Source: a virus. From it: DNA of 64,000 nt. The stretch's first letter is position 1, and the number at the start of each line of letters is the position of its first letter. A model generated the notes under the pieces. The model did no database searches. It saw only the letters and a program-made list of their open reading frames with translations, and was not told where the DNA came from. The stretch lies in IMG/VR virus record IMGVR_UViG_3300032236_000747, positions 1 to 64,000 of that record; one strand, 5' to 3'. Below are positions 1 through 64,000 of this stretch, piece by piece. The position numbers were made by a program, and so were the translations under genes.

Positions 1-5072: not shown

Positions 5073-5146
5073 GCGGGATTAGTTTAATGGTCAAACGAAA
5101 CCTTGCCAAGGTTTAGTTAGGAGTTCGATTCTCCTATCCCGCTCCA
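5073..5146 (+). tRNA. tRNA-Gly (GCC)
   Basis: Acceptor GCGGGAT/ATCCCGC as in the other tRNA-Gly, anticodon loop TTGCCAA (anticodon GCC), T loop TTCGATT, encoded CCA 5144-5146. The two Gly tRNAs share both ends and probably arose by duplication. Confidence 0.94.
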
Positions 5147-5158
5147 TTAAAGGTAAGT

Positions 5159-5578
5159 ATGAATAAGATTAAAAAAGCAATGTGGATGGCTTTGGGATTT
5201 TTATGTTTAGGCATAGCCTACATTGGTGTTGTAACGCCCGGTATTCCTTGGTCGACTCCCACAGTAGGAGCAGCGTATTGTTTTGCCAAAGGCAGCGAAC
5301 GCTGGCACAACTGGATTATGAATCATAAACTGTTTGGACCTTTCCTAAGAGGTTGGGCAGAGAAACGTGTATTCCCTATGTATGGTAAATGGGCTATGGT
5401 AGCAACCATGGATTGTAGTTTAATCATACTTTGGTTTACAACATATAACTGGAAACTAGTGGCCGGTGTAGGACTGGGAATGTTATTATGTGCTGTATGG
5501 GCTTTGCGCTATCCTAGCACAGAAGAAGAATATAATAGGCGCAAAGAAGCCGGCGAAAAGATTGGATGGTTTAAATGA
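5159..5578 (+). CDS. DUF454 (YbaN-like) inner-membrane protein
   Basis: 139 aa. Matches the YbaN/DUF454 pattern: an N-terminal hydrophobic helix (about 8-27), then TPGIPWSTPTVGAAYCFAKG (family: PVLPTTPF.LLAA.CFA..S.), WH.WI..H..FGP.LR.W, and two further hydrophobic segments (about 80-95, 98-115). A small integral membrane family of unknown function, unusual for a phage. AAAGG site upstream of ATG; overlaps the next gene by ATGA, forming a two-gene unit after the tRNA array. Confidence 0.85.
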   Translation: MNKIKKAMWMALGFLCLGIAYIGVVTPGIPWSTPTVGAAYCFAKGSERWHNWIMNHKLFGPFLRGWAEKRVFPMYGKWAMVATMDCSLIILWFTTYNWKLVAGVGLGMLLCAVWALRYPSTEEEYNRRKEAGEKIGWFK

Positions 5579-5934
5579 GATTAGAAGGCTTTGTAGAAAA
5601 AGGTTGGGGCTCAGAATTAATCTGGGCAACTAATGACAAGTATGCAGGCAAGTTGTTAAAATTTAATACTGGTGCAAAGTTCAGTATGCACTTTCATGCT
5701 GAGAAAGATGAAACTTGGTATGTGCTGAGTGGAAAATTTATTGTTCGATGGATTGATACCATTAATGCAGAGGTATATGAAAAAGAACTCAATGAAGGTA
5801 GTGTATGGCACAATCCTCCTTTATTACCACATCAAGTTGTATGTATTGAAGAAGGTACACTAATCGAAGTTAGCACACCAGATTCAGTTGAAGACAACTA
5901 TCGTGTAGCCAAAGGCGACTCTCAGAAAAGTTAA
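5575..5934 (+). CDS. single-domain cupin
   Basis: 119 aa. Contains the first cupin motif G33-x5-H39-x-H41-x4-E46-x6-G, and a second-strand region NPPLLPHQV, so the metal site looks intact. The fold resembles the cupin part of mannose-6-phosphate isomerase type II or small sugar-binding cupins. Substrate unknown. Starts within the DUF454 stop (ATGA). Its TAA overlaps the stop of the gene on the opposite strand. Confidence 0.8.
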   Translation: MRLEGFVEKGWGSELIWATNDKYAGKLLKFNTGAKFSMHFHAEKDETWYVLSGKFIVRWIDTINAEVYEKELNEGSVWHNPPLLPHQVVCIEEGTLIEVSTPDSVEDNYRVAKGDSQKS

Positions 5935-6119
5935 AGGTTGTTGACAAAGCGCAGAGCTTTGTTGATGTCAGTGAAATAACGTAATACTAGATCGCCATCG
6001 TAGATATCACGAACAATAATGCAGCACACACCGTTATGATATGAAAGGTGAAAGTGAGCACCGGAGGGTGTAAAGTTATCATAAGTTTTCACACTAATAT
6101 TTACCTCGCTATAGTTCAA
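5931..6119 (-). CDS. small hypothetical protein related to the 13581-13763 product
   Basis: 62 aa if started at a TTG on the reverse strand; an in-frame GTG nine codons later is an alternative, and the upstream start lies inside tRNA-Arg on the other strand. The C-terminus (FTDINKALRFVNNL) resembles DTDRKALKFVKDLL of the gene at 13581, supporting a real coding region. Convergent with the cupin gene; the two stops overlap. Confidence 0.5.
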   Translation of the reverse strand: MNYSEVNISVKTYDNFTPSGAHFHLSYHNGVCCIIVRDIYDGDLVLRYFTDINKALRFVNNL

Positions 6120-6179
6120 TGGATAGAACGAGGTCCTCCTAAGACTTAGGTGTAGGTTCGATTCCTACTGGTGAGACCA
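6105..6179 (+). tRNA. tRNA-Arg (CCT)
   Basis: Acceptor CTCGCTA/TGGTGAG, anticodon stem AGGTC/GACTT around CTCCTAA (anticodon CCT), T loop TTCGATT, discriminator A, encoded CCA 6177-6179. Confidence 0.92.
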
Positions 6180-6191
6180 TCAAATATTTGT

Positions 6192-6231
6192 CCCAGCCCG
6201 CTACAACATAGTTGCACGGTTGGGTTTTTTT
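6192..6231 (+). terminator. rho-independent terminator after tRNA-Arg
   Basis: Stem CCCAGCCCG (6192-6200) with CGGTTGGG (6217-6224) followed by seven T. Ends the tRNA/cupin unit; the next promoter begins four bases later. Confidence 0.85.
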
Positions 6232-6234
6232 AGG

Positions 6235-6263
6235 TTGACAACAGGTAAAACCTGTGCTATAAT
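6235..6263 (+). promoter_or_regulatory. consensus sigma70 promoter giving a leaderless message
   Basis: TTGACA 6235-6240, 17 bp, TATAAT 6258-6263. The spacer is a palindrome (ACAGGT-AAA-ACCTGT), a candidate operator. The expected +1 (seven bases past the -10 box) is 6270, the A of the ATG. Confidence 0.88.
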
Positions 6264-6269
6264 AATAAA

Positions 6270-6497
6270 ATGTATAAAGTAAAAGGTAAAATTGTAACAT
6301 TTGATGTAATGACATTAGATGAAGCTATGCACACAGCAAAGATAATGAACGAGTTTGTGACCATCACTGGTCCAGATTTTGAAGTGTGCGGTATGTTTGG
6401 TGTAGACAGCGTCAAAGACGGCAAGTGCCCAGATGGCGTTGACTACGATTGGAACAAGGCTAGCCGCATTGGCCGCGTAAAGAAAGAACGTGTATGA
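6270..6497 (+). CDS. hypothetical protein, 75 aa (leaderless)
   Basis: No ribosome binding site precedes the ATG, and the predicted transcription start falls on its first base. Small soluble protein with VTITGPDFEVCGMFGVDSV in the middle and a basic C-terminus; no family recognised. First gene of a run of coupled early genes (ATGA overlap with the next). Confidence 0.75.
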   Translation: MYKVKGKIVTFDVMTLDEAMHTAKIMNEFVTITGPDFEVCGMFGVDSVKDGKCPDGVDYDWNKASRIGRVKKERV

Positions 6498-6721
6498 AGT
6501 TAAATGAAATGATACAATGGGCAGGCACTGCCTGCTTCATGGTCATGTACAGTATAATGAGCTTCTTTCCGGAGTGCCATCCCTGGAATATTCTAGCAGG
6601 CACCGCAGGATCTATTCTGTATTTGATATGGAGTTTGCGTGTTGTGAATAAGCCACAAGTAATCACTAATCTAGTAGGGTTAACGATATGCTTGGTGGGG
6701 TTATATAAGGTGTGGGGATGA
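6494..6721 (+). CDS. small three-helix membrane protein, 75 aa
   Basis: Three hydrophobic segments (about 10-25, 33-48, 56-72) with W and P near the turns, like a half-sized PnuC/SWEET-type transporter. The product at 26645-26875 has the same size and pattern. Transport function is a guess. ATGA overlaps on both sides. Confidence 0.7.
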   Translation: MKLNEMIQWAGTACFMVMYSIMSFFPECHPWNILAGTAGSILYLIWSLRVVNKPQVITNLVGLTICLVGLYKVWG

Positions 6722-7071
6722 AGGTCATAATCGCAGGTGGCAGAGATATAACTGACTACGAGCTTGTGCTCAAGGCTGTGCTCAATGCCGGATTTGATAT
6801 TACTGCTGTAGTATCAGGCGCTGCTCGCGGTGTAGATACACTAGGTGAACGTTTTGCTAGAGAAGCAGGTTTAGAGTTATTCCAGTTTCCGGCAGAATGG
6901 GACAAGTATAGAAATGCTGCAGGTCCAATACGTAATAGAGTAATGGGCGATTTTGCAGATGCTCTTATAGCTGTATGGGATGGCAAGAGCAAGGGTACAA
7001 AAGATATGATCAACTATGCGACTGAAAAAGGTCTCAAAGTTTACGTGGAGAGAATAAATGCCGTGGATTGA
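6718..7071 (+). CDS. SLOG-superfamily protein (YspA/DUF2493-like)
   Basis: 117 aa. Starts at the second ATG (6718), which overlaps the previous stop. KVIIAGGRDITDY, then VVSGAARGVDTLGERFA, then FPAEWDKYRNAAGPIRNRVM and a final DALIAVWDGKSKGT match the DprA/LOG-like Rossmann fold of YspA proteins, which are thought to bind or process nucleotide ligands. SLOG proteins often serve as nucleotide-signal sensors, including in phage-host conflict systems; the ligand here is unknown. Confidence 0.85.
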   Translation: MKVIIAGGRDITDYELVLKAVLNAGFDITAVVSGAARGVDTLGERFAREAGLELFQFPAEWDKYRNAAGPIRNRVMGDFADALIAVWDGKSKGTKDMINYATEKGLKVYVERINAVD

Positions 7072-7525
7072 AAATGTAGCTGCTATAGATGTTTCGAGTG
7101 GTTTCCATCATGCCTGTGGTGAAAACTCTATGTTGATTAGTATTGCTGATACAGGCGGTTGGCGCCCAGAAGCAAAACACACATTCAAAGAACGTCATAA
7201 CTTCGAGTTTCTTGATATTGAAAAAGATGACTTTGCTCTAGACGAAGCAATGCGCTGTAGCGAAGCACAAGCCGCAGAACTTGTTCGTTTGTTGCAACAT
7301 GCTCTTGACAACCGTATGAACGTTGTAGTACATTGTACAGCAGGTTTGTGCCGCAGTGGAGCAGTAACCGAAGTTGGAGTTATGATGGGATTTGATGACA
7401 CCGAACGTTTCCGTAGCCCTAACTTACTGGTCAAGCATCGTATGATGAAGGCCTTGGGTTGGACCTACGATGAGAATGAAAAACCTAACATTGATGATTG
7501 GAGGAACTTTAAAAATGACTTTTAA
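7058..7525 (+). CDS. tyrosine/dual-specificity phosphatase-like protein
   Basis: 155 aa. Contains the cysteine phosphatase P loop HCTAGLCRS (C93, R99, S100), preceded by a helix and strand as in dual-specificity phosphatases. A general-acid Asp is likely among DIEKDD (53-58). Possible substrates are proteins, nucleotides or RNA 5' ends. Overlaps the SLOG gene by 14 bases. Confidence 0.8.
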   Translation: MPWIENVAAIDVSSGFHHACGENSMLISIADTGGWRPEAKHTFKERHNFEFLDIEKDDFALDEAMRCSEAQAAELVRLLQHALDNRMNVVVHCTAGLCRSGAVTEVGVMMGFDDTERFRSPNLLVKHRMMKALGWTYDENEKPNIDDWRNFKNDF

Positions 7526-7829
7526 GAAACTCAGCGAGGATGGTAAAATAGCTGTACTATATTCTCCTTCATTTGGCGCAGGATGGTTTACCTGGAATCA
7601 ATCATATCCAGAAATCATGTTTGACCCTAATATTGTAAAGTTTGTTGAAAAAGAAGAATGGGACAAGTGCAGGGCGTATGTAACACTGAAATATCCAGAT
7701 ATCTACGCCGGGGGTTTAAATGACTTAAAAGTCGAATGGATTCCCGAAGGAACATTGTTTAAAATACATGAATACGACGGCAATGAAAGTATTGAACTTA
7801 AAGAGTCAGATCAATGGTTTGTAGCATAA
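7515..7829 (+). CDS. hypothetical protein, 104 aa
   Basis: I chose the ATG at 7515, preceded by GGAGGAAC, over an earlier ATG deep inside the phosphatase gene. Soluble, with a C-terminal VEWIPEGTLFKIHEYDGNES segment that I associate with small conserved phage proteins of unknown function. Confidence 0.72.
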   Translation: MTFKKLSEDGKIAVLYSPSFGAGWFTWNQSYPEIMFDPNIVKFVEKEEWDKCRAYVTLKYPDIYAGGLNDLKVEWIPEGTLFKIHEYDGNESIELKESDQWFVA

Positions 7830-7838
7830 AGGTGTAAT

Positions 7839-8087
7839 ATGACTAAGGTAGTAGTAGAACATAAAGACAAGTTGGGTCGAGTATTAAATATCGGCGATTG
7901 TGTTGCCTATCCACAGAGTAATACTTTGTATGTTGGCACTATTAGAAAAACACATAACAAGATGATCACAGTCTCTCCAGTTGGACGAGACCATCGTTAC
8001 AATGGATCTAAAAAATATTCAAGTGACGTAGTTCTATTGGAAGGCCCTCAAGTAACATTATACTTGTTAAAATTAGAAACAAAATAA
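7839..8087 (+). CDS. hypothetical protein, 82 aa, small beta-barrel-like
   Basis: AAAGG-type site before the ATG. The pattern LGRVLNIGDCVAYPQ...LYVGTIRKTHNKMITVSPV looks like an SH3/KOW-like beta barrel, which would suit nucleic-acid binding. No exact family. Confidence 0.7.
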   Translation: MTKVVVEHKDKLGRVLNIGDCVAYPQSNTLYVGTIRKTHNKMITVSPVGRDHRYNGSKKYSSDVVLLEGPQVTLYLLKLETK

Positions 8088-8097
8088 AGGAAAGAAA

Positions 8098-8706
8098 ATG
8101 CCCGGAGTATTTTTAGTTAGTGACACGCACTTCGGACACATGGGTGTTTGTAAGTTTATGCGGTCTGATGGTGAAACAAAATTAAGGCCATGGGATAGTC
8201 CAGAAGAAATGGACGAAGCAATGGTCAAGGCTTGGAACGAACGTGTCAAGCCCAATGACAAGGTCTACCACTTAGGTGACGTTGTTATTAACCGCAAGGC
8301 TTTAAAGACATTGTCTCGCTTAAACGGCGACAAAGTTTTAATCAAAGGTAATCACGATATCTTTCGCTTAGAAGAATATACAGCTCACTTTCGTGATGTC
8401 CGTAGTTACCACGTAATGAACGGAATGATCTTAAGTCATATTCCTGTAAGCCCAGATTCGTTATACCGTTTTGGTACTAACATTCATGGTCATACTCACT
8501 CAAATCGTGTGAAGAAGATCAGAGGTGTTGATGTTAGAACTGGTGAACTCTTGTACAGCACTGAAAACGATGTTCGTTATCATTGTGTATGCGTAGAGCA
8601 AACCCCAAACTTTGCTCCAATCTTATTCGAAGACGTTATCAAACGCATTGAAGCAGAAGGCGGTACAGTTGGATTTAAGAACGGCGAGTTTAAAGGCGCT
8701 TCTTAA
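8098..8706 (+). CDS. calcineurin-like metallophosphoesterase
   Basis: 202 aa. All family motifs are present in order: SDTHFGH (D9, H11), YHLGDVVIN, KGNHD, LSHIP and HGHTHSN, giving a complete two-metal site. Related phage enzymes act on phosphodiesters or nucleotides; the substrate is not clear. Followed by a convergent gene whose stop overlaps its own. Confidence 0.9.
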   Translation: MPGVFLVSDTHFGHMGVCKFMRSDGETKLRPWDSPEEMDEAMVKAWNERVKPNDKVYHLGDVVINRKALKTLSRLNGDKVLIKGNHDIFRLEEYTAHFRDVRSYHVMNGMILSHIPVSPDSLYRFGTNIHGHTHSNRVKKIRGVDVRTGELLYSTENDVRYHCVCVEQTPNFAPILFEDVIKRIEAEGGTVGFKNGEFKGAS

Positions 8707-9341
8707 AGATTTTGGAGAACAGGTGCTAGTTCAGCAGGTTGCTTATCTTTGATAACAACGGGCGTGTAATCATAGCTAGCCATCCATCCCCAACTTTCTT
8801 GTTTACGTAGATCGCTTAGATCAGCGCGGCGACGAACGGCCCAGGGTGAGGCTCCATTACTAATATGGAACCTTGCTACTGGGTCTTTTTTTGCGACTAA
8901 AAATTCTTGTATTTCTTCAATGCCCGGTTGCTTGTTAAACTTAGAACGCAGACTAGGTATCGGGCTCAAAGTTATAAACTTACCTAATGTTGGGAATCGA
9001 TTGCGTAGATCTTCAGCAGCACCGTAGATTAGTTCACGAACACCGCCCTTGACTGACTCGCTGTCCGGAAGGCGGAATACGCTGTAGAACACAGCATATA
9101 AAAATGGATCAGTTTGTTCTTTTTTATTCCAAAGACTTTTTGCTGTCATTGGTGCACTAGCAGTTAGCGCAACTTGTAGTATCGCCACAGGCCTATCGTT
9201 ATCTGTCATTACATAGATAATGCGATCATTACCAAATCTACGAACTAGGTTTTTCTTTTCGTCGATTGGATGTACCGGATCATGCTTTATCAGCTCAGCC
9301 CAGTGCGTATTAAATTCTGGCTGTAAATTGCTGATGATCAT
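8703..9341 (-). CDS. malonyl-CoA decarboxylase-like (GNAT-fold) protein
   Basis: 212 aa. The C-terminal two thirds match the catalytic domain of malonyl-CoA decarboxylase: AVFYSVF, RFPTLGKFITLSPIPS, DPVARFHISNGA (with the family's conserved His) and the closing RADLSDLRKQESWGWM..Y.Y. The N-terminal helical domain of the roughly 450-aa enzyme is absent. It could decarboxylate malonyl-CoA or have become an acyltransferase. Reverse strand; AAGGAA site; exact late promoter TATAAATA about 30 bases upstream. Start chosen at the only well-placed ATG. Confidence 0.72.
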   Translation of the reverse strand: MIISNLQPEFNTHWAELIKHDPVHPIDEKKNLVRRFGNDRIIYVMTDNDRPVAILQVALTASAPMTAKSLWNKKEQTDPFLYAVFYSVFRLPDSESVKGGVRELIYGAAEDLRNRFPTLGKFITLSPIPSLRSKFNKQPGIEEIQEFLVAKKDPVARFHISNGASPWAVRRRADLSDLRKQESWGWMASYDYTPVVIKDKQPAELAPVLQNL

Positions 9342-9362
9342 GGTATTTCCTTACATTTTGTA

Positions 9363-9370
9363 TATTTATA
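9363..9370 (-). promoter_or_regulatory. T4-type late promoter (TATAAATA)
   Basis: Exact match to the T4 late consensus on the reverse strand, about 30 bases upstream of the malonyl-CoA-decarboxylase-like gene. Lies back to back with the sigma70 promoter that serves the forward RNA genes. Confidence 0.7.
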
Positions 9371-9386
9371 ATGATTGCCGTTTTAT

Positions 9387-9415
9387 TTGCATATTATGAT
9401 AAATTATGTTATAAT
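9387..9415 (+). promoter_or_regulatory. sigma70-type promoter for the tRNA-like RNA
   Basis: TTGCAT 9387-9392, 17 bp, TATAAT 9410-9415. Predicted +1 is 9422, exactly the first base of the RNA, so no 5' processing would be needed. Confidence 0.75.
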
Positions 9416-9421
9416 AGTTAC

Positions 9422-9524
9422 GTGGCTGTAAGCGAACGGCAGAGCTCCGAGATACTTGTATCCCGGGAATGGTTGCAGACATAGTCGCCGCACCTTGTAG
9501 GTTCAAGTCCTACCAGCCACACCA
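9422..9524 (+). ncRNA. tRNA-like RNA lacking an anticodon loop
   Basis: 103 bases. Acceptor stem GTGGCTG/CAGCCAC (7 bp perfect), D-arm-like AGC/GCT with GG in the loop, T arm GTAGG-TTCAAGT-CCTAC, discriminator A and encoded CCA 9522-9524. Where the anticodon arm should be there is a 9-bp hairpin (CCGAGATAC/GTATCCCGG, one mismatch) with essentially no loop, then a second irregular hairpin. I cannot assign an anticodon. Either a tRNA mimic or a tRNA with a very unusual fold; Thr and Arg tRNAs follow. Confidence 0.6.
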
Positions 9525-9546
9525 AATTTTACAGTAAATAGAAAGC

Positions 9547-9621
9547 GCCCTTGTAGCTCACTGGCAGAGCACCCGCCTTGTAAGCGGTAGGCAGTTAGTT
9601 CGATTCTAACCTGGGGCACCA
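9547..9621 (+). tRNA. tRNA-Thr (TGT)
   Basis: Acceptor GCCCTTG/CTGGGGC with one mismatch, D arm GCTC/GAGC, anticodon loop CTTGTAA (anticodon TGT), T loop TTCGATT, encoded CCA 9619-9621. Confidence 0.9.
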
Positions 9622-9628
9622 AATACAT

Positions 9629-9703
9629 CGACCCTTAGTTCAATGGATAGAATGCTGTGTTCCGATCGCAGCGATAGGGGTTCGATTCCTCTAGGGTCGG
9701 CCA
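9629..9703 (+). tRNA. tRNA-Arg (CCG)
   Basis: Acceptor CGACCCT/AGGGTCG, anticodon loop TTCCGAT (anticodon CCG), T loop TTCGATT, discriminator G, encoded CCA 9701-9703. Confidence 0.92.
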
Positions 9704-9721
9704 ATAACAATAAGAATAAAA

Positions 9722-11008
9722 ATGGATTACAAAGTAGCAGATATTACATTAGCCTCTTGGGGCAGAAAAGAAATCGCAATCGCAGAACACGAAATGCCGG
9801 GTCTTATGGCTATTCGTCGTGAGTACGCAGGACAGAAGCCACTGGCTGGCGCACGTATTACTGGCAGTTTACACATGACTATTCAAACTGCTGTGCTAAT
9901 CGAAACTCTAGTTGAACTAGGTGCTAGTGTTCGCTGGGCAAGCTGCAATATTTTCTCCACACAAGATCAAGCTGCTGCTGCACTAGCCGATGTAGGTATT
10001 CCTGTGTTTGCTTGGAAAGGCGAAACAGAAGAAGAATACTGGTGGTGTTTAGAGCAAACAGTCGAAGGTCCAGAGGGATGGAAACCTAATATGTTGCTAG
10101 ATGACGGTCACGATCTAACTGGATATATCCACGACAATCGTCCAGATTTGCTAGAAGGCATTATTGGTGTTACTGAAGAAACAACTACTGGCATTCATAA
10201 GCTAGTAGAACGCATTGCCAATGGCACATTAAAAATGCCAGCAATCAATGTAAACGATTCAGTAACTAAGAGCAAGTTTGATAACTTATACGGGTGCCGC
10301 GAGTCGCTAGTTGATGCTGTTAAGCGTGCCACTGACGTAATGATCGCAGGTAAAGTCGCTGTAGTTGCTGGATATGGAGATGTAGGTAAAGGTTCTGCAC
10401 AGGCTCTTAGAGCGTTATCCGCACAAGTTTGGGTAACTGAAGCTGATCCTATCTGCGCCCTACAAGCAGCCATGGAAGGTTATCGTGTTGTTACCATGGA
10501 ATATGCCGCAGACAAATGCGACATCTTTGTAACTGCTACAGGCAACGTTGATGTTATTACTCGAGCACACATGGATGTAATGAAGGACAATGCTATTGTA
10601 TGTAACATTGGACACTTTGATACAGAGATCGACGTAGCAAGTTTGAGCGATTGTACCTGGGACGAAATCAAACCACAAGTTGATCACGTTATTTTCCCTA
10701 ACGGAAAACGCATTATCTTGTTGGCCAAAGGACGTCTAGTTAACTTGGGCTGCGGAACAGGACATCCTAGCTATGTTATGAGCAACAGTTTTACCAATCA
10801 AGTAATGGCTCAAATCGAACTCTACAATAACCCAAGCAAGTATGATGCAGGTGTACTATACTTGTTGCCCAAACATTTAGACGAAAAAGTTGCTCGTTTG
10901 CATCTAGGACAGATTGGCGCACAGCTAACTACCCTAAGCGAAAAACAAGCAGGTTATATTGGTGTTAAAGTTGAAGGCCCATTTAAACCAGATACATACA
11001 GATATTAA
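9722..11008 (+). CDS. ahcY: S-adenosylhomocysteine hydrolase (adenosylhomocysteinase)
   Basis: 428 aa, normal length for the family. Motifs: [13 protein letters not shown] (51-63), DDGHDLT (127-133), [17 protein letters not shown] (180-196), the NAD-binding GYGDVGKG (217-224), GHFDTEID, and the conserved C-terminal KPDTYRY. It splits S-adenosylhomocysteine into adenosine and homocysteine, relieving product inhibition of methyltransferases. Complete and apparently active. Directly upstream of dCMP deaminase (one-base overlap). A phage copy would keep SAM-dependent methylation running during infection; that purpose is inference. Confidence 0.95.
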
Positions 11009-11547
11009 TGAAAGAAAAGCTCAAAAAAGCCTACATGACTACAGCTATGGTATTTGCCGAGCTTAGTCATGCTCGCCGCTTGCATGTTGGCGCTATCATT
11101 GTCAAGGACGATAGAATTATTTCTATCGGTTACAATGGCATGCCCGCAGGATGGGACAATGATTGCGAGAATAAAGAGTACATGGACCGTGGCGCTGGCG
11201 GCTGGCTCAATCCAGATGAGATTGAAGAACGTTGGCCGTTTGAAGAAGCAGTACATGAAACATTAAGCGACGATACAGTACATACACATACTCGACGCTT
11301 TAGACTTAAAACTAAACCGGAGGTATTACATGCAGAAACTAACGCTATTGCGAAACTTGCTAGAAGTGGTGAGCACGGTCTCGATAGCGATTTATTTGTT
11401 ACTCATGCTCCTTGCTTGGACTGTGCCAAACTTATCTATCAAAGCGGTATTAAACGAGTATTCTTTCGTTCTGATTATAGGGATCATTCCGGGTTGGATT
11501 TCCTTAAAAAGTCGGGGGTTATAACCGAGCAAGTACATCTAGATTAA
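11008..11547 (+). CDS. cd: dCMP deaminase
   Basis: 179 aa. Zinc site H108-A-E110 and P135-C136-x2-C139 as in T4 Cd and other deoxycytidylate deaminases; the catalytic Glu is present. A stretch of roughly 40 residues (about 58-100) between the first beta strand and HAE is longer than in minimal family members. Supplies dUMP for dTMP synthesis. Coupled to ahcY by a one-base overlap. Confidence 0.92.
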   Translation: MKEKLKKAYMTTAMVFAELSHARRLHVGAIIVKDDRIISIGYNGMPAGWDNDCENKEYMDRGAGGWLNPDEIEERWPFEEAVHETLSDDTVHTHTRRFRLKTKPEVLHAETNAIAKLARSGEHGLDSDLFVTHAPCLDCAKLIYQSGIKRVFFRSDYRDHSGLDFLKKSGVITEQVHLD

Positions 11548-11551
11548 AGCC

Positions 11552-11559
11552 AATAAATA
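11552..11559 (+). promoter_or_regulatory. possible late promoter (AATAAATA)
   Basis: AATAAATA about 36 bases before the GTG of the zincin gene. Confidence 0.4.
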
Positions 11560-11594
11560 CGTTACAATAAGTTGTTATCATTTGGGAGGTAACA

Positions 11595-12326
11595 GTGAAA
11601 AAATCGTATAACTTTAACTGGGCTGATTTAGATAGAGAAACGTTATTCCACGTATTATACTCTGCTCGCGACAAAGTAGTTGACAAGGCTATACCTACTC
11701 CCAAGTTTCATGATATAATCACAAGACACATTAAAAGTTATCTTCCAATTAAGGGATGTAGAATGTACTCTACAAAAGTAGATTTTGGATGGGTTTTAGT
11801 CGGAGGTGCGTATTACAGCGATCTAGACGAATATCGGAAAAAGTGTATAGAAGTTAACTTTTCGTATCACGGCAAAGAATGGGATATAAAGATAAGCGAC
11901 TATAGATTCAAAAGATTGTGCCTTACATTTGCTGATACTATCTTGCATGAAGTTATACATATGAGACAGTTTCGTAAACGAAAGTTCAAACATCTTCCAG
12001 ATTATGCTAGTACAGCAAAAAGAGAAAAACAAAGAAAAGAACAAGAGTATCTAGGTAATAATGATGAGATAGATGCCTATGCTTTTAATATTGCCTGCGA
12101 AGTATTAGATAAAGCTAGAGGCAATCACAAACTAGCAGTGAAGTTATTAAACGAAAACCAACAAGGGTTAAAAAGAAAAGCTACGTGCTGGCGTGCTTAC
12201 TTAACTGCGTTTAATCATGACCACAATCACTCGGTCATTAAACACATGAAAAAACGTGTTGTATACTATCTACCCAAAGCTGAAAAAGGCAAACCATTTA
12301 GAGCGTGTGATTGGATTGATAGATAG
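11595..12326 (+). CDS. zincin-type metallopeptidase-like protein
   Basis: 243 aa, GTG start behind a strong GGGAGGT site. HEVIH (118-122) is a zinc protease HExxH motif, and DEIDAYAF (157-164) supplies a likely third ligand (Glu/Asp) as in SprT-like and related zincins. No signal peptide, Lys-rich C-terminal half. Substrate unknown; could be a cytoplasmic protease acting on phage or host proteins. Confidence 0.75.
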   Translation: MKKSYNFNWADLDRETLFHVLYSARDKVVDKAIPTPKFHDIITRHIKSYLPIKGCRMYSTKVDFGWVLVGGAYYSDLDEYRKKCIEVNFSYHGKEWDIKISDYRFKRLCLTFADTILHEVIHMRQFRKRKFKHLPDYASTAKREKQRKEQEYLGNNDEIDAYAFNIACEVLDKARGNHKLAVKLLNENQQGLKRKATCWRAYLTAFNHDHNHSVIKHMKKRVVYYLPKAEKGKPFRACDWIDR

Positions 12327-12355
12327 TTGACAAATCTAAAATCTTGTGCTATACT
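12327..12355 (+). promoter_or_regulatory. sigma70-type promoter
   Basis: TTGACA 12327-12332, 17 bp, TATACT 12350-12355. Predicted +1 is 12362, the A of an ATG that opens an 11-codon frame overlapping the start of the next gene (12379). Confidence 0.82.
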
Positions 12356-12378
12356 AGTGTCATGGATAGAGAGGCACG

Positions 12379-12759
12379 ATGTACATTTTACACTTAAATC
12401 ACGCAACAGATGATAGAGTAGCTTTAGTAGATAGAAGCAAAATGAGTTGTTTCGGCGGAAAAATAAATGAAATCATTTATGTTGATCGAGACGATATCGA
12501 ATACGCCAAGGCCATTGTTGACCCAGAATCAGAAGAATGTAGATATCTAGAAGTTATCGTTCCGGGTTACGCACAGGCGTTTCAGTGGATACACCTGGAT
12601 TATAAAAAATCTTACGAAGAGTATCTAACTAATAATAATCTAAAAAATATAGCATTTGGCTCAGTAGAGTTTAAAGACATTGACTCAGAAGATGTTATAC
12701 TAGAATATCTTAAAGATGTAGGTGAGGGTTACTACGATAACTTACCTATCCCTGATTGA
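12379..12759 (+). CDS. hypothetical acidic protein, 126 aa
   Basis: Start ATG preceded by GAGAGGCA. Acidic, soluble, no recognised motif. A short frame (12362-12397) begins at the predicted +1 and overlaps its start in another frame, which might attenuate translation. Confidence 0.72.
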   Translation: MYILHLNHATDDRVALVDRSKMSCFGGKINEIIYVDRDDIEYAKAIVDPESEECRYLEVIVPGYAQAFQWIHLDYKKSYEEYLTNNNLKNIAFGSVEFKDIDSEDVILEYLKDVGEGYYDNLPIPD

Positions 12760-12771
12760 ACCAAGACTGTA

Positions 12772-12846
12772 TTTGGCAAAATAAAATAACAATAATTATT
12801 GTATATATCACTACTACATGTTACTATAACACTATAAAGGAAAAAC
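12772..12846 (+). promoter_or_regulatory. short regulatory gap with perfect palindrome
   Basis: Contains the 14-bp palindrome ACAATAATTATTGT near 12790, and an AAAGGAAAAA ribosome site just before the next gene. The palindrome could bind a dimeric regulator; no promoter hexamers stand out. Confidence 0.3.
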
Positions 12847-13581
12847 ATGAAAAACAAAGGCAAACTAAACATTCCTAGCCGTCCAGCACCTAGGGCTTTT
12901 ACTCCAAACGGACAACCTACAGGCAGCGGAGCACCAACTCAACTACCGCCAGGTGACCGCCCAAGCATCATGATTGCAGTTCCAGCAATGGAAATGGTCA
13001 ATGCTGAGTTCGCTCAACACTTAGCGATGGCTGCTGCTAACATGGTAGCAAATGGAATCCGTATTAACTGTGCGTTCAACATCGGTTCAGTTATTACTAT
13101 TGCTAGACGCAATCTAGTCGATATCTTCTTGAAGTCAGACTTTGATTACATTTGGTGGGTTGACAGCGATATGAAATTCCCTGTAGATGCTCCAATGAAA
13201 ATGTTGGCTCGCAACAAGGACATCGTTGGTGCTAACTACCGTCGTCGTCGTTTCCCAAATGCTAACTTCACAGGCATGATGGGTGGAGCAGGTCAGTTCA
13301 CTGAGTTTCAAACTACAGACAATAGCCCTTCAATGGAACTAATCGATGTTCTACCACACGGTTGTGTATTGGTTAAGCGTGAAGTCTATGAAAAGATTCC
13401 ACACCCACACTACCTACAAGAATATATTCCTGAACTCAATCTTGAGATCGGTGAAGACATTTTCTTCTGCCAACAGGCACAAAAAGCCGGATATCAAATC
13501 TGGTGTGATCAAGATCTTAGCAAAGAAGTGTCACACATTGGTATCTTCCACTTTAACTATAACCTATCAGTACAACAATAA
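12847..13581 (+). CDS. GT-A fold glycosyltransferase-like protein
   Basis: 244 aa. A Pro-rich N-terminal tail (about 1-38) precedes IMIAVPAM, then NLVDIFLKSDFDYIWWVDSDM with a DxD metal-binding motif (D106, D108), GANYRRR, and a late GEDIFFCQQAQKAGYQIWCD, the acceptor-side acidic motif seen in family 2-like enzymes. May glycosylate DNA, a phage protein or host surface polymer; acceptor unknown. Confidence 0.8.
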   Translation: MKNKGKLNIPSRPAPRAFTPNGQPTGSGAPTQLPPGDRPSIMIAVPAMEMVNAEFAQHLAMAAANMVANGIRINCAFNIGSVITIARRNLVDIFLKSDFDYIWWVDSDMKFPVDAPMKMLARNKDIVGANYRRRRFPNANFTGMMGGAGQFTEFQTTDNSPSMELIDVLPHGCVLVKREVYEKIPHPHYLQEYIPELNLEIGEDIFFCQQAQKAGYQIWCDQDLSKEVSHIGIFHFNYNLSVQQ

Positions 13582-13763
13582 TGTCAACATCTTCAATGTT
13601 TGAAAGTATCGAAATCCGTAAAGCCGTAAATGGTGTCATTGTAACTATACGCAGTGACGATGAGGATTCGGAGTATGTCTACGACACTGACCGTAAGGCA
13701 TTGAAGTTTGTTAAAGACTTGTTAGAGTCTAAGGTTAAAGAAAAAGCAACAGGTAGTGTATGA
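13581..13763 (+). CDS. small hypothetical protein, 60 aa
   Basis: One-base overlap with the glycosyltransferase gene and ATGA overlap with the next. Resembles the reverse-strand product at 5931-6119 in its C-terminal half (DTDRKALKFVKDLL). Function unknown. Confidence 0.7.
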   Translation: MSTSSMFESIEIRKAVNGVIVTIRSDDEDSEYVYDTDRKALKFVKDLLESKVKEKATGSV

Positions 13764-14125
13764 TTGAAACAGTTTTATTATTGCTAGTTTTATTACAGAT
13801 TAAACATTGGTACATTGATTTTGTAAATCAAAGTGATGTTGAAGTTGCTAGTAAAGGAATCTACGGCGATCAAGCCGGAATGAATCATAGCATTAAACAC
13901 GGAGTAGGCACCTTAGCGTGCCTATTCATTCTAACTGGACCAGAGTATATTGCATTTGCAGTATTCATTGGTCTATTAGATGCAATCTTACACTATCACA
14001 TCGACTGGTGCAAAATGAACTACGGTAATAGAGATATTAGAACCAAGGCATTTTGGAATCATTTAGGATTAGATCAAATGGCACACCAGCTAACATACGT
14101 AGGCATAGCTTACCTAATAACATGA
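13760..14125 (+). CDS. DUF3307-like membrane protein
   Basis: 121 aa. Hydrophobic N-terminus (LLLLVLLQIKHWYIDF), central helices, then HYHIDWCKMNYG..., and LDQMAHQLT, the H/D pattern of DUF3307 phage and bacterial membrane proteins. Function unknown. ATGA overlap with both neighbours. Confidence 0.75.
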   Translation: MIETVLLLLVLLQIKHWYIDFVNQSDVEVASKGIYGDQAGMNHSIKHGVGTLACLFILTGPEYIAFAVFIGLLDAILHYHIDWCKMNYGNRDIRTKAFWNHLGLDQMAHQLTYVGIAYLIT

Positions 14126-14622
14126 AAACAGAATACAACATCAAAGACAAGGTATGGATCCATATCGGAGCACCTGGTCTTACAGAGGGCAGGGTCGTAG
14201 AGATCATTACCCTTGATCACTTAAAAGAAAATCATCGTCCCGGACACGAGCTTTATGTGATCGAAATCAAAACAGGCATCGAAGATGTCTACGAAGTCCG
14301 CGAGTTTGAAGCAACTAGTCCAGATGCCGCTGGTCCTATCATGTGCTATCGCAATCTCGAAGTAATGATGAATGCTGATCGATATTTGAGACAGGTAGGC
14401 GTTACTTTACCCCACGTAAGTAATACCAGCAATCCTATTGATTTTCCAGAAGAAGATTTTACAGGCGATCCAACCGCTGATCAAATCCATGCTGCTCTAG
14501 CTCGTGCTGAAAAAGGACACACGACTATTTACAAACCAACCGAAAAGCCTGCTGCCAAGAAAGCACAAAAGCGTAGACCTTTCGTAAAACGTAAAAAGAA
14601 TGAGAGCCCGAACGCTGGATGA
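14122..14622 (+). CDS. hypothetical protein with basic C-terminus, 166 aa
   Basis: I start it at 14122, overlapping the previous stop as ATGA; an earlier in-frame ATG lies inside the upstream gene. The N-terminal YNIKDKVWIHIGAPGLTEGRVVEI looks like a small beta barrel, the C-terminal 25 residues are Lys/Arg-rich and may contact nucleic acid. Confidence 0.7.
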   Translation: MKTEYNIKDKVWIHIGAPGLTEGRVVEIITLDHLKENHRPGHELYVIEIKTGIEDVYEVREFEATSPDAAGPIMCYRNLEVMMNADRYLRQVGVTLPHVSNTSNPIDFPEEDFTGDPTADQIHAALARAEKGHTTIYKPTEKPAAKKAQKRRPFVKRKKNESPNAG

Positions 14623-14896
14623 TGTAATAAGGGCGTGGACTATGCCTGAAGGAAATATACTAGCAGTATTAAATGGACCCGGTACTGCTCACTTAAAAAG
14701 TAAATGGGTTATTCAAATCAAACCAAACGACGAAGCTAATAACTATCTAGGTGCTGATACCCAAGTTATTTGGGCCACTGAGGAACTTGAAAAGTGGGAA
14801 GGCGTTAAGCGCAGGAGTTGGAACATGTGGAGTTTTCCAACTAAACACGATGCTGAGAAGTTCCAAACACTGTACTGTCTAAAATGGCTAACGTAA
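14600..14896 (+). CDS. hypothetical protein, 98 aa
   Basis: Overlaps the previous gene by 23 bases and the next by 13. Soluble, Trp-rich C-terminal half (WEGVKRRSWNMWSF). Not recognised. Confidence 0.65.
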   Translation: MRARTLDDVIRAWTMPEGNILAVLNGPGTAHLKSKWVIQIKPNDEANNYLGADTQVIWATEELEKWEGVKRRSWNMWSFPTKHDAEKFQTLYCLKWLT

Positions 14897-15192
14897 GATA
14901 CCGAACAGTTGATGTAGGACCAGACATGGTTAATGTTGAGGAAATACATAAGGTAGTTGTACATCGATTTAGAATAGGTGATGTAGATGATCCAGAAATC
15001 TATGCCGCACAGCCTATTTGGGAATGGCAACAAAGCGATGCAGGCAAGTTTGTTATGGAACATGCTATCGAAGCGCCAGTCTGGCTCAAAGATATAGATC
15101 ACCAAACATACGGCTATCGTTATGCTATAGTAGCAGAACTAGAAAAAAAGAAACTAGCAGAGTTTTATTTAAGATTTGACAAAGTCATATAA
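14884..15192 (+). CDS. hypothetical protein, 102 aa
   Basis: Soluble, mixed alpha/beta pattern, a VVVHRFRIGDVDDPEIYAAQ stretch; no family recognised. Its 3' end overlaps the promoter of the next gene (15176-15204). Confidence 0.68.
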   Translation: MANVRYRTVDVGPDMVNVEEIHKVVVHRFRIGDVDDPEIYAAQPIWEWQQSDAGKFVMEHAIEAPVWLKDIDHQTYGYRYAIVAELEKKKLAEFYLRFDKVI

Positions 15193-15204
15193 AGAATGTA
15201 TAAT
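15176..15204 (+). promoter_or_regulatory. consensus sigma70-type promoter
   Basis: TTGACA 15176-15181, 17 bp, TATAAT 15199-15204, predicted start 15211, just before the GAGGA site of the MazG-like gene at 15223. Confidence 0.86.
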
Positions 15205-15222
15205 AATATTAACGAGGAAGAT

Positions 15223-15591
15223 ATGAATCCATTTCGCGATCAAGAAAAGTTTATGAAGGCTTGCGACCAAACAGTTGATGGCCCGCCTGGATCACAGTTT
15301 GATATGTACTGTGCTCTTATTGAAGAAGAACATAAAGAACTAAAACAAGCACTAGCAGATAATGATAATCTCGAAGTGTTAGACGCACTTATTGATATCC
15401 TAGTTGTTACTATTGGTGCTATTCATAGCGCAGGATTCGATGCTGAAGGTGCTTGGAAAGAAGTTATGAAAACTAACTTCGCAAAGATTGATAAGGAAAC
15501 CGGAAAAGTGCGCAAGCGTGAAGACGGTAAAGTTTTAAAACCACTAGGCTGGGTACCCCCTAATCTAGAACCATTCTTAGAGAAAAAATGA
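15223..15591 (+). CDS. MazG-like nucleotide pyrophosphohydrolase
   Basis: 122 aa. ATG at 15223 is chosen because it follows GAGGA; an ATG at 15196 lies upstream of the predicted transcript start. LIEEEHKELKQAL and EVLDALIDILVV give the E-x2-E...E-x2-D pattern of all-alpha NTP pyrophosphatases. Phage members hydrolyse dNTPs or may lower ppGpp; which applies here is unknown. Confidence 0.82.
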   Translation: MNPFRDQEKFMKACDQTVDGPPGSQFDMYCALIEEEHKELKQALADNDNLEVLDALIDILVVTIGAIHSAGFDAEGAWKEVMKTNFAKIDKETGKVRKREDGKVLKPLGWVPPNLEPFLEKK

Positions 15592-16418
15592 GATCGCATT
15601 ATTGGACATGTAGTAAGTTTGCAGATTGGCTTCGCGGCACACCTAAAGGTGGTCCAAAGACCAGTGAAGGATGGAATGAATGGCATGTACTTGCTGGGCA
15701 AAGCCGTCTACGTTACTGGTTAGCAGAAGAAGGATTAGATTATGTTCAACGGTTTGTCTTTTATATCCCAGATAAGATCCACGACATTAAGTATTACATT
15801 AATAACCGTTGGATTACTCGCAGTCACTCTCTTACTGCCCATACTCGCGATATTGCGCCTGGATCTTGGCAAGATGTGGGAAATCGTTTTCTGCCTTGCC
15901 TATTTAATGAGTTACAGGATTTTGTGGAAGTGGAACTCGCCTGGCACCACATCGCTTGGCACGACGAAGCTCGAGAAAAATATTCAACTCCATTCTGGGC
16001 TCACGGATGGTGGCGTGTCAGAGCATGGCGCTGTCCACAAGCCGGTCTTGACAGTCTTGAATGGCAACGTAACCTCCGATGGAAAGAAGACGAAGTTGGG
16101 ACCGACTCAGACAGCTTGGGCAAACTTACACCCCAAGCAGTCAAGGCCCAAGAGATTCTTGATCTTTACACATGGTGGACGCAGACATATCGTAATCGAC
16201 TAGAGCCAATGAAAGCAAGTGGTTGGAGTGCCTACTGCGAAGCCGCACGTCTAGCCAATGGTGGTAGACTAAGTTTCAGCAGTGATAAAACTCCCGAGCT
16301 TGCCAAGATGAGTAAGATTGCCTTGAAGAAGCTGCACAAGATAGAGGCTGATTATGAAAAGGAAGATGAAGCTATGCTGATTCGTCTTATCAAAGTGCGT
16401 CATGCCCTATGGACCTAA
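15588..16418 (+). CDS. hypothetical Trp-rich protein, 276 aa
   Basis: ATGA overlap with the MazG-like gene. Unusually rich in Trp and His (WHHIAWHDEAREKY, WAHGWWRVRAWRC), no signal or membrane segment, C-terminal helical region. I recall similar large unknown proteins in aquatic T4-like phages but cannot name a function. Confidence 0.75.
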   Translation: MRSHYWTCSKFADWLRGTPKGGPKTSEGWNEWHVLAGQSRLRYWLAEEGLDYVQRFVFYIPDKIHDIKYYINNRWITRSHSLTAHTRDIAPGSWQDVGNRFLPCLFNELQDFVEVELAWHHIAWHDEAREKYSTPFWAHGWWRVRAWRCPQAGLDSLEWQRNLRWKEDEVGTDSDSLGKLTPQAVKAQEILDLYTWWTQTYRNRLEPMKASGWSAYCEAARLANGGRLSFSSDKTPELAKMSKIALKKLHKIEADYEKEDEAMLIRLIKVRHALWT

Positions 16419-16624
16419 ATGTAGTAAAGGTTAAATGGAATCACGAGCAAGATCCATATGTCTCTAATGCTTGGTGGAACGAAACCTGCGCTCTGATCAT
16501 GGAGCGATTCGGTCTACCGGGTGATAGATACAATACCTGTGTAACTGAAAATTACATGGATTTTATTTTTAATGATCAAAAAGATGCTACAATGTGTAGA
16601 TTATTTTTAAGTGAGAGGCTATGA
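16409..16624 (+). CDS. hypothetical protein, 71 aa
   Basis: Overlaps the previous gene by 10 bases and the next by ATGA. Small, Trp/Asn-rich, not recognised. Confidence 0.65.
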   Translation: MDLNVVKVKWNHEQDPYVSNAWWNETCALIMERFGLPGDRYNTCVTENYMDFIFNDQKDATMCRLFLSERL

Positions 16625-16827
16625 CACAAGACGAACTAAGAGAACATATTAATACTGAGATACTAAAATTTGTAGGGCGCGAAGACGTAGACCAGGTCAA
16701 GGAAGAAATGCGTGTTGTCTTAACTAAGATAATCACAGAAAACATTGACCAAATTGATTTTATTCAGCAAGTAATCGAAGAAGGCAGTAAAAATGATATC
16801 ACTAAAACAATGGATGGAAATAGTTAA
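16621..16827 (+). CDS. acidic helical hypothetical protein, 68 aa
   Basis: Acidic and predicted mostly helical (EDVDQVKEEMRVVLTKIITE). No motif. Overlaps the next gene by 35 bases in another frame. Confidence 0.62.
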   Translation: MTQDELREHINTEILKFVGREDVDQVKEEMRVVLTKIITENIDQIDFIQQVIEEGSKNDITKTMDGNS

Positions 16828-17350
16828 CTACCGCATTACAGAAGGTAGTGACTATGCTTGGGAATGTTACGGCACCCATGCCTACAGTTTAGATAGCTGG
16901 AACGGAGATCATTATGGTCATAGTTTCTGCATCACGTTTGATCAGAAGACGCAAGAAGTCTACGAAGTTCAAGCACACGACTATAAAAATCAACGTGCAT
17001 ATCGTATGATTAATCCAGCTTATGCTAAAAAGCATAAGAAGGAATGTAAGCGCAAGGACGTCAAAATGAATGAAGCGTGGGAAGATGTTAACTACGTTGA
17101 TTTAGATGTAGATGATGATTGGGAAGAAAAAGCCAAAGCGATATATAACGGTACTGACTATGATACTCGTGTAAAAGTTCCGATTGACATTCCAGACGAA
17201 GAACTGTTACAATATATGAAAATGGCGCACGAGCGTGATATGACCTTCAATGCGTTTGTTGAAGAAGCACTACGCTATGCTATCGACGAACATAAAGCTG
17301 GGCATCTTACAAAAGAAGATGCTCAAAAATGGTTAGACTCAAAGGATTAA
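16793..17350 (+). CDS. hypothetical protein with RHH-like C-terminus, 185 aa
   Basis: The N-terminal half is aromatic-rich and unknown. The C-terminal part (about 135-172: VKVPIDIPDEELLQYMKMAH, then FNAFVEEALRYAIDEH) follows a strand-helix-helix pattern like ribbon-helix-helix DNA-binding domains. Could be a regulator; moderate evidence only. Confidence 0.62.
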   Translation: MISLKQWMEIVNYRITEGSDYAWECYGTHAYSLDSWNGDHYGHSFCITFDQKTQEVYEVQAHDYKNQRAYRMINPAYAKKHKKECKRKDVKMNEAWEDVNYVDLDVDDDWEEKAKAIYNGTDYDTRVKVPIDIPDEELLQYMKMAHERDMTFNAFVEEALRYAIDEHKAGHLTKEDAQKWLDSKD

Positions 17351-17351
17351 A

Positions 17352-18416
17352 ATGAATAACCGCCCAGTTAGGGATAATATGACTGTTGAAGATTATTTGG
17401 ACGTACATCGTCATATCGAGAACGCTGTCTCTCGTTCTGACAGTCCTGTTTTAACCACAGGTGATGTGTCTGATCATATCACTAGCAAGTTAATGCTAGA
17501 TCGTTGGGATAGGGGTGTTAACACACATGCCGACGGTGTTAAACTTTTATGTACTCGACGTGATTGGTCACGTTGGGCAAGAGTAAAGTTTAAAGAATGG
17601 CACTTTCATGAGATAAACGAAGAATCTGGTATTATTCAAAATCCTATTACAGGATGTATGATTCATTATTATTCTCGTAGAGATAACATGAACGTCAATG
17701 TGTTTGGCGAACTTGAAGAAGTACACAAGACTATGTCCAGTCTATTGTCAGAGTTTACAGAGCTTGACTGTTATATTGACTGGGTTTATAGTGCAGACGG
17801 ACACCAAATCCGTGTTCCTGTTAACAGCGACCGTATGCCTGTTCAAGAAATGTATCCTTTCTTAGAAGACGAGCAGTTGACTGATTACTACGATCGCTTC
17901 ATGGAAAGTAACAGCAATATCTTGTTGTTGATTGGACCACCCGGTACTGGTAAGACCAGCTTTATTCGAGGCCTGCTACATCACTGTAAGACCAGTGCTA
18001 TGGTTACCTACGATAGTGGCATCCTTGAAAAAGATATGATTTTTGCTACCTTTTTAGAAAGCGACAGCAAAATGATGGTACTAGAAGATAGTGATAACTT
18101 CTTGATGAGCCGTAATGACGGTAACACTATGATGCACAAGTTCTTGAACGTAGGTGACGGACTTGTTAGTTTGAAGGATAAGAAATTAATCTTCACAACA
18201 AACTTGCCAAATGTCAAAGATGTTGATCAAGCATTGATCCGACCCGGTCGTTGTTTTGATGTTCTTGAGTTTGGTAGTCTTACCTTGGAACAATCTGTTA
18301 AAGCAGCAGCCGCATTAGGACTAGAAGAACCGTCTGGCAAAGATGCGTTTACTGTTGCTGAACTGTTTCATTCACAGACCTACAAACCTAAAGTTAAAAA
18401 GATGGGGTTTGTATGA
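17352..18416 (+). CDS. AAA+ ATPase (BCS1/FtsH-like core)
   Basis: 354 aa. Walker A GPPGTGKT (195-202), Walker B-like VLEDSD (243-248), sensor region IFTTNL (280-285) and an arginine-finger-like RPGRCFD (297-303) mark a complete AAA+ module. The roughly 180-residue N-terminal domain is unknown and may select substrates. Not a clamp loader or helicase by motif; a remodelling or unfolding role is likely. Confidence 0.85.
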   Translation: MNNRPVRDNMTVEDYLDVHRHIENAVSRSDSPVLTTGDVSDHITSKLMLDRWDRGVNTHADGVKLLCTRRDWSRWARVKFKEWHFHEINEESGIIQNPITGCMIHYYSRRDNMNVNVFGELEEVHKTMSSLLSEFTELDCYIDWVYSADGHQIRVPVNSDRMPVQEMYPFLEDEQLTDYYDRFMESNSNILLLIGPPGTGKTSFIRGLLHHCKTSAMVTYDSGILEKDMIFATFLESDSKMMVLEDSDNFLMSRNDGNTMMHKFLNVGDGLVSLKDKKLIFTTNLPNVKDVDQALIRPGRCFDVLEFGSLTLEQSVKAAAALGLEEPSGKDAFTVAELFHSQTYKPKVKKMGFV

Positions 18417-18736
18417 TAGCGCAACAACCAGCTGAGGGTGTGTTCATCCGCAAGGAATACAACGATGCCACATACTTTGGTGTTGTCTGTGACTGCGGTT
18501 CAGCTGAACACGATCATAACCTATGGGTAGAAGCAGACGATCATGGCGTAACAGTGACCATTAACACCCAAGCAACTAGCAAATGGTGGGAGTTTAACCG
18601 TTGGAAACAGATTTGGAAATTGTTAACCAAGGGTTATATCGAATACGAATCCAATCTGATATTGACAGAACAACAGGCTCTTAACTATTCAGATATGTTA
18701 AACAAGGCAGCTACTCGTGTCAGAAAACCCAGATAA
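18413..18736 (+). CDS. hypothetical protein, 107 aa
   Basis: ATGA overlap with the ATPase gene. Contains VVCDCGSAEHDHNLWVEAD, a Cys/His-rich segment with possible metal binding. Family name not known to me. Confidence 0.7.
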   Translation: MIAQQPAEGVFIRKEYNDATYFGVVCDCGSAEHDHNLWVEADDHGVTVTINTQATSKWWEFNRWKQIWKLLTKGYIEYESNLILTEQQALNYSDMLNKAATRVRKPR

Positions 18737-19265
18737 ACCTGTAGCCAGTAGTCCAGACCGACATTCTTTTCAAGGTAAGAATGAAGACGGCGACTGGAAA
18801 GATATGTGGGAAGCTATTCGTAAATCCGAGGAAGACAAGCTCAAAGATCCAGAATGGCAGAAAGATAACATGGAGTACGATCTACGTACGACAGAGTGGA
18901 TCTTAGAAAAAGTACGTGGGGATGATGTATATGCCCAAAACTTATATGCTGCCATGTGTAACAATGATTTTATGAAGTTAGCTGTTATGCCGATTCTAAA
19001 AAATCAAACATGGAGTTGTTCTTGGAGACGTGCGGGCGGCATTATTGCTGACATGCGTGAACAGGGCGACTACATTGATTGGTACTGTAGCGGTATACGC
19101 AACGAACCTACACCAGAAGAACTTGCAGAGTGCACTGAAGAACAGTTAGCTCATTATAAAACTACACAAGCATATGTCGGGGAAAGTGTAGTAACCGAAG
19201 AGATACGTAAAGATTTACAAACATTAGGCTGGGCCGTAATAGAGGAAGAAAAAAATGAATATTGA
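18717..19265 (+). CDS. hypothetical acidic protein, 182 aa (GTG start)
   Basis: GTG start inside the end of the previous gene (20-base overlap). Acidic, helical, with a WSCSWRRAGGIIADMR segment that I associate with conserved unknown phage proteins. No catalytic motif seen. Confidence 0.7.
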   Translation: MSENPDKPVASSPDRHSFQGKNEDGDWKDMWEAIRKSEEDKLKDPEWQKDNMEYDLRTTEWILEKVRGDDVYAQNLYAAMCNNDFMKLAVMPILKNQTWSCSWRRAGGIIADMREQGDYIDWYCSGIRNEPTPEELAECTEEQLAHYKTTQAYVGESVVTEEIRKDLQTLGWAVIEEEKNEY

Positions 19266-19455
19266 ACCATCGGTAAACTTTTTAGTAGGTGCCATTTTGG
19301 TATCCGTTAGTGTATTTTTAGTAGCAATGTTTATGTTGCTATTAAACAACATCTTTTCAAAGTATTGGAAACCGGTTCGTTTGGTTATGTATAGCCAAGC
19401 CGATTACCCATATCGTCAAGAACCAGTATCTGAAGAAAAGCCAAAAGCTGAATGA
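19255..19455 (+). CDS. one-pass membrane protein, 66 aa
   Basis: A single hydrophobic helix (about 8-31), then a short charged tail rich in Pro and Glu. Overlaps the previous gene by 11 bases and is the last gene before a terminator. Confidence 0.7.
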   Translation: MNIEPSVNFLVGAILVSVSVFLVAMFMLLLNNIFSKYWKPVRLVMYSQADYPYRQEPVSEEKPKAE

Positions 19456-19472
19456 TCTTAGCTTTAGAGTCT

Positions 19473-19500
19473 AACCGGGTATTGACATATCCGGTTTTTT
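19473..19500 (+). terminator. rho-independent terminator with promoter -35 in its loop
   Basis: AACCGG (19473-19478) pairs with CCGGTT (19491-19496), followed by T4. The loop GTATTGACATAT carries the TTGACA of the next promoter, so terminator and promoter are interlocked. Confidence 0.78.
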
Positions 19501-19510
19501 CGCGTATAAT
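19482..19510 (+). promoter_or_regulatory. consensus sigma70-type promoter
   Basis: TTGACA 19482-19487, 17 bp, TATAAT 19505-19510. Predicted start 19517; the gene at 19544 has a CGGAG site and GTG start. Confidence 0.86.
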
Positions 19511-19543
19511 AATAACTATTGTACACCTTATCGGAGTAACTAC

Positions 19544-20725
19544 GTGGCAACTAAACTAAAACAAGCAAGCATTGCTATTCGACAAAATAAAGGTCGAGAC
19601 TTTAGCCCTAAGTGGGACGGAGCAGATGAGTGGAGTGCTGAGAAGTTTACTAAACACTTTCGCGATGCCATGACTTGGTATCGTTTAGAAAGTTCTGTTA
19701 AAGACTTAAAGCCAAAGCTAGTCGAATGGATGAACCTAAACGGTTACAGTAAAGCAGACTCAAATGCTATTCGTAAAACCAAAGACAAGTACTTCAACGG
19801 TACCATGGTAGGTATTGCTGCATGTCTTGTTAAAGGTATGCCAGAAATACATGAAGGCTTTAATCAAAGTCGCGATACTGCAACTTGGTTGCGCAACGAG
19901 ATTGAAAAAGTTCTCAAAGACGGCGCCAATGATCTAGAGGACGACGAAGACGCTCCTAAGGTTGAAAAGGTTGTAGTGTATACTCCTAGTATCCAAGATC
20001 GTATTCGTGAACAAGCAAGTCAAATGAGCGAAGAGATCGATGCCGCTATTGATAACTGGATCACCGATGCAGAGGCGTTTGATCCAAAAGCATTTAAAAT
20101 GATTAGTTTGTTACGTGGTAAAGGTGCCAAAGCACCACAAGCACGTTACATAAAATCATTCTTTCAAAAGAGCTACAACGAACTAGTAGAGTTGTCTAGT
20201 GGCAATGCCGACGAACAACTACGTGAAGCATACAAACACTGCAGCCGTAAGAACATTAAAAAGCTCGTTGAGTTTTACGAAAGTATTTTTACAGCCTGTG
20301 ATCAGATTGCGGCTGAACAAAAAGTTCTTAAGAAGCCCCGTGCTAAGAAAGTTAAGCCAGCAGAAGAGCTAGTGAAGAAGATTAAGTTTAAAGTCACAGA
20401 TGATAAGCTAGGTCTTACCAGTGTGCCGGCTGCAGGACTTATCGGAGCCCAACTAGCAGTAGTGTATAATACCAAGACACGTAAGATTGGTCTATACATT
20501 GCTAGTAGCTCAGCAGGTCTTAATGTCAAAGGTGCTAGTATCACGGATTTCTCTGTTAAGAGCTTTCAAAAGACTCTGCGTAAACCAGATGTTCAGATCA
20601 AAGAGTTTAAAGAACAAAATACACAGAAGCGTGTTGAAACTTGGTTTGACAAAATCAAAGCAACTGATACAACATTAAATGGTCGTGTCAACGCAGAAGT
20701 TATGATCCTGAAAGTATATAAGTGA
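19544..20725 (+). CDS. hypothetical protein, 393 aa (GTG start)
   Basis: Large soluble basic protein, helical over most of its length, with an acidic hinge (about 125-135) and a Lys-rich linker (about 262-285: LKKPRAKKVKPAEEL) leading to a beta-rich C-terminal domain. Similar unknown proteins occur in T4-like aquatic phages as far as I recall. First gene of an early operon. Confidence 0.75.
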   Translation: MATKLKQASIAIRQNKGRDFSPKWDGADEWSAEKFTKHFRDAMTWYRLESSVKDLKPKLVEWMNLNGYSKADSNAIRKTKDKYFNGTMVGIAACLVKGMPEIHEGFNQSRDTATWLRNEIEKVLKDGANDLEDDEDAPKVEKVVVYTPSIQDRIREQASQMSEEIDAAIDNWITDAEAFDPKAFKMISLLRGKGAKAPQARYIKSFFQKSYNELVELSSGNADEQLREAYKHCSRKNIKKLVEFYESIFTACDQIAAEQKVLKKPRAKKVKPAEELVKKIKFKVTDDKLGLTSVPAAGLIGAQLAVVYNTKTRKIGLYIASSSAGLNVKGASITDFSVKSFQKTLRKPDVQIKEFKEQNTQKRVETWFDKIKATDTTLNGRVNAEVMILKVYK

Positions 20726-20895
20726 ACTATTGGGAAAGGCAGGAGTTAGAGTTATTGCGTAAGGAAAACGCTTACCTTGATAAACTTTCTCCTTTTCAAA
20801 AGTTAATAGATAGTCATGTAGGATTTATCTTAACGCTGGTATTGGGTTGTCAGTTTTTCTTTGTTATCGGTGTTTTGATTGGATTTTTATTATGA
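20722..20895 (+). CDS. small membrane protein, 57 aa (GTG start)
   Basis: GTG overlapping the previous TGA stop. Charged N-terminal helix (WERQELELLRKENAYLDKL), then one hydrophobic segment (about 34-56) running to the C-terminus. Its TGA overlaps the ATG of the next gene. Coupling on both sides supports it as real. Confidence 0.62.
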   Translation: MNYWERQELELLRKENAYLDKLSPFQKLIDSHVGFILTLVLGCQFFFVIGVLIGFLL

Positions 20896-21287
20896 AGTTA
20901 ACAGACTACAGTCGCCATAAGTTGTTACACACATTTGCCCATTGGAAGGTTGACAAGGATTATTCCGATCCTATGTTTAACTATCTAGTATATGGTTATA
21001 GTCCAGGTAGCTTCTTTACGGCTGTTTTAGCCAATGACTTTTTAAGTGCCGTAGCATGCAGTCATTCCGCTAACACTATTCCAGCATTAAAAAATCTATC
21101 CGGCTGGATTCGTGATAATATGCCTAGTCTAGCATATGGTAGTTACGAAGCAGTTCACAAATGGTGTAAACTTTCGGAAGATCAACGTAGGCTTGTATTA
21201 GAGGAATGTCGTTTGATCTACACAAGCAAAGAAGAAACTTGGAAGATTTTAAAAGGTGAGGCTACACAGGAACCGGTGATTTGGTAA
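20892..21287 (+). CDS. hypothetical protein, 131 aa
   Basis: Started at 20892 because this ATG overlaps the preceding stop; an earlier in-frame ATG gives an implausible hydrophobic leader. Soluble, helical, with LPSLAYGSY-like loops; not recognised. Confidence 0.7.
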   Translation: MKLTDYSRHKLLHTFAHWKVDKDYSDPMFNYLVYGYSPGSFFTAVLANDFLSAVACSHSANTIPALKNLSGWIRDNMPSLAYGSYEAVHKWCKLSEDQRRLVLEECRLIYTSKEETWKILKGEATQEPVIW

Positions 21288-21291
21288 TCCT

Positions 21292-21498
21292 ATGAACGAA
21301 AACACTAAACAACTTGCTGAGCAGGCTATACCTCCGTTTAGCAACAGCACTGATCCTACCTGGCAAATCACAGAAAGCGAACTTCAAGAGTTTGCCGATC
21401 TCATTGTTTCGAAATGCTATGATATTGTAACTAGTAACCCAAATCTAGGAACTAGTCTAGCAGGTCGAAATATGAAAGATTACTTTGGAGTCAAGTAA
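21292..21498 (+). CDS. hypothetical protein, 68 aa
   Basis: Short helical protein (LQEFADLIVSKCYDIV). The pattern is common among unknown phage proteins. Stop shares a base with the next ATG. Confidence 0.68.
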   Translation: MNENTKQLAEQAIPPFSNSTDPTWQITESELQEFADLIVSKCYDIVTSNPNLGTSLAGRNMKDYFGVK

Positions 21499-21659
21499 TG
21501 GGTGCATATGATTTTACAATGAATGCGATTCAGTCAGGCCAAATTCGGGATTTAGAAAAACGTATCAAAAAGTTGGAAGAACAGAATCAGATACTCTACG
21601 AATGGGTGCAATATTTTAGACAGAAAGAAAAGGAAAAAGAAAATGTACGTAAGCCCTGA
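21498..21659 (+). CDS. small coiled-coil protein, 53 aa
   Basis: Heptad-like RDLEKRIKKLEEQNQILYEW over about 18-38, then a Lys/Glu tail. ATG overlaps the previous TAA. Too short for most gene-finding cut-offs. Confidence 0.58.
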   Translation: MGAYDFTMNAIQSGQIRDLEKRIKKLEEQNQILYEWVQYFRQKEKEKENVRKP

Positions 21660-21801
21660 TATACATATTGTGATTTCAACAACTGAAGAAGTTGTTAGAA
21701 TGTGTTGTTTAACTATTGGATTTGTTGTTGCCGTTTGGGGCACAGTAAAAGTATTTGATATTTTAGTAAACAACAGTATTAATAAAAATGAAAATAGATA
21801 A
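21643..21801 (+). CDS. one-pass membrane protein, 52 aa
   Basis: AAAGGA site then ATG at 21643. One hydrophobic helix (about 20-40, CCLTIGFVVAVWGTVKVF). Overlaps the previous and next genes by 17 and 14 bases in other frames. Confidence 0.55.
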   Translation: MYVSPDIHIVISTTEEVVRMCCLTIGFVVAVWGTVKVFDILVNNSINKNENR

Positions 21802-22222
21802 TCTAACTAGGTATGCAGTAAACACTGAAGCCTTACAAAATCCTAAACCAGGCGACTACTGGCACGAAATGTTCTGCCCTTACTTTATTGTAGTAGCAGT
21901 CAACGGACCAAAGTTCACTGTGTTGAGTTGTCTGAGCCACAACTCTGTCAATCGCAAAGACGAACTCTGCGCCAAGGTCGACAATATGGACGGTACCTGG
22001 AGTTTTGATTACAGCAAATCTATGATTGTAGACCGCGGTTGGATCCGCAACGCAGTCCGCTACAACAGCTTCGACGGATTCGTTGCCGATGTTACCCATA
22101 GCGATCGCAATCTACGTATTGTCGAAGAGTGGATAGAGTTTCAAACTGATAAACTTCTTAAAGAACTAAAGTTACTGGGACCACACGCAACCAAGTATAT
22201 GATTAAACGAGAATGGGAGTAA
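21788..22222 (+). CDS. hypothetical protein, 144 aa
   Basis: Soluble, mixed alpha/beta; contains PKPGDYWHEMFCPYFIVVAV and a SFDGFVADV stretch. Looks like a conserved phage unknown. Overlaps the next open frame slightly. Confidence 0.7.
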   Translation: MKIDNLTRYAVNTEALQNPKPGDYWHEMFCPYFIVVAVNGPKFTVLSCLSHNSVNRKDELCAKVDNMDGTWSFDYSKSMIVDRGWIRNAVRYNSFDGFVADVTHSDRNLRIVEEWIEFQTDKLLKELKLLGPHATKYMIKREWE

Positions 22223-22227
22223 AAGCT

Positions 22228-22509
22228 ATGAACAAAGAACTAACCTGTAAGACCTGTAGGCATAACCGAGCTAGTTGGCTTGAGCGTACTTTCAATGTTA
22301 ATACATGGGCGTGGGAGTGTAATAAAGGCTACAAAGAACCCGAATACAATCCTGTAACAGGAAAGACAACACCCGGCCGGCATGAGAGCTGCGGCGTTGT
22401 CCGTGTAATGTCAAAAGTGTGTGGACCAGAAGCTACTGCATGGCAACCATACTATAGAAAGGATCTCTTTAAGTATATCAAGATAGCCGGTTATAAGATT
22501 GACAAATAA
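22228..22509 (+). CDS. Cys-rich hypothetical protein, 93 aa
   Basis: ATG at 22228 follows GGGAGTAAAA; an ATG at 22213 lacks a site. CKTCRHN near the N-terminus, plus later Cys (WECNKGY, ESCGVV, KVCGP), could form a zinc site. Unknown function. Confidence 0.65.
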   Translation: MNKELTCKTCRHNRASWLERTFNVNTWAWECNKGYKEPEYNPVTGKTTPGRHESCGVVRVMSKVCGPEATAWQPYYRKDLFKYIKIAGYKIDK

Positions 22510-22527
22510 ATAGAATCCATGTATAAT
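22499..22527 (+). promoter_or_regulatory. consensus sigma70-type promoter
   Basis: TTGACA 22499-22504, 17 bp, TATAAT 22522-22527, predicted start 22534 right at the AAAGGA site of the next gene. The -35 box overlaps the end of the upstream coding sequence. Confidence 0.86.
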
Positions 22528-22546
22528 ATAACGAAAGGAAAATACA

Positions 22547-22747
22547 GTGAGTGATCCATTAGAAGAAGCAGCATTAGTATCAGAGATGATGCTACAAGAA
22601 AGTTTATCTAAACGCAAAGCAGTACCTGAAAAAACAGGATTTTGCTTAGAGTGTGAAGAGCCAACTGAAGGTGCCTTCTGCTCTAAAGAGTGTCGTGAAG
22701 ACTTCGAAGCACGTGAACGTATTAACAAAATCAAAGGCAAAAGATGA
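22547..22747 (+). CDS. small zinc-finger protein, 66 aa (GTG start)
   Basis: FCLECEEPTEGAFCSKECREDFEARERI has the C-x2-C...C-x3-C spacing of DksA/TraR-like or ribosomal-type zinc fingers, with a helical N-terminus. DksA-like proteins bind RNA polymerase, but length and motif are only suggestive. GTG behind AAAGGA. Confidence 0.7.
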   Translation: MSDPLEEAALVSEMMLQESLSKRKAVPEKTGFCLECEEPTEGAFCSKECREDFEARERINKIKGKR

Positions 22748-23163
22748 AAATCGGACTCAGTTACAGCCGTTGCGTTCGTGATATTGTTGACGGCAACGTA
22801 GACATTAGCGATGTACTGGTTGTTATCGCCCGCACAGATTTTGATCCCAGAGTTGATGAACAGTGGTCAGGCATTTGGTCAGGCTATCACGATAGATACG
22901 GACTCAGCAATCCAGAATGGGCCAAGTATCCTGACGAGGACGAAGATCGTTTTCGTAGTGTCAGCATTGAACTTTGGGAAACAGGCAAGTTGCATCAGCC
23001 ACGACAGTTTGGCACCCATCCTCGACGCTTACCATATTACTGGTTGGAAGCCACGTTAACTGATAGTAGCTTAGAAGATAATCCCGCAGTTAAACGTGCC
23101 TGGGAACAGTTTCAAGTTGTTTCCGGTCTCGCCGGATCAAAGACAGTTAAAGATAATTTTTAA
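22744..23163 (+). CDS. hypothetical protein, 139 aa
   Basis: ATGA overlap with the zinc-finger gene. Trp/Tyr-rich soluble protein (QWSGIWSGYHDRYG). An unknown I would expect to be phage-conserved. Confidence 0.7.
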   Translation: MKIGLSYSRCVRDIVDGNVDISDVLVVIARTDFDPRVDEQWSGIWSGYHDRYGLSNPEWAKYPDEDEDRFRSVSIELWETGKLHQPRQFGTHPRRLPYYWLEATLTDSSLEDNPAVKRAWEQFQVVSGLAGSKTVKDNF

Positions 23164-23172
23164 GGAAGTAAG

Positions 23173-23763
23173 ATGACATTAGTACCAATGGTAATCGAGA
23201 AGACAGGCTCAGGCGAGCGTGCCTTTGACATTTACAGCCGCTTGCTGAACGAGCGTATTGTCCTGTTGAATGGACCAGTTCACGACGATGTTGCAGCTAG
23301 CATCGTTGCACAGTTCTTGCATTTAGAAAGCGCAGACAGCGAAAAAGATATTCACTTTTACATTAACAGCCCCGGCGGTGTTGTTACAGCAGGCATGGCA
23401 ATCTATGATGTTATGCAGTTTATCAAACCCGATGTATGCACCTATGTCATGGGACAAGCGTGCTCTATGGGGTCGTTGCTGGCTAGTTCAGGCGCCAAAG
23501 ACAAACGTTTTATGTTGCCACAAGCACGCCATATGATTCACCAACCCAGCGGTGGTGCCGGTGGACAGGCTACAGACATGGAAATCCAAGTTAAAGAAAT
23601 CTTGAAGATGAAAGATGTATTAACTAAGATCTACGTCAAGCATAACAGCAAAGGTAAGACATATGACCAGTTTATCTCTGATATGGAAAGGGATAAATTT
23701 ATGAGTGCCGAGGAAGCTCTTGAATATGGTCTTATCGATAAAATTGTTGAAAAGCGTAGTTAA
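23173..23763 (+). CDS. clpP: ClpP-like serine protease
   Basis: 196 aa, standard ClpP length. Catalytic triad in place: S98 (GQACSMGS), H123 (MIHQPSGG), D174 (MERDKFMS). INSPGG, the substrate-groove motif, and GLID near the end also match. The N-terminal axial-loop region (about 1-15) is present, so it might dock on host ClpX/ClpA. No ClpX-type ATPase with a full zinc domain is in the window. Overlaps the carboxypeptidase gene. Confidence 0.93.
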
Positions 23764-24577
23764 ATACCTACTTATTATATCTTTAATATTATCAGCACCT
23801 GCGTTTGCTAAAAAGCATTCGCGGGCTGTTGCTAAACAAGATAAAATATTAGCCACTACCTATCTAGTACAAGACTTAGACAGCGGCGAAATACTAGCTG
23901 AACAAAACAGCAACGAAGTACGTAGTATTGCTAGCATTACCAAGATAATGACAGCAATGGTTGTATTAGATGCTCATCAAGATCTAAATGAACTAGTCGA
24001 TGTTAAACCTATCAATGGCATTAGCGGTGGTATAGGAAATAACCGTATTACCCGCAGTGACTTGTTGGTGCTTACATTAATGAGTTCAAATAATCTTGCC
24101 GCTAAAACATTGGCAATAAACTACCCAGGCGGCGAAGGTGCTGCTATTGCGGCTATGAACGCCAAAGCATCTTCTTTGAATATGCTTAGTACTCACTACG
24201 AAGACCCTACAGGTTTGTTAGATACAAACACAAGCACAGTACACGATCTTGTAAAACTGTTAAATGCTGCCGAAACATACCAATACATAAAGTACGCCAG
24301 CACAGTTACTAGCATGAGTGTAGAGTTAAAAGGAAAGAAAAAGAGCAGGTTAGTAGCATTTCACACCACGAATAATCTGCTACTAAAGATTCCAGACATT
24401 GTTATATCCAAAACTGGTTGGATACGTAAAAGCGGCGGGTGTTTAATCATGGGTATTCATGATCAAGGACGTAGGCTGGCAGTAATCCTGCTAAATAGTA
24501 AGAATACGCATACTCGACTTCGAGATGCTGAATTACTATACGGATTACAACATGGTCAAAACATTCGACGCTCCTGA
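23726..24577 (+). CDS. D-alanyl-D-alanine carboxypeptidase/endopeptidase (PBP7-like)
   Basis: About 283 aa from 23726 (an ATG at 23705 is the alternative). Signal peptide ([14 protein letters not shown]), then the three penicillin-binding motifs in order: SxxK as SITK, SxN as SSN (MSSNNLA), and KTG (ISKTGW). Membrane domain of PBP5 is missing, like short PBP7 enzymes. Cuts D-Ala peptide bonds in periplasmic peptidoglycan. Begins inside clpP. Role could be wall editing during infection or lysis. Confidence 0.87.
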
Positions 24578-25619
24578 AAATATAACAATAGATCAACTAG
24601 CATTAAATCCTGGCGATTTAACTGGTGACTTGATTTCGGGTGGTACTATAACAAACTTTGCCAGTACAGGCATAAGCGACACTGCAACTACTCCCACTCT
24701 AGTAGTAACAGACGGTGTTATTACAGTAGACACAGTTAACGCAAAAACTCTTAACAGTTTCGCAGTGCGTGGAGATGTTAAAGTCTACGGTGCCATTGAT
24801 GCCATGGAGATTCGTACTACGGAACTCTATGTACACAGAAAGTTCGACAAGCAATACCTAGAGTTTGCTAACCCAGAAGGCGAAGCACTTGGCTTTGGTT
24901 TACTATGGACTGGCGGGCCTGTTAGCCGTCAGTTTATTTTGTCTACAGGTCCTGACAGATTCTTTTCTACAGAGACAATCGACATACCTGCTAACAAAAG
25001 TTATTCCGTAGATACACAACCTGTACTAACAAAGGATACTCTAGGTAGATCAGTGGTTAACAGTAATTTAAAAACTGTAGGCGTTCTCAATAACCTAGCA
25101 GTATCAGGAGCTCTTAACATTGCTGATAGCGTACACTTCAATCCTGTTAGTGAAAGATTTAGTATTGGTACTGCTGATGCTAACGGTGTGCTTTCCGTTT
25201 ATGACAGTGAAAATGATGTTGAGTTAGTTATCACAGGTAATACAAGCGGTTCGGGTAGCATAGGAACTTATAATACTAAGAATCTAGACATTGTTACAGA
25301 CAATCAAGTACGTGCAACATATCACGCCACTGGTGATATTACACTAGGTCTAGAAGGCAAGAATACTACTGTACGTACCTACGGCACACTAAGCGTTGGT
25401 GTTAAGAATCCACAAGAACAGTTTGAAGTAGCAGGCAATATGAAGTTTGCCAATAAACTATTTGCCACAGGCAACTGTCCACCTACACACGGTAACTTTA
25501 TTGCCGGTGATATTATTTGGAACAGTGAACCAAAGGCTAATAGTTTTATCGGTTGGGTTTGTGTCAGCGGTGGGCATCCAGGTCAATGGTTGCCTTTTGG
25601 TTCTATCCTTCCTCAATAA
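24552..25619 (+). CDS. tail-fibre-like structural protein
   Basis: About 355 aa from 24552; an ATG at 24525 is also possible. Thr/Ser/Asn-rich repetitive beta structure (TLNSFAVRGDVKVYGAID, VLNNLAVSGALNIADS) and a C-terminal FIAGDIIWNSEPK..IGWVCVSGG..GQWLPFG typical of phage fibre tips. Overlaps the carboxypeptidase gene by 26 bases, so fibre and wall enzyme may be co-translated. Confidence 0.75.
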   Translation: MVKTFDAPENITIDQLALNPGDLTGDLISGGTITNFASTGISDTATTPTLVVTDGVITVDTVNAKTLNSFAVRGDVKVYGAIDAMEIRTTELYVHRKFDKQYLEFANPEGEALGFGLLWTGGPVSRQFILSTGPDRFFSTETIDIPANKSYSVDTQPVLTKDTLGRSVVNSNLKTVGVLNNLAVSGALNIADSVHFNPVSERFSIGTADANGVLSVYDSENDVELVITGNTSGSGSIGTYNTKNLDIVTDNQVRATYHATGDITLGLEGKNTTVRTYGTLSVGVKNPQEQFEVAGNMKFANKLFATGNCPPTHGNFIAGDIIWNSEPKANSFIGWVCVSGGHPGQWLPFGSILPQ

Positions 25620-25647
25620 ATCAACAGATTATTATTAGATAAGTCCT

Positions 25648-25655
25648 CGTAAATA
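25648..25655 (+). promoter_or_regulatory. possible late promoter (CGTAAATA) within a small hairpin
   Basis: CGTAAATA lies in the loop of a CCTC/GAGG hairpin about 32 bases before the next gene. Relaxed late consensus. Confidence 0.4.
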
Positions 25656-25686
25656 CTATGAGGGCCTAATCTTCCCTCACCAACAC

Positions 25687-26019
25687 ATGACCAAAATTAG
25701 TAAAAATCTTAATAAACAAATAAGAAGTTGGCAGATTTATTCTGTCATTGCTCCTGCTGTCTTTGTATTAGTCTCCGGACTATTGTATGTGTGGTATGGT
25801 ATTCCTTTTCAAAGTATATTCTTCTCAGGTGTTGTCATCCTATGTATAACCTGCATAGCATGGTGGCATTGGAGTTTATTCACTATGCTAACCATGCTTC
25901 AAATAATGAAAGACACAGACGACCACTTTGAACTAGTAACCGAACAACTTGATGATCTAAGAACTACGTTCGGTAAACCGTCTCTGCGTTTAATCAAATC
26001 TGTTGACAAAGATCAATAA
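25687..26019 (+). CDS. two-helix membrane protein, 110 aa
   Basis: Two hydrophobic segments (about 18-37 and 41-60), the second very aromatic (AWWHWSLF), then an acidic soluble tail. Unknown; the position after a fibre gene does not define a role. Confidence 0.7.
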   Translation: MTKISKNLNKQIRSWQIYSVIAPAVFVLVSGLLYVWYGIPFQSIFFSGVVILCITCIAWWHWSLFTMLTMLQIMKDTDDHFELVTEQLDDLRTTFGKPSLRLIKSVDKDQ

Positions 26020-26030
26020 CTCTGTATAAT
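26003..26030 (+). promoter_or_regulatory. sigma70-type promoter for the QueD-like gene
   Basis: TTGACA 26003-26008, 16 bp, TATAAT 26025-26030, predicted start 26037, giving a 70-base leader. Confidence 0.82.
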
Positions 26031-26038
26031 TAAAAGAT

Positions 26039-26076
26039 AGCGGTCTTGGCTTCATCCCGCTTTATAAACTCTGCCA
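26039..26076 (+). promoter_or_regulatory. candidate preQ1-I riboswitch
   Basis: P1 stem AGCGG (26039-26043)/CCGCT (26057-26061). The loop holds TGGC (26047-26050), which can pair with GCCA (26073-26076) in the A-rich 3' tail, forming the H-type pseudoknot of preQ1-I aptamers, here with a longer tail between. Directly followed by a hairpin CCTATG/CATAGG (26078-26097) that hides the AGGAGA ribosome site. Gene context (QueD-like) fits. Sequence conservation outside the fold is loose. Confidence 0.5.
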
Positions 26077-26106
26077 GCCTATGCTAAACAACATAGGAGA
26101 AAAAGC

Positions 26107-26652
26107 ATGTCAGACGATTTTAACTACCACGATACAGACCACAGACAATATATCCGTCATCCGGTCCAATACAAGTACACAAGTACCAAAGAGTATCACG
26201 ACGCATTTCCATGTGCGTATAGACAGTGGAGAGCCGATAGCCATTGTAACTTGATTCATGGTTATAGTTTTTCAATGAAGTTCTATTTTGGCACAGATGA
26301 TCTTGATGTTCGTAACTGGGCCGCAGACTACGGCGGACTTAAAGAATTGAAGAAGTTATTAGAGGATATGTTCGATCACACGTTGATTGTGGCACAAGAT
26401 GATCCTGAAATGGAAACATTCAAACTATTACAAGAAAAGAAAATGGCTAAGATTGTTGTACTTCCACGATTAGGTTGCGAGAGTTTAGCAGATATGCTTT
26501 ACAAGTATATCAATGGCGTTTATATTCCAGAGATGTGGGGCGAAGGAGAAAGCAAACGTCTATGGTGCTATCGCGTAGAAGTTCGTGAAACACAATCAAA
26601 CATGGCTTTTAGAGAAGGTCATCGTGAATGGAAAGAGGACTTGTTTGCGTAA
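26107..26652 (+). CDS. QueD/6-pyruvoyl-tetrahydropterin synthase-like protein
   Basis: 181 aa. SHCNLIHGYSF (45-55) aligns with the HKCGRLHGHSF of QueD: catalytic Cys C47 and zinc His H51 retained, second His replaced by Tyr. DYGGLKELKKLL, FDHTLI and VRETQSN match later family motifs (substrate Glu). The first zinc His appears to be Tyr in FPCAYRQW. QueD makes carboxytetrahydropterin on the way to preQ0/queuosine; phages use this route for 7-deazaguanine DNA. No other Que/Dpd gene is in this window, so activity is uncertain. Confidence 0.75.
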   Translation: MSDDFNYHDTDHRQYIRHPVQYKYTSTKEYHDAFPCAYRQWRADSHCNLIHGYSFSMKFYFGTDDLDVRNWAADYGGLKELKKLLEDMFDHTLIVAQDDPEMETFKLLQEKKMAKIVVLPRLGCESLADMLYKYINGVYIPEMWGEGESKRLWCYRVEVRETQSNMAFREGHREWKEDLFA

Positions 26653-26875
26653 ATTCTTTGACAAATACGTGGAGTGGGTTGCTACTGTATGTTTCTTAAT
26701 ATCAGTAGCATTAACCAGTCTTAATCATTATCCGGCATATCTATATACTAGTCTGTTAACGAACCTACTGTGGTTAATCGTCGGCATTGTTTGGAAAAAG
26801 TGGTCACTGATAACTGTTGAAGCAATTGTTTGTATCATGTATATAGTAGGTATAGTTAAGTATTGGTTGTTATGA
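26645..26875 (+). CDS. small three-helix membrane protein, 76 aa (TTG start)
   Basis: I choose TTG 26645 behind AAAGAGGA rather than an ATG inside the QueD-like gene. Three hydrophobic segments, W/Y-rich, same design as the product at 6494-6721. Possibly half-transporter-like. ATGA overlap with dadA. Confidence 0.62.
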   Translation: MRKFFDKYVEWVATVCFLISVALTSLNHYPAYLYTSLLTNLLWLIVGIVWKKWSLITVEAIVCIMYIVGIVKYWLL

Positions 26876-28050
26876 TTAAAAAGATAGCTGTTATTGGTGC
26901 AGGAATTACAGGCCTAACTACTGCCTATTATTTGGCAAAAGAAGGATATGAGGTTTCTGTTTTCGAAGCTGAACGTTATCCAGCAATGAAAACTAGCTTT
27001 GCTAATGGGGGTCAAATCTCCGTTAGCAATAGTGAAGTGTGGACTAGCTGGAGCAATGTCAGACGAGGCTTTAAGTGGATGTTTAAAAAGGATGCTCCTT
27101 TGCTTATTCGTCCAAGGTTAGACTGGGCACAATGGAAGTGGATGGCTAGGTTCTTTTACTACACCATCAAAGATGTGTATAAAAAGAATACAGCAGAGAC
27201 TGTGAAGATTGGTCTTGAAAGCCGCAGACTCTACGACGAGATTTGTAAAGAAGAAAATATCAGCTTTGATCGCAGTGACTGCGGCATCTTACATTTTTAC
27301 AAGAATCAAGAATATTGGGAAACCGCACAAAAGGTAATGAACCTATACAACGAAAACGGATTAGATCGCGAAGAAGTTAATCCTGCATGGGTTTCAAAGA
27401 TCGATCCGGCACTTGCTAATATAGAAGGTATTGTGGGAGCAACTATTACCGAAAGTGATTGGACTGGAGACATTCACAAGTTTTGTTATGAACTTGCTAG
27501 TGTGCTTAAGAGCAAATACAATGTTCGTTTTTACTACAGCATGAAGATCACTGATCTAAATCATCTCTCCTACGATGATGCTATTGTTGTGTGTAATGGA
27601 GTAGGTAGCACAAAGTTAGCAAAAAGTATAGGGGATGATCTTCCTGTATACCCAGTTAAAGGTTATAGCATTACTATTAATAATGTAGATCCGGAATACT
27701 TACCTAAGGTAAGTTTGTTAGATGACCAGGCTAAGATTGTTACATCTAGTCTAGGAAATCGTTTTAGAGTTGCAGGTACTGCAGAGCTCATAGGTGAGAA
27801 CTACGATATTACTAGAGATCGTATCCAACCACTGTTAGATTGGGTACACACAAACTTTCCTAGAATCAATACACACGATTATACACAGTGGGCATGTTTG
27901 CGTCCAATGACTCCTAACATGATGCCCATTGTTGAACAAAGTAAAAAGAATAAAAAAGTTTTCTATCATACAGGGCACGGACACCTAGGGTGGACATTAA
28001 GCCCTGCTACAGCAAAAATGGTAGTGGAGGTTATTAAAAATGAACGATAA
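26872..28050 (+). CDS. dadA: D-amino-acid dehydrogenase (FAD, DadA-like)
   Basis: 392 aa, from the ATG overlapping the previous stop. FAD motif GAGITG (9-14), SFANGGQIS (the DadA signature after the first strand), a GYSITI segment, and a C-terminal ACLRPMTPNMMPIVE..., TGHGHLGWT. Oxidises D-amino acids to 2-oxo acids and passes electrons to the membrane quinone pool. Seemingly full-length. Lies between a membrane protein and a sugar-nucleotide enzyme; a link to D-Ala released by the nearby carboxypeptidase is tempting but is inference. Confidence 0.9.
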   Translation: MIKKIAVIGAGITGLTTAYYLAKEGYEVSVFEAERYPAMKTSFANGGQISVSNSEVWTSWSNVRRGFKWMFKKDAPLLIRPRLDWAQWKWMARFFYYTIKDVYKKNTAETVKIGLESRRLYDEICKEENISFDRSDCGILHFYKNQEYWETAQKVMNLYNENGLDREEVNPAWVSKIDPALANIEGIVGATITESDWTGDIHKFCYELASVLKSKYNVRFYYSMKITDLNHLSYDDAIVVCNGVGSTKLAKSIGDDLPVYPVKGYSITINNVDPEYLPKVSLLDDQAKIVTSSLGNRFRVAGTAELIGENYDITRDRIQPLLDWVHTNFPRINTHDYTQWACLRPMTPNMMPIVEQSKKNKKVFYHTGHGHLGWTLSPATAKMVVEVIKNER

Positions 28051-28216
28051 AGATTGGTTAGATAAAGTAGTTTTAGGTTCTAATGTTTATAATGAACAAA
28101 GACTTCATACTGATTTCCAAGAAGAAGAAGTATTAAAATTTATAGAATGGCTACATAGACAATACGGCATTGCCTATGAAAAGCCCAAAGCACAACACAG
28201 GAATACCCCAAGATGA
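28040..28216 (+). CDS. small hypothetical protein, 58 aa
   Basis: Starts 10 bases before the dadA stop in another frame and ends in an ATGA overlap with the next gene. Acidic-then-basic, W/L helix ([12 protein letters not shown]). Not recognised. Confidence 0.55.
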
Positions 28217-29139
28217 AAAAGATTTTAGTAACAGGTGGCGCTGGATTTTTAGGTAGCCACTTATGTGAGCGTTTAGTTAACCAAGGGCATCATGTCCTTT
28301 GTGTTGATAACTATTTTACAGGCAGCAAGAAAAATATCGAACACTTGCTAGATAAGAAGAACTTTGAAGTTATTCGACAAGATATCTGTATTCCATTGTA
28401 TGTAGAAGTAGATGAAATTTATAATCTAGCCTGTCCTGCTAGCCCACAACACTATCAGCATGATCCTATTCAAACAATGAAGACCAGTATTCTAGGTGCC
28501 TTCAATATGCTAGGACTTGCTAAACGTACAGGTGCTAAGATTCTACAAGCAAGTACCAGCGAATGTTATGGTGATCCTACAGTACATCCACAGCACGAAA
28601 CTTATTGGGGCAATGTAAATCCAGTCGGTATTCGTAGTTGTTACGATGAAGGCAAACGTGCTGCCGAAACATTGTTTATGGATTACAATCGTCAACATGA
28701 TGTTGACACTCGCATTATGCGTATCTTTAACACATACGGCCCAAAGATGGCTATTGGGGACGGGCGTGTTGTCAGCAACTTTATTGTTCAGGCTCTGCGT
28801 GGCGAAGACATTACCATTTACGGCGATGGCAGTCAAACTCGTAGCTTCTGTTATTTTGAAGATAACTTAGACGGGATGATGGCGCTTATGGATAGCGGAT
28901 ACTCGTATCCTGTTAACATTGGAAACCCAGGCGAGTTTACAATGCTCGAACTAGCCGAACGTGTTATTAGGTTAACAGGAAGTACTAGTAAAATAGTTTA
29001 CATGCCGTTGCCAAAAGATGATCCAAAACAACGCAAGCCAGCTATTGATACAGCCAAAATGGTACTAGACTGGGAGCCAACTATAGATCTAGAAACTGGA
29101 TTGGTAAAAACCATCGAATATTTCCGCGGAATTATTTGA
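28213..29139 (+). CDS. UDP-glucuronate decarboxylase/NAD-dependent epimerase
   Basis: 308 aa. Rossmann GGAGFLG (8-14), catalytic Glu in TSECYGD (E117), YxxxK in SCYDEGK (Y144, K148), then IFNTYGP and QTRSFCY, all as in UDP-xylose synthases. Converts UDP-glucuronate to UDP-xylose or does a related epimerisation. The only sugar-nucleotide enzyme here, so it probably draws on host precursors; may feed surface or DNA glycosylation with the glycosyltransferase at 12847. Confidence 0.9.
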
Positions 29140-29164
29140 CAAAACCACTTTTTGGTGCTATAAT
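29136..29164 (+). promoter_or_regulatory. consensus sigma70 promoter giving a leaderless message
   Basis: TTGACA 29136-29141, 17 bp, TATAAT 29159-29164; expected +1 at 29171, the A of the next ATG. Confidence 0.88.
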
Positions 29165-29170
29165 AATACT

Positions 29171-29380
29171 ATGACGGATACAAAAAACAGTTGGGAAGTT
29201 ATAGTAGAACAGGATGAGCATGGCGAACTTATTCTACCGCTTCCCCAAGATTTACTTGATCAACAAGGTTGGAAGGAAGGCGATGAACTCACATGGACTG
29301 ACCGAGGCAACGGCACTTGGGAAATCTCCAAAGTTAGCACTGTCAGCACTGCTACTAGCACTGTTGACAGGGTGTGCTAA
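29171..29380 (+). CDS. AbrB/MazE-like DNA-binding protein (leaderless)
   Basis: 69 aa. ELILPLPQDLLDQQGWKEGDEL and WEISK follow the SpoVT-AbrB swapped-hairpin pattern (polar strand, P..hL...gw..Gd.l). Usually a dimeric regulator or antitoxin; no toxin gene beside it. No ribosome site; the message is predicted to start at the ATG. Its second half overlaps the next gene. Confidence 0.75.
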   Translation: MTDTKNSWEVIVEQDEHGELILPLPQDLLDQQGWKEGDELTWTDRGNGTWEISKVSTVSTATSTVDRVC

Positions 29381-29579
29381 TACATACCGAACGCTTGATA
29401 TCAGCGAAGTCAATGCTATTCCAGACGACTGTCGAAATCAAACATTGATAACTGATTATCTAACAACTCAACTAAACAACACAAAACCTGCTACACAGAA
29501 AGGCATCGAATATGACGCACAAGTCTCTGCTATCAAGAGTAAAATTTGGCGTGTTCGTTATATGTGTCATCGTACTTAG
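29283..29579 (+). CDS. lipoprotein, 98 aa
   Basis: Hydrophobic leader with lipobox LLTGC at the end of about 31 residues. The start is uncertain; ATG 29283 has GGAAGG close upstream, and the gene lies largely within the AbrB-like gene for its first 98 bases. The mature part is small and polar. First of a run of envelope proteins. Confidence 0.55.
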   Translation: MNSHGLTEATALGKSPKLALSALLLALLTGCANTYRTLDISEVNAIPDDCRNQTLITDYLTTQLNNTKPATQKGIEYDAQVSAIKSKIWRVRYMCHRT

Positions 29580-29844
29580 TGGATGTGCTAGTAGCATCAG
29601 GACTCCTGTTAGCTCAGACAATCTAATAAACTTCAGACCAGATTGTAAGAAAAAGAATGAGCAGTTAACATTCCTGTACAGTATCTTGCCAACTAAACAA
29701 GAAGAACAAACAGCAGCATTTCAAGTATCAATGCTAGGACTCTTTACTAGCGACTATGAAACAAAGCGCATGATGGCAGATGGTAGTATGTCGTTTATGA
29801 TTAAACAAAACATAGATTGGGTGAAACAAGCATGCAGAGGCTAA
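29512..29844 (+). CDS. lipoprotein, 110 aa
   Basis: Signal peptide with lipobox VLSGC. Mature part polar, helical. Similar layout to its neighbours; function unknown. Overlaps the previous gene by 68 bases. Confidence 0.68.
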   Translation: MTHKSLLSRVKFGVFVICVIVLSGCASSIRTPVSSDNLINFRPDCKKKNEQLTFLYSILPTKQEEQTAAFQVSMLGLFTSDYETKRMMADGSMSFMIKQNIDWVKQACRG

Positions 29845-30380
29845 TCTTATTACTGTTGATTCCTGTTAGTGTATTTGCGCAAGATCGCAAGTTTAATCTA
29901 ACAATCACACAAACCACCGAAGCTGTTATTACTGCTGAAGACAACTACAAAGAACGTTTTGAAACAAACAAGTTTGGTAAAAATGTTTGTATTGTTGACA
30001 CAGACCTACAGATAGACGGAGTGTGGCATAAGGCCCACGGCGAATATTCTGGGCGCAATGATTCCGAGTCTTGTAAAACTGCTGCACTTTTGGCTAGAAA
30101 AGACTTGACAAGTTTGATAAAACCATCTATAATAAGCAGCAAGTCGGAAATAACTTACGAAGAAAATGGTAACACAAAACACATCGACGGTTACAAGAAA
30201 GGTGACCTAGTTGATGTAGGCGGGTTACATTCTAATCCAAGTTATCAAAGAGACTTTATACATCAAGGCACAACATGTAAATGGTTGTATGATGTAAAAA
30301 GAAGTGAGAAAGGTGTCAAACAATATAACCTTATTGCTTGTAAACTTTCCGCTGGTTGGATAGTTGAAGATATTTTTTAA
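29832..30380 (+). CDS. secreted hypothetical protein, 182 aa
   Basis: ATG at 29832 gives a clean signal peptide (LILLLLIPVSVFAQ). Four Cys in the mature part could form disulfides, consistent with a periplasmic protein. No family known. An internal promoter-like sequence lies at 30105-30133. Confidence 0.7.
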   Translation: MQRLILLLLIPVSVFAQDRKFNLTITQTTEAVITAEDNYKERFETNKFGKNVCIVDTDLQIDGVWHKAHGEYSGRNDSESCKTAALLARKDLTSLIKPSIISSKSEITYEENGNTKHIDGYKKGDLVDVGGLHSNPSYQRDFIHQGTTCKWLYDVKRSEKGVKQYNLIACKLSAGWIVEDIF

Positions 30381-30403
30381 CACACAGAGAAAGAGAGTTT
30401 GGT

Positions 30404-30532
30404 ATGAAAGCGTTTATTATAGGCACCGTGTTCGGTCTTATACTAGCAACTGTTGGTTTTAGCGGGCTTGCTCGCATTCTAGACCACGGTGTTCAAAAGG
30501 TCAAAACTGAATCAGTGGAGATGGCAAAATGA
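30404..30532 (+). CDS. one-pass membrane peptide, 42 aa
   Basis: GAGAG site, ATG 30404, hydrophobic helix (about 3-24, IIGTVFGLILATVGFSGLA), short soluble tail; ends in an ATGA overlap with the next lipoprotein. Confidence 0.58.
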   Translation: MKAFIIGTVFGLILATVGFSGLARILDHGVQKVKTESVEMAK

Positions 30533-31011
30533 AAAAACTCGCATTACTTCTTGTCGCAGTCTTGTTGACTGCTTGTGGTTCGATGAAAGAGATCGAAGAA
30601 CGCAAGACCTATGCTGAACCAGGTTGGTACCAAGATTGTGCCCAGGCTGGTACAGAGGGTTGGTTCTGGTTTGCCAAAGACTACGCATACGCCTGTGGTG
30701 CTGGTGAATCTATTCACGCACAAGCCGCAGAAGAACAGATGTATGCTATCGCTATGAATAACTTTGCTAAACGTATTAACAGTGAAGTAAACAGCGAAAC
30801 AGAAATCAAGTTTGTTGACGACCGTAAGTCTACATTTACACGCATCTCATATGTTGTTAAGAACACAACTATCCGTGAACACCTACAACGAGAGCTAGGT
30901 CATTTTACAATGAACGGACGCCACTATACGTTTGTACGTCTGAAGATGCCCAAGGCTGTTTTCGATCAGTTGATCGCTGAAGCCAAAGATCAAAAAATGG
31001 CGAAACAATAA
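30529..31011 (+). CDS. lipoprotein (LPP20-like), 160 aa
   Basis: Lipobox LLTAC, then a PGWYQDC motif and an alpha/beta domain like LPP20 outer-membrane lipoproteins (PxW, then long helix AAEEQMYAIAMNNFAKR). Might modify the envelope or block superinfection; no direct proof. Confidence 0.72.
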   Translation: MKKLALLLVAVLLTACGSMKEIEERKTYAEPGWYQDCAQAGTEGWFWFAKDYAYACGAGESIHAQAAEEQMYAIAMNNFAKRINSEVNSETEIKFVDDRKSTFTRISYVVKNTTIREHLQRELGHFTMNGRHYTFVRLKMPKAVFDQLIAEAKDQKMAKQ

Positions 31012-31020
31012 AGGAAATAT

Positions 31021-31347
31021 ATGTTTAAGGAAATGTTTGGCGCAGTCGGCGCAGTGATTATGTTTATCTTGATGCTGTTTGGCATTAGTTTGTTGAGCTA
31101 TGAGAGCTATCAGTTCTTTGCTCCTAAATACCGCGCAGTAGATAACAAAGTGTTCAAAGAGTCAGAACAATACAATGACGGTATGATCCGTGATTTGGAA
31201 AACCTCCAAATGGAATATATCAATGCTGATGCGGAGAAGAAACAAGCTCTCCGTGCTATAGTGTTACATCGTTTCTCGGTGTACCCTGAGGATAAAATGC
31301 CTCCTAACCTTCGTAACTTTTATAACGACTTGCGAGCCGGAAAATGA
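31021..31347 (+). CDS. one-pass membrane protein, 108 aa
   Basis: Hydrophobic helix (about 10-31) then a charged helical domain of about 75 residues facing one side. ATGA overlap with the next peptide. Confidence 0.7.
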   Translation: MFKEMFGAVGAVIMFILMLFGISLLSYESYQFFAPKYRAVDNKVFKESEQYNDGMIRDLENLQMEYINADAEKKQALRAIVLHRFSVYPEDKMPPNLRNFYNDLRAGK

Positions 31348-31442
31348 AAGATGTAATGTTGCCCGAATGGGCTGGCAAGGTAGCTTACTTTGCTCTTGGA
31401 TTTATGGTTTGTTTTACTCTTTTTGTTAAAGGTATTCTATGA
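31344..31442 (+). CDS. membrane peptide, 32 aa
   Basis: MKDVMLPEW then a hydrophobic helix (GKVAYFALGFMVCFTLFVKG). Overlaps stop and start of both neighbours as ATGA, which supports translation despite the size. Confidence 0.5.
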   Translation: MKDVMLPEWAGKVAYFALGFMVCFTLFVKGIL

Positions 31443-32545
31443 AAAAAATGTTAATGCTTTTGGCGCTGTTTAGTTTTACAGCATTTGCCGAACCTAGTTT
31501 TCAACAAATCGAAAGTTTGATTGAGAAACAACAATACAGCGCAGCCGAGCAAGGACTAGAACAAGTCATTGCTGCACATCCACAAAGTGCTAAAGCCTAC
31601 TACGCTATGGCACAAGCACAGGCTGGTCTCGGTAACAACGTCAAAGCAAAGTTTGCGTTGGATAAAGCAATGGGCATTGACCCGGACTTGAAGTTTGCTA
31701 GCTCTAGCAATATTGAAAGTCTACAACAAGCAATCACACCACAAGTGAAAAAGATCGAAGTTGTTAGTGAGTCACACATAGCTCGAAATATTTTTATTGT
31801 TCTAGCAGTATTGATTCTAGGTAGCATTGGACTTCTATTTTTTGCCGATGGAAGACGCCGTGCCGCAGAAGAAGCAGAACGTCAAGCAGAAGGCGAACGT
31901 CAAGCAGCAGCCCGTGCCGCAGAACGCGAACGTATTCGAGCAGAACGAGAAGATCAAGAAGCAGCCGAACGTGCCCGAATTGAAGCCGCAGAAGACGTGT
32001 TGCGAGCACACAAAAACTACGGACATGAACGTTTTGACCCAGAGAATCCTGACAAGTTGAAAACTGTCAAGCGCATGAAAGAAGAAGCCGCTGAGAAGCA
32101 ACGTTTGTTCTTGGAAGCACAGGAACGCCGTGAAGCACAAGCCCGCGCAGATGCCGCAGAAGCTAATGCTCGTATGTATCGTACTTCTGCACAAACAGTT
32201 GCCCAACCAACTACTACTGTAGTAAACAACGGTGGCTCTGGTGATTTTGTAACTGGTATGCTAGTTGGCAATATGTTGAGTGGTTCACATCACGATCATA
32301 CAACTATCATCGAACGTGAGACTGTGCGTGAAGTGCCTGCTCCTAGTCGATCTAGCACTTGGGACGATACTCCTGCGACAAGTCGCTCTAGCTCTTGGGA
32401 TACACCTTCTACTCCATCACGTAGCTCTAGCTGGGATGATGACAGTTCAAGCAAGTCTAGCTCAAGCTGGTCTAGCTCAAGCAGTGACTCGAGCTCAAGC
32501 TGGTCAGACAGTTCAAGCGACAGCTCGAGCAGTAGTGATTGGTAA
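31439..32545 (+). CDS. TPR-like, membrane-anchored protein with Ser-rich tail
   Basis: 368 aa. Signal peptide (1-18), TPR-like helical repeats (about 20-100), one membrane helix (about 117-135), a long charged coiled coil (about 138-250, Ala/Glu/Arg-rich), then a low-complexity C-terminus of Ser, Asp and Trp. The orientation puts TPRs in the periplasm and coiled coil inside. Looks host-like; role unknown. Confidence 0.72.
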   Translation: MKKMLMLLALFSFTAFAEPSFQQIESLIEKQQYSAAEQGLEQVIAAHPQSAKAYYAMAQAQAGLGNNVKAKFALDKAMGIDPDLKFASSSNIESLQQAITPQVKKIEVVSESHIARNIFIVLAVLILGSIGLLFFADGRRRAAEEAERQAEGERQAAARAAERERIRAEREDQEAAERARIEAAEDVLRAHKNYGHERFDPENPDKLKTVKRMKEEAAEKQRLFLEAQERREAQARADAAEANARMYRTSAQTVAQPTTTVVNNGGSGDFVTGMLVGNMLSGSHHDHTTIIERETVREVPAPSRSSTWDDTPATSRSSSWDTPSTPSRSSSWDDDSSSKSSSSWSSSSSDSSSSWSDSSSDSSSSSDW

Positions 32546-32550
32546 TAAAC

Positions 32551-32661
32551 ATGATACTCGTTGAAGCATTAATGGGTATCGGATTCATGTGCGTACTTGC
32601 GTTAATCGGGTACGCATGTTTTAAACTTGGTAGGTTTTTAGAAAAGAAAGATCCAAAATGA
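32551..32661 (+). CDS. membrane peptide, 36 aa
   Basis: Hydrophobic helix (about 6-26) followed by LEKKDPK. Ends in ATGA overlap with the next lipoprotein. Confidence 0.5.
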   Translation: MILVEALMGIGFMCVLALIGYACFKLGRFLEKKDPK

Positions 32662-33137
32662 AAAAAGTTTTATTAGTATTGCCGTTGGTTGCCTTATTGG
32701 CAGCATGTGATGTTAAAGAGTCCTCGACTCAGATTGAGCGCCGTAAGCAAGAAGAATTGACCATGCAGGCTGTAACACAAGTTGGTATGCCCGCTATCAC
32801 TAACTTTGCTGAAAAGCGTATGATGAAAGACATCATGGAGTTGCGTGATCAAAACGTAGCTACCACTGCCTATATTGTTGATATGAATGGTAAGTTGCAT
32901 AAGATCTGTACAGCAGTCGGCTATGGCTTGCCATATGCTACTCAGTACACTAACCCTATGCGTATTGCGGGTGATGGACATGGTTATGTAACATTGCCAC
33001 AAGCTGATCCAAATGGTCTGTATAGTCCTGCGAGTGCGGATGGTACATGGGTATTGTGCGTGGATCCAAAGAGTGGTAAACCGCGCCCAGTGTTTATTGA
33101 ACCACGTGTTATCGTTAGTCCTTTTCCACTAGACTAA
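32658..33137 (+). CDS. lipoprotein, 159 aa
   Basis: Lipobox LLAAC. Mature domain polar with a GYGLPYATQYTNPMR segment and Pro-rich end; unknown. Coupled by ATGA to the peptide before it. Confidence 0.72.
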   Translation: MKKVLLVLPLVALLAACDVKESSTQIERRKQEELTMQAVTQVGMPAITNFAEKRMMKDIMELRDQNVATTAYIVDMNGKLHKICTAVGYGLPYATQYTNPMRIAGDGHGYVTLPQADPNGLYSPASADGTWVLCVDPKSGKPRPVFIEPRVIVSPFPLD

Positions 33138-33138
33138 T

Positions 33139-33618
33139 ATGAAGTTATTTGGCCGCTCTGGAGGATATTGGCTCTTCTGGAGCGGTGTTCTATATCTTTT
33201 ATTGTCCGTAATGGTTGCTTTTAGTCCTTACAGAGACTATACTATGCTTGTAGAGTTGGTATGGTTTGGTTTGATAGCTTTACCATTAGTTTGTAATCCG
33301 CTGGCTCGCTGGCTCAATATGAAAGAGAATCATATGTTCGATTGGTTTAAAAGTCGTGAAGAACGTAAGGAAGAATATAATAACGTAGTTAAGTTTCCGG
33401 AGCCTAAAGCAGTTCCAGAGGTTCCCGAAGAACCAGAGAAACCTGCTACTACATATTATCGGTTAGGTATCACTAGCAATGGTCGTGTTAGTTTCCAAAT
33501 GGGCTATAGTGAGATTACTATGAACGCAGGCGGCGTTGATAATATGATTGCACAGTTAGAAGTATTCCGTGACCAAATTCTTCAGTACGAAGACCGCGAT
33601 AACAACAATGATGAATAA
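33139..33618 (+). CDS. membrane protein with cytosolic domain, 159 aa
   Basis: Two hydrophobic segments (about 10-28 and 37-56), a Pro/Glu linker (about 88-103), then a small beta-rich domain (YYRLGITSNGRVSFQMGYSEI). May be two ORFs fused in this phage, as an internal ATG with context exists near 33331. Overlaps uvdE start. Confidence 0.65.
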   Translation: MKLFGRSGGYWLFWSGVLYLLLSVMVAFSPYRDYTMLVELVWFGLIALPLVCNPLARWLNMKENHMFDWFKSREERKEEYNNVVKFPEPKAVPEVPEEPEKPATTYYRLGITSNGRVSFQMGYSEITMNAGGVDNMIAQLEVFRDQILQYEDRDNNNDE

Positions 33619-34627
33619 ACGCATCGGCTTCGCTTGTAAATGGAGCGAACTTGATAGTAAGGGGCAGGTAGTATCTGTCCCTGAACTCAATACTGGCACA
33701 ACTACTGTAGCTTGGTTGAAACGCCAAAGTCAACAAGTTGCTGAAGAAAAACTATGGGACTTGATGAAACACAACATCGAGGCTACTCGTAGACTTGTAG
33801 AAAAAGTAGGTACATTAGATGATCACCTCAGAATGGTTCGCCTTAGCAGTGATATACTTCCTGTATATACTCAGTCAGACTTTGCTTATTTTTGGCGCCT
33901 CTCAGATGTTGTTTCTTATATGGAAAAGGAATTCGCTAGGGTCGGCGATATTGCTAGAAGGGATAATGTTCGTCTCAGTATGCATCCTGGTCAGTTCACT
34001 GTACTTGCTTCAGAGAACCCTGGCATCGTTGATCGTTCAATAGAGGAGTTTGAGTATCATGCAGATATGGCCCGCTTCATGGGTTTTGGCAAAACGTTCC
34101 AAGATTTCAAAATCAATGTCCACATATCAGGTCGCCAAGGCCCTGCAGGAATACGATCGGCATACTCCAGGCTTTCTCCTGAGGCTCGTAACTGCATTAC
34201 AATCGAAAATGAAGAAATAACACATGGACTGGATACTTGTCTTACTCTCTGTGATTTACTTCCTATCGTTCTCGATGTCCATCACCATTGGATCAACACA
34301 GGGGAATACATCTCCTCAATGGACTCACGTATTAAACAGGTTGAAGATAGTTGGCGTGGTGTGCGCCCTACTCTTCACTATTCTGTTAGTCGTGAGGATG
34401 TTCTCGTGGGGGCTTGTAATAGTACTCCACCGTCCCTAGACTTGCTGTTAACGCAAGGATACAAAAAAGGAAAGCTCAGAGCACATTCTGATTACTACTG
34501 GAATACAGCAGCCAACGAATGGGCTTTGAGCTTCTTAAAAACACATGATATCATGTGCGAATCAAAGTCTAAAAATCTAGCTAGTTTTAAACTAGCTGAT
34601 CAAGCTAAGGTCTTAGGCCTTCTTTGA
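33608..34627 (+). CDS. uvdE: UV-damage endonuclease (UvdE/UVDE family)
   Basis: 339 aa. TIM-barrel UVDE motifs: RIGFACKW, RLSSDILP, RRDNVRLSMHPGQFTVLASE, ENEEITHGLD, LDVHHHWI, LHYS. The metal ligands (His/Glu/Asp) of the AP-endonuclease-2 superfamily appear intact. Nicks 5' of UV photoproducts and other lesions to begin excision repair. Start at the first of two adjacent ATG codons. Convergent with the next gene; the coding ends overlap by 15 bases. Confidence 0.9.
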   Translation: MMNKRIGFACKWSELDSKGQVVSVPELNTGTTTVAWLKRQSQQVAEEKLWDLMKHNIEATRRLVEKVGTLDDHLRMVRLSSDILPVYTQSDFAYFWRLSDVVSYMEKEFARVGDIARRDNVRLSMHPGQFTVLASENPGIVDRSIEEFEYHADMARFMGFGKTFQDFKINVHISGRQGPAGIRSAYSRLSPEARNCITIENEEITHGLDTCLTLCDLLPIVLDVHHHWINTGEYISSMDSRIKQVEDSWRGVRPTLHYSVSREDVLVGACNSTPPSLDLLLTQGYKKGKLRAHSDYYWNTAANEWALSFLKTHDIMCESKSKNLASFKLADQAKVLGLL

Positions 34628-34903
34628 TTTAGTTACTGTCTTTTTAGCAGCAACTTTTTTAGCAGCAGGCTTCTTAGCAGGAGCCTTTTCTGCTTTTGCA
34701 GCACGTGGTTTACGTGCTTTCTTAGCAGGTTCTTCCGCTACAGGAGCAGCTTCTTCAACTACTGGTGCTACAGGAGCAGGCGCTACAGGAGTTTCAACTT
34801 TGTAAGGAGCAGCTTCTTCGACTACTGCTTCTTCTTTTTTCTTTCTATTTACTACTAATACAACGATAGCAACAATAGCGATAATACCAATTAATATTTC
34901 CAT
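34613..34903 (-). CDS. membrane-anchored histone-H1-like protein, 96 aa
   Basis: A single N-terminal membrane helix (about 2-19), then an acidic/Pro/Ala linker, then a Lys/Ala-rich tail (AKKPAAKKVAAKK type) like histone H1 and bacterial H1-like proteins. It could tie DNA to the membrane. Reverse strand, AAAAGGA site, possible late promoter (TAAATA at about 34933-34938 on the reverse strand). Confidence 0.75.
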   Translation of the reverse strand: MEILIGIIAIVAIVVLVVNRKKKEEAVVEEAAPYKVETPVAPAPVAPVVEEAAPVAEEPAKKARKPRAAKAEKAPAKKPAAKKVAAKKTVTKSKKA

Positions 34904-34944
34904 GATGGATTCCTTTTAAAAAACTAATAAAGTATTTACTTGAC

Positions 34945-34952
34945 TATAAATA
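34945..34952 (+). promoter_or_regulatory. T4-type late promoter (TATAAATA)
   Basis: Exact TATAAATA upstream of a structured leader and the superoxide dismutase gene. Together with a reverse TAAATA nearby it forms a divergent late control region. Confidence 0.65.
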
Positions 34953-34977
34953 TCTATGGAACAGAAAAGAATCTAGG

Positions 34978-35082
34978 TGTTGGGTGCCGATTTACCGTGT
35001 AGCCACATTGGCTGTGCTAAAAAAAGAAATAGGGAAAATTCATAGCTTGCGGATCCTCGGATGCCCTATTGACCACCCAACA
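34978..35082 (+). ncRNA. candidate structured leader RNA of the sod gene
   Basis: Outer 9-bp stem TGTTGGGTG (34978-34986)/CACCCAACA (35074-35082); inside AGCCA/TGGCT (about 35000-35015) and a perfect 7-bp AATAGGG (35028-35034)/CCCTATT (35064-35070). Same stem-plus-two-hairpins plan as the inter-tRNA elements, here without neighbouring tRNAs. Could be a cis-regulator or a separate RNA. Confidence 0.5.
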
Positions 35083-35106
35083 AGATATTTAATCGGATTT
35101 AGATAG

Positions 35107-35661
35107 ATGTACAACTTTATAAAGTCTCTAAACGAAGGATCAAGAAAGAAACTAACTCAAGTTTCTTTACCCTATTCACGAGACGGATTAGGACGTAGCC
35201 TAAGTAAAAACACTATAAACTACCACTACGGTAAACTCTACAAAGCATATGTTGATAGATACAACAGTGGAGAGGGCGATGCTGACTTCAATGAAGCCGG
35301 TGCTTTTTTACACAGTATATATTTTACACAGTTTAGATCGCCTAAGGGTAGCAACAAACCCACAGATACATCAAAAGATTTTATCGAACAGCATTTTAAA
35401 TCCTGGGAAAAGTTTACAGCAGCCTTTGAAAAAGAAGCAATGTCGATACAGGGCAGCGGATGGGTTTATTTGGCCAAGGATGGTAAGATCAAAACTATTA
35501 AGAATCACGAAATCAAAAATGATATTGTGTTATTGATAGACTGGTGGGAACATGCATGGGCATTAGACTATCAAGCAGACAAATCAGGATATTTAAACAA
35601 CCAATGGAAGATTATAGATTGGGATGTTATTAACATAAGATTAGAAGGAGGTGCTTTGTAA
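35107..35661 (+). CDS. Fe/Mn superoxide dismutase
   Basis: 184 aa. The four metal ligands are all present: H40 (NYHYGKLYKAYVD), H69 (AFLHSIYF), D145 and H149 (DWWEHAW). LPY near the start also fits. Diverged from typical SodA/SodB but the site is complete. Detoxifies superoxide in the cytoplasm. Followed by Suf-like genes, so a Fe-S/oxidative-stress set is plausible. Confidence 0.88.
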   Translation: MYNFIKSLNEGSRKKLTQVSLPYSRDGLGRSLSKNTINYHYGKLYKAYVDRYNSGEGDADFNEAGAFLHSIYFTQFRSPKGSNKPTDTSKDFIEQHFKSWEKFTAAFEKEAMSIQGSGWVYLAKDGKIKTIKNHEIKNDIVLLIDWWEHAWALDYQADKSGYLNNQWKIIDWDVINIRLEGGAL

Positions 35662-35674
35662 TCACGGGTGTCAT

Positions 35675-35703
35675 TTGACAGAAATCAAACTATAACTTAT
35701 AAT
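35675..35703 (+). promoter_or_regulatory. consensus sigma70 promoter giving a leaderless message
   Basis: TTGACA 35675-35680, 17 bp, TATAAT 35698-35703; expected +1 at 35710, the A of the SufC-like ATG. Confidence 0.87.
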
Positions 35704-35709
35704 ATTAAA

Positions 35710-36438
35710 ATGTTAAAAATAAAAAACGTATCTGCGGTAATCGATACAACACAAATACTAACCGATATTAACCTAGAAGTAAAAGAGGGCGAGATACATG
35801 CTATCATTGGCCCTAAGTCCAGCGGTAAGAGCACGTTGGCACACGTTATACAAGGAAACCCTTACATTACACAAAGCGCCGGAAATCTATTATTCCACGG
35901 CAAAGAAATACGTAAACTCAAAGCGCACAGGCGCAGCGAAATAGGAATATTCACAGCATTCCAACACCCACCAGAGATTGAAGGTCTTAGTAATCTAGAT
36001 CTAATAAAAGCATTATTCGAAGCTCGTGTAGGCGGATTGTTTACACCAGAAGTAGAAGTGTCTTACAGAACATTATTAGATGCTATCGGACTTCATCCTA
36101 AGTTCTGTGACGAACCAGTTAACAGTGACATCTTATCCCCCGAAGAATGGCGCAAAAGCGAAATCGTACAAATGGTAATGCTATTACCAGAACTTATTAT
36201 CTTAGATGAAATCGAATCAGATTTATCTGAATCAGCGTTATCGGCTGTAGCTCAGATACTTAAAAACTATCTAGAAGATCAAAAGAAAGGAGTTATTGTA
36301 ATCACACACAGTAAAAGTCTGTTAGACATTTTAGAACCATCTCATGTCCATGTGTTAGTTGATGGCGAGATCCGTGAATCAGGCACGGCAGAACTTTATA
36401 AAAGGATTTTAGAAGATGGCTATCCACAGTTTTCTTAA
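35710..36438 (+). CDS. SufC-like ABC ATPase, degenerate
   Basis: 242 aa from ATG 35710 (an upstream in-frame ATG lies before the promoter). Walker A GPKSSGKST (34-42), Walker B LIILDE followed by IESDLS (SufC: ETDSGLD). The ABC signature, FSGGE in SufC, reads LSPEE here, so ATP hydrolysis may be altered. SufC powers the SufBCD scaffold for Fe-S clusters. Leaderless; overlaps the SufD-like gene by 23 bases. Confidence 0.82.
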   Translation: MLKIKNVSAVIDTTQILTDINLEVKEGEIHAIIGPKSSGKSTLAHVIQGNPYITQSAGNLLFHGKEIRKLKAHRRSEIGIFTAFQHPPEIEGLSNLDLIKALFEARVGGLFTPEVEVSYRTLLDAIGLHPKFCDEPVNSDILSPEEWRKSEIVQMVMLLPELIILDEIESDLSESALSAVAQILKNYLEDQKKGVIVITHSKSLLDILEPSHVHVLVDGEIRESGTAELYKRILEDGYPQFS

Positions 36439-37237
36439 AGCTGTAAAAGGCGACCCAGATTGGACATTTACCCCTGAGCAGTATTTCGGTAAAGAATTCA
36501 AAATAATCGATGCTAGTTCCATCGAAGTAGCAGCAGGTGTCAAGGATCAAATGACCTTGAGACAAAACCCTACTGAAAAAGAACTATTGGCAAAAAACAT
36601 ACAAATAGAGCTTAGGGAAGGTAGTCAGCTAGACATGCTGATACTAAACGAAGCAGACAAGCGTTTACAGCAGGTATGTATGTACGATATCATGCTTAGG
36701 GAAGGTAGTATACTTAACCTCGGCGTGTTTATTAAAGACGGTAAGTTTAATAAGCACATTATACAGATTCGCATGGAAACAGGCGCCGTGTTTAGTGCGT
36801 TCGGTCTAATGACCAACGATGTAGGCGGTGATACTGAAATCATCACTAAGATTATTCATCAACATCCGCAAACACAAAGCAGGCAACTGATCCTAGGACG
36901 CTCTAGTGACAATAGTCAAACTGCCTATCAATCCACAGTGGTACTAGATAAAGGTAGTAATGGCAGCGAAGCTAGCGTAGAGAATATGAATCTTACCATA
37001 GGCGATAACTGTAGATGCTTTAGTAAACCAGAGATATATGCTGATTGTAACTCTGTTAAGAGTAGTATAGGTAGTATGACTGAAAAACTAGATGGCGAAA
37101 AGATCTACTATCTACAAAGCAGAGGACTAAGTCCAGAAAAAGCTGTAGAAACTGTGGTTAAAAGTTTCCAAAATCAAGTTATCAACTTACTAAATCACGA
37201 AGATCTCAAACAAGAAGTACGAGAAGTATTCCTGTAA
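36416..37237 (+). CDS. SufD/SufB-like Fe-S assembly protein
   Basis: 273 aa. The C-terminal beta-helix core matches SufD: PEIYADCNSVKSSIGSMTEK (family: P.L.I.....CSHGAT), LDGEKIYYLQSRGLSPEKA (family: LD...LFYL.SRG.....A). The Cys-Ser-His stretch is changed to SSIG; one Cys remains nearby. N-terminal region shorter than in SufB/SufD (about 420-480 aa). Likely partners the SufC-like protein before it. Confidence 0.8.
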   Translation: MAIHSFLKAVKGDPDWTFTPEQYFGKEFKIIDASSIEVAAGVKDQMTLRQNPTEKELLAKNIQIELREGSQLDMLILNEADKRLQQVCMYDIMLREGSILNLGVFIKDGKFNKHIIQIRMETGAVFSAFGLMTNDVGGDTEIITKIIHQHPQTQSRQLILGRSSDNSQTAYQSTVVLDKGSNGSEASVENMNLTIGDNCRCFSKPEIYADCNSVKSSIGSMTEKLDGEKIYYLQSRGLSPEKAVETVVKSFQNQVINLLNHEDLKQEVREVFL

Positions 37238-37248
37238 ATTCCTCAGTT

Positions 37249-37297
37249 CATGCCATAATGACGTTTTTACTTTTTAGGTAAATATCATTATGGTATG
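37249..37297 (+). terminator. long hairpin ending the suf unit
   Basis: CATGCCATAATGA (37249-37261) pairs with TCATTATGGTATG (37285-37297), 13 bp with one wobble. A GTAAATA sits in its loop. No T run directly after, so it may be a terminator of the bidirectional type or an RNA end-protection hairpin. Confidence 0.5.
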
Positions 37298-37301
37298 AAA
37301 A

Positions 37302-37331
37302 GTAACCAGAAATTTCAATAAATATGGTTAC
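37302..37331 (+). promoter_or_regulatory. late promoter (AATAAATA) in a hairpin loop
   Basis: AATAAATA (37317-37324) sits in the loop between GTAACC (37302-37307) and GGTTAC (37326-37331). It precedes the giant fibre gene by about 20 bases. Confidence 0.6.
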
Positions 37332-37344
37332 ATAGAGGAATAGA

Positions 37345-40300
37345 ATGTCTTATAACAAAATCAACATCGGGCAACAGGCCAATGACGGCACTGGAGATAG
37401 TATTAGAGCTGCTTTCCAAAAAGCGGATTCTATGTTCCAAGAACTGTATCAAATATCCACCGGCGGTACTGGATTAAGATTCACCAAGTTTTTAGATACT
37501 CCCCAGGCTTATATTCCTAGCTCTGTAACTACAGCTACTATTCTAGCTGTTGATAACTACGGAAATACACTTACACAAAAATCACTAGTAGCCGGCAGTG
37601 GCATTTACATCGTTAATAGTTCTACTAACCAGTTAATAATTAATGCTACTACAAGTAGCTTGTTTTCAGATACAAACCCTACACTATCTCGTAATCTACT
37701 TGGTGGCGGTATTCCTGGTCAAATAGGTACTGGTTATCAAGCAAAGTATTTTAATGACCCGTCTGATGCCCAAGATCTAGCTACTAAAAACTACGTAGAT
37801 ACCAATAGTCCATATAGTTCAATTAACATATATGTTAGCACAAACGGATACAGTCCCACAGGTGCCAACGGAATTAAATCATTTGCTAGTGCAGGTATTC
37901 CTTCACAAAAGTGGGGACGTAGTCTAGCATACGCATTCAGATATATCAATGATGCTGCTCAACTAGCAGAAAGTGTTATTAATACAGCTAGCTCTGTGCT
38001 AAGTTCATACGAGCAATACATGACCTATAATAACGGTCTTATAACTGCTACCATTTATGCTGTAGTTCCTAGTCCTGTAGTTCCTGGTTCTACACGTATA
38101 TTGTTTAACTACGGCGATTATAGTGTAAACGGAACTGACCAGTTCCTAGCATTTCCAACACCAAACGTTCGCCCAGGACAATATTTCCTAGGTGGAAACT
38201 CAACTGCTGTCGGCTTTATTCAAGCGTTCGGCGATTATTCTACCGTAGGCATTAGTTACTTTAATAGTGCCACTTGTTATAGAGACACTGGTCTAATCAT
38301 CGATGCCGTTGCCTTCGACATGGCTTTCCCTAACTCAAAGAGTCAGGTAACATTTGCCGGTCTTCAATACTGGAGTCAGTCTAACTATGTCGGTGCTATA
38401 GCTTCAGAAATAACAACTACTACTTCAGCAATAACTCAACTAAAGTTTTTGGTACAAAAGATTGTACAAAGTAATACAACGTTTACAAAGTATTCTAGTG
38501 GTTCACAGATTACAAATTCTAATCACGGTGGCGCCACTGAAGCATCTATGGTATCTGCAGATGTTCAAGTCATCTTAGATATTCTAAACAATGGTACGAA
38601 AGGCGTTACTGATAAAATAGTACCTAATAGTTTAACTTCTAGTACAACTGCCACTGTTTGGTATTCCTACAATCTATTACAACAAAATAAATCATTCTTA
38701 CAACAAGAAATCAATGCTTACATAACTGCAACTAATGCAGGTTATGTATATGACTCTATTAAATGTGCTCGCGATGTAGGATACATGGTTGATAGCATTA
38801 GCTTTGACTTGTTATACGGCGGCAATAGACAAGCTATTCAAAGCGGTGTTTACTATTATGGATATAGTACTTCCAGTGTCATTGCCTACGAACTAACACA
38901 GACACTTGCTGCGTATAATCACATCAACGCAATATTACCTAACATTATACAGGGTATTGCTATTACACCCACTGTAGGCAATACTGTAGGTCAAGTAACT
39001 GCAGGATACGGTGTCGGTGGCGCAACACAGGTCACCACTGCTACTACTTTACTATCAACCATTACTAATATTATTGCCAATGGTCCAAGCGTAGCATCTA
39101 CTCCTAGTCCTATATCTCTTGTAGCGAATTCTAACACCACTACATATAGTGCAGCAAGGTTATTAGAAGCTAACAGAACATTTATCCAGGCAGAAACATT
39201 AGCCTATATATCATACACATATTCAAAGCCAGTCGAATACTATGACGTATATAATACAGGTACTGCGTTTGTACCAGGCGAACCTGTATTGTTCTCTTAT
39301 CAAGTTCCTAAACCACAGATTACTATCTTAGTAGAAAGTGGTATATATGAAGAACAACTACCTATTAAACTTGCCGCTAACGTTAGTTTAAAAGGTGAAG
39401 AAAGTCGTCGTACTATTATTCAACCTGCTCCATTAACTAGTACAAGTAAGTGGGCAAAAACATTCTTTAGAAGAGATAACAACTTTGACGGTTTAACTAA
39501 CAGCAGTCCTGCTAACGCCGGCCAAGGTCTAGCGATTCCTGGACAAGAATATGGTTACCATTATCTAACAGACGCAACAAATCCTAATAGCACACCAAAG
39601 CTAAATTCACAAATGGACGTATTCCTGTTAAATGATGCAAACATTGTTACAGGTCTTACTTCGCAAGGGCACGGAGGATTTATGTGTGTATTTGATCCAC
39701 AGGGTCAAATCTTAACAAAATCTCCTTACATTTATAAAGCCACAAGTTTTAGTTTTAGCATTAACCAACAAGTATTTTCAGGTGGTGTATATGTTGACGG
39801 ATTCGTAGGTAACCTACAAATAGTTCCTGCGGCGGCTACTACTGGTACATATTACACAGGTACATATACTATATCAGTAGCAAGTCCTGCAGCTGGCCAA
39901 GGTCTATACGCAAGAAACCCACCTATGCCGGTTACCTTCTATAGTCTAGGTAATAGATATCAAGTTGCTTATGTAACTAACTATAACCAGGTAGCAGGTA
40001 CCGCAGTATTGAATATCAACCCTTATTTCTTAGGTGGCGGTATTTCTTACCCTAGCGGTGTTATACCTATTGCCAGCGGTGGTGGAACAGGATACAGTAC
40101 AGCGCCTACAGTTATTTTTAGTGCGCCGGATCAAGCAGCCGGACACACGGCCGCAGGTGTTGCTAACCTCAACGCCGGTGTAGTAACTTCTATCACTGTT
40201 ACTAACCCAGGTAGCGGATATACAAACCCAGTTAATGTAAGTTTCCAAGGTGGTGGACCGGTTACAACTGCTACTAGTTTTACTATTAGTACTAGTTCTA

Positions 40301-43300
40301 TTAAACAAGGTTTCATCGGATATCTACCAAGTATCATAGAACTTAATACCCCTGGTAACAAGAGTATGTTGACTGCGGACTTTACGCAGATGAACGATCT
40401 CGGTTATGGTATTATTTCTACAAACAACGGTACCATGGAAGCTGTATCGGTGTTCACATATTATAACCACACAGGTTACTATGCTAAGAACGGGGGAGCT
40501 ATTAGAAGCTTGAACGGTAGTACAGCATTCGGTGACTACGCACTAAAAGCAGAAGGTGCTGACCCTAACGAAGTTCCAACAATTATTACCCTACAAGCTG
40601 ATATGATATCAACTGCTACGGTAGTAAATGCTAACTGGACATCATTATACGGCGGTATTAATGCTACAAACAATACCGGATCTAATACTCTTATTGTAAG
40701 AAATCCTTACTCATTAAGTCAAGGATTCGCTTATCCTGATATTTCAGTCTACGCAAATAGCCAGGTAGAGTTTAACTATGGTCTAACCAGCGGTGGACCT
40801 AATAACGGAACGTTGGGTCTACAACAGTTCAATGTTGTTTCTGCTACCACAGTTTCTAATACCGTTACTAACTCAGGCGGTTGGTTAATACAACTACAAC
40901 TAGCAACATCATTAGTAGGCGGATCAAATGGATTACCTGCTCCTATTAACAGTGGCACCATTGTTACTATTAGGGGTCAGCAACAGTTCATGATCCAAGG
41001 TTTAAATAGACGAAATCTAATAGATCCAAACTTAACTGCTGTTCTATTTTCAGATTCTACAAGCTCGTATAGCATAGCAGCTATTACTGATATTAGTTCT
41101 GCGACCAGCGGTTATAGTGATTTATCATTAAGTGGCTCTTGGAGTTACGTAGGATTATCTACATGGAACAGCAGTACATACGTAGCCACAGCTACTAGTA
41201 CAAGTATAAGAATAAACCCATTAAGTACTACATCCGGTGACGGTGCTAGATTAATAAAGAGCTTAGGCGGCTCTTCTTCTACTCAATACATATTTGGGTG
41301 GAATGGAACTGTGCATAGAGTTACAGGGTACACATATGCTACTGGTGGTCTAACCTATGACACCATAACATTTACTCCTGCATTAACTTCAACTGTTACA
41401 AACTATTCATTATCAAATCCTTATATAAACGTAAGTTTACCAGCAGGTATTAGATATCTAACAACTGGTAGTGTCTATACAAAGATATCAACTATGCGTG
41501 CCACTGGTGCAGATATGTTTAATATCGGAGTTGGAGGATATGACTCAGCTAGATATCCAAACGATATTTACGGACCAAGTACAAAACTACCAAATGCTTC
41601 CAATGAAAGAACTAGTATCGGACAAGGTAGAGTATTTGCAGTAACTACTGACCAAGACGGTAACTTTAGAGTTGGTGACTTCTTTGCTGTTAACCAAGCA
41701 TCTGGTTCTGTAACTATTAACTCCAACATTAACTTGTCCGGCGTAAGTGGATTACAATTCCAAAAAGGTGTACTAGTAAATGAGTTTAGCACAGACGACA
41801 CACTGGGCGCAGGAAGTAACTCAAGCGTTCCTGTACAAACTGCTATTATTGGATACATCAATCACAGACTAGGTTTAGATGTAAACAACGGTACAGTTGC
41901 TAGGATTGGTTCGGGTTACTTAGACCTAAACGGTAACCAAGCAATGACCGGCGGCCTAAAGATGGCTGCTCACAATATCACAATGTCCAATGGCGCCATT
42001 GACATGGGCGGTAGTGGTCAGTCTGCTCGAGTACTATCCGGGCAGATCACTAACCTAACTACAACAACTACCGGCGGTAGTTTGATGGATGTCATCAACA
42101 AAGGATATGCTGATACTAAGATCAGCATAGCAGGAACAAGTACTGTTGATAGTTCTACCGGTGTTATAACTCCAGCCAACGGCATAATGACTGGTGGATT
42201 GATATTGAATGGCGACCCAATGCCAGGTAATGACGGTAGCAGGGCTGCTTCAAAGAGATACGTTGATCAGATTAGACAGATCACAGCAATGAGTGACGTT
42301 AAGTTTTCTAATCCAACCGATACTGACTTTGTTATATTTGGATCAAACACCTTTGTTGCCAACACTTCAACTGTAGGGTCTACTACAAGTACCGCGTATC
42401 CAATATGGAACTACGCAAGACAGGTTATTAATGCCACAGTTACACCCACAAGTGATATTGGGTTTAGTCGTTCAGGCAATAACATAGCAGTAACAATCAA
42501 CGCAAACACTATTACTAACGCACAAATCTGTTCATCGGCAGGTATACAACAAAGTAAGTTAACATTGAACTGTTCGATTATATGCAGTTCTGCTCCTACA
42601 AGTTATCAACAAAACTCGTTAGGATTGTCTAACTTTGATAGCACTTACTTCTGTTCATGCTATGGCTGGATAACATTATGCACACCTAGTACATTAGTTG
42701 TTAACAAAGCATGTTGTGTAGGCAATACACTAAGTGCTGGAACAGGTATTTGCGCATGTGCCGGTGCTAACACATTTAACGGTTCGGCAGCTGCAACATG
42801 GTGCGTATACGCAGGATGTGCAAATACCATTAACGGAATTGTTTGTAGAGACGGTAGTGGAAACTTTGCTGCAGGTACAATATGCGCAGCACTTGTAGGT
42901 AATGCTGCTAGTGCTACCTATGCTTCATGTACTTGTGGAAATGCCGCAAGTTCATGTTGTTCAAATCTTGCGTTTGGCCTGTGTGGTGCTGGTGCTGCTA
43001 TCTACGGAACCATGGGCACTTCATATTCAAACGCAGTTCAGGTTCGCGAAATGGGCCTAGGTGGAACCCAAAACGGTTCCGGGTGTTGGAATCCAAGATT
43101 AGCATTCCACTGGAGTGGTAGAGTAGCAAGTTCTATTACTATGTGTAATGATGGTAACTTTGCCTTTGCTGACAATCCAGGTACAGGATTAATGAACGTA
43201 TGTGCTAGCACTTTTGTTGGTGCGTTGTCGGGTAATGCTAGTTCAGCAAGTGCTATTAGTGGATATAACAATCCAGATTCTGCTGTTAGTGCTAGTACTA

Positions 43301-43758
43301 TAGCCTACAGAACTAGTGGTGCTAATCTCTGTGCCTGTTGTTTTATATCTAGCGGATGTTTTTCAGGTCTAGCTTCAAGTGCCAAATATGCTGACTTGGC
43401 AGAAAACTATCAAGCAGACTGCGGATATAAGCCCTGCACAGTTTTAGAGTTCGGTGGTGTATGTGAAGTTACTGTAGCATCAACAGGCACACGTGCCGTA
43501 GCTGGAGTTGTTTCTACAAACCCAGCTTATAGAATGAATGACGGGTTAGTTGGCGATAATGTAGTAGCTCTAGCATTAACTGGTCGAGTTCCTTGTTTAG
43601 TTAAAGGTCCTATCAAGAAAGGAGACATGCTTGTGTCAGCAGGCGGAGGATACGCTATGGCAGATCCTGATCCTAAACTAGGTAGTGTAATAGGAAAGGC
43701 CCTTGAAGATTTTAACAGCGAAGAAGGTGTAATAGAAGTTGTTGTAGGAAGAATGTAA
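37345..43758 (+). CDS. giant tail-fibre protein, 2137 aa
   Basis: N-terminus NIGQQANDGTGDSIRAAFQK is the T4-type baseplate/fibre attachment motif. A domain occurs twice (about 315-375 and 475-535: DxxxIVDxxxFDxxY...). About 645-720 looks like a right-handed beta-helix start (VESGIYEEQLPIK..NVSLKGEESR). A long Thr/Ser/Gly-rich shaft follows. The part at about 1725-2060 carries about 30 Cys, against very few before. The last about 120 residues (YADLAENYQAD..., ending in a basic tail) match the G2-type fibre-tip domain of phages, sometimes self-cleaving. Distal host-recognition fibre. Confidence 0.85.
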   Translation: MSYNKINIGQQANDGTGDSIRAAFQKADSMFQELYQISTGGTGLRFTKFLDTPQAYIPSSVTTATILAVDNYGNTLTQKSLVAGSGIYIVNSSTNQLIINATTSSLFSDTNPTLSRNLLGGGIPGQIGTGYQAKYFNDPSDAQDLATKNYVDTNSPYSSINIYVSTNGYSPTGANGIKSFASAGIPSQKWGRSLAYAFRYINDAAQLAESVINTASSVLSSYEQYMTYNNGLITATIYAVVPSPVVPGSTRILFNYGDYSVNGTDQFLAFPTPNVRPGQYFLGGNSTAVGFIQAFGDYSTVGISYFNSATCYRDTGLIIDAVAFDMAFPNSKSQVTFAGLQYWSQSNYVGAIASEITTTTSAITQLKFLVQKIVQSNTTFTKYSSGSQITNSNHGGATEASMVSADVQVILDILNNGTKGVTDKIVPNSLTSSTTATVWYSYNLLQQNKSFLQQEINAYITATNAGYVYDSIKCARDVGYMVDSISFDLLYGGNRQAIQSGVYYYGYSTSSVIAYELTQTLAAYNHINAILPNIIQGIAITPTVGNTVGQVTAGYGVGGATQVTTATTLLSTITNIIANGPSVASTPSPISLVANSNTTTYSAARLLEANRTFIQAETLAYISYTYSKPVEYYDVYNTGTAFVPGEPVLFSYQVPKPQITILVESGIYEEQLPIKLAANVSLKGEESRRTIIQPAPLTSTSKWAKTFFRRDNNFDGLTNSSPANAGQGLAIPGQEYGYHYLTDATNPNSTPKLNSQMDVFLLNDANIVTGLTSQGHGGFMCVFDPQGQILTKSPYIYKATSFSFSINQQVFSGGVYVDGFVGNLQIVPAAATTGTYYTGTYTISVASPAAGQGLYARNPPMPVTFYSLGNRYQVAYVTNYNQVAGTAVLNINPYFLGGGISYPSGVIPIASGGGTGYSTAPTVIFSAPDQAAGHTAAGVANLNAGVVTSITVTNPGSGYTNPVNVSFQGGGPVTTATSFTISTSSIKQGFIGYLPSIIELNTPGNKSMLTADFTQMNDLGYGIISTNNGTMEAVSVFTYYNHTGYYAKNGGAIRSLNGSTAFGDYALKAEGADPNEVPTIITLQADMISTATVVNANWTSLYGGINATNNTGSNTLIVRNPYSLSQGFAYPDISVYANSQVEFNYGLTSGGPNNGTLGLQQFNVVSATTVSNTVTNSGGWLIQLQLATSLVGGSNGLPAPINSGTIVTIRGQQQFMIQGLNRRNLIDPNLTAVLFSDSTSSYSIAAITDISSATSGYSDLSLSGSWSYVGLSTWNSSTYVATATSTSIRINPLSTTSGDGARLIKSLGGSSSTQYIFGWNGTVHRVTGYTYATGGLTYDTITFTPALTSTVTNYSLSNPYINVSLPAGIRYLTTGSVYTKISTMRATGADMFNIGVGGYDSARYPNDIYGPSTKLPNASNERTSIGQGRVFAVTTDQDGNFRVGDFFAVNQASGSVTINSNINLSGVSGLQFQKGVLVNEFSTDDTLGAGSNSSVPVQTAIIGYINHRLGLDVNNGTVARIGSGYLDLNGNQAMTGGLKMAAHNITMSNGAIDMGGSGQSARVLSGQITNLTTTTTGGSLMDVINKGYADTKISIAGTSTVDSSTGVITPANGIMTGGLILNGDPMPGNDGSRAASKRYVDQIRQITAMSDVKFSNPTDTDFVIFGSNTFVANTSTVGSTTSTAYPIWNYARQVINATVTPTSDIGFSRSGNNIAVTINANTITNAQICSSAGIQQSKLTLNCSIICSSAPTSYQQNSLGLSNFDSTYFCSCYGWITLCTPSTLVVNKACCVGNTLSAGTGICACAGANTFNGSAAATWCVYAGCANTINGIVCRDGSGNFAAGTICAALVGNAASATYASCTCGNAASSCCSNLAFGLCGAGAAIYGTMGTSYSNAVQVREMGLGGTQNGSGCWNPRLAFHWSGRVASSITMCNDGNFAFADNPGTGLMNVCASTFVGALSGNASSASAISGYNNPDSAVSASTIAYRTSGANLCACCFISSGCFSGLASSAKYADLAENYQADCGYKPCTVLEFGGVCEVTVASTGTRAVAGVVSTNPAYRMNDGLVGDNVVALALTGRVPCLVKGPIKKGDMLVSAGGGYAMADPDPKLGSVIGKALEDFNSEEGVIEVVVGRM

Positions 43759-43761
43759 ACT

Positions 43762-46026
43762 ATGACTGCTCCTATCTGGCAAACTCCTGCAGGATTTATA
43801 AGCACAATAACGCAGTTAGTATTCACATCCACGCAGTTATCGGCTACAGGGGATAATGTATCTTACACTGTTATCAACGGTAGCATACCCAGTGGATTAA
43901 TTTTTACATCTAGTGGGTCTATCTACGGAAGAGCATTTTCAGTTGGTCAGGATATACATAGTCAGTTTACTGTAAGAGCCAGCAATGAAAGTGGAGTAAG
44001 TGATCGTACGTTTACTATGCTTACTACAGGGCACCAAGGTCCAGAATGGATAACTCCTCCCGGTGCTCTATCAGCAGGATTATTTGGAAATCGATATTGT
44101 CTGAACAAAGAAATAGTAGATTATCAACTTAATGCCAGCATAGCAAGGTTGCCCACAGGAAAATCGTTAACTTACTATATAGGCGACAATGACGGAGAAC
44201 TTCCGCCGGGATTAAGATTGCTGCCATCAGGAAGGATCGTGGGACAAATTAACGATGTGCTAGCCATTGATTATCTAGCCAGTGCCATCGGAGGATACGA
44301 CAAAGAACCCTACGACGAATATCCATATGACCACGTAAGTATATTCCAAGGAGGTTCTCAAACTACTCCTAGATTTATACCTAAAAACTATCAGTTCTAT
44401 GTAAGTGTCACAGACGGATCATTAATTAGTAAACAAGAGTTTTCTATAAAAGTAGAAGACCCTAATAACTTTAGAGTAGATAATACATTTATCGATGTTG
44501 ATTCTACAGAATATTCTATAGATTCCGACTTTTTGATAGCACCTCAATGGTTAACTCCTGCTAACCTAGGTGTAGTAAGAGCTAGCAATAATCTAAGTTT
44601 ACAGTTATCAGTATATGATTTTGAATCGTATCTTGGTCCAACAACCTATGATTGGGACACCCCTAGAACAAACCAAGACGGCACTCCTAGTGTACATCCT
44701 CCGGGCTTTAACTTAGATCCTAGTACGGGTGTATTATATGCTGCTATACCTTATCAGCCAGCTTTTAGTATAGATTATAAGTTTACTATTAATGTAGTAA
44801 AAACTGATACACAAACCGGTGAGAAAAATGTTAGTGGCCGTACATTTAATATTACCGTCAAAGGCGTATTAGATAATACAATAAAATATATCACCACAGG
44901 AACTGTAGGAACACTTAGCCCTGGTTATATAAGTGAACTAAAAATTGAAGCCGAGTATGTATCATTAACTAGTCCACTGTTATATACACTAGAATCAGGT
45001 GCACTGCCTCCAGGTCTAACATTGGCTACAGATGGCTCAATACAAGGTCGGGTAGGGTATAATAGTTTCATATCATTTGATCTAGCAAAATACGGATTTA
45101 ATAAGTTTACTGTAGATGGTGGACAAACTACATTTAATAGATACTATAACTTCACTGTTGGTGTAGGAGATATATACCAGCAAGGTGTTAGTACATCATC
45201 ATTTAGTATAGTCATAGATGTTCCCAACTTAAACAAGTTTACTCAAATATATGCTCAACCATTCTTGCCAAGAGACCAACGACTAGCATATAAAGAGTTT
45301 ATCAACGATACATATACATTTGATAAAAATGTTATGTATAGGCCATTTGATAGTTACTTTGGAATACAACAAAAACTACAAGTATTTGTAGAGTTTGGAA
45401 TCGAACAAACCGCACTTGATAACTATTATACAGAAGCACTTGCTGAATATTTTTCTAGAAAGAAGTTCTTATTCAATAGAGTAAGTTATAGCAAAGCTAA
45501 TGACAGTAAAGGAAACTATGTTTATGATGTAGTTTATGTCGAGATAGGAGATACTGTATCAAATGGTATAGGACCAACTGGTCCTATAAATGTAAAAGGA
45601 AATACAGTCTATCCTAACAACGTTTTGAATATGAGAAATCAGCTAGGAAGTATCCTTATAAAAGGTAATACCATACTAACTGACGAATATCAAATGCCTA
45701 GGTATATGAGAACTATTCAACCTAGCAATGGAGATAAGTTGGGTTATATATTAGTTGCTCCGTTATGTTATGCTCTACCCGGAAATGGTGCCACAATAGT
45801 AGAAAAAATAGCCCAATCGGGGTTTGATTTTACCTCAATCGACTTTACTGTTGACCGATTTATTATACAAGATAACTTAACATATTCAGGCGCTAAATAT
45901 TTGATGTTCCCAACTAAAGACAATTTCGGTAATAATATAGGTCAGAGTTTATCTTACGTAACTACCAGCACCGTTCCTGGATCAGAATTGTTAACAGAAG
46001 ACGGATACTACATATATCTGGAGTGA
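43762..46026 (+). CDS. structural protein with cadherin/Ig-like (He_PIG) repeats
   Basis: 754 aa. Repeats of the type YTVINGSIPSGLIFTSSGSI and YTLESGALPPGLTLATDGSI are putative-Ig (He_PIG) modules. Probably a baseplate or fibre-linking protein; C-terminal 250 residues are mixed and may bind another tail component. Three-base gap after the giant fibre. Confidence 0.8.
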   Translation: MTAPIWQTPAGFISTITQLVFTSTQLSATGDNVSYTVINGSIPSGLIFTSSGSIYGRAFSVGQDIHSQFTVRASNESGVSDRTFTMLTTGHQGPEWITPPGALSAGLFGNRYCLNKEIVDYQLNASIARLPTGKSLTYYIGDNDGELPPGLRLLPSGRIVGQINDVLAIDYLASAIGGYDKEPYDEYPYDHVSIFQGGSQTTPRFIPKNYQFYVSVTDGSLISKQEFSIKVEDPNNFRVDNTFIDVDSTEYSIDSDFLIAPQWLTPANLGVVRASNNLSLQLSVYDFESYLGPTTYDWDTPRTNQDGTPSVHPPGFNLDPSTGVLYAAIPYQPAFSIDYKFTINVVKTDTQTGEKNVSGRTFNITVKGVLDNTIKYITTGTVGTLSPGYISELKIEAEYVSLTSPLLYTLESGALPPGLTLATDGSIQGRVGYNSFISFDLAKYGFNKFTVDGGQTTFNRYYNFTVGVGDIYQQGVSTSSFSIVIDVPNLNKFTQIYAQPFLPRDQRLAYKEFINDTYTFDKNVMYRPFDSYFGIQQKLQVFVEFGIEQTALDNYYTEALAEYFSRKKFLFNRVSYSKANDSKGNYVYDVVYVEIGDTVSNGIGPTGPINVKGNTVYPNNVLNMRNQLGSILIKGNTILTDEYQMPRYMRTIQPSNGDKLGYILVAPLCYALPGNGATIVEKIAQSGFDFTSIDFTVDRFIIQDNLTYSGAKYLMFPTKDNFGNNIGQSLSYVTTSTVPGSELLTEDGYYIYLE

Positions 46027-46029
46027 TGA

Positions 46030-48864
46030 ATGCCAACTATTAATAACCTGCCTGTACTAACTACTGCTACAACTGCAACTGTTTTCCTAACTGTAGATGA
46101 TAGCACAGGTGTACCTACAACAAAGCAGGCAACATTTGGACAGTTAAGCACTTTTTTTGCTAGCAGTCTAGCAGTTAATTCGGTGGCAGGCAAGCAAGGG
46201 GATGTTGTATTATATTATACAGATATACACGGAACTCCCACTATTGCTACTACTACAACTGTAGGTGCAGTTAAGGTAGGGTCAGGATTGTTAGTGGATG
46301 ACAGCGGTACAATAAGCGTTGGCGGAAATACTGCTAAACTTGTTAAAGGCACTGTAGCTCCTAATGGAAATAATCCCAACGAAGCTAACGATATATGGTA
46401 TGACGGAAACAGCGGAAGGCTATATGTTTGGTATATTGACCCAGTACAAAACTATGGGTCTTGGGTTGATGCTAGTCCCGGCGTTAAACCTAGCACGTCC
46501 TTCACATCTACTAGCTTCCTTAATATAACAAATACCACTTCAAATGCCCTAGGAGTATCGGGAGGCGCGGTAGTAAACAAAGATATATCAGTAGGCGGTA
46601 ATGTTATCACTACATCTATTATTAGTCCAACAGGGTCGGGTTCTAATATATCTATTAATCCAGACGGGCTAGGTGATCTATTCATTACACCATCTACACA
46701 AGTTTATATTAACGATACTGCTACATCAGTAACAACTGCTACAGGTGCTCTTGTTGTTAAGGGGGGTGTAGGCATCGGCGGAAACCTAAACGTTGGCGGT
46801 CTTATTAAAGGTGTTATTACAACTGCTACTACCTTAGCTAACGGTTCGTGGACTGTTTATATCAGTAATACCGGAACTCTAGTATTACCAAATAATCTAC
46901 AAGTCATTAACACTGAATATGTTAATAATATTGTTGTCAATACCGAAACAATAACCAGCAGTATTGTATTCCCAGACGGATCTATCCAAACTAGAGCGTT
47001 TACTTCATCTACGACTGCGTCTAATGCTATTAGTGCTATTAGTGCCCAAATTGCGTTTTCTTTAGTAGATCCAAACTCTGGGACAACAACCCTGTCTCTC
47101 AATAATGCGGTATTGCCTTCTACTCCTTTAGACCTAGGCAGCACCAGTTCACAGTTCAAAACATTATATGCCAGTGGAAAAATGTTTATTGGTAGTGGCG
47201 CAACTGCTGTTCGTTTTTCTAACACCAACGTAGTTGTTAGTACAACTCCTAGCGGAATACAACAAAACGAAACAGGAAATATTGGTATTCTCGGCGAAGC
47301 GGTTGGAGCTGGTGCTACAAGAAACGCAGGAGTATATGGAGTAGGTTATACCGCCGGTTCATTTAGCTCACAGGGCGTTATAGGCGAAGGACATGTATCA
47401 GCAACTAGCGATACAGCACCGTCAGTGGGTGTTCGTGGATATGCGAACGATGCACACAGCGGCGGTACAAACGTTGGACTATACGGTGACGCTACTAACT
47501 CTGCTATTGGTAACTATTCTATATATTTAAACAGCGGAGATATCTACACAGCTGGAGCAAAGGTATGGTATTTAAATGGCAACTTATCATTTAATGGTGC
47601 TTATACTATAAGTGGAACTATTACAACAGCCACCTACGCACAATCATTTAATACAGCCACTCTAGTTGCTAGTTCAGTTAATGCTCAAGTAGCTACCACA
47701 GCAACTACCGCAGGTTATGCGACTACATTTAATACAGCCACTCTAGTTGCTAGTTCAGTTAATGCTCAAGTATCTACAACTACAACAAACTTTAATACAG
47801 CAACTTATGTAGCCCGTGCCGCTTATGCTGATAGTTTTAATACAGCTACACTTGTAGCAACTGCTTTAAGTGTCATCAACAGTTCACCATCTTCACAGAT
47901 AGCAACAACTCCACAAACAGCCAGCAGTACATATTATCCTGTATTTGTTTCAAATAACTCTGCCGGTAATCAGGCAGCATATACTACAAGTAGTTTTGTT
48001 GTTGACCCATCTACTGGGCAACACGCTATCGGTGTTGGCTCAACGCCAACTGCTGGTTTTGCGTTAACTGTTGGTGTACCAACTATCGTAGGTAGTGGCG
48101 GTATATATATAGCCAGCGGTAGTGTGTATTCAATTTACGCTGATAGATCCATGCAAGTTGGCTGGGGGAATGCTGCTTTAGGCGGAACATATCCATCCTT
48201 TAAATCAACAGGTAGTGTATACACAGGTGATTTCCAAATTGGTTTTTCTCAGAATACTGGCCGATTTACTCCGGATATTGCCACTGCTGACGGCGGAACA
48301 ATATTTGACACTATCGGAGCATTTCCATTATCTATTGGTACAAACTCAACAGAAAGATTACGAATCACTTCTACAGGAACTGTAAGAGTTTATAGTACCC
48401 TGTCTTCAATATCAACCACTACAGGTGCTCTACAAGTAATAGGTGGTGTTGGTATTGGTGGCAGTGTTAATATCGGTGGCAATATCACAGCAGCTAACTT
48501 CAAGAAAGCCTCAGGTACTAATATTTCTACAGGAACTATCGTATCTCTTAATACTATCGCAGCTTACGCACAAAGCGGTTACATACTGTTAAAGTCAAAT
48601 ACTACAACATCTATACAGATTATAGGACAAGCTGCACAATATTGTTTTGGAAATGGACAAACAGCATCGACGCTAACAGCTACTATCACTACTACAGTTG
48701 GTTCACTACCGGGAGTTAGTGCTCCATATATGGATCACTGGGGTGATACGCATGTCTACAACCTAACTGATATTACCTACAACTTTATGTATAGAGTGAC
48801 TGCACAGTTACTAGGCGCTAGCAGTAATACCAACTATAACCTAGTGATTGAACAGTTATTGTAA
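46030..48864 (+). CDS. tail-fibre protein, 944 aa
   Basis: N-terminal NLPVLTTATTATVFLTVDDS looks like an adaptor. A Thr/Ala/Ser-rich shaft contains a near-exact 27-residue repeat (FNTATLVASSVNAQV, encoded at 47647 and again at 47728). C-terminal part LLKSNTTTSIQI... to the end resembles a globular tip. Part of the late block. Confidence 0.8.
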   Translation: MPTINNLPVLTTATTATVFLTVDDSTGVPTTKQATFGQLSTFFASSLAVNSVAGKQGDVVLYYTDIHGTPTIATTTTVGAVKVGSGLLVDDSGTISVGGNTAKLVKGTVAPNGNNPNEANDIWYDGNSGRLYVWYIDPVQNYGSWVDASPGVKPSTSFTSTSFLNITNTTSNALGVSGGAVVNKDISVGGNVITTSIISPTGSGSNISINPDGLGDLFITPSTQVYINDTATSVTTATGALVVKGGVGIGGNLNVGGLIKGVITTATTLANGSWTVYISNTGTLVLPNNLQVINTEYVNNIVVNTETITSSIVFPDGSIQTRAFTSSTTASNAISAISAQIAFSLVDPNSGTTTLSLNNAVLPSTPLDLGSTSSQFKTLYASGKMFIGSGATAVRFSNTNVVVSTTPSGIQQNETGNIGILGEAVGAGATRNAGVYGVGYTAGSFSSQGVIGEGHVSATSDTAPSVGVRGYANDAHSGGTNVGLYGDATNSAIGNYSIYLNSGDIYTAGAKVWYLNGNLSFNGAYTISGTITTATYAQSFNTATLVASSVNAQVATTATTAGYATTFNTATLVASSVNAQVSTTTTNFNTATYVARAAYADSFNTATLVATALSVINSSPSSQIATTPQTASSTYYPVFVSNNSAGNQAAYTTSSFVVDPSTGQHAIGVGSTPTAGFALTVGVPTIVGSGGIYIASGSVYSIYADRSMQVGWGNAALGGTYPSFKSTGSVYTGDFQIGFSQNTGRFTPDIATADGGTIFDTIGAFPLSIGTNSTERLRITSTGTVRVYSTLSSISTTTGALQVIGGVGIGGSVNIGGNITAANFKKASGTNISTGTIVSLNTIAAYAQSGYILLKSNTTTSIQIIGQAAQYCFGNGQTASTLTATITTTVGSLPGVSAPYMDHWGDTHVYNLTDITYNFMYRVTAQLLGASSNTNYNLVIEQLL
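47647..47772 (+). repeat. direct repeat in fibre gene (45 bp, 81-bp period)
   Basis: A 45-bp sequence at 47647-47691 recurs at 47728-47772, encoding FNTATLVASSVNAQV; partial copies follow at about 47790 and 47836. Recombination could change shaft length. Confidence 0.85.
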
Positions 48865-48872
48865 AATAAATA
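48865..48872 (+). promoter_or_regulatory. late promoter (AATAAATA)
   Basis: AATAAATA about 20 bases upstream of the fibre gene at 48893. Confidence 0.55.
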
Positions 48873-48892
48873 TAAAAACAGGATAATATCTA

Positions 48893-50122
48893 ATGTCTCT
48901 TTCTTTTCCACGTAACGCAAACACAGGCGATATATATGTAGCACCAAACGGTATTGTCTATACGTTTGACGGAACTAAATGGGTAGGAAACACCAATGCG
49001 ACAACCTATCAAACTAGTCCATTGGTTATAACAAACTCTACACCTTCTACGTCATCTACTAGCGGTGCGTTAATAGTATATGGCGGAGCAGGATTCGTTG
49101 GGGATATAAATGTAGGTGGCACAATATATCAAAATGGAGTTGCTGTAGGAACAGGTGGAGGCGGTAGCAGCGGAGTATCTAGTATAATAGCAGGAACTGG
49201 TATTAGTGTTGATCATTCGACAGGCACTGTTACTATTACTAACACTGGTGCTAATTCTACTGGTACGAATCAACCCTTTTCTATAACAGATTTAACAAAC
49301 GCAGGTAGCACAAACACAGGTGCTTTAACTGTTGCAGGTGGAGCAGGAATAAATCAAGATGTATATGTAGGAGGTAGTATTAACCTAAGTGGTTATATTT
49401 TAAACACCTCAACTTTGAATACATTGTTGACTATTGCTCAATACAACTTTGCTACTCCAGGTAATACCACTACTGCGCTTATAACCGGGGGCTACGAAAG
49501 TACAAGTACTACATCAGGCGATCTAGTAGTTCAAGGCGGTATCGGTGTAGGTAAGAGTATTAACGCTGGTCGATATATAACAGGTAATACAGGATCATTT
49601 AACACAATAATATTAAATGGTACTAACCTAACATCACTTCTTTCGGGTAATGGAGTTACCAGTATTACTGCAGGTACAGGCACAGCAGTTAGCACATCAA
49701 CTGGTAATATTACAGTATGGAGTACCGGCGCAGCGCCCACGGTATTAACTAGAACAACAGCATCTGTTACTGTTAACAGTGTTGTATCAAGTAGTTCGGT
49801 TACAGCTACTATAGTTGGTTATACAGGTTATGCCCTTTATAGTGTAGCAGTAACTACAGGAACATGGGTATCTATATACAGCTCAACAGCAACCATGACA
49901 GCTGATTACAGTAGGTCGATTTCAACAGATCCAACTCCCGGCAGCGGTGTTATAGCAGAAGCAATAACTACTCAATCAGGAACAACATTGTTTACACCTG
50001 CTATCATAGGATTCAGCAGCGAAACAGTTCCCACAACAGCTATTCCTGTAAAGATTTATAATAATACAGCAGCTACAACAAATATAACAGTTACCTTAAC
50101 ATTGTTAAAAATGGAAGGTTAA
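48893..50122 (+). CDS. tail-fibre protein, 409 aa
   Basis: N-terminal FPRNANTGDIYVAPNGIVYTFDG..KWVG is a common fibre/baseplate start. Gly/Thr/Ser-rich shaft with recurring GALIVYGGAGFVGDINVGG-type modules, also seen in the 46030 gene. Stop is one base before the protease gene. Confidence 0.8.
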   Translation: MSLSFPRNANTGDIYVAPNGIVYTFDGTKWVGNTNATTYQTSPLVITNSTPSTSSTSGALIVYGGAGFVGDINVGGTIYQNGVAVGTGGGGSSGVSSIIAGTGISVDHSTGTVTITNTGANSTGTNQPFSITDLTNAGSTNTGALTVAGGAGINQDVYVGGSINLSGYILNTSTLNTLLTIAQYNFATPGNTTTALITGGYESTSTTSGDLVVQGGIGVGKSINAGRYITGNTGSFNTIILNGTNLTSLLSGNGVTSITAGTGTAVSTSTGNITVWSTGAAPTVLTRTTASVTVNSVVSSSSVTATIVGYTGYALYSVAVTTGTWVSIYSSTATMTADYSRSISTDPTPGSGVIAEAITTQSGTTLFTPAIIGFSSETVPTTAIPVKIYNNTAATTNITVTLTLLKMEG

Positions 50123-50123
50123 T

Positions 50124-51758
50124 ATGGATCAAATATTAATCAGCATATACCTTAGAAGGGATGTTCACGACAACGGAATGACACTCCTTGAATATGCTAA
50201 TGCTGTTATAGACGGAGCACAACCGGTACTAGAACACGATCAATTTGTTTATCAGTTTGGTTCGATACAAGACGAACTCAATCTAGTTGTTAACTGGGCT
50301 ATCAATAATTCATTAACAATAGTAGAAGCAAGCAGTGGAATAGCCACTGTTAAAGTGCTAGGAACACTAGATCAACTTAGTTCTTTATTTTCTGTACAAC
50401 TAAGAACAGAAACCACTAATGATACAACATATGTTACACATGACGGTGGTATAACTATCCCTAGTGAAATAAATGACGTTGTAGAACTAGTAGCAGGCCT
50501 AGACAATTCTTTTTCATTTACTCATAGCGCCACATTATCCCCAGACGGTGATCTTAGTGCAAACTCTACATCAGTACCCAATCCTATTGATCTAGCAAAG
50601 GCTTATAAGTTTCCTTCATCAACAGGATCATATAACTCTCAAGGCAACGGAGTATGCGTTGCTATTCTAGAGTTAGGAGGCGGATATACTGCTCAAAATA
50701 TAACAAGTACATTTAGTAGAATTGGATTACCGGACCCCATTCTAGTTGACGTATCAGTTGACGGAGGGACCAATCGTCCAGCAGTCTACGATGCTACCGG
50801 CGCCAGTGGAGAAGTTATGTTAGACATCTACTGCGTGGGCGCGGTTAGTCCTGCAGCAAAGATTGCTATGTATTTTAGTCCAAATACCTTCCAAGGATTT
50901 ATTGATTGTATAATAGCATGTGCTACTGATACCGTTAATAACCCTAGTGTTATAAGCATCAGTTGGGGAACTACCGACAGTAACTGGAGCGTTTATAGAG
51001 TATTCATGGAGTTTGCATTTGCTACTGCTGTAGCTAAAGGTATCACTGTATTTGTTGCGGCAGGTGATTACGGTGTTAGAGCAGTTAGCGGTGGCGCAAC
51101 TTACACTGTACAATATCCAGCAACAAGTCCTTATGTAGTATGTGCCGGTGGTAGTGTTATATCAATCAACACAGATTATTCAATAGCATCCGAAGTACCT
51201 TGGGGAACTAGTGGTGGTGGTTTTGCAGGTGGTGGCGGCGTTAGCTCAATTTTTAGTGTGCCATCATGGCAATCTGGATTTAGTAGTAAAACATACCCAG
51301 GCGGAACTGTAACATCGTTGACAGGTAGAGGTATACCCGATGTATCGGCCATGGCTACTGGTTATACATTTTATTGGTATAACTACACAGTTTCAGGTAG
51401 TCCAGTTCCGAATGCTATAAACACATTTGTAGGCACCAGTGCAACTGCTCCATTATTAGCTGGAATGATGGCTAGGTTAAACCAACTAACTGGTAGACGT
51501 ATAGGCTTTGTTAATGCTGATTGGTATTCAGCTAGAACTACAGCATTTAATGATCTTACCACAGGCGATAATCACGGCGGTAATACTGTTGGATACATGG
51601 GTACAACAGGCTGGGACGCTGCATCAGGTTTAGGAACACCTATAGGAACAGCTATATACGCTCTTTATAAAAAGGGTTCAACTTTTCCAAAACTCAACAA
51701 CGGTTTTCGGCCTACCACTGGCGCTGCTTATCCAAGACGTACAACAGGTGTAAGATAA
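50124..51758 (+). CDS. sedolisin (S53) serine-carboxyl protease with pro-domain
   Basis: 544 aa. Residues about 1-130 match the pro-kumamolisin activation domain. Catalytic residues appear in place: E230 and D234 in GEVMLDI, oxyanion Asp in AAGDYG (D315), and Ser439 in GTSATAPLLAGMMAR. A C-terminal GWDAASGLGTPIG is the calcium-site signature. No secretion signal; it lies between fibre genes in the late block, so it may be a virion or maturation protease. Complete family member. Confidence 0.9.
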   Translation: MDQILISIYLRRDVHDNGMTLLEYANAVIDGAQPVLEHDQFVYQFGSIQDELNLVVNWAINNSLTIVEASSGIATVKVLGTLDQLSSLFSVQLRTETTNDTTYVTHDGGITIPSEINDVVELVAGLDNSFSFTHSATLSPDGDLSANSTSVPNPIDLAKAYKFPSSTGSYNSQGNGVCVAILELGGGYTAQNITSTFSRIGLPDPILVDVSVDGGTNRPAVYDATGASGEVMLDIYCVGAVSPAAKIAMYFSPNTFQGFIDCIIACATDTVNNPSVISISWGTTDSNWSVYRVFMEFAFATAVAKGITVFVAAGDYGVRAVSGGATYTVQYPATSPYVVCAGGSVISINTDYSIASEVPWGTSGGGFAGGGGVSSIFSVPSWQSGFSSKTYPGGTVTSLTGRGIPDVSAMATGYTFYWYNYTVSGSPVPNAINTFVGTSATAPLLAGMMARLNQLTGRRIGFVNADWYSARTTAFNDLTTGDNHGGNTVGYMGTTGWDAASGLGTPIGTAIYALYKKGSTFPKLNNGFRPTTGAAYPRRTTGVR

Positions 51759-51762
51759 CACC

Positions 51763-51770
51763 GATAAATA
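51763..51770 (+). promoter_or_regulatory. late promoter (GATAAATA)
   Basis: GATAAATA about 25 bases upstream of the structural gene at 51796. Confidence 0.5.
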
Positions 51771-51795
51771 AAAAATAGTCCAAAGGTCTACACAT

Positions 51796-52449
51796 ATGAC
51801 AAGTCAAATTACAACTTCTGCAAATATAATCAACACCACTTATCCTGTCGCGGGACAGGACAACGATAGCCAAGGTTTTAGAGATAACTTTAGTGCTATC
51901 CAAACTAGTTTATATCAAGCAGCTAACGAAATAACAAAACTTCAGCTTTATACAGCACAGACAACAACATCAACTAACTTTAATAATAACATTGTTAAAG
52001 GAGCTGTGTTTACAAATAATGCAGGACTAGTAGATGCTTCTGCTGGTTATACATTTGCTGGGGGTGGCGGAAACGGATTTGATACAAACTTAACCGGTGG
52101 GAATGGAACAGTATCGTTTGCTAACGGTGAATATTTTATAGCAAACCTAACTACAAGTACAACTTATACCATTGTAGGCTTCCCTGGAAATACTTCCAAC
52201 GGTTATAGTCTAGGTAAAATGAGATTCCATTTAAATGCTACCAACGTAATTAATAGTGCCACATGGTCTGTGAGTTTTAATACCGCCAACGCAAACAGCA
52301 CCGCTACAGTATTTTGGGTAGACAACTTAGATAAATGGACAGGTGCGTATTCATCTACATACAAACCAGCATCACAACAGTTCTTTGACGTATGGAGTTT
52401 TGACGGCGGCTATACATTATATGTTAAGTATCTAGGAATTTCTAACTAA
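51796..52449 (+). CDS. structural protein, 217 aa
   Basis: The N-terminal INTTYPVAGQDNDSQGFRDNF motif occurs in many T4-like virion proteins of aquatic phages. The remainder is beta-rich (Ig/adhesin-like). Exact location in the virion unknown. Confidence 0.75.
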   Translation: MTSQITTSANIINTTYPVAGQDNDSQGFRDNFSAIQTSLYQAANEITKLQLYTAQTTTSTNFNNNIVKGAVFTNNAGLVDASAGYTFAGGGGNGFDTNLTGGNGTVSFANGEYFIANLTTSTTYTIVGFPGNTSNGYSLGKMRFHLNATNVINSATWSVSFNTANANSTATVFWVDNLDKWTGAYSSTYKPASQQFFDVWSFDGGYTLYVKYLGISN

Positions 52450-52697
52450 TGTTGTTTAATCCGTTGCTAGGTGATGTTAGTAGTTTAACATCCGTGGAAC
52501 TAGAATCTAAAATATCAGAACTAACTAAAAAATATTTTATTGCTGCTAGATCAGGAAATGGTCATCTATGCCAACAAATACTCGTAGCCATTGAAGGCTT
52601 CAAACAAGAACTTGCTGCTAAAAATGCTGTCGCTAATAAAGTTGCCACAAGAAACGGCGATGCTAACTTTGATGATCTAATAAATGTCAACAAATAG
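52449..52697 (+). CDS. small conserved structural-region protein, 82 aa
   Basis: Starts at the last base of the previous stop. Helical, NPLLGDVSSLTSVELESKI then LAAKNAVANK; conserved type in T4-like phage structural regions as far as I recall. Confidence 0.68.
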   Translation: MLFNPLLGDVSSLTSVELESKISELTKKYFIAARSGNGHLCQQILVAIEGFKQELAAKNAVANKVATRNGDANFDDLINVNK

Positions 52698-53241
52698 TCA
52701 AGCATTTACATGGCCCGCAAACTTTAATTGTTCCCTGGTAATAAACGATTGTATATATCCAAATCAATATAATATATCAGTGTCTATGCTTCCAGAGGGT
52801 GCAGACAGTAATCTTGCAAAGTTAGGTTTTAAAAAACTAAAACACTTTGTACGATCATATCTTAATAACTCGTTGATGATCAAACACAATCATCCACTAC
52901 TAGCTGCCTTCGAAACTTTACAAACTATTACAGTAGAGTTCCCAGAAGAACCACATGATTATATTGTAGCCAGTATCTTATTCCATAAGTTTAGCAGTAT
53001 TTTGGAAGGAAATATCAAAATAACGCAAATAACCATTGACAGCAGCATAGGTGATAATGTAAAATATACTGTGAATACAGGTAATAAAATGTTAGATGGC
53101 AACTGCTGGTGGAATAATAACGGCGTTGAAACTAATGATGTAGACCTCTTTCCAAGTTGGGAAGAAGTCAAAGCAGAAAATACCAAGTTCGAACCCAGAG
53201 TAGTATTAGGCGGTAAGAATGAAAACAGACACATTTGGTAG
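52684..53241 (+). CDS. hypothetical structural-region protein, 185 aa
   Basis: Soluble mixed alpha/beta protein with an acidic C-terminal part. Overlaps genes on both sides (14 and 23 bases). Not recognised beyond position. Confidence 0.68.
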   Translation: MSTNSQAFTWPANFNCSLVINDCIYPNQYNISVSMLPEGADSNLAKLGFKKLKHFVRSYLNNSLMIKHNHPLLAAFETLQTITVEFPEEPHDYIVASILFHKFSSILEGNIKITQITIDSSIGDNVKYTVNTGNKMLDGNCWWNNNGVETNDVDLFPSWEEVKAENTKFEPRVVLGGKNENRHIW

Positions 53242-53740
53242 AGCAATAGTAGAAAGCAACGATGCTTTCACGGCTCTGTACAATGGCGTAAACATCAGCT
53301 TAGATTTGCTAGAGTTCGAAAGCAAAGAAGCAGTCGATCAGTTTAACAGCGCAGTCGAGATAAACGCAGATCCTATCCCAAAAATAAAGACCTACAAAGT
53401 CCTAGACGAAACTATTGAGCTTTTTGATGAGGCAAATCAATGCGAGTGGTTTATGCCCAAAGAATATCAGGATTTTCCCATACATCAATGGTTACTTGAT
53501 CAATGTAAAACTGAAGAACAGCGTACTAGAGTAGACAGCGAACTAACCCTGTTTATCCAGCATGGAATGATCGATGTCCTATTTTACCTTAAATACTTAG
53601 TAGACACCATGCGTGAAAACAACATTGTATGGGGTGTAGGCCGCGGTAGTAGTGTGGCAAGTTACATCTTATACCTGTTAGGTGTACACAAAGTAGATAG
53701 TATAAAATACGATCTCGATATAACAGAATTCTTAAAATAG
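53219..53740 (+). CDS. protein with a DnaE (DNA Pol III alpha) palm motif, 173 aa
   Basis: The last 40 residues read WGVGRGSSVASYILYLLGVH followed by KVDSIKYDLDITEFLK. This is the DnaE palm-entry motif (GRGSAAGSLVAYLLGIT.VDPI.YDLLFERFL). Everything downstream, including the catalytic aspartates, is absent, so it is not a polymerase. Similar truncated proteins exist in T4-like phages. Perhaps a nucleic-acid or clamp-binding relic. Confidence 0.72.
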   Translation: MKTDTFGRAIVESNDAFTALYNGVNISLDLLEFESKEAVDQFNSAVEINADPIPKIKTYKVLDETIELFDEANQCEWFMPKEYQDFPIHQWLLDQCKTEEQRTRVDSELTLFIQHGMIDVLFYLKYLVDTMRENNIVWGVGRGSSVASYILYLLGVHKVDSIKYDLDITEFLK

Positions 53741-53749
53741 GAGAACGAA

Positions 53750-53962
53750 ATGGTTAAAAAAGTTTATAGATCAATGCTAGGTAAAGAAGTTGATATGGAA
53801 GCATTGGCATCGAAGCATGCAACTATGCCTGCTGTCAGCAATGCTAAAGTAAATGCCCGTGGCGACGAACTAGGCCCCAATGGACAGATCATTAGAAAGA
53901 GAGAAGACATTGTTGGAGCATACTACGAAAGTAATCCAAAATCACAATCGAATCAAAAGTAA
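53750..53962 (+). CDS. small hypothetical protein, 70 aa
   Basis: Contains VNARGDELGPNGQIIRKREDI, a motif I associate with T4-like phages, usually near the co-chaperonin gene. Role unknown. GGAG site upstream. Confidence 0.7.
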   Translation: MVKKVYRSMLGKEVDMEALASKHATMPAVSNAKVNARGDELGPNGQIIRKREDIVGAYYESNPKSQSNQK

Positions 53963-53971
53963 AGGTAGTAT

Positions 53972-54310
53972 ATGACTGTAGTACGTGGTAAGTTAACTCC
54001 TATCAAGGGTAGAATCCTTGTTAGCGACATGAAGTTTGGCGAAGAGATTACCCGCCTTGGACTGGTATTGCTCAGCGACGACGGAAAAGTACAAGGTATT
54101 AAGCCGCGGTGGGGCAAGGTTTGGGCGTTAGGGGAAGGCGTTACTGAAGTATCTATTGGTCAATGGGTCTTGGTAGAACACGGTCGTTGGACTCGAAAGT
54201 TTGAAATCGAACAAGAAGATGGTGAGATTCTTAGCTTTCATGGAGTCGATCCAAGTGCAATCATGATGGTCAGCGACGAGCACCCAAGCGATGTAATGAG
54301 GGGATCATGA
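53972..54310 (+). CDS. GroES-like co-chaperonin (gp31-type)
   Basis: 112 aa. LTPIKGRILVSDM opens like GroES (RPL.DRV.V), then RLGLVLLSDDGKVQGIKPRWGKVWALGEG, with a mobile-loop-like insertion between strands, and SIGQWVLVEHGRWTRKF. Would cap host GroEL to fold phage proteins such as the major capsid protein, as T4 gp31 does. Confidence 0.8.
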   Translation: MTVVRGKLTPIKGRILVSDMKFGEEITRLGLVLLSDDGKVQGIKPRWGKVWALGEGVTEVSIGQWVLVEHGRWTRKFEIEQEDGEILSFHGVDPSAIMMVSDEHPSDVMRGS

Positions 54311-54774
54311 AACCAAAAGCATATATATTAGTTGGTGTTCCGGGTAGTGGAAAATCTACCTGGTCACGATCTCAAGAGTGGGTCAACCAATGCGAATATG
54401 TATCAAGCGATGCGTTCATTGACGCACATGCACACGATGTAGGTAAAACTTACAACGAAGTATTCGCCGAATTTATAGGACCTGCCACTGAACTAATGAC
54501 CAAACAAGTCATCGAAGCTGTCAAGGTTAAAAGAGATATAATATGGGATCAGACCAATACAACAGTTAACAGCAGACGTAAAAAGTTTATCATGTTGCCC
54601 GGTTATTATATGATTGCTGTTCTGTTCCGAACTCCGGAACCTGACGAGTTAGATAAAAGACTATCTAGTCGCATTGGTAAACAGATACCCAAAGAAGTCA
54701 TGGATAAAATGATCTCTGGATTAGAAGAACCTTCTGAGCAAGAAGGATTCGACGAAGTGTGGTACGCGGCTTGA
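54307..54774 (+). CDS. P-loop kinase (polynucleotide-kinase-like)
   Basis: 155 aa. Walker A GVPGSGKST, then a DxxxD-like Lid region (SSDAFIDAHA), IWDQTNTT and a C-terminal arginine-rich lid (RLSSRIGKQIP). Resembles the kinase half of T4 Pnk and other small nucleotide/RNA kinases. Phosphatase half absent. With a phosphatase elsewhere it could serve RNA end repair. Confidence 0.78.
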   Translation: MKPKAYILVGVPGSGKSTWSRSQEWVNQCEYVSSDAFIDAHAHDVGKTYNEVFAEFIGPATELMTKQVIEAVKVKRDIIWDQTNTTVNSRRKKFIMLPGYYMIAVLFRTPEPDELDKRLSSRIGKQIPKEVMDKMISGLEEPSEQEGFDEVWYAA

Positions 54775-54799
54775 CATAAGCCATCCTATACTTTATACT
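54771..54799 (+). promoter_or_regulatory. sigma70 promoter giving a leaderless message
   Basis: TTGACA 54771-54776, 17 bp, TATACT 54794-54799; expected +1 at 54806, the A of the ATG. A short repeat GGCTT/AAGCC surrounds the -35 box. Confidence 0.83.
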
Positions 54800-54805
54800 T
54801 AGAGT

Positions 54806-55051
54806 ATGGGATTCAAAAAAAGCTGGGACGTGCCCGATATAGCACGACAAATTAACACGCTAGCTATCGAAGCTAATAGTCCATACAACGATGGCTTCCT
54901 TTCCTGGGGCTGTAAACAAGACCTGTACCGTATCAAATGGATAGTCGAAGATGCCTTACGGCGTTGCGGTTCTTTTGCAGGCGAGGAAGAATTCTTAAAA
55001 AAACACGACCAACAGATGGTTGAAAAAATCCTACGCGGAGAAATAACATGA
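54806..55051 (+). CDS. hypothetical protein, 81 aa (leaderless)
   Basis: No ribosome site before the ATG; predicted transcript starts on it. Soluble helical protein, W and K rich. Unknown. Coupled by ATGA to the next. Confidence 0.7.
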   Translation: MGFKKSWDVPDIARQINTLAIEANSPYNDGFLSWGCKQDLYRIKWIVEDALRRCGSFAGEEEFLKKHDQQMVEKILRGEIT

Positions 55052-55410
55052 CTCAATATTATAACGCAACCTCAGTACTTGAGAAGATACCTGCTTCGAT
55101 ATTTTCTTGGGAAAGCGATACACGTCAAATCGGTGTTATCGCACAGCAAGTTGCATCTTGGTCGGCATATAATATTACTACTGGAGCTCAAAATACAGCA
55201 CTTGGATACAAGGCCATGGAAGTTCAACCTGTTGAAACTAATATAACATTTCATACAGGCAGCAGTGATCAACAAGAGATGCTTAGAATAACCAAGGACG
55301 GGTTCTATGTTCGCGGAGTTAAAGTAGAGCAAGATGACAAAGAAGCAGAAAGAGTCTACAACGCATTTAAGAGATGGATGGTTGAGACCGAGTTAAGGAG
55401 ACCGTATTGA
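55048..55410 (+). CDS. hypothetical protein, 120 aa
   Basis: Begins helical then has TTGAQNTALGYKAM and NITFHTGSSDQQEMLRIT, patterns reminiscent of phage structural/fibre fragments, though it is in an early-type operon. Coupled on both sides. Confidence 0.62.
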   Translation: MTQYYNATSVLEKIPASIFSWESDTRQIGVIAQQVASWSAYNITTGAQNTALGYKAMEVQPVETNITFHTGSSDQQEMLRITKDGFYVRGVKVEQDDKEAERVYNAFKRWMVETELRRPY

Positions 55411-55871
55411 TATTCAACAAAATAAAACAACTAAAAGTTGATGGTAGAAGAGTAGGTATTGTGTTTAGTTCATTTGATTTATTTCATGCTGGTCACGTTG
55501 CTATGCTAGCAGAAGCGAAAAATCATTGTGATTATCTTATTGCTGCTATACAAACAGACCCTACTATAGATAGACCTGACACTAAGAATCCGCCGATTCA
55601 AAGTATTGTCGAACGACAAATCCAAGTTAGTACAAATCGTAATGTAGACGAAGTTGTTGTATATCAAACAGAAAAGGATGTAGAAGACCTATTGCTTATA
55701 CTACCTGTAGATGTTAGAATATTAGGTGTAGAGTACGCAGACAAAGAGTTTACAGGTAAACAGATTTGTTTAAATCGAGGAATCGATATAGTTTATAATG
55801 GCAGAGATCATAGCTTCTCAAGTAGCAGCCTACGTAAACGTGTAGCGGAAGCAGAAAGGAATAAAATATGA
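55407..55871 (+). CDS. cytidylyltransferase-like nucleotidyltransferase (TTG start)
   Basis: 154 aa. HAGH (HxGH motif) in FDLFHAGHV and a C-terminal SSSSLRKRV (family: IS-S-R) mark the glycerol-3-phosphate cytidylyltransferase/RfaE-C superfamily. Makes a nucleotide-activated alcohol or sugar. TTG start overlaps the previous TGA. Confidence 0.85.
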   Translation: MIFNKIKQLKVDGRRVGIVFSSFDLFHAGHVAMLAEAKNHCDYLIAAIQTDPTIDRPDTKNPPIQSIVERQIQVSTNRNVDEVVVYQTEKDVEDLLLILPVDVRILGVEYADKEFTGKQICLNRGIDIVYNGRDHSFSSSSLRKRVAEAERNKI

Positions 55872-56239
55872 CACAGTCAGGTTGGGTCTTAGGAGCATCT
55901 ACTGGTAATAGAGTCTTTCCTATGACAAAGGCTTCACTTAGCAAATCGAGAAAAAGAACTATGAAAAAAACATTAAAACAAAGATTTAAAGATTGGTTAT
56001 TTGATGACCAGAGCAAGGACCCGGCCGAGATACAAATAGACGAGGCCGAGGCTGTTCGACTATCAGGGTCAAAGTCTATCCGTTTTGAAATACATCATGC
56101 AAATGGCGGAAGGGTTGTACAGACACGTAGATACGATGAACAAAAAGATCGACACTTTGAACAGCTATATGTTATCACTAATGATCAGGACTTTGGGCGT
56201 GAGATTGATAAAATCATAACCATGGAAGCCTTGAGATAA
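55868..56239 (+). CDS. hypothetical protein, 123 aa
   Basis: Starts with ATGA overlap after GAAAGGA; an internal ATG at 55961 is a shorter option. Basic N-terminal third, acidic middle. Not recognised. Confidence 0.65.
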   Translation: MTQSGWVLGASTGNRVFPMTKASLSKSRKRTMKKTLKQRFKDWLFDDQSKDPAEIQIDEAEAVRLSGSKSIRFEIHHANGGRVVQTRRYDEQKDRHFEQLYVITNDQDFGREIDKIITMEALR

Positions 56240-56448
56240 TGTCATTTGATTACAAGAAAGTTGCTAACATCAACATTAAAATGACTCCAGGAACTTGGGA
56301 TCCCGATAAACAAAATATCGTAGTGTCACGTGATGAAAAAAGTTCTTTGGGATTTTCAGTTAAGATTGTCCCTGTAGAAGATGAAGCGCCGATTGTTGAT
56401 CTAACACAAGCAAACGCAATATTACAAAAGTTTAGGAAACAAACATGA
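56239..56448 (+). CDS. hypothetical protein, 69 aa
   Basis: Short soluble protein, beta-rich; one-base overlap with the previous stop and ATGA with the clamp-loader gene. In T4 the clamp-loader genes lie beside small regulators, but no homology is visible. Confidence 0.65.
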   Translation: MSFDYKKVANINIKMTPGTWDPDKQNIVVSRDEKSSLGFSVKIVPVEDEAPIVDLTQANAILQKFRKQT

Positions 56449-57365
56449 AAGAATTATGGGTAGAAAAATATCGTCCCAAGACCGTAGATGAGTACGTGTT
56501 TCGTGATGAGACACAACGCAGGCAAATCAAAAGCTGGATCAAGGAAGGTAGTATTCCCCATCTATTGTTAAGTGGTACTCCAGGCATTGGCAAAACTACA
56601 TTGGCTAAGGTCTTGCTTAATGAAATGGATATTCCCGACTATGACATTCTAGAGATTAACGCAAGTCGAGAACGAGGCATCGGCGAAGTACGTGAACGTA
56701 TCACTAACTTTATTTCAATGATCCCATTTGGGCCATTTAAATGTGTGCTGTTAGACGAAGCAGATCGATTAACTCCAGAAGCACAAGATGCTCTTAAGGG
56801 TGTAATGGAGGAGTATTCACGCACAAGTAGATTTATTTTAACTTGTAATAGTCCTAATAAGATTGTTCCAGCGTTACATAGTCGTTGTCAACAAATGCAC
56901 TTTGCTAGCATTGATCAAGTTGAGTTTACTGCTAGAGCAGCTACTATTCTAGTCGAAGAAGGTGTTAACTTTGATTTAGACGTACTAGATACATATGTTA
57001 AATCAGTTTACCCAGACTTGCGTAAGTGTATCAATCTGTTACAACAAAACAGCACAGACGGTGAGCTAGTTAATCCTAAACAAGAAGATAGTGGCGTTAG
57101 TGACTATAAGATCGAAATGGTCGAACTGTTTAAGAAGCGCAACATTAGTGCTGCACGTAAACTGCTATGTGGTAGAGCAACTGCAGATGAAATGCCAGAT
57201 ATCTACCGTTGGTGTTATGATAATATCGATTTGTTTGGCAATGATGAAGAAACTAAAGACTCAGCTATTGTCATCATCAAACAAGGACTAGTTGATCATA
57301 CATTGTGTGCTGACGCAGAGATTAACTTATCAGCAACATTAGTAAAACTAGCTAGATTGCAATAA
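56445..57365 (+). CDS. 44: sliding-clamp loader large subunit (T4 gp44-like AAA+)
   Basis: 306 aa, close to T4 gp44 (319). WVEKYRPKTVDEYV start, Walker A GTPGIGKT (44-51), Walker B LLDEAD (102-107), SRC motif (146-148), and a C-terminal helical collar. Loads the gp45 clamp with gp62. Neither gp45 nor gp62 is in this window. Together with late promoters it supports T4-type coupling of replication to late transcription. Confidence 0.92.
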   Translation: MKELWVEKYRPKTVDEYVFRDETQRRQIKSWIKEGSIPHLLLSGTPGIGKTTLAKVLLNEMDIPDYDILEINASRERGIGEVRERITNFISMIPFGPFKCVLLDEADRLTPEAQDALKGVMEEYSRTSRFILTCNSPNKIVPALHSRCQQMHFASIDQVEFTARAATILVEEGVNFDLDVLDTYVKSVYPDLRKCINLLQQNSTDGELVNPKQEDSGVSDYKIEMVELFKKRNISAARKLLCGRATADEMPDIYRWCYDNIDLFGNDEETKDSAIVIIKQGLVDHTLCADAEINLSATLVKLARLQ

Positions 57366-57367
57366 CG

Positions 57368-57916
57368 TTACTTTGTAACAACCTTGACATCTTTGTCATA
57401 GGCTTTCCACGGTGTAAAGTTTTTCTTTTTACGTACATTGTCTAAGTGTATGACATAGATGCCACCGGTATCATTTTCGTATTCGCCTGCCATTATTTTT
57501 AAACTAATCTGATCCTTTAGTTTATGTAAATGCGGAATATTAATAGCAAGATTCATTACAAAGTTCTTATTGCTAGTAAGATCGGCATAGTTGTGTGCTA
57601 GGTCTGTAGGGCAGTCCACGGTAACAGTTATACCTTTGCCCAGAAAATGTTTAGCTAGTTTTTTATAATCGTTAATAACTTTGCTTTGATTTTTGCTTTG
57701 ACTCAGTGCATAACTGACTTCGAAGTAAATGTGCTCGCAATCATATTGATCAAATATATCTTGTATTTCCTCAGGAGATATGATACGGTTAACTATTAAT
57801 GTCTTTTTACCAAAAGCATCTGTGTGCTCAACTTCTGGTCCTAGAACATAGTCAGGGCGTTTGCCCTTTAACGGATGTACTCCGTCTTTACTAGTTGTGA
57901 ATTCTTTTGCTCGCAT
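57368..57916 (-). CDS. hypothetical protein, 182 aa
   Basis: Reverse strand, begins just past the bidirectional terminator. Mixed alpha/beta; no motif known. Possible late promoter TTAAATAA just upstream on the reverse strand, close enough that the leader would be very short. Confidence 0.7.
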   Translation of the reverse strand: MRAKEFTTSKDGVHPLKGKRPDYVLGPEVEHTDAFGKKTLIVNRIISPEEIQDIFDQYDCEHIYFEVSYALSQSKNQSKVINDYKKLAKHFLGKGITVTVDCPTDLAHNYADLTSNKNFVMNLAINIPHLHKLKDQISLKIMAGEYENDTGGIYVIHLDNVRKKKNFTPWKAYDKDVKVVTK

Positions 57917-57929
57917 TGTTTATTTAATA

Positions 57930-57982
57930 AAAAACCGTGTATTCAATCGCCGATGCAGGTCAATGATTGGTACACGGTTTTT
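57930..57982. terminator. bidirectional terminator
   Basis: AAAAACCGTGTA (57930-57941) and TACACGGTTTTT (57971-57982) form a perfect 12-bp stem with A and T runs on the two sides, plus an inner CAATC/GATTG pairing. It lies between two genes that are both on the reverse strand (hypothetical and phoH), so it mainly separates phoH from 57916. Confidence 0.8.
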
Positions 57983-58003
57983 ATGTGTTAACTAGTTATT
58001 TCG

Positions 58004-64000: not shown

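Follow-up and report, generated by a model that had tools for sequence, protein, structure and literature searches.

Locus and neighbouring genes

The window analysed here is a stretch of 64,000 nucleotides that belongs to a 354,680-base virus record, in which the stretch at 226.5-229.9 kb encodes a T4-type large terminase. Among annotated phages, this terminase is closest to that of PA5oct-like Pseudomonas jumbo phages (56% identity), and the record is that of a jumbo phage. Shine-Dalgarno-like sites are found 5' of 32 of the 50 genes in the window compared with a background of 9%, a pattern that lends no support to a host among the Bacteroidota.

A preliminary description of the window had proposed a malonyl-CoA decarboxylase (MCD)-like protein that lacks the helical domain of the known enzymes. 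We found an open reading frame at exactly 8703-9341 on the minus strand, encoding 212 amino acids (212 codons and a stop), and both motifs named in that description, TLSPIPS and DPVARFHISNGA, lie in it. The gene and its features are as follows:

8098..8706, plus strand: calcineurin-like phosphoesterase, convergent with the MCD gene and adjoining it in most contigs of group A (defined below)
8703..9341, minus strand: compact malonyl-CoA decarboxylase gene, as predicted by Pfam, PDB sequence matches and a structure model
8766..8768, minus strand: codon of Tyr192 (human Tyr456, which holds the catalytic His; alignment)
8805..8807, minus strand: codon of Arg179, invariant in compact forms and Gly in two-domain MCDs (alignment)
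8850..8885, minus strand: DPVARFHISNGA motif, residues 153-164, with catalytic His159 (human His423; sequence and alignment)
8955..8972, minus strand: TLSPIP motif, residues 124-129, with catalytic Ser126 (human Ser329; sequence and alignment)
9087..9089, minus strand: codon of Phe85 (human Phe288, proposed CO2 pocket; alignment)
9348..9352, minus strand: Shine-Dalgarno-like AAGGA, 5 bases 5' of the MCD ATG (sequence)

From stop to stop, the open frame comprises only 215 codons, and the DNA upstream holds tRNA genes of a tRNA cluster; the loss of the helical domain is therefore real rather than the result of a misassigned start codon. A scan for promoters and terminators around the gene gave no more than shuffled sequences do, and no regulation is claimed.

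Other genes of the window also stood out. An S-adenosylhomocysteine hydrolase gene (9722-11008, plus strand) adjoins the MCD gene; a similar gene is present in only three annotated phage records, and the gene order of a related contig (L013) suggests that it was inserted between the MCD gene and a deaminase gene. At 9422-9524 on the plus strand, ARAGORN missed a tRNA-like gene that ends in CCA; its Rfam score of 29.6 bits is barely above threshold and its anticodon arm, a GATA-CTTG-TATC hairpin, looks odd. At 5159-5934 on the plus strand, a DUF454 protein precedes a cupin whose match is to the phage family called cysteine dioxygenase; both are well conserved across related contigs.

A single-domain relative of malonyl-CoA decarboxylase

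In a Pfam profile search, the window protein matched MCD (PF05292) at 80.4 bits (E=2.2e-22, cut-off 23.2). This was the only family above its cut-off and no acetyltransferase family was matched; the preliminary description had set against its own reading an outcome of ordinary GNATs only, and the search returned MCD instead. PHROGs contained no family for the protein and NCBIfam no usable match. In the PDB, no sequences other than those of solved MCDs matched below E=0.5; the MCD matches had E values from 1e-12 to 4e-8.

An AlphaFold2 model of the window protein, built from 18 viral sequences, had a mean pLDDT of 88.4 and a pTM of 0.85, with low confidence at residues 200-212. The first 17 rows of a Foldseek search with this model were all MCD chains. 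Upon re-alignment, MCDs again came first with Z 17.4-20.1 (20.1 over 198 residues for human malonyl-CoA decarboxylase), followed by Z 15.7-16.8 for the GNAT-like decarboxylases SxtA, CurA and GphF and Z <=13.0 for the ordinary acetyltransferases listed. Together with the terminase in the record, the profile and structure matches bear out the proposal of an MCD-like catalytic domain in a phage.

The model aligns to the human enzyme from human residue 196 onward, indicating that the whole N-terminal helical domain described for MCDs (PMC3701320) is absent, as had been proposed from the sequence. Compared with two-domain enzymes, the segment from TLSPIP to DPVARFH is also shorter, by approximately 15-35 residues. 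As the helical domain was looked for and is absent, we did not file the protein as a two-domain MCD (MLYCD / MatA, EC 4.1.1.9, PF05292; structures 4f0x, 2ygw, 4ksa, 4ksf and 4ks9). The sequence and the model instead point to a compact variant with the PF05292 catalytic domain alone, which probably works like the two-domain enzyme; the protein is real and would be a new single-domain form of a known enzyme.

Conserved and compact-only residues

We compared residues across 66 proteins (27 viral, 15 compact bacterial and 24 two-domain, the last comprising 23 bacterial proteins and one from a virus contig), with equivalences taken from the human numbering in PMC3701320 and from sequence alignment to solved MCDs. 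The active-site Ser, His and Tyr are invariant in all 66, and the active-site Phe has one exception. Asp174, an MCD-type Asp, is likewise invariant at the position of CurA Arg404, which was located by its residue distance to the catalytic His (PMC3701320). In ordinary GNATs, the position of the MCD His is taken by a Tyr that serves as general acid (PMC3701320); this Tyr is absent here, with His at the position of His159 in every one of the 66 proteins. The phage protein thus shares with two-domain MCDs the fold and sequence of the catalytic domain, the Ser-His dyad, the supporting Tyr and Phe and the MCD-type Asp.

It differs from them in being phage-borne, in lacking the N-terminal helical domain and in having fewer residues from the Ser motif to the His motif: the distance from Pro129 to Asp153 is nearly fixed at 22-24 residues in compact proteins, compared with 38-59 in two-domain proteins. 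Asp21-Pro22, Phe89 and Arg179 are particular to the compact forms, so their substrate could differ.

CurA, GphF and SxtA (2ree, 2ref, 6mfc and 7uci) provide a second comparison. Each contains a single GNAT-fold domain of around 200 residues, like the window protein, and theirs decarboxylates (CurA, PMC3701320; GphF and SxtA, according to PDB titles), so a lone domain of this fold can suffice. Similarity to the CurA-type loading domain extends to Z 15.7-16.2 (2ref/2ree) and a His-Ser/Thr dyad. However, these domains sit in larger synthases and are only about 13% identical over the structure, and CurA Arg404, which is linked to S-acyl transfer, is replaced by Asp174. The window protein is also a standalone open reading frame rather than a polyketide synthase module, with no PP-binding domain found in the record.

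The fold is common to N-acetyltransferases, the compact forms have their own invariant Arg179 and tRNA genes adjoin the MCD gene, all of which could fit a GNAT-fold acyltransferase that has abandoned decarboxylation and modifies a host protein, a tRNA or a metabolite. We consider this improbable given the invariant decarboxylase dyad, the absence of an acetyltransferase profile match, the fall in Z from 20 to 13 for ordinary GNATs and the malonate-like gene context in Bacteroidota described below. The proximity to tRNA genes means little, as these are scattered across the first 10 kb.

Recurrence in uncultured viruses

Scans of IMG/VR identified the compact form in 38 contigs, some of which encode identical proteins (27 distinct ones entered the tree). 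The effective scans used a DNA pattern for DPVARFH and an 18-row alignment; a scan of viral_contigs with unsuited stretches of a single protein found nothing, and one with a two-row alignment found only one full-length MCD. The MCD protein had no tblastn match in around 50,000 annotated phage records, and open-access papers yielded no description of an MCD in a phage, a weak absence. The gene, whose function the preliminary description called uncommon, is missing from annotated phage records but is recurrent in uncultured viruses. Among plasmids, the matches listed carry malonyl-CoA decarboxylase annotations, and the one examined has two domains.

The viral genes occupy at least three types of neighbourhood. 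In group A, which includes the window, the MCD gene is antisense to its neighbours and usually adjoins a phosphoesterase. In group B, it is co-directional; the genes ahead of it encode a phosphoesterase and an AAA_33 protein, joined in some contigs by an RNA-ligase-like open reading frame, and genes of the AhpC, GDSL and CMD families follow. Some contigs of group C have ClpP-like genes and a radical-SAM gene next to the MCD gene. The RNA-ligase-like and ClpP-like assignments were made by eye, not by profile. Between the window and contig L006, the phosphoesterases are 82% identical compared with 37% for the MCDs, which would reflect either fast MCD evolution or the recruitment of different MCDs at one site. 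The viral compact MCDs are under purifying selection, with dN/dS of 0.09-0.26 within group A; many of the dS values, however, lie above 1.5 and thus close to saturation.

One virus contig (L004) carries a full-length, two-domain MCD (7452-8705, plus strand) beside terminase-like and portal-like open reading frames, both named by eye. It groups with Roseobacter genes in the tree, suggesting a prophage edge or a separate capture.

Bacterial viruses can carry lipid genes, such as those for carrier proteins and desaturases. We looked for lipid genes in MCD-carrying viruses alone and claim no enrichment. Contig L120 encodes a desaturase and an acyl carrier protein around 7-8 kb from its compact MCD gene. 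On contig L126 (record G004), five fatty-acid desaturase matches lie in a row at 14.3-18.3 kb, and an acyl carrier protein gene is also present. An AMP-binding acyl-CoA ligase, an SDR and a beta-keto acid cleavage enzyme lie in a row on contig L134 (13084-16246, minus strand), around 4.5-7.6 kb from the compact MCD gene, and look like a small acyl-CoA pathway. By profile, the record of the window contains no carrier protein (PP-binding), acyl-CoA ligase or desaturase.

Compact relatives in Bacteroidota

A scan of cellular genomes (one per species, 84,980 species) found 272 related stretches. We kept the best 80, of which the best 17 (L032-L048) encode compact proteins. Sixteen of these contigs are labelled Bacteroidota and one Rhizobium; the latter label is doubtful, as the protein concerned hardly differs from one labelled Chitinophaga in the same assembly series. 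These proteins, an unnamed family, resemble the viral ones in length, in the missing domain and in the compact-only residues, and share one clade with them. Unlike the viral genes, they are chromosomal (the surroundings look ordinary in the six contigs listed), and their proteins do not keep the Asp-Pro of DPVARFH. The compact form was present in 1 of 296 sampled genomes, the centre genome itself, and seems rare in Bacteroidota.

A further difference from the viral forms is the gene order in Bacteroidota, where the genes for a putative transporter and a malonyl-CoA-synthase-like protein precede the compact gene. Sixteen of the 17 contigs (all but L042) encode a homologous MFS transporter, and 15 (all but L042 and L039) a malonyl-CoA-synthase homologue; L039 is a 3.3-kb contig that ends around 1 kb upstream, and L042 is a true exception. 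The NCBIfam malonyl-CoA synthase model was the best match, below its curated cut-off, for the synthase-like proteins of L032 and L048, and the second best for that of L035. No other PF05292 gene was found in the five genomes with a compact MCD that were checked. Malonate use by MatC, MatB and MatA combines transport, activation and decarboxylation in this way, and the compact form therefore probably fills the complete MCD role in Bacteroidota. This gene context is the strongest functional hint for the compact MCD and makes malonyl-CoA decarboxylation the best reading of its predicted activity.

Phylogeny and origin

In an unrooted tree of 42 compact and 24 two-domain proteins, the two kinds were separated with 100/100 support and the bacterial compact genes formed one clade (98/92). 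The viral label requires two changes on this tree, and a single viral clade is neither supported nor rejected (AU p of 0.07). The viral compact proteins are the more diverse, and the Bacteroidota clade sits among them. This topology might reflect a virus-centred family, with different members taken up by several phage lineages at a single site beside a phosphoesterase to steer the malonyl-CoA/acetyl-CoA balance and with the Bacteroidota copies derived from viruses, but we regard such a history as doubtful.

The record is derived from a metagenome and L004 carries a full-length, host-type gene, which raises the question of whether the compact gene is a decaying bacterial fragment, or bacterial DNA joined to a phage by assembly. 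Either is scarcely credible, as the gene recurs in 38 virus contigs with recurring phage neighbours, is under purifying selection, lies outside the two-domain host genes in the tree and shares its record with a T4-type terminase.

Predicted function in the infected cell

The protein is likely to be a malonyl-thioester decarboxylase, whether the thioester is to CoA or to acyl carrier protein (ACP). With less certainty, we favour a single-domain malonyl-CoA decarboxylase that the phage encodes as an auxiliary metabolic gene, with CoA thioesters as the main substrate. The GNAT-fold domain would bind malonyl-CoA, and Ser126 and His159 would polarise the thioester carbonyl; CO2 would leave and the enolate would then be protonated to give acetyl-CoA. 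The likely results in the infected cell are that malonyl-CoA is drained, slowing host fatty-acid elongation, and that acetyl-CoA is freed for energy metabolism. We infer catalysis, the preference for CoA thioesters and the benefit to the phage; the late timing put forward in the preliminary description is likewise an inference, to which no feature of the sequence points. Weighing against the favoured reading are the loss of the helical domain, the compact-only residues, the lack of carrier protein, acyl-CoA ligase and desaturase profile matches in the record and the sub-threshold scores of the synthase-like proteins.

Instead of malonyl-CoA, the enzyme could act on malonyl-ACP or a different malonyl-type thioester, for example methylmalonyl-CoA. 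CurA-type domains, which share the fold, act in carrier-protein systems (PMC3701320), and some viruses with a compact MCD have their own acyl carrier protein, in one case around 8 kb away. Decarboxylation of malonyl-ACP would yield acetyl-ACP, which can prime fatty-acid synthesis, so that lipid synthesis would be promoted, not blocked; acetyl-ACP made by Mad proteins does promote it (PMC8666670). We nevertheless think this substrate unlikely, as no carrier protein was found in 14 of the 16 viral records tested, including that of the window, and the operons in Bacteroidota suggest that free malonate is activated to its CoA ester. MadA and MadB would share malonyl-thioester decarboxylation with the protein predicted here, and MadA also has a GNAT domain, but Mad activity resides in a hot dog domain and the GNAT domain of MadA is inactive there (PMC8666670). 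The window protein had no profile match to the hot dog domain (PF09500), and its model has a GNAT fold.

Collectively, our results give a name to a previously unnamed gene of many uncultured jumbo phages. In known MCDs, the helical domain makes oligomers, and the compact form allows the need for this domain in catalysis to be tested directly. Malonyl-CoA is the building block of fatty acids and the committed metabolite of their synthesis. If the preferred reading is true, a phage enzyme that destroys malonyl-CoA could switch the infected cell from membrane building to energy supply.

Follow-up and report, generated by a model that had tools for sequence, protein, structure and literature searches.

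The 5' leader of a queD mRNA in a T4-like jumbo phage was found to contain a conserved RNA pseudoknot, which is probably a metabolite-sensing riboswitch. The leader occupies positions 26037-26106 of the window, the whole stretch of 64,000 nucleotides analysed here (positions 1-64,000 of IMG/VR record IMGVR_UViG_3300032236_000747). In our overall reading, to which we give a probability of about 0.6, a pseudoknot aptamer would be coupled to a translational platform, sense a compound of the 7-deazaguanine/pterin pathway and turn the gene on. That these positions form a regulatory leader RNA is close to certain, and if the leader switches, the inferred direction is likely to be ON. The most specific form of the proposal stands at even odds: an undescribed, virus-specific riboswitch class, in which an H-type pseudoknot of 41-47 nt would recognise a 7-deazaguanine/pterin intermediate and switch QueD on by capturing a strand in P2.

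The virus record that holds the window is 354,680 bases long and encodes a T4-type capsid protein (Gp23, 1.3e-80). Thirteen tRNA genes were observed near the start of the window, within its first 10 kb (307-9703). The preliminary description had placed the element before a phage QueD-like gene, and profile matches bear this out: the encoded protein matched PF01242 (9.8e-16) and phrog_2389 (2.1e-37), and its match to TIGR03367 (4.4e-8) was under the cut-off of that model. Because the promoter ends at 26030, transcription is expected to start near 26037, at the foot of P1, and P1 would then lie at the extreme 5' end of the transcript (Table 1). In related leaders, the sigma70 promoter of the window is replaced by a TAAATA box resembling T4 late promoters, and others have sigma70-like boxes. 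Across 166 distinct leaders, the TAAATA box was located just upstream of P1 in 98, versus 6.6 in shuffled sequences, a count that may be inflated by TAA stop codons. Promoters placed before one conserved RNA appear to be exchanged among leaders, with the RNA start kept.

Table 1 Features of the queD leader and its surroundings in the window
Feature	Sequence	Position	Strand	Basis or remark
Sigma70-type promoter	TTGACA-16-TATAAT	26003-26030	+	12/12 consensus matches
P1, 5' strand	AGCGG	26039-26043	+	all alignment cells paired; 3/5 pairs changed on both sides
L1	U C U (U)	26044-26047	+	alignment columns 6-8; positions 2 and 3 (C, U) invariant, first U/C/A
P2, 5' strand	GGCU	26048-26051	+	covariation-backed register
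Segment between P2 5' strand and P1 3' strand	UCAUC	26052-26056	+	invariant U and C, then R pairing with Y26072; invariant C before P1'
P1, 3' strand	CCGCU	26057-26061	+	sequence and alignment
L3	nUAnAAAyUCUGC (conserved)	26062-26074	+	alignment; UG pairs with CA of UCA, extending P2
P2, 3' strand	AGCC	26076-26079	+	CC shared with the ribosome-site hairpin as its first two bases
Ribosome-site hairpin	CCUAUG/CAUAGG	26078-26097	+	arms 26078-26083 and 26092-26097; -6.8 kcal/mol
Shine-Dalgarno sequence	AGGAG	26095-26099	+	read from the sequence
QueD-like gene, PTPS family, 181 aa		26107-26652	+	PF01242, phrog_2389, TIGR03367; ATG at 26107

The single-sequence fold of the window leader was no better than that of shuffled sequences (z = 0.09), and the case therefore rests on comparison. 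In alignment A1, 90.9% of the paired cells were filled by pairs, versus 74.6% after shuffling and 31-50% when the partner strand was slid; the covariation score was 0.387, versus 0.119 for shuffled and 0.012-0.073 for slid partner strands, and 8 of the 11 pairs showed changes on both sides. The P1 hairpin reported earlier (AGCGG/CCGCT) is indeed present and was 100% paired across the alignment, with double changes, and P2 contained five covarying pairs. In the structure-aware alignment, the top covarying columns were 2-31 and 3-30 in P1 and 21-47, 20-48 and 19-49 in P2, together with 24-44. The last of these is the R-Y pair (R of UCAUC with Y26072), A-U in 135 leaders and G-C in four. Related sequences are over-weighted in such pair counts, so changes were also counted on the QueD tree as a safeguard, though this tree may differ from that of the leader: pair states changed 18 times at 2-31, 10 times at 3-30 and four times at 24-44, the four G-C leaders being far enough apart on the tree to require four changes. 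These results confirm that the leader pseudoknot conserved before queD is a real RNA element.

The register of P2 differs from the one first proposed. A loop-tail pseudoknot does exist and is backed by covariation, but the register TGGC/GCCA given in the preliminary description was paired in only 48.4% of P2 cells on alignment A1, versus 83.3% for GGCU/AGCC, which also beat its neighbouring registers in permutation tests. Both can form in the window, whose P2 is shifted by one base relative to most relatives; nearest-neighbour rules give -4.1 kcal/mol for TGGC/GCCA (26047-26050 with 26073-26076) versus a weak -2.3 kcal/mol for GGCU/AGCC, a value for the helix only. In the window, P2 is extended by C26053-G26073 and A26054-U26072, and the consensus is GGCN-U-CR/YGC-NGCC with an invariant U.C mismatch inside. 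The invariant loop bases are C7, U8, U22, C23, C27, A38, A40, U42, C43, G45 and C46, joined by G4 and G5 in P1, an invariance that is partly built in, since some of these bases were fixed in the pattern used for searching and in the expression used for parsing. The same invariant bases were found at 79 loci retrieved through the gene. As would be expected of a binding pocket, conserved bases are placed in the loops. The comparison as a whole shows, at the level of aligned sequences, P1, P2 with its C-G and R-Y extension, the invariant bases and a P2 3' strand complementary to the ribosome site.

We then have the distribution of the motif. Close QueD relatives are encoded at 80 viral loci, nearly all with the same leader. 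A gene-blind DNA pattern of the core bases, 17 of them fixed and the variable P1 positions left open, matched at least 120 stretches in the viral set, and the full motif was present in 118 of the matches listed. In bacterial and archaeal genomes totalling 257 Gb, the same pattern gave 38 matches, versus roughly 30 expected by base counting. Including the window and the 118 found by the gene-blind pattern, there are at least 198 motif loci, 139 of them distinct among those listed, and among the listed matches the motif lies directly before a QueD-like gene at 192 of the 197 loci other than the window. At one locus (L060:2487-3300) it precedes a canonical QueD gene followed in tandem by a QueD-like one, at two others (L135 and L146) another gene intervenes and QueD follows 455 and 845 nt on, and at L157 the motif is at a contig end. 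At L178 (4831 onward), a full motif stands before a non-QueD gene with no QueD within 4 kb; this gene is a possible second target.

Each of 21 phage records, that of the window and 20 others, carries one good copy of the motif; second, weaker model matches in four sister phages (L271, L272, L274 and L280) lacked an intact motif and were discounted as chance matches. Only one bacterial match is placed before a QueD-like gene and is also recognised by the model, an identical stretch retrieved twice (L222/L235) from a Rickettsiales MAG. This marine relative (L235:4928-4974, 31.7 bits) has a P2 of GACUU/AAGUC and a different platform, in which UAUACGA, upstream of P1, has its complement UCGUAUA next to the Shine-Dalgarno sequence. 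The other 36 genome matches, including a repeated Magnetococcales sequence, were without a QueD-like gene and were set aside. Two consensus leaders, compared with isolated phages by BLAST, gave short chance matches only, and the motif was absent from the six isolate-phage QueD loci examined. So far, the motif has been found almost only in uncultivated T4-like jumbo phages.

Two types of expression platform were observed. In type A, as in the window, a hairpin on the Shine-Dalgarno sequence begins with the CC of the P2 3' strand; such a hairpin hiding the ribosome site had been described before and is present, CCTATG/CATAGG covering the first three bases of AGGAG. In type B, the P2 3' strand reads GYCAUC, and its partner is GAUGGC at the start codon. 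In both types, P2 and the cover of the ribosome site compete for one strand. When the first 5 nt after UCUGC were sequestered, the mean unpaired probability of the Shine-Dalgarno sequence in 136 leaders rose from 0.30 to 0.74, with a rise of more than 0.2 in 84% of them, and in the window it rose from 0.26 to 0.94. The duplex of the P2 3' strand with the ribosome site averaged -7.0 kcal/mol, versus -3.6 with letters shuffled and -5.8 with partners exchanged among leaders, the latter a modest excess only.

The platform type switches about 30 times on the QueD tree, and therefore either platforms turn over beside a conserved aptamer or leaders are swapped; these changes suggest an exchange of leaders or platforms. 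With a single strand shared by P2 and the ribosome-site cover, an ON switch is predicted. The compact H-type aptamer (P1 and P2), coupled to its translational platform, would sense a small molecule of the 7-deazaguanine/pterin pathway. With ligand bound, P2 would hold the anti-ribosome-site strand, the Shine-Dalgarno sequence would be free and QueD would be made; without ligand, the strand would fold onto the Shine-Dalgarno sequence or the start codon and block translation. In the window, however, the unpaired probability of the start codon AUG drops from 0.89 to 0.09 once the Shine-Dalgarno sequence is freed, as AUGCU pairs with AGCAU, and in leaders ending AGCATG weak start-codon pairing is likewise permitted; the direction is therefore blurred and is one that we infer. 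Since the known riboswitches of biosynthetic genes are mostly OFF switches, activation of such a gene by its leader would be out of the ordinary and would call for a signal that resembles a substrate or lies upstream.

The genes of the phage bear on the likely ligand. FolE and a relative of QueE are encoded in the same record outside the window and far from queD (85278-85811 and 88010-88852 of the record), and at 76 loci a QueE-like gene is no more than 5 kb away from the motif. FolE, QueD and QueE act on the route from GTP to preQ0, in which 7-carboxy-7-deazaguanine precedes the QueC step (PMC6884629), and this pathway or its immediate surroundings are therefore the most likely source of the ligand. 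The link to the 7-deazaguanine pathway drawn in the preliminary description is supported. QueC was not detected in the phage of the window, nor was TGT/DpdA by PF01702; in 13 sister phages, PF01702 likewise found no TGT/DpdA, and QueC matches were weak at most. With FolE and QueE but no detectable QueC or TGT/DpdA, the use that the phage makes of a 7-deazaguanine product is unexplained. In the QueD-like proteins of the window and of L285, L287, L288 and L289, HGY was found in place of the HGH of the canonical QueD in L060; among the phage QueD-like proteins Y or F replaces the first His, and their metal site, judged from these residues, may be rebuilt. Such QueD-like genes adjoin queC in the isolates Knedl and Motura, with folE and a TGT gene alongside as well in Knedl.

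The main rival to a metabolite-sensing leader is that a protein which represses or activates translation, for example QueD itself or a phage RNA-binding protein, uses the pseudoknot as its operator. The phage is T4-like, as its Gp23 indicates, the motif precedes one gene only, as an autogenous operator would, and invariant single-stranded bases suit protein contacts as well as a ligand pocket. Yet the motif also precedes canonical QueD in L060 and, with a gene between, QueD in L135 and L146, the distant QueD-like proteins of isolate phages are without the element, and a 41-nt aptamer whose pseudoknot core is invariant and whose platform works by strand swapping is what small-molecule switches typically show, which makes the operator rather unlikely.

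A divergent preQ1-I riboswitch missed by the Rfam model and sensing preQ1 or preQ0 is distinctly unlikely, and here the preliminary description, which had called the element preQ1-I-like, held in part. The preQ1-I features compared here were taken from PMC11625349. Both elements belong with a 7-deazaguanine pathway gene and have an H-type pseudoknot of P1 and P2 with covariation in both helices, a 5-bp P1 with a G-C closing pair (its G invariant in the phage leaders), an A-rich L3 and a translational platform. They also share a C just before P1', the place of the preQ1 specificity base (column 27, C in 139/139, partly fixed by the search pattern and regular expression). The Infernal comparison with the PreQ1 family named in that description as a check, however, gave no match, which is the first half of what that description would take as a refutation: RF00522 was not found at 26037-26106 (E <= 10) or in seven relatives, and no Rfam family matched the window site at E <= 10 or at the gathering threshold. 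The ligand-reading U6 of preQ1-I is not kept (T in 63, C in 57 and A in 19 of 139 leaders). The A-run of the phage L3 (UAnAAA) does not abut P2, the conserved yUCYGC lying between, and in L2, C and R form pairs with bases of L3 (C-G and R-Y). The phage element is longer (41-47 versus about 34 nt) and phage-restricted, and its P2 3' strand is anti-Shine-Dalgarno, whereas that of translational preQ1-I switches holds Shine-Dalgarno bases. The predicted ON logic is the reverse of that of preQ1 switches. By these comparisons of sequence and pairing, the leader is not a member of preQ1-I or another known class.

It is very unlikely that the structure works without a ligand, as a 5' mRNA stabiliser, an RNA thermometer or a fixed translation brake. 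Such a role would suit the 5' hairpin, which is stable and placed where transcripts are expected to start, and the second hairpin on the Shine-Dalgarno sequence, but a fixed brake or 5' hairpin would have no need of invariant loop bases, a covarying pseudoknot or a strand with two partners, and would leave the tie to a single gene family unexplained. Chance hairpins in an intergenic spacer, with which the ordinary fold energy of the window agrees, are already refuted by the covariation over 139 distinct leaders. The contrast between full motifs in nearly every listed viral match and near-background counts in cellular genomes also speaks against them, and their probability is negligible.

Riboswitches have been called rare in phages (PMC9004378). 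In the literature searched, which included few subscription journals so that an earlier description is possible, no queD-linked or phage preQ1 switch like this motif was found. If confirmed, the motif would be a class of riboswitch that is widespread in jumbo phages and sits on an auxiliary metabolic gene from the 7-deazaguanine pathway. Its logic, reversed relative to the preQ1 classes, bears on how phages time base or nucleotide modification against the queuosine pathway of the host. The small aptamer, with about 140 natural variants and two platform types, is directly testable.

Leader pseudoknots acting on translation have a precedent in T4, where the gene 32 protein uses one to repress its own mRNA. 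The queD leader shares with it a T4-like phage setting and, as predicted, action on translation, but the gene 32 pseudoknot binds a protein. Glutamine and psbA-associated riboswitches borne by phages (PMC9004378) are likewise riboswitch-like leaders carried by phages, but belong to other RNA families and other genes. Like the preQ1-II and preQ1-III classes, the phage leader would combine the pathway with pseudoknot control of translation; those classes have larger pseudoknots of the HL-out type, located upstream of queT-type transporters (PMC11625349), and their models (RF01054 and RF02680) matched neither the site nor seven relatives, which sets the small element before queD apart from them.
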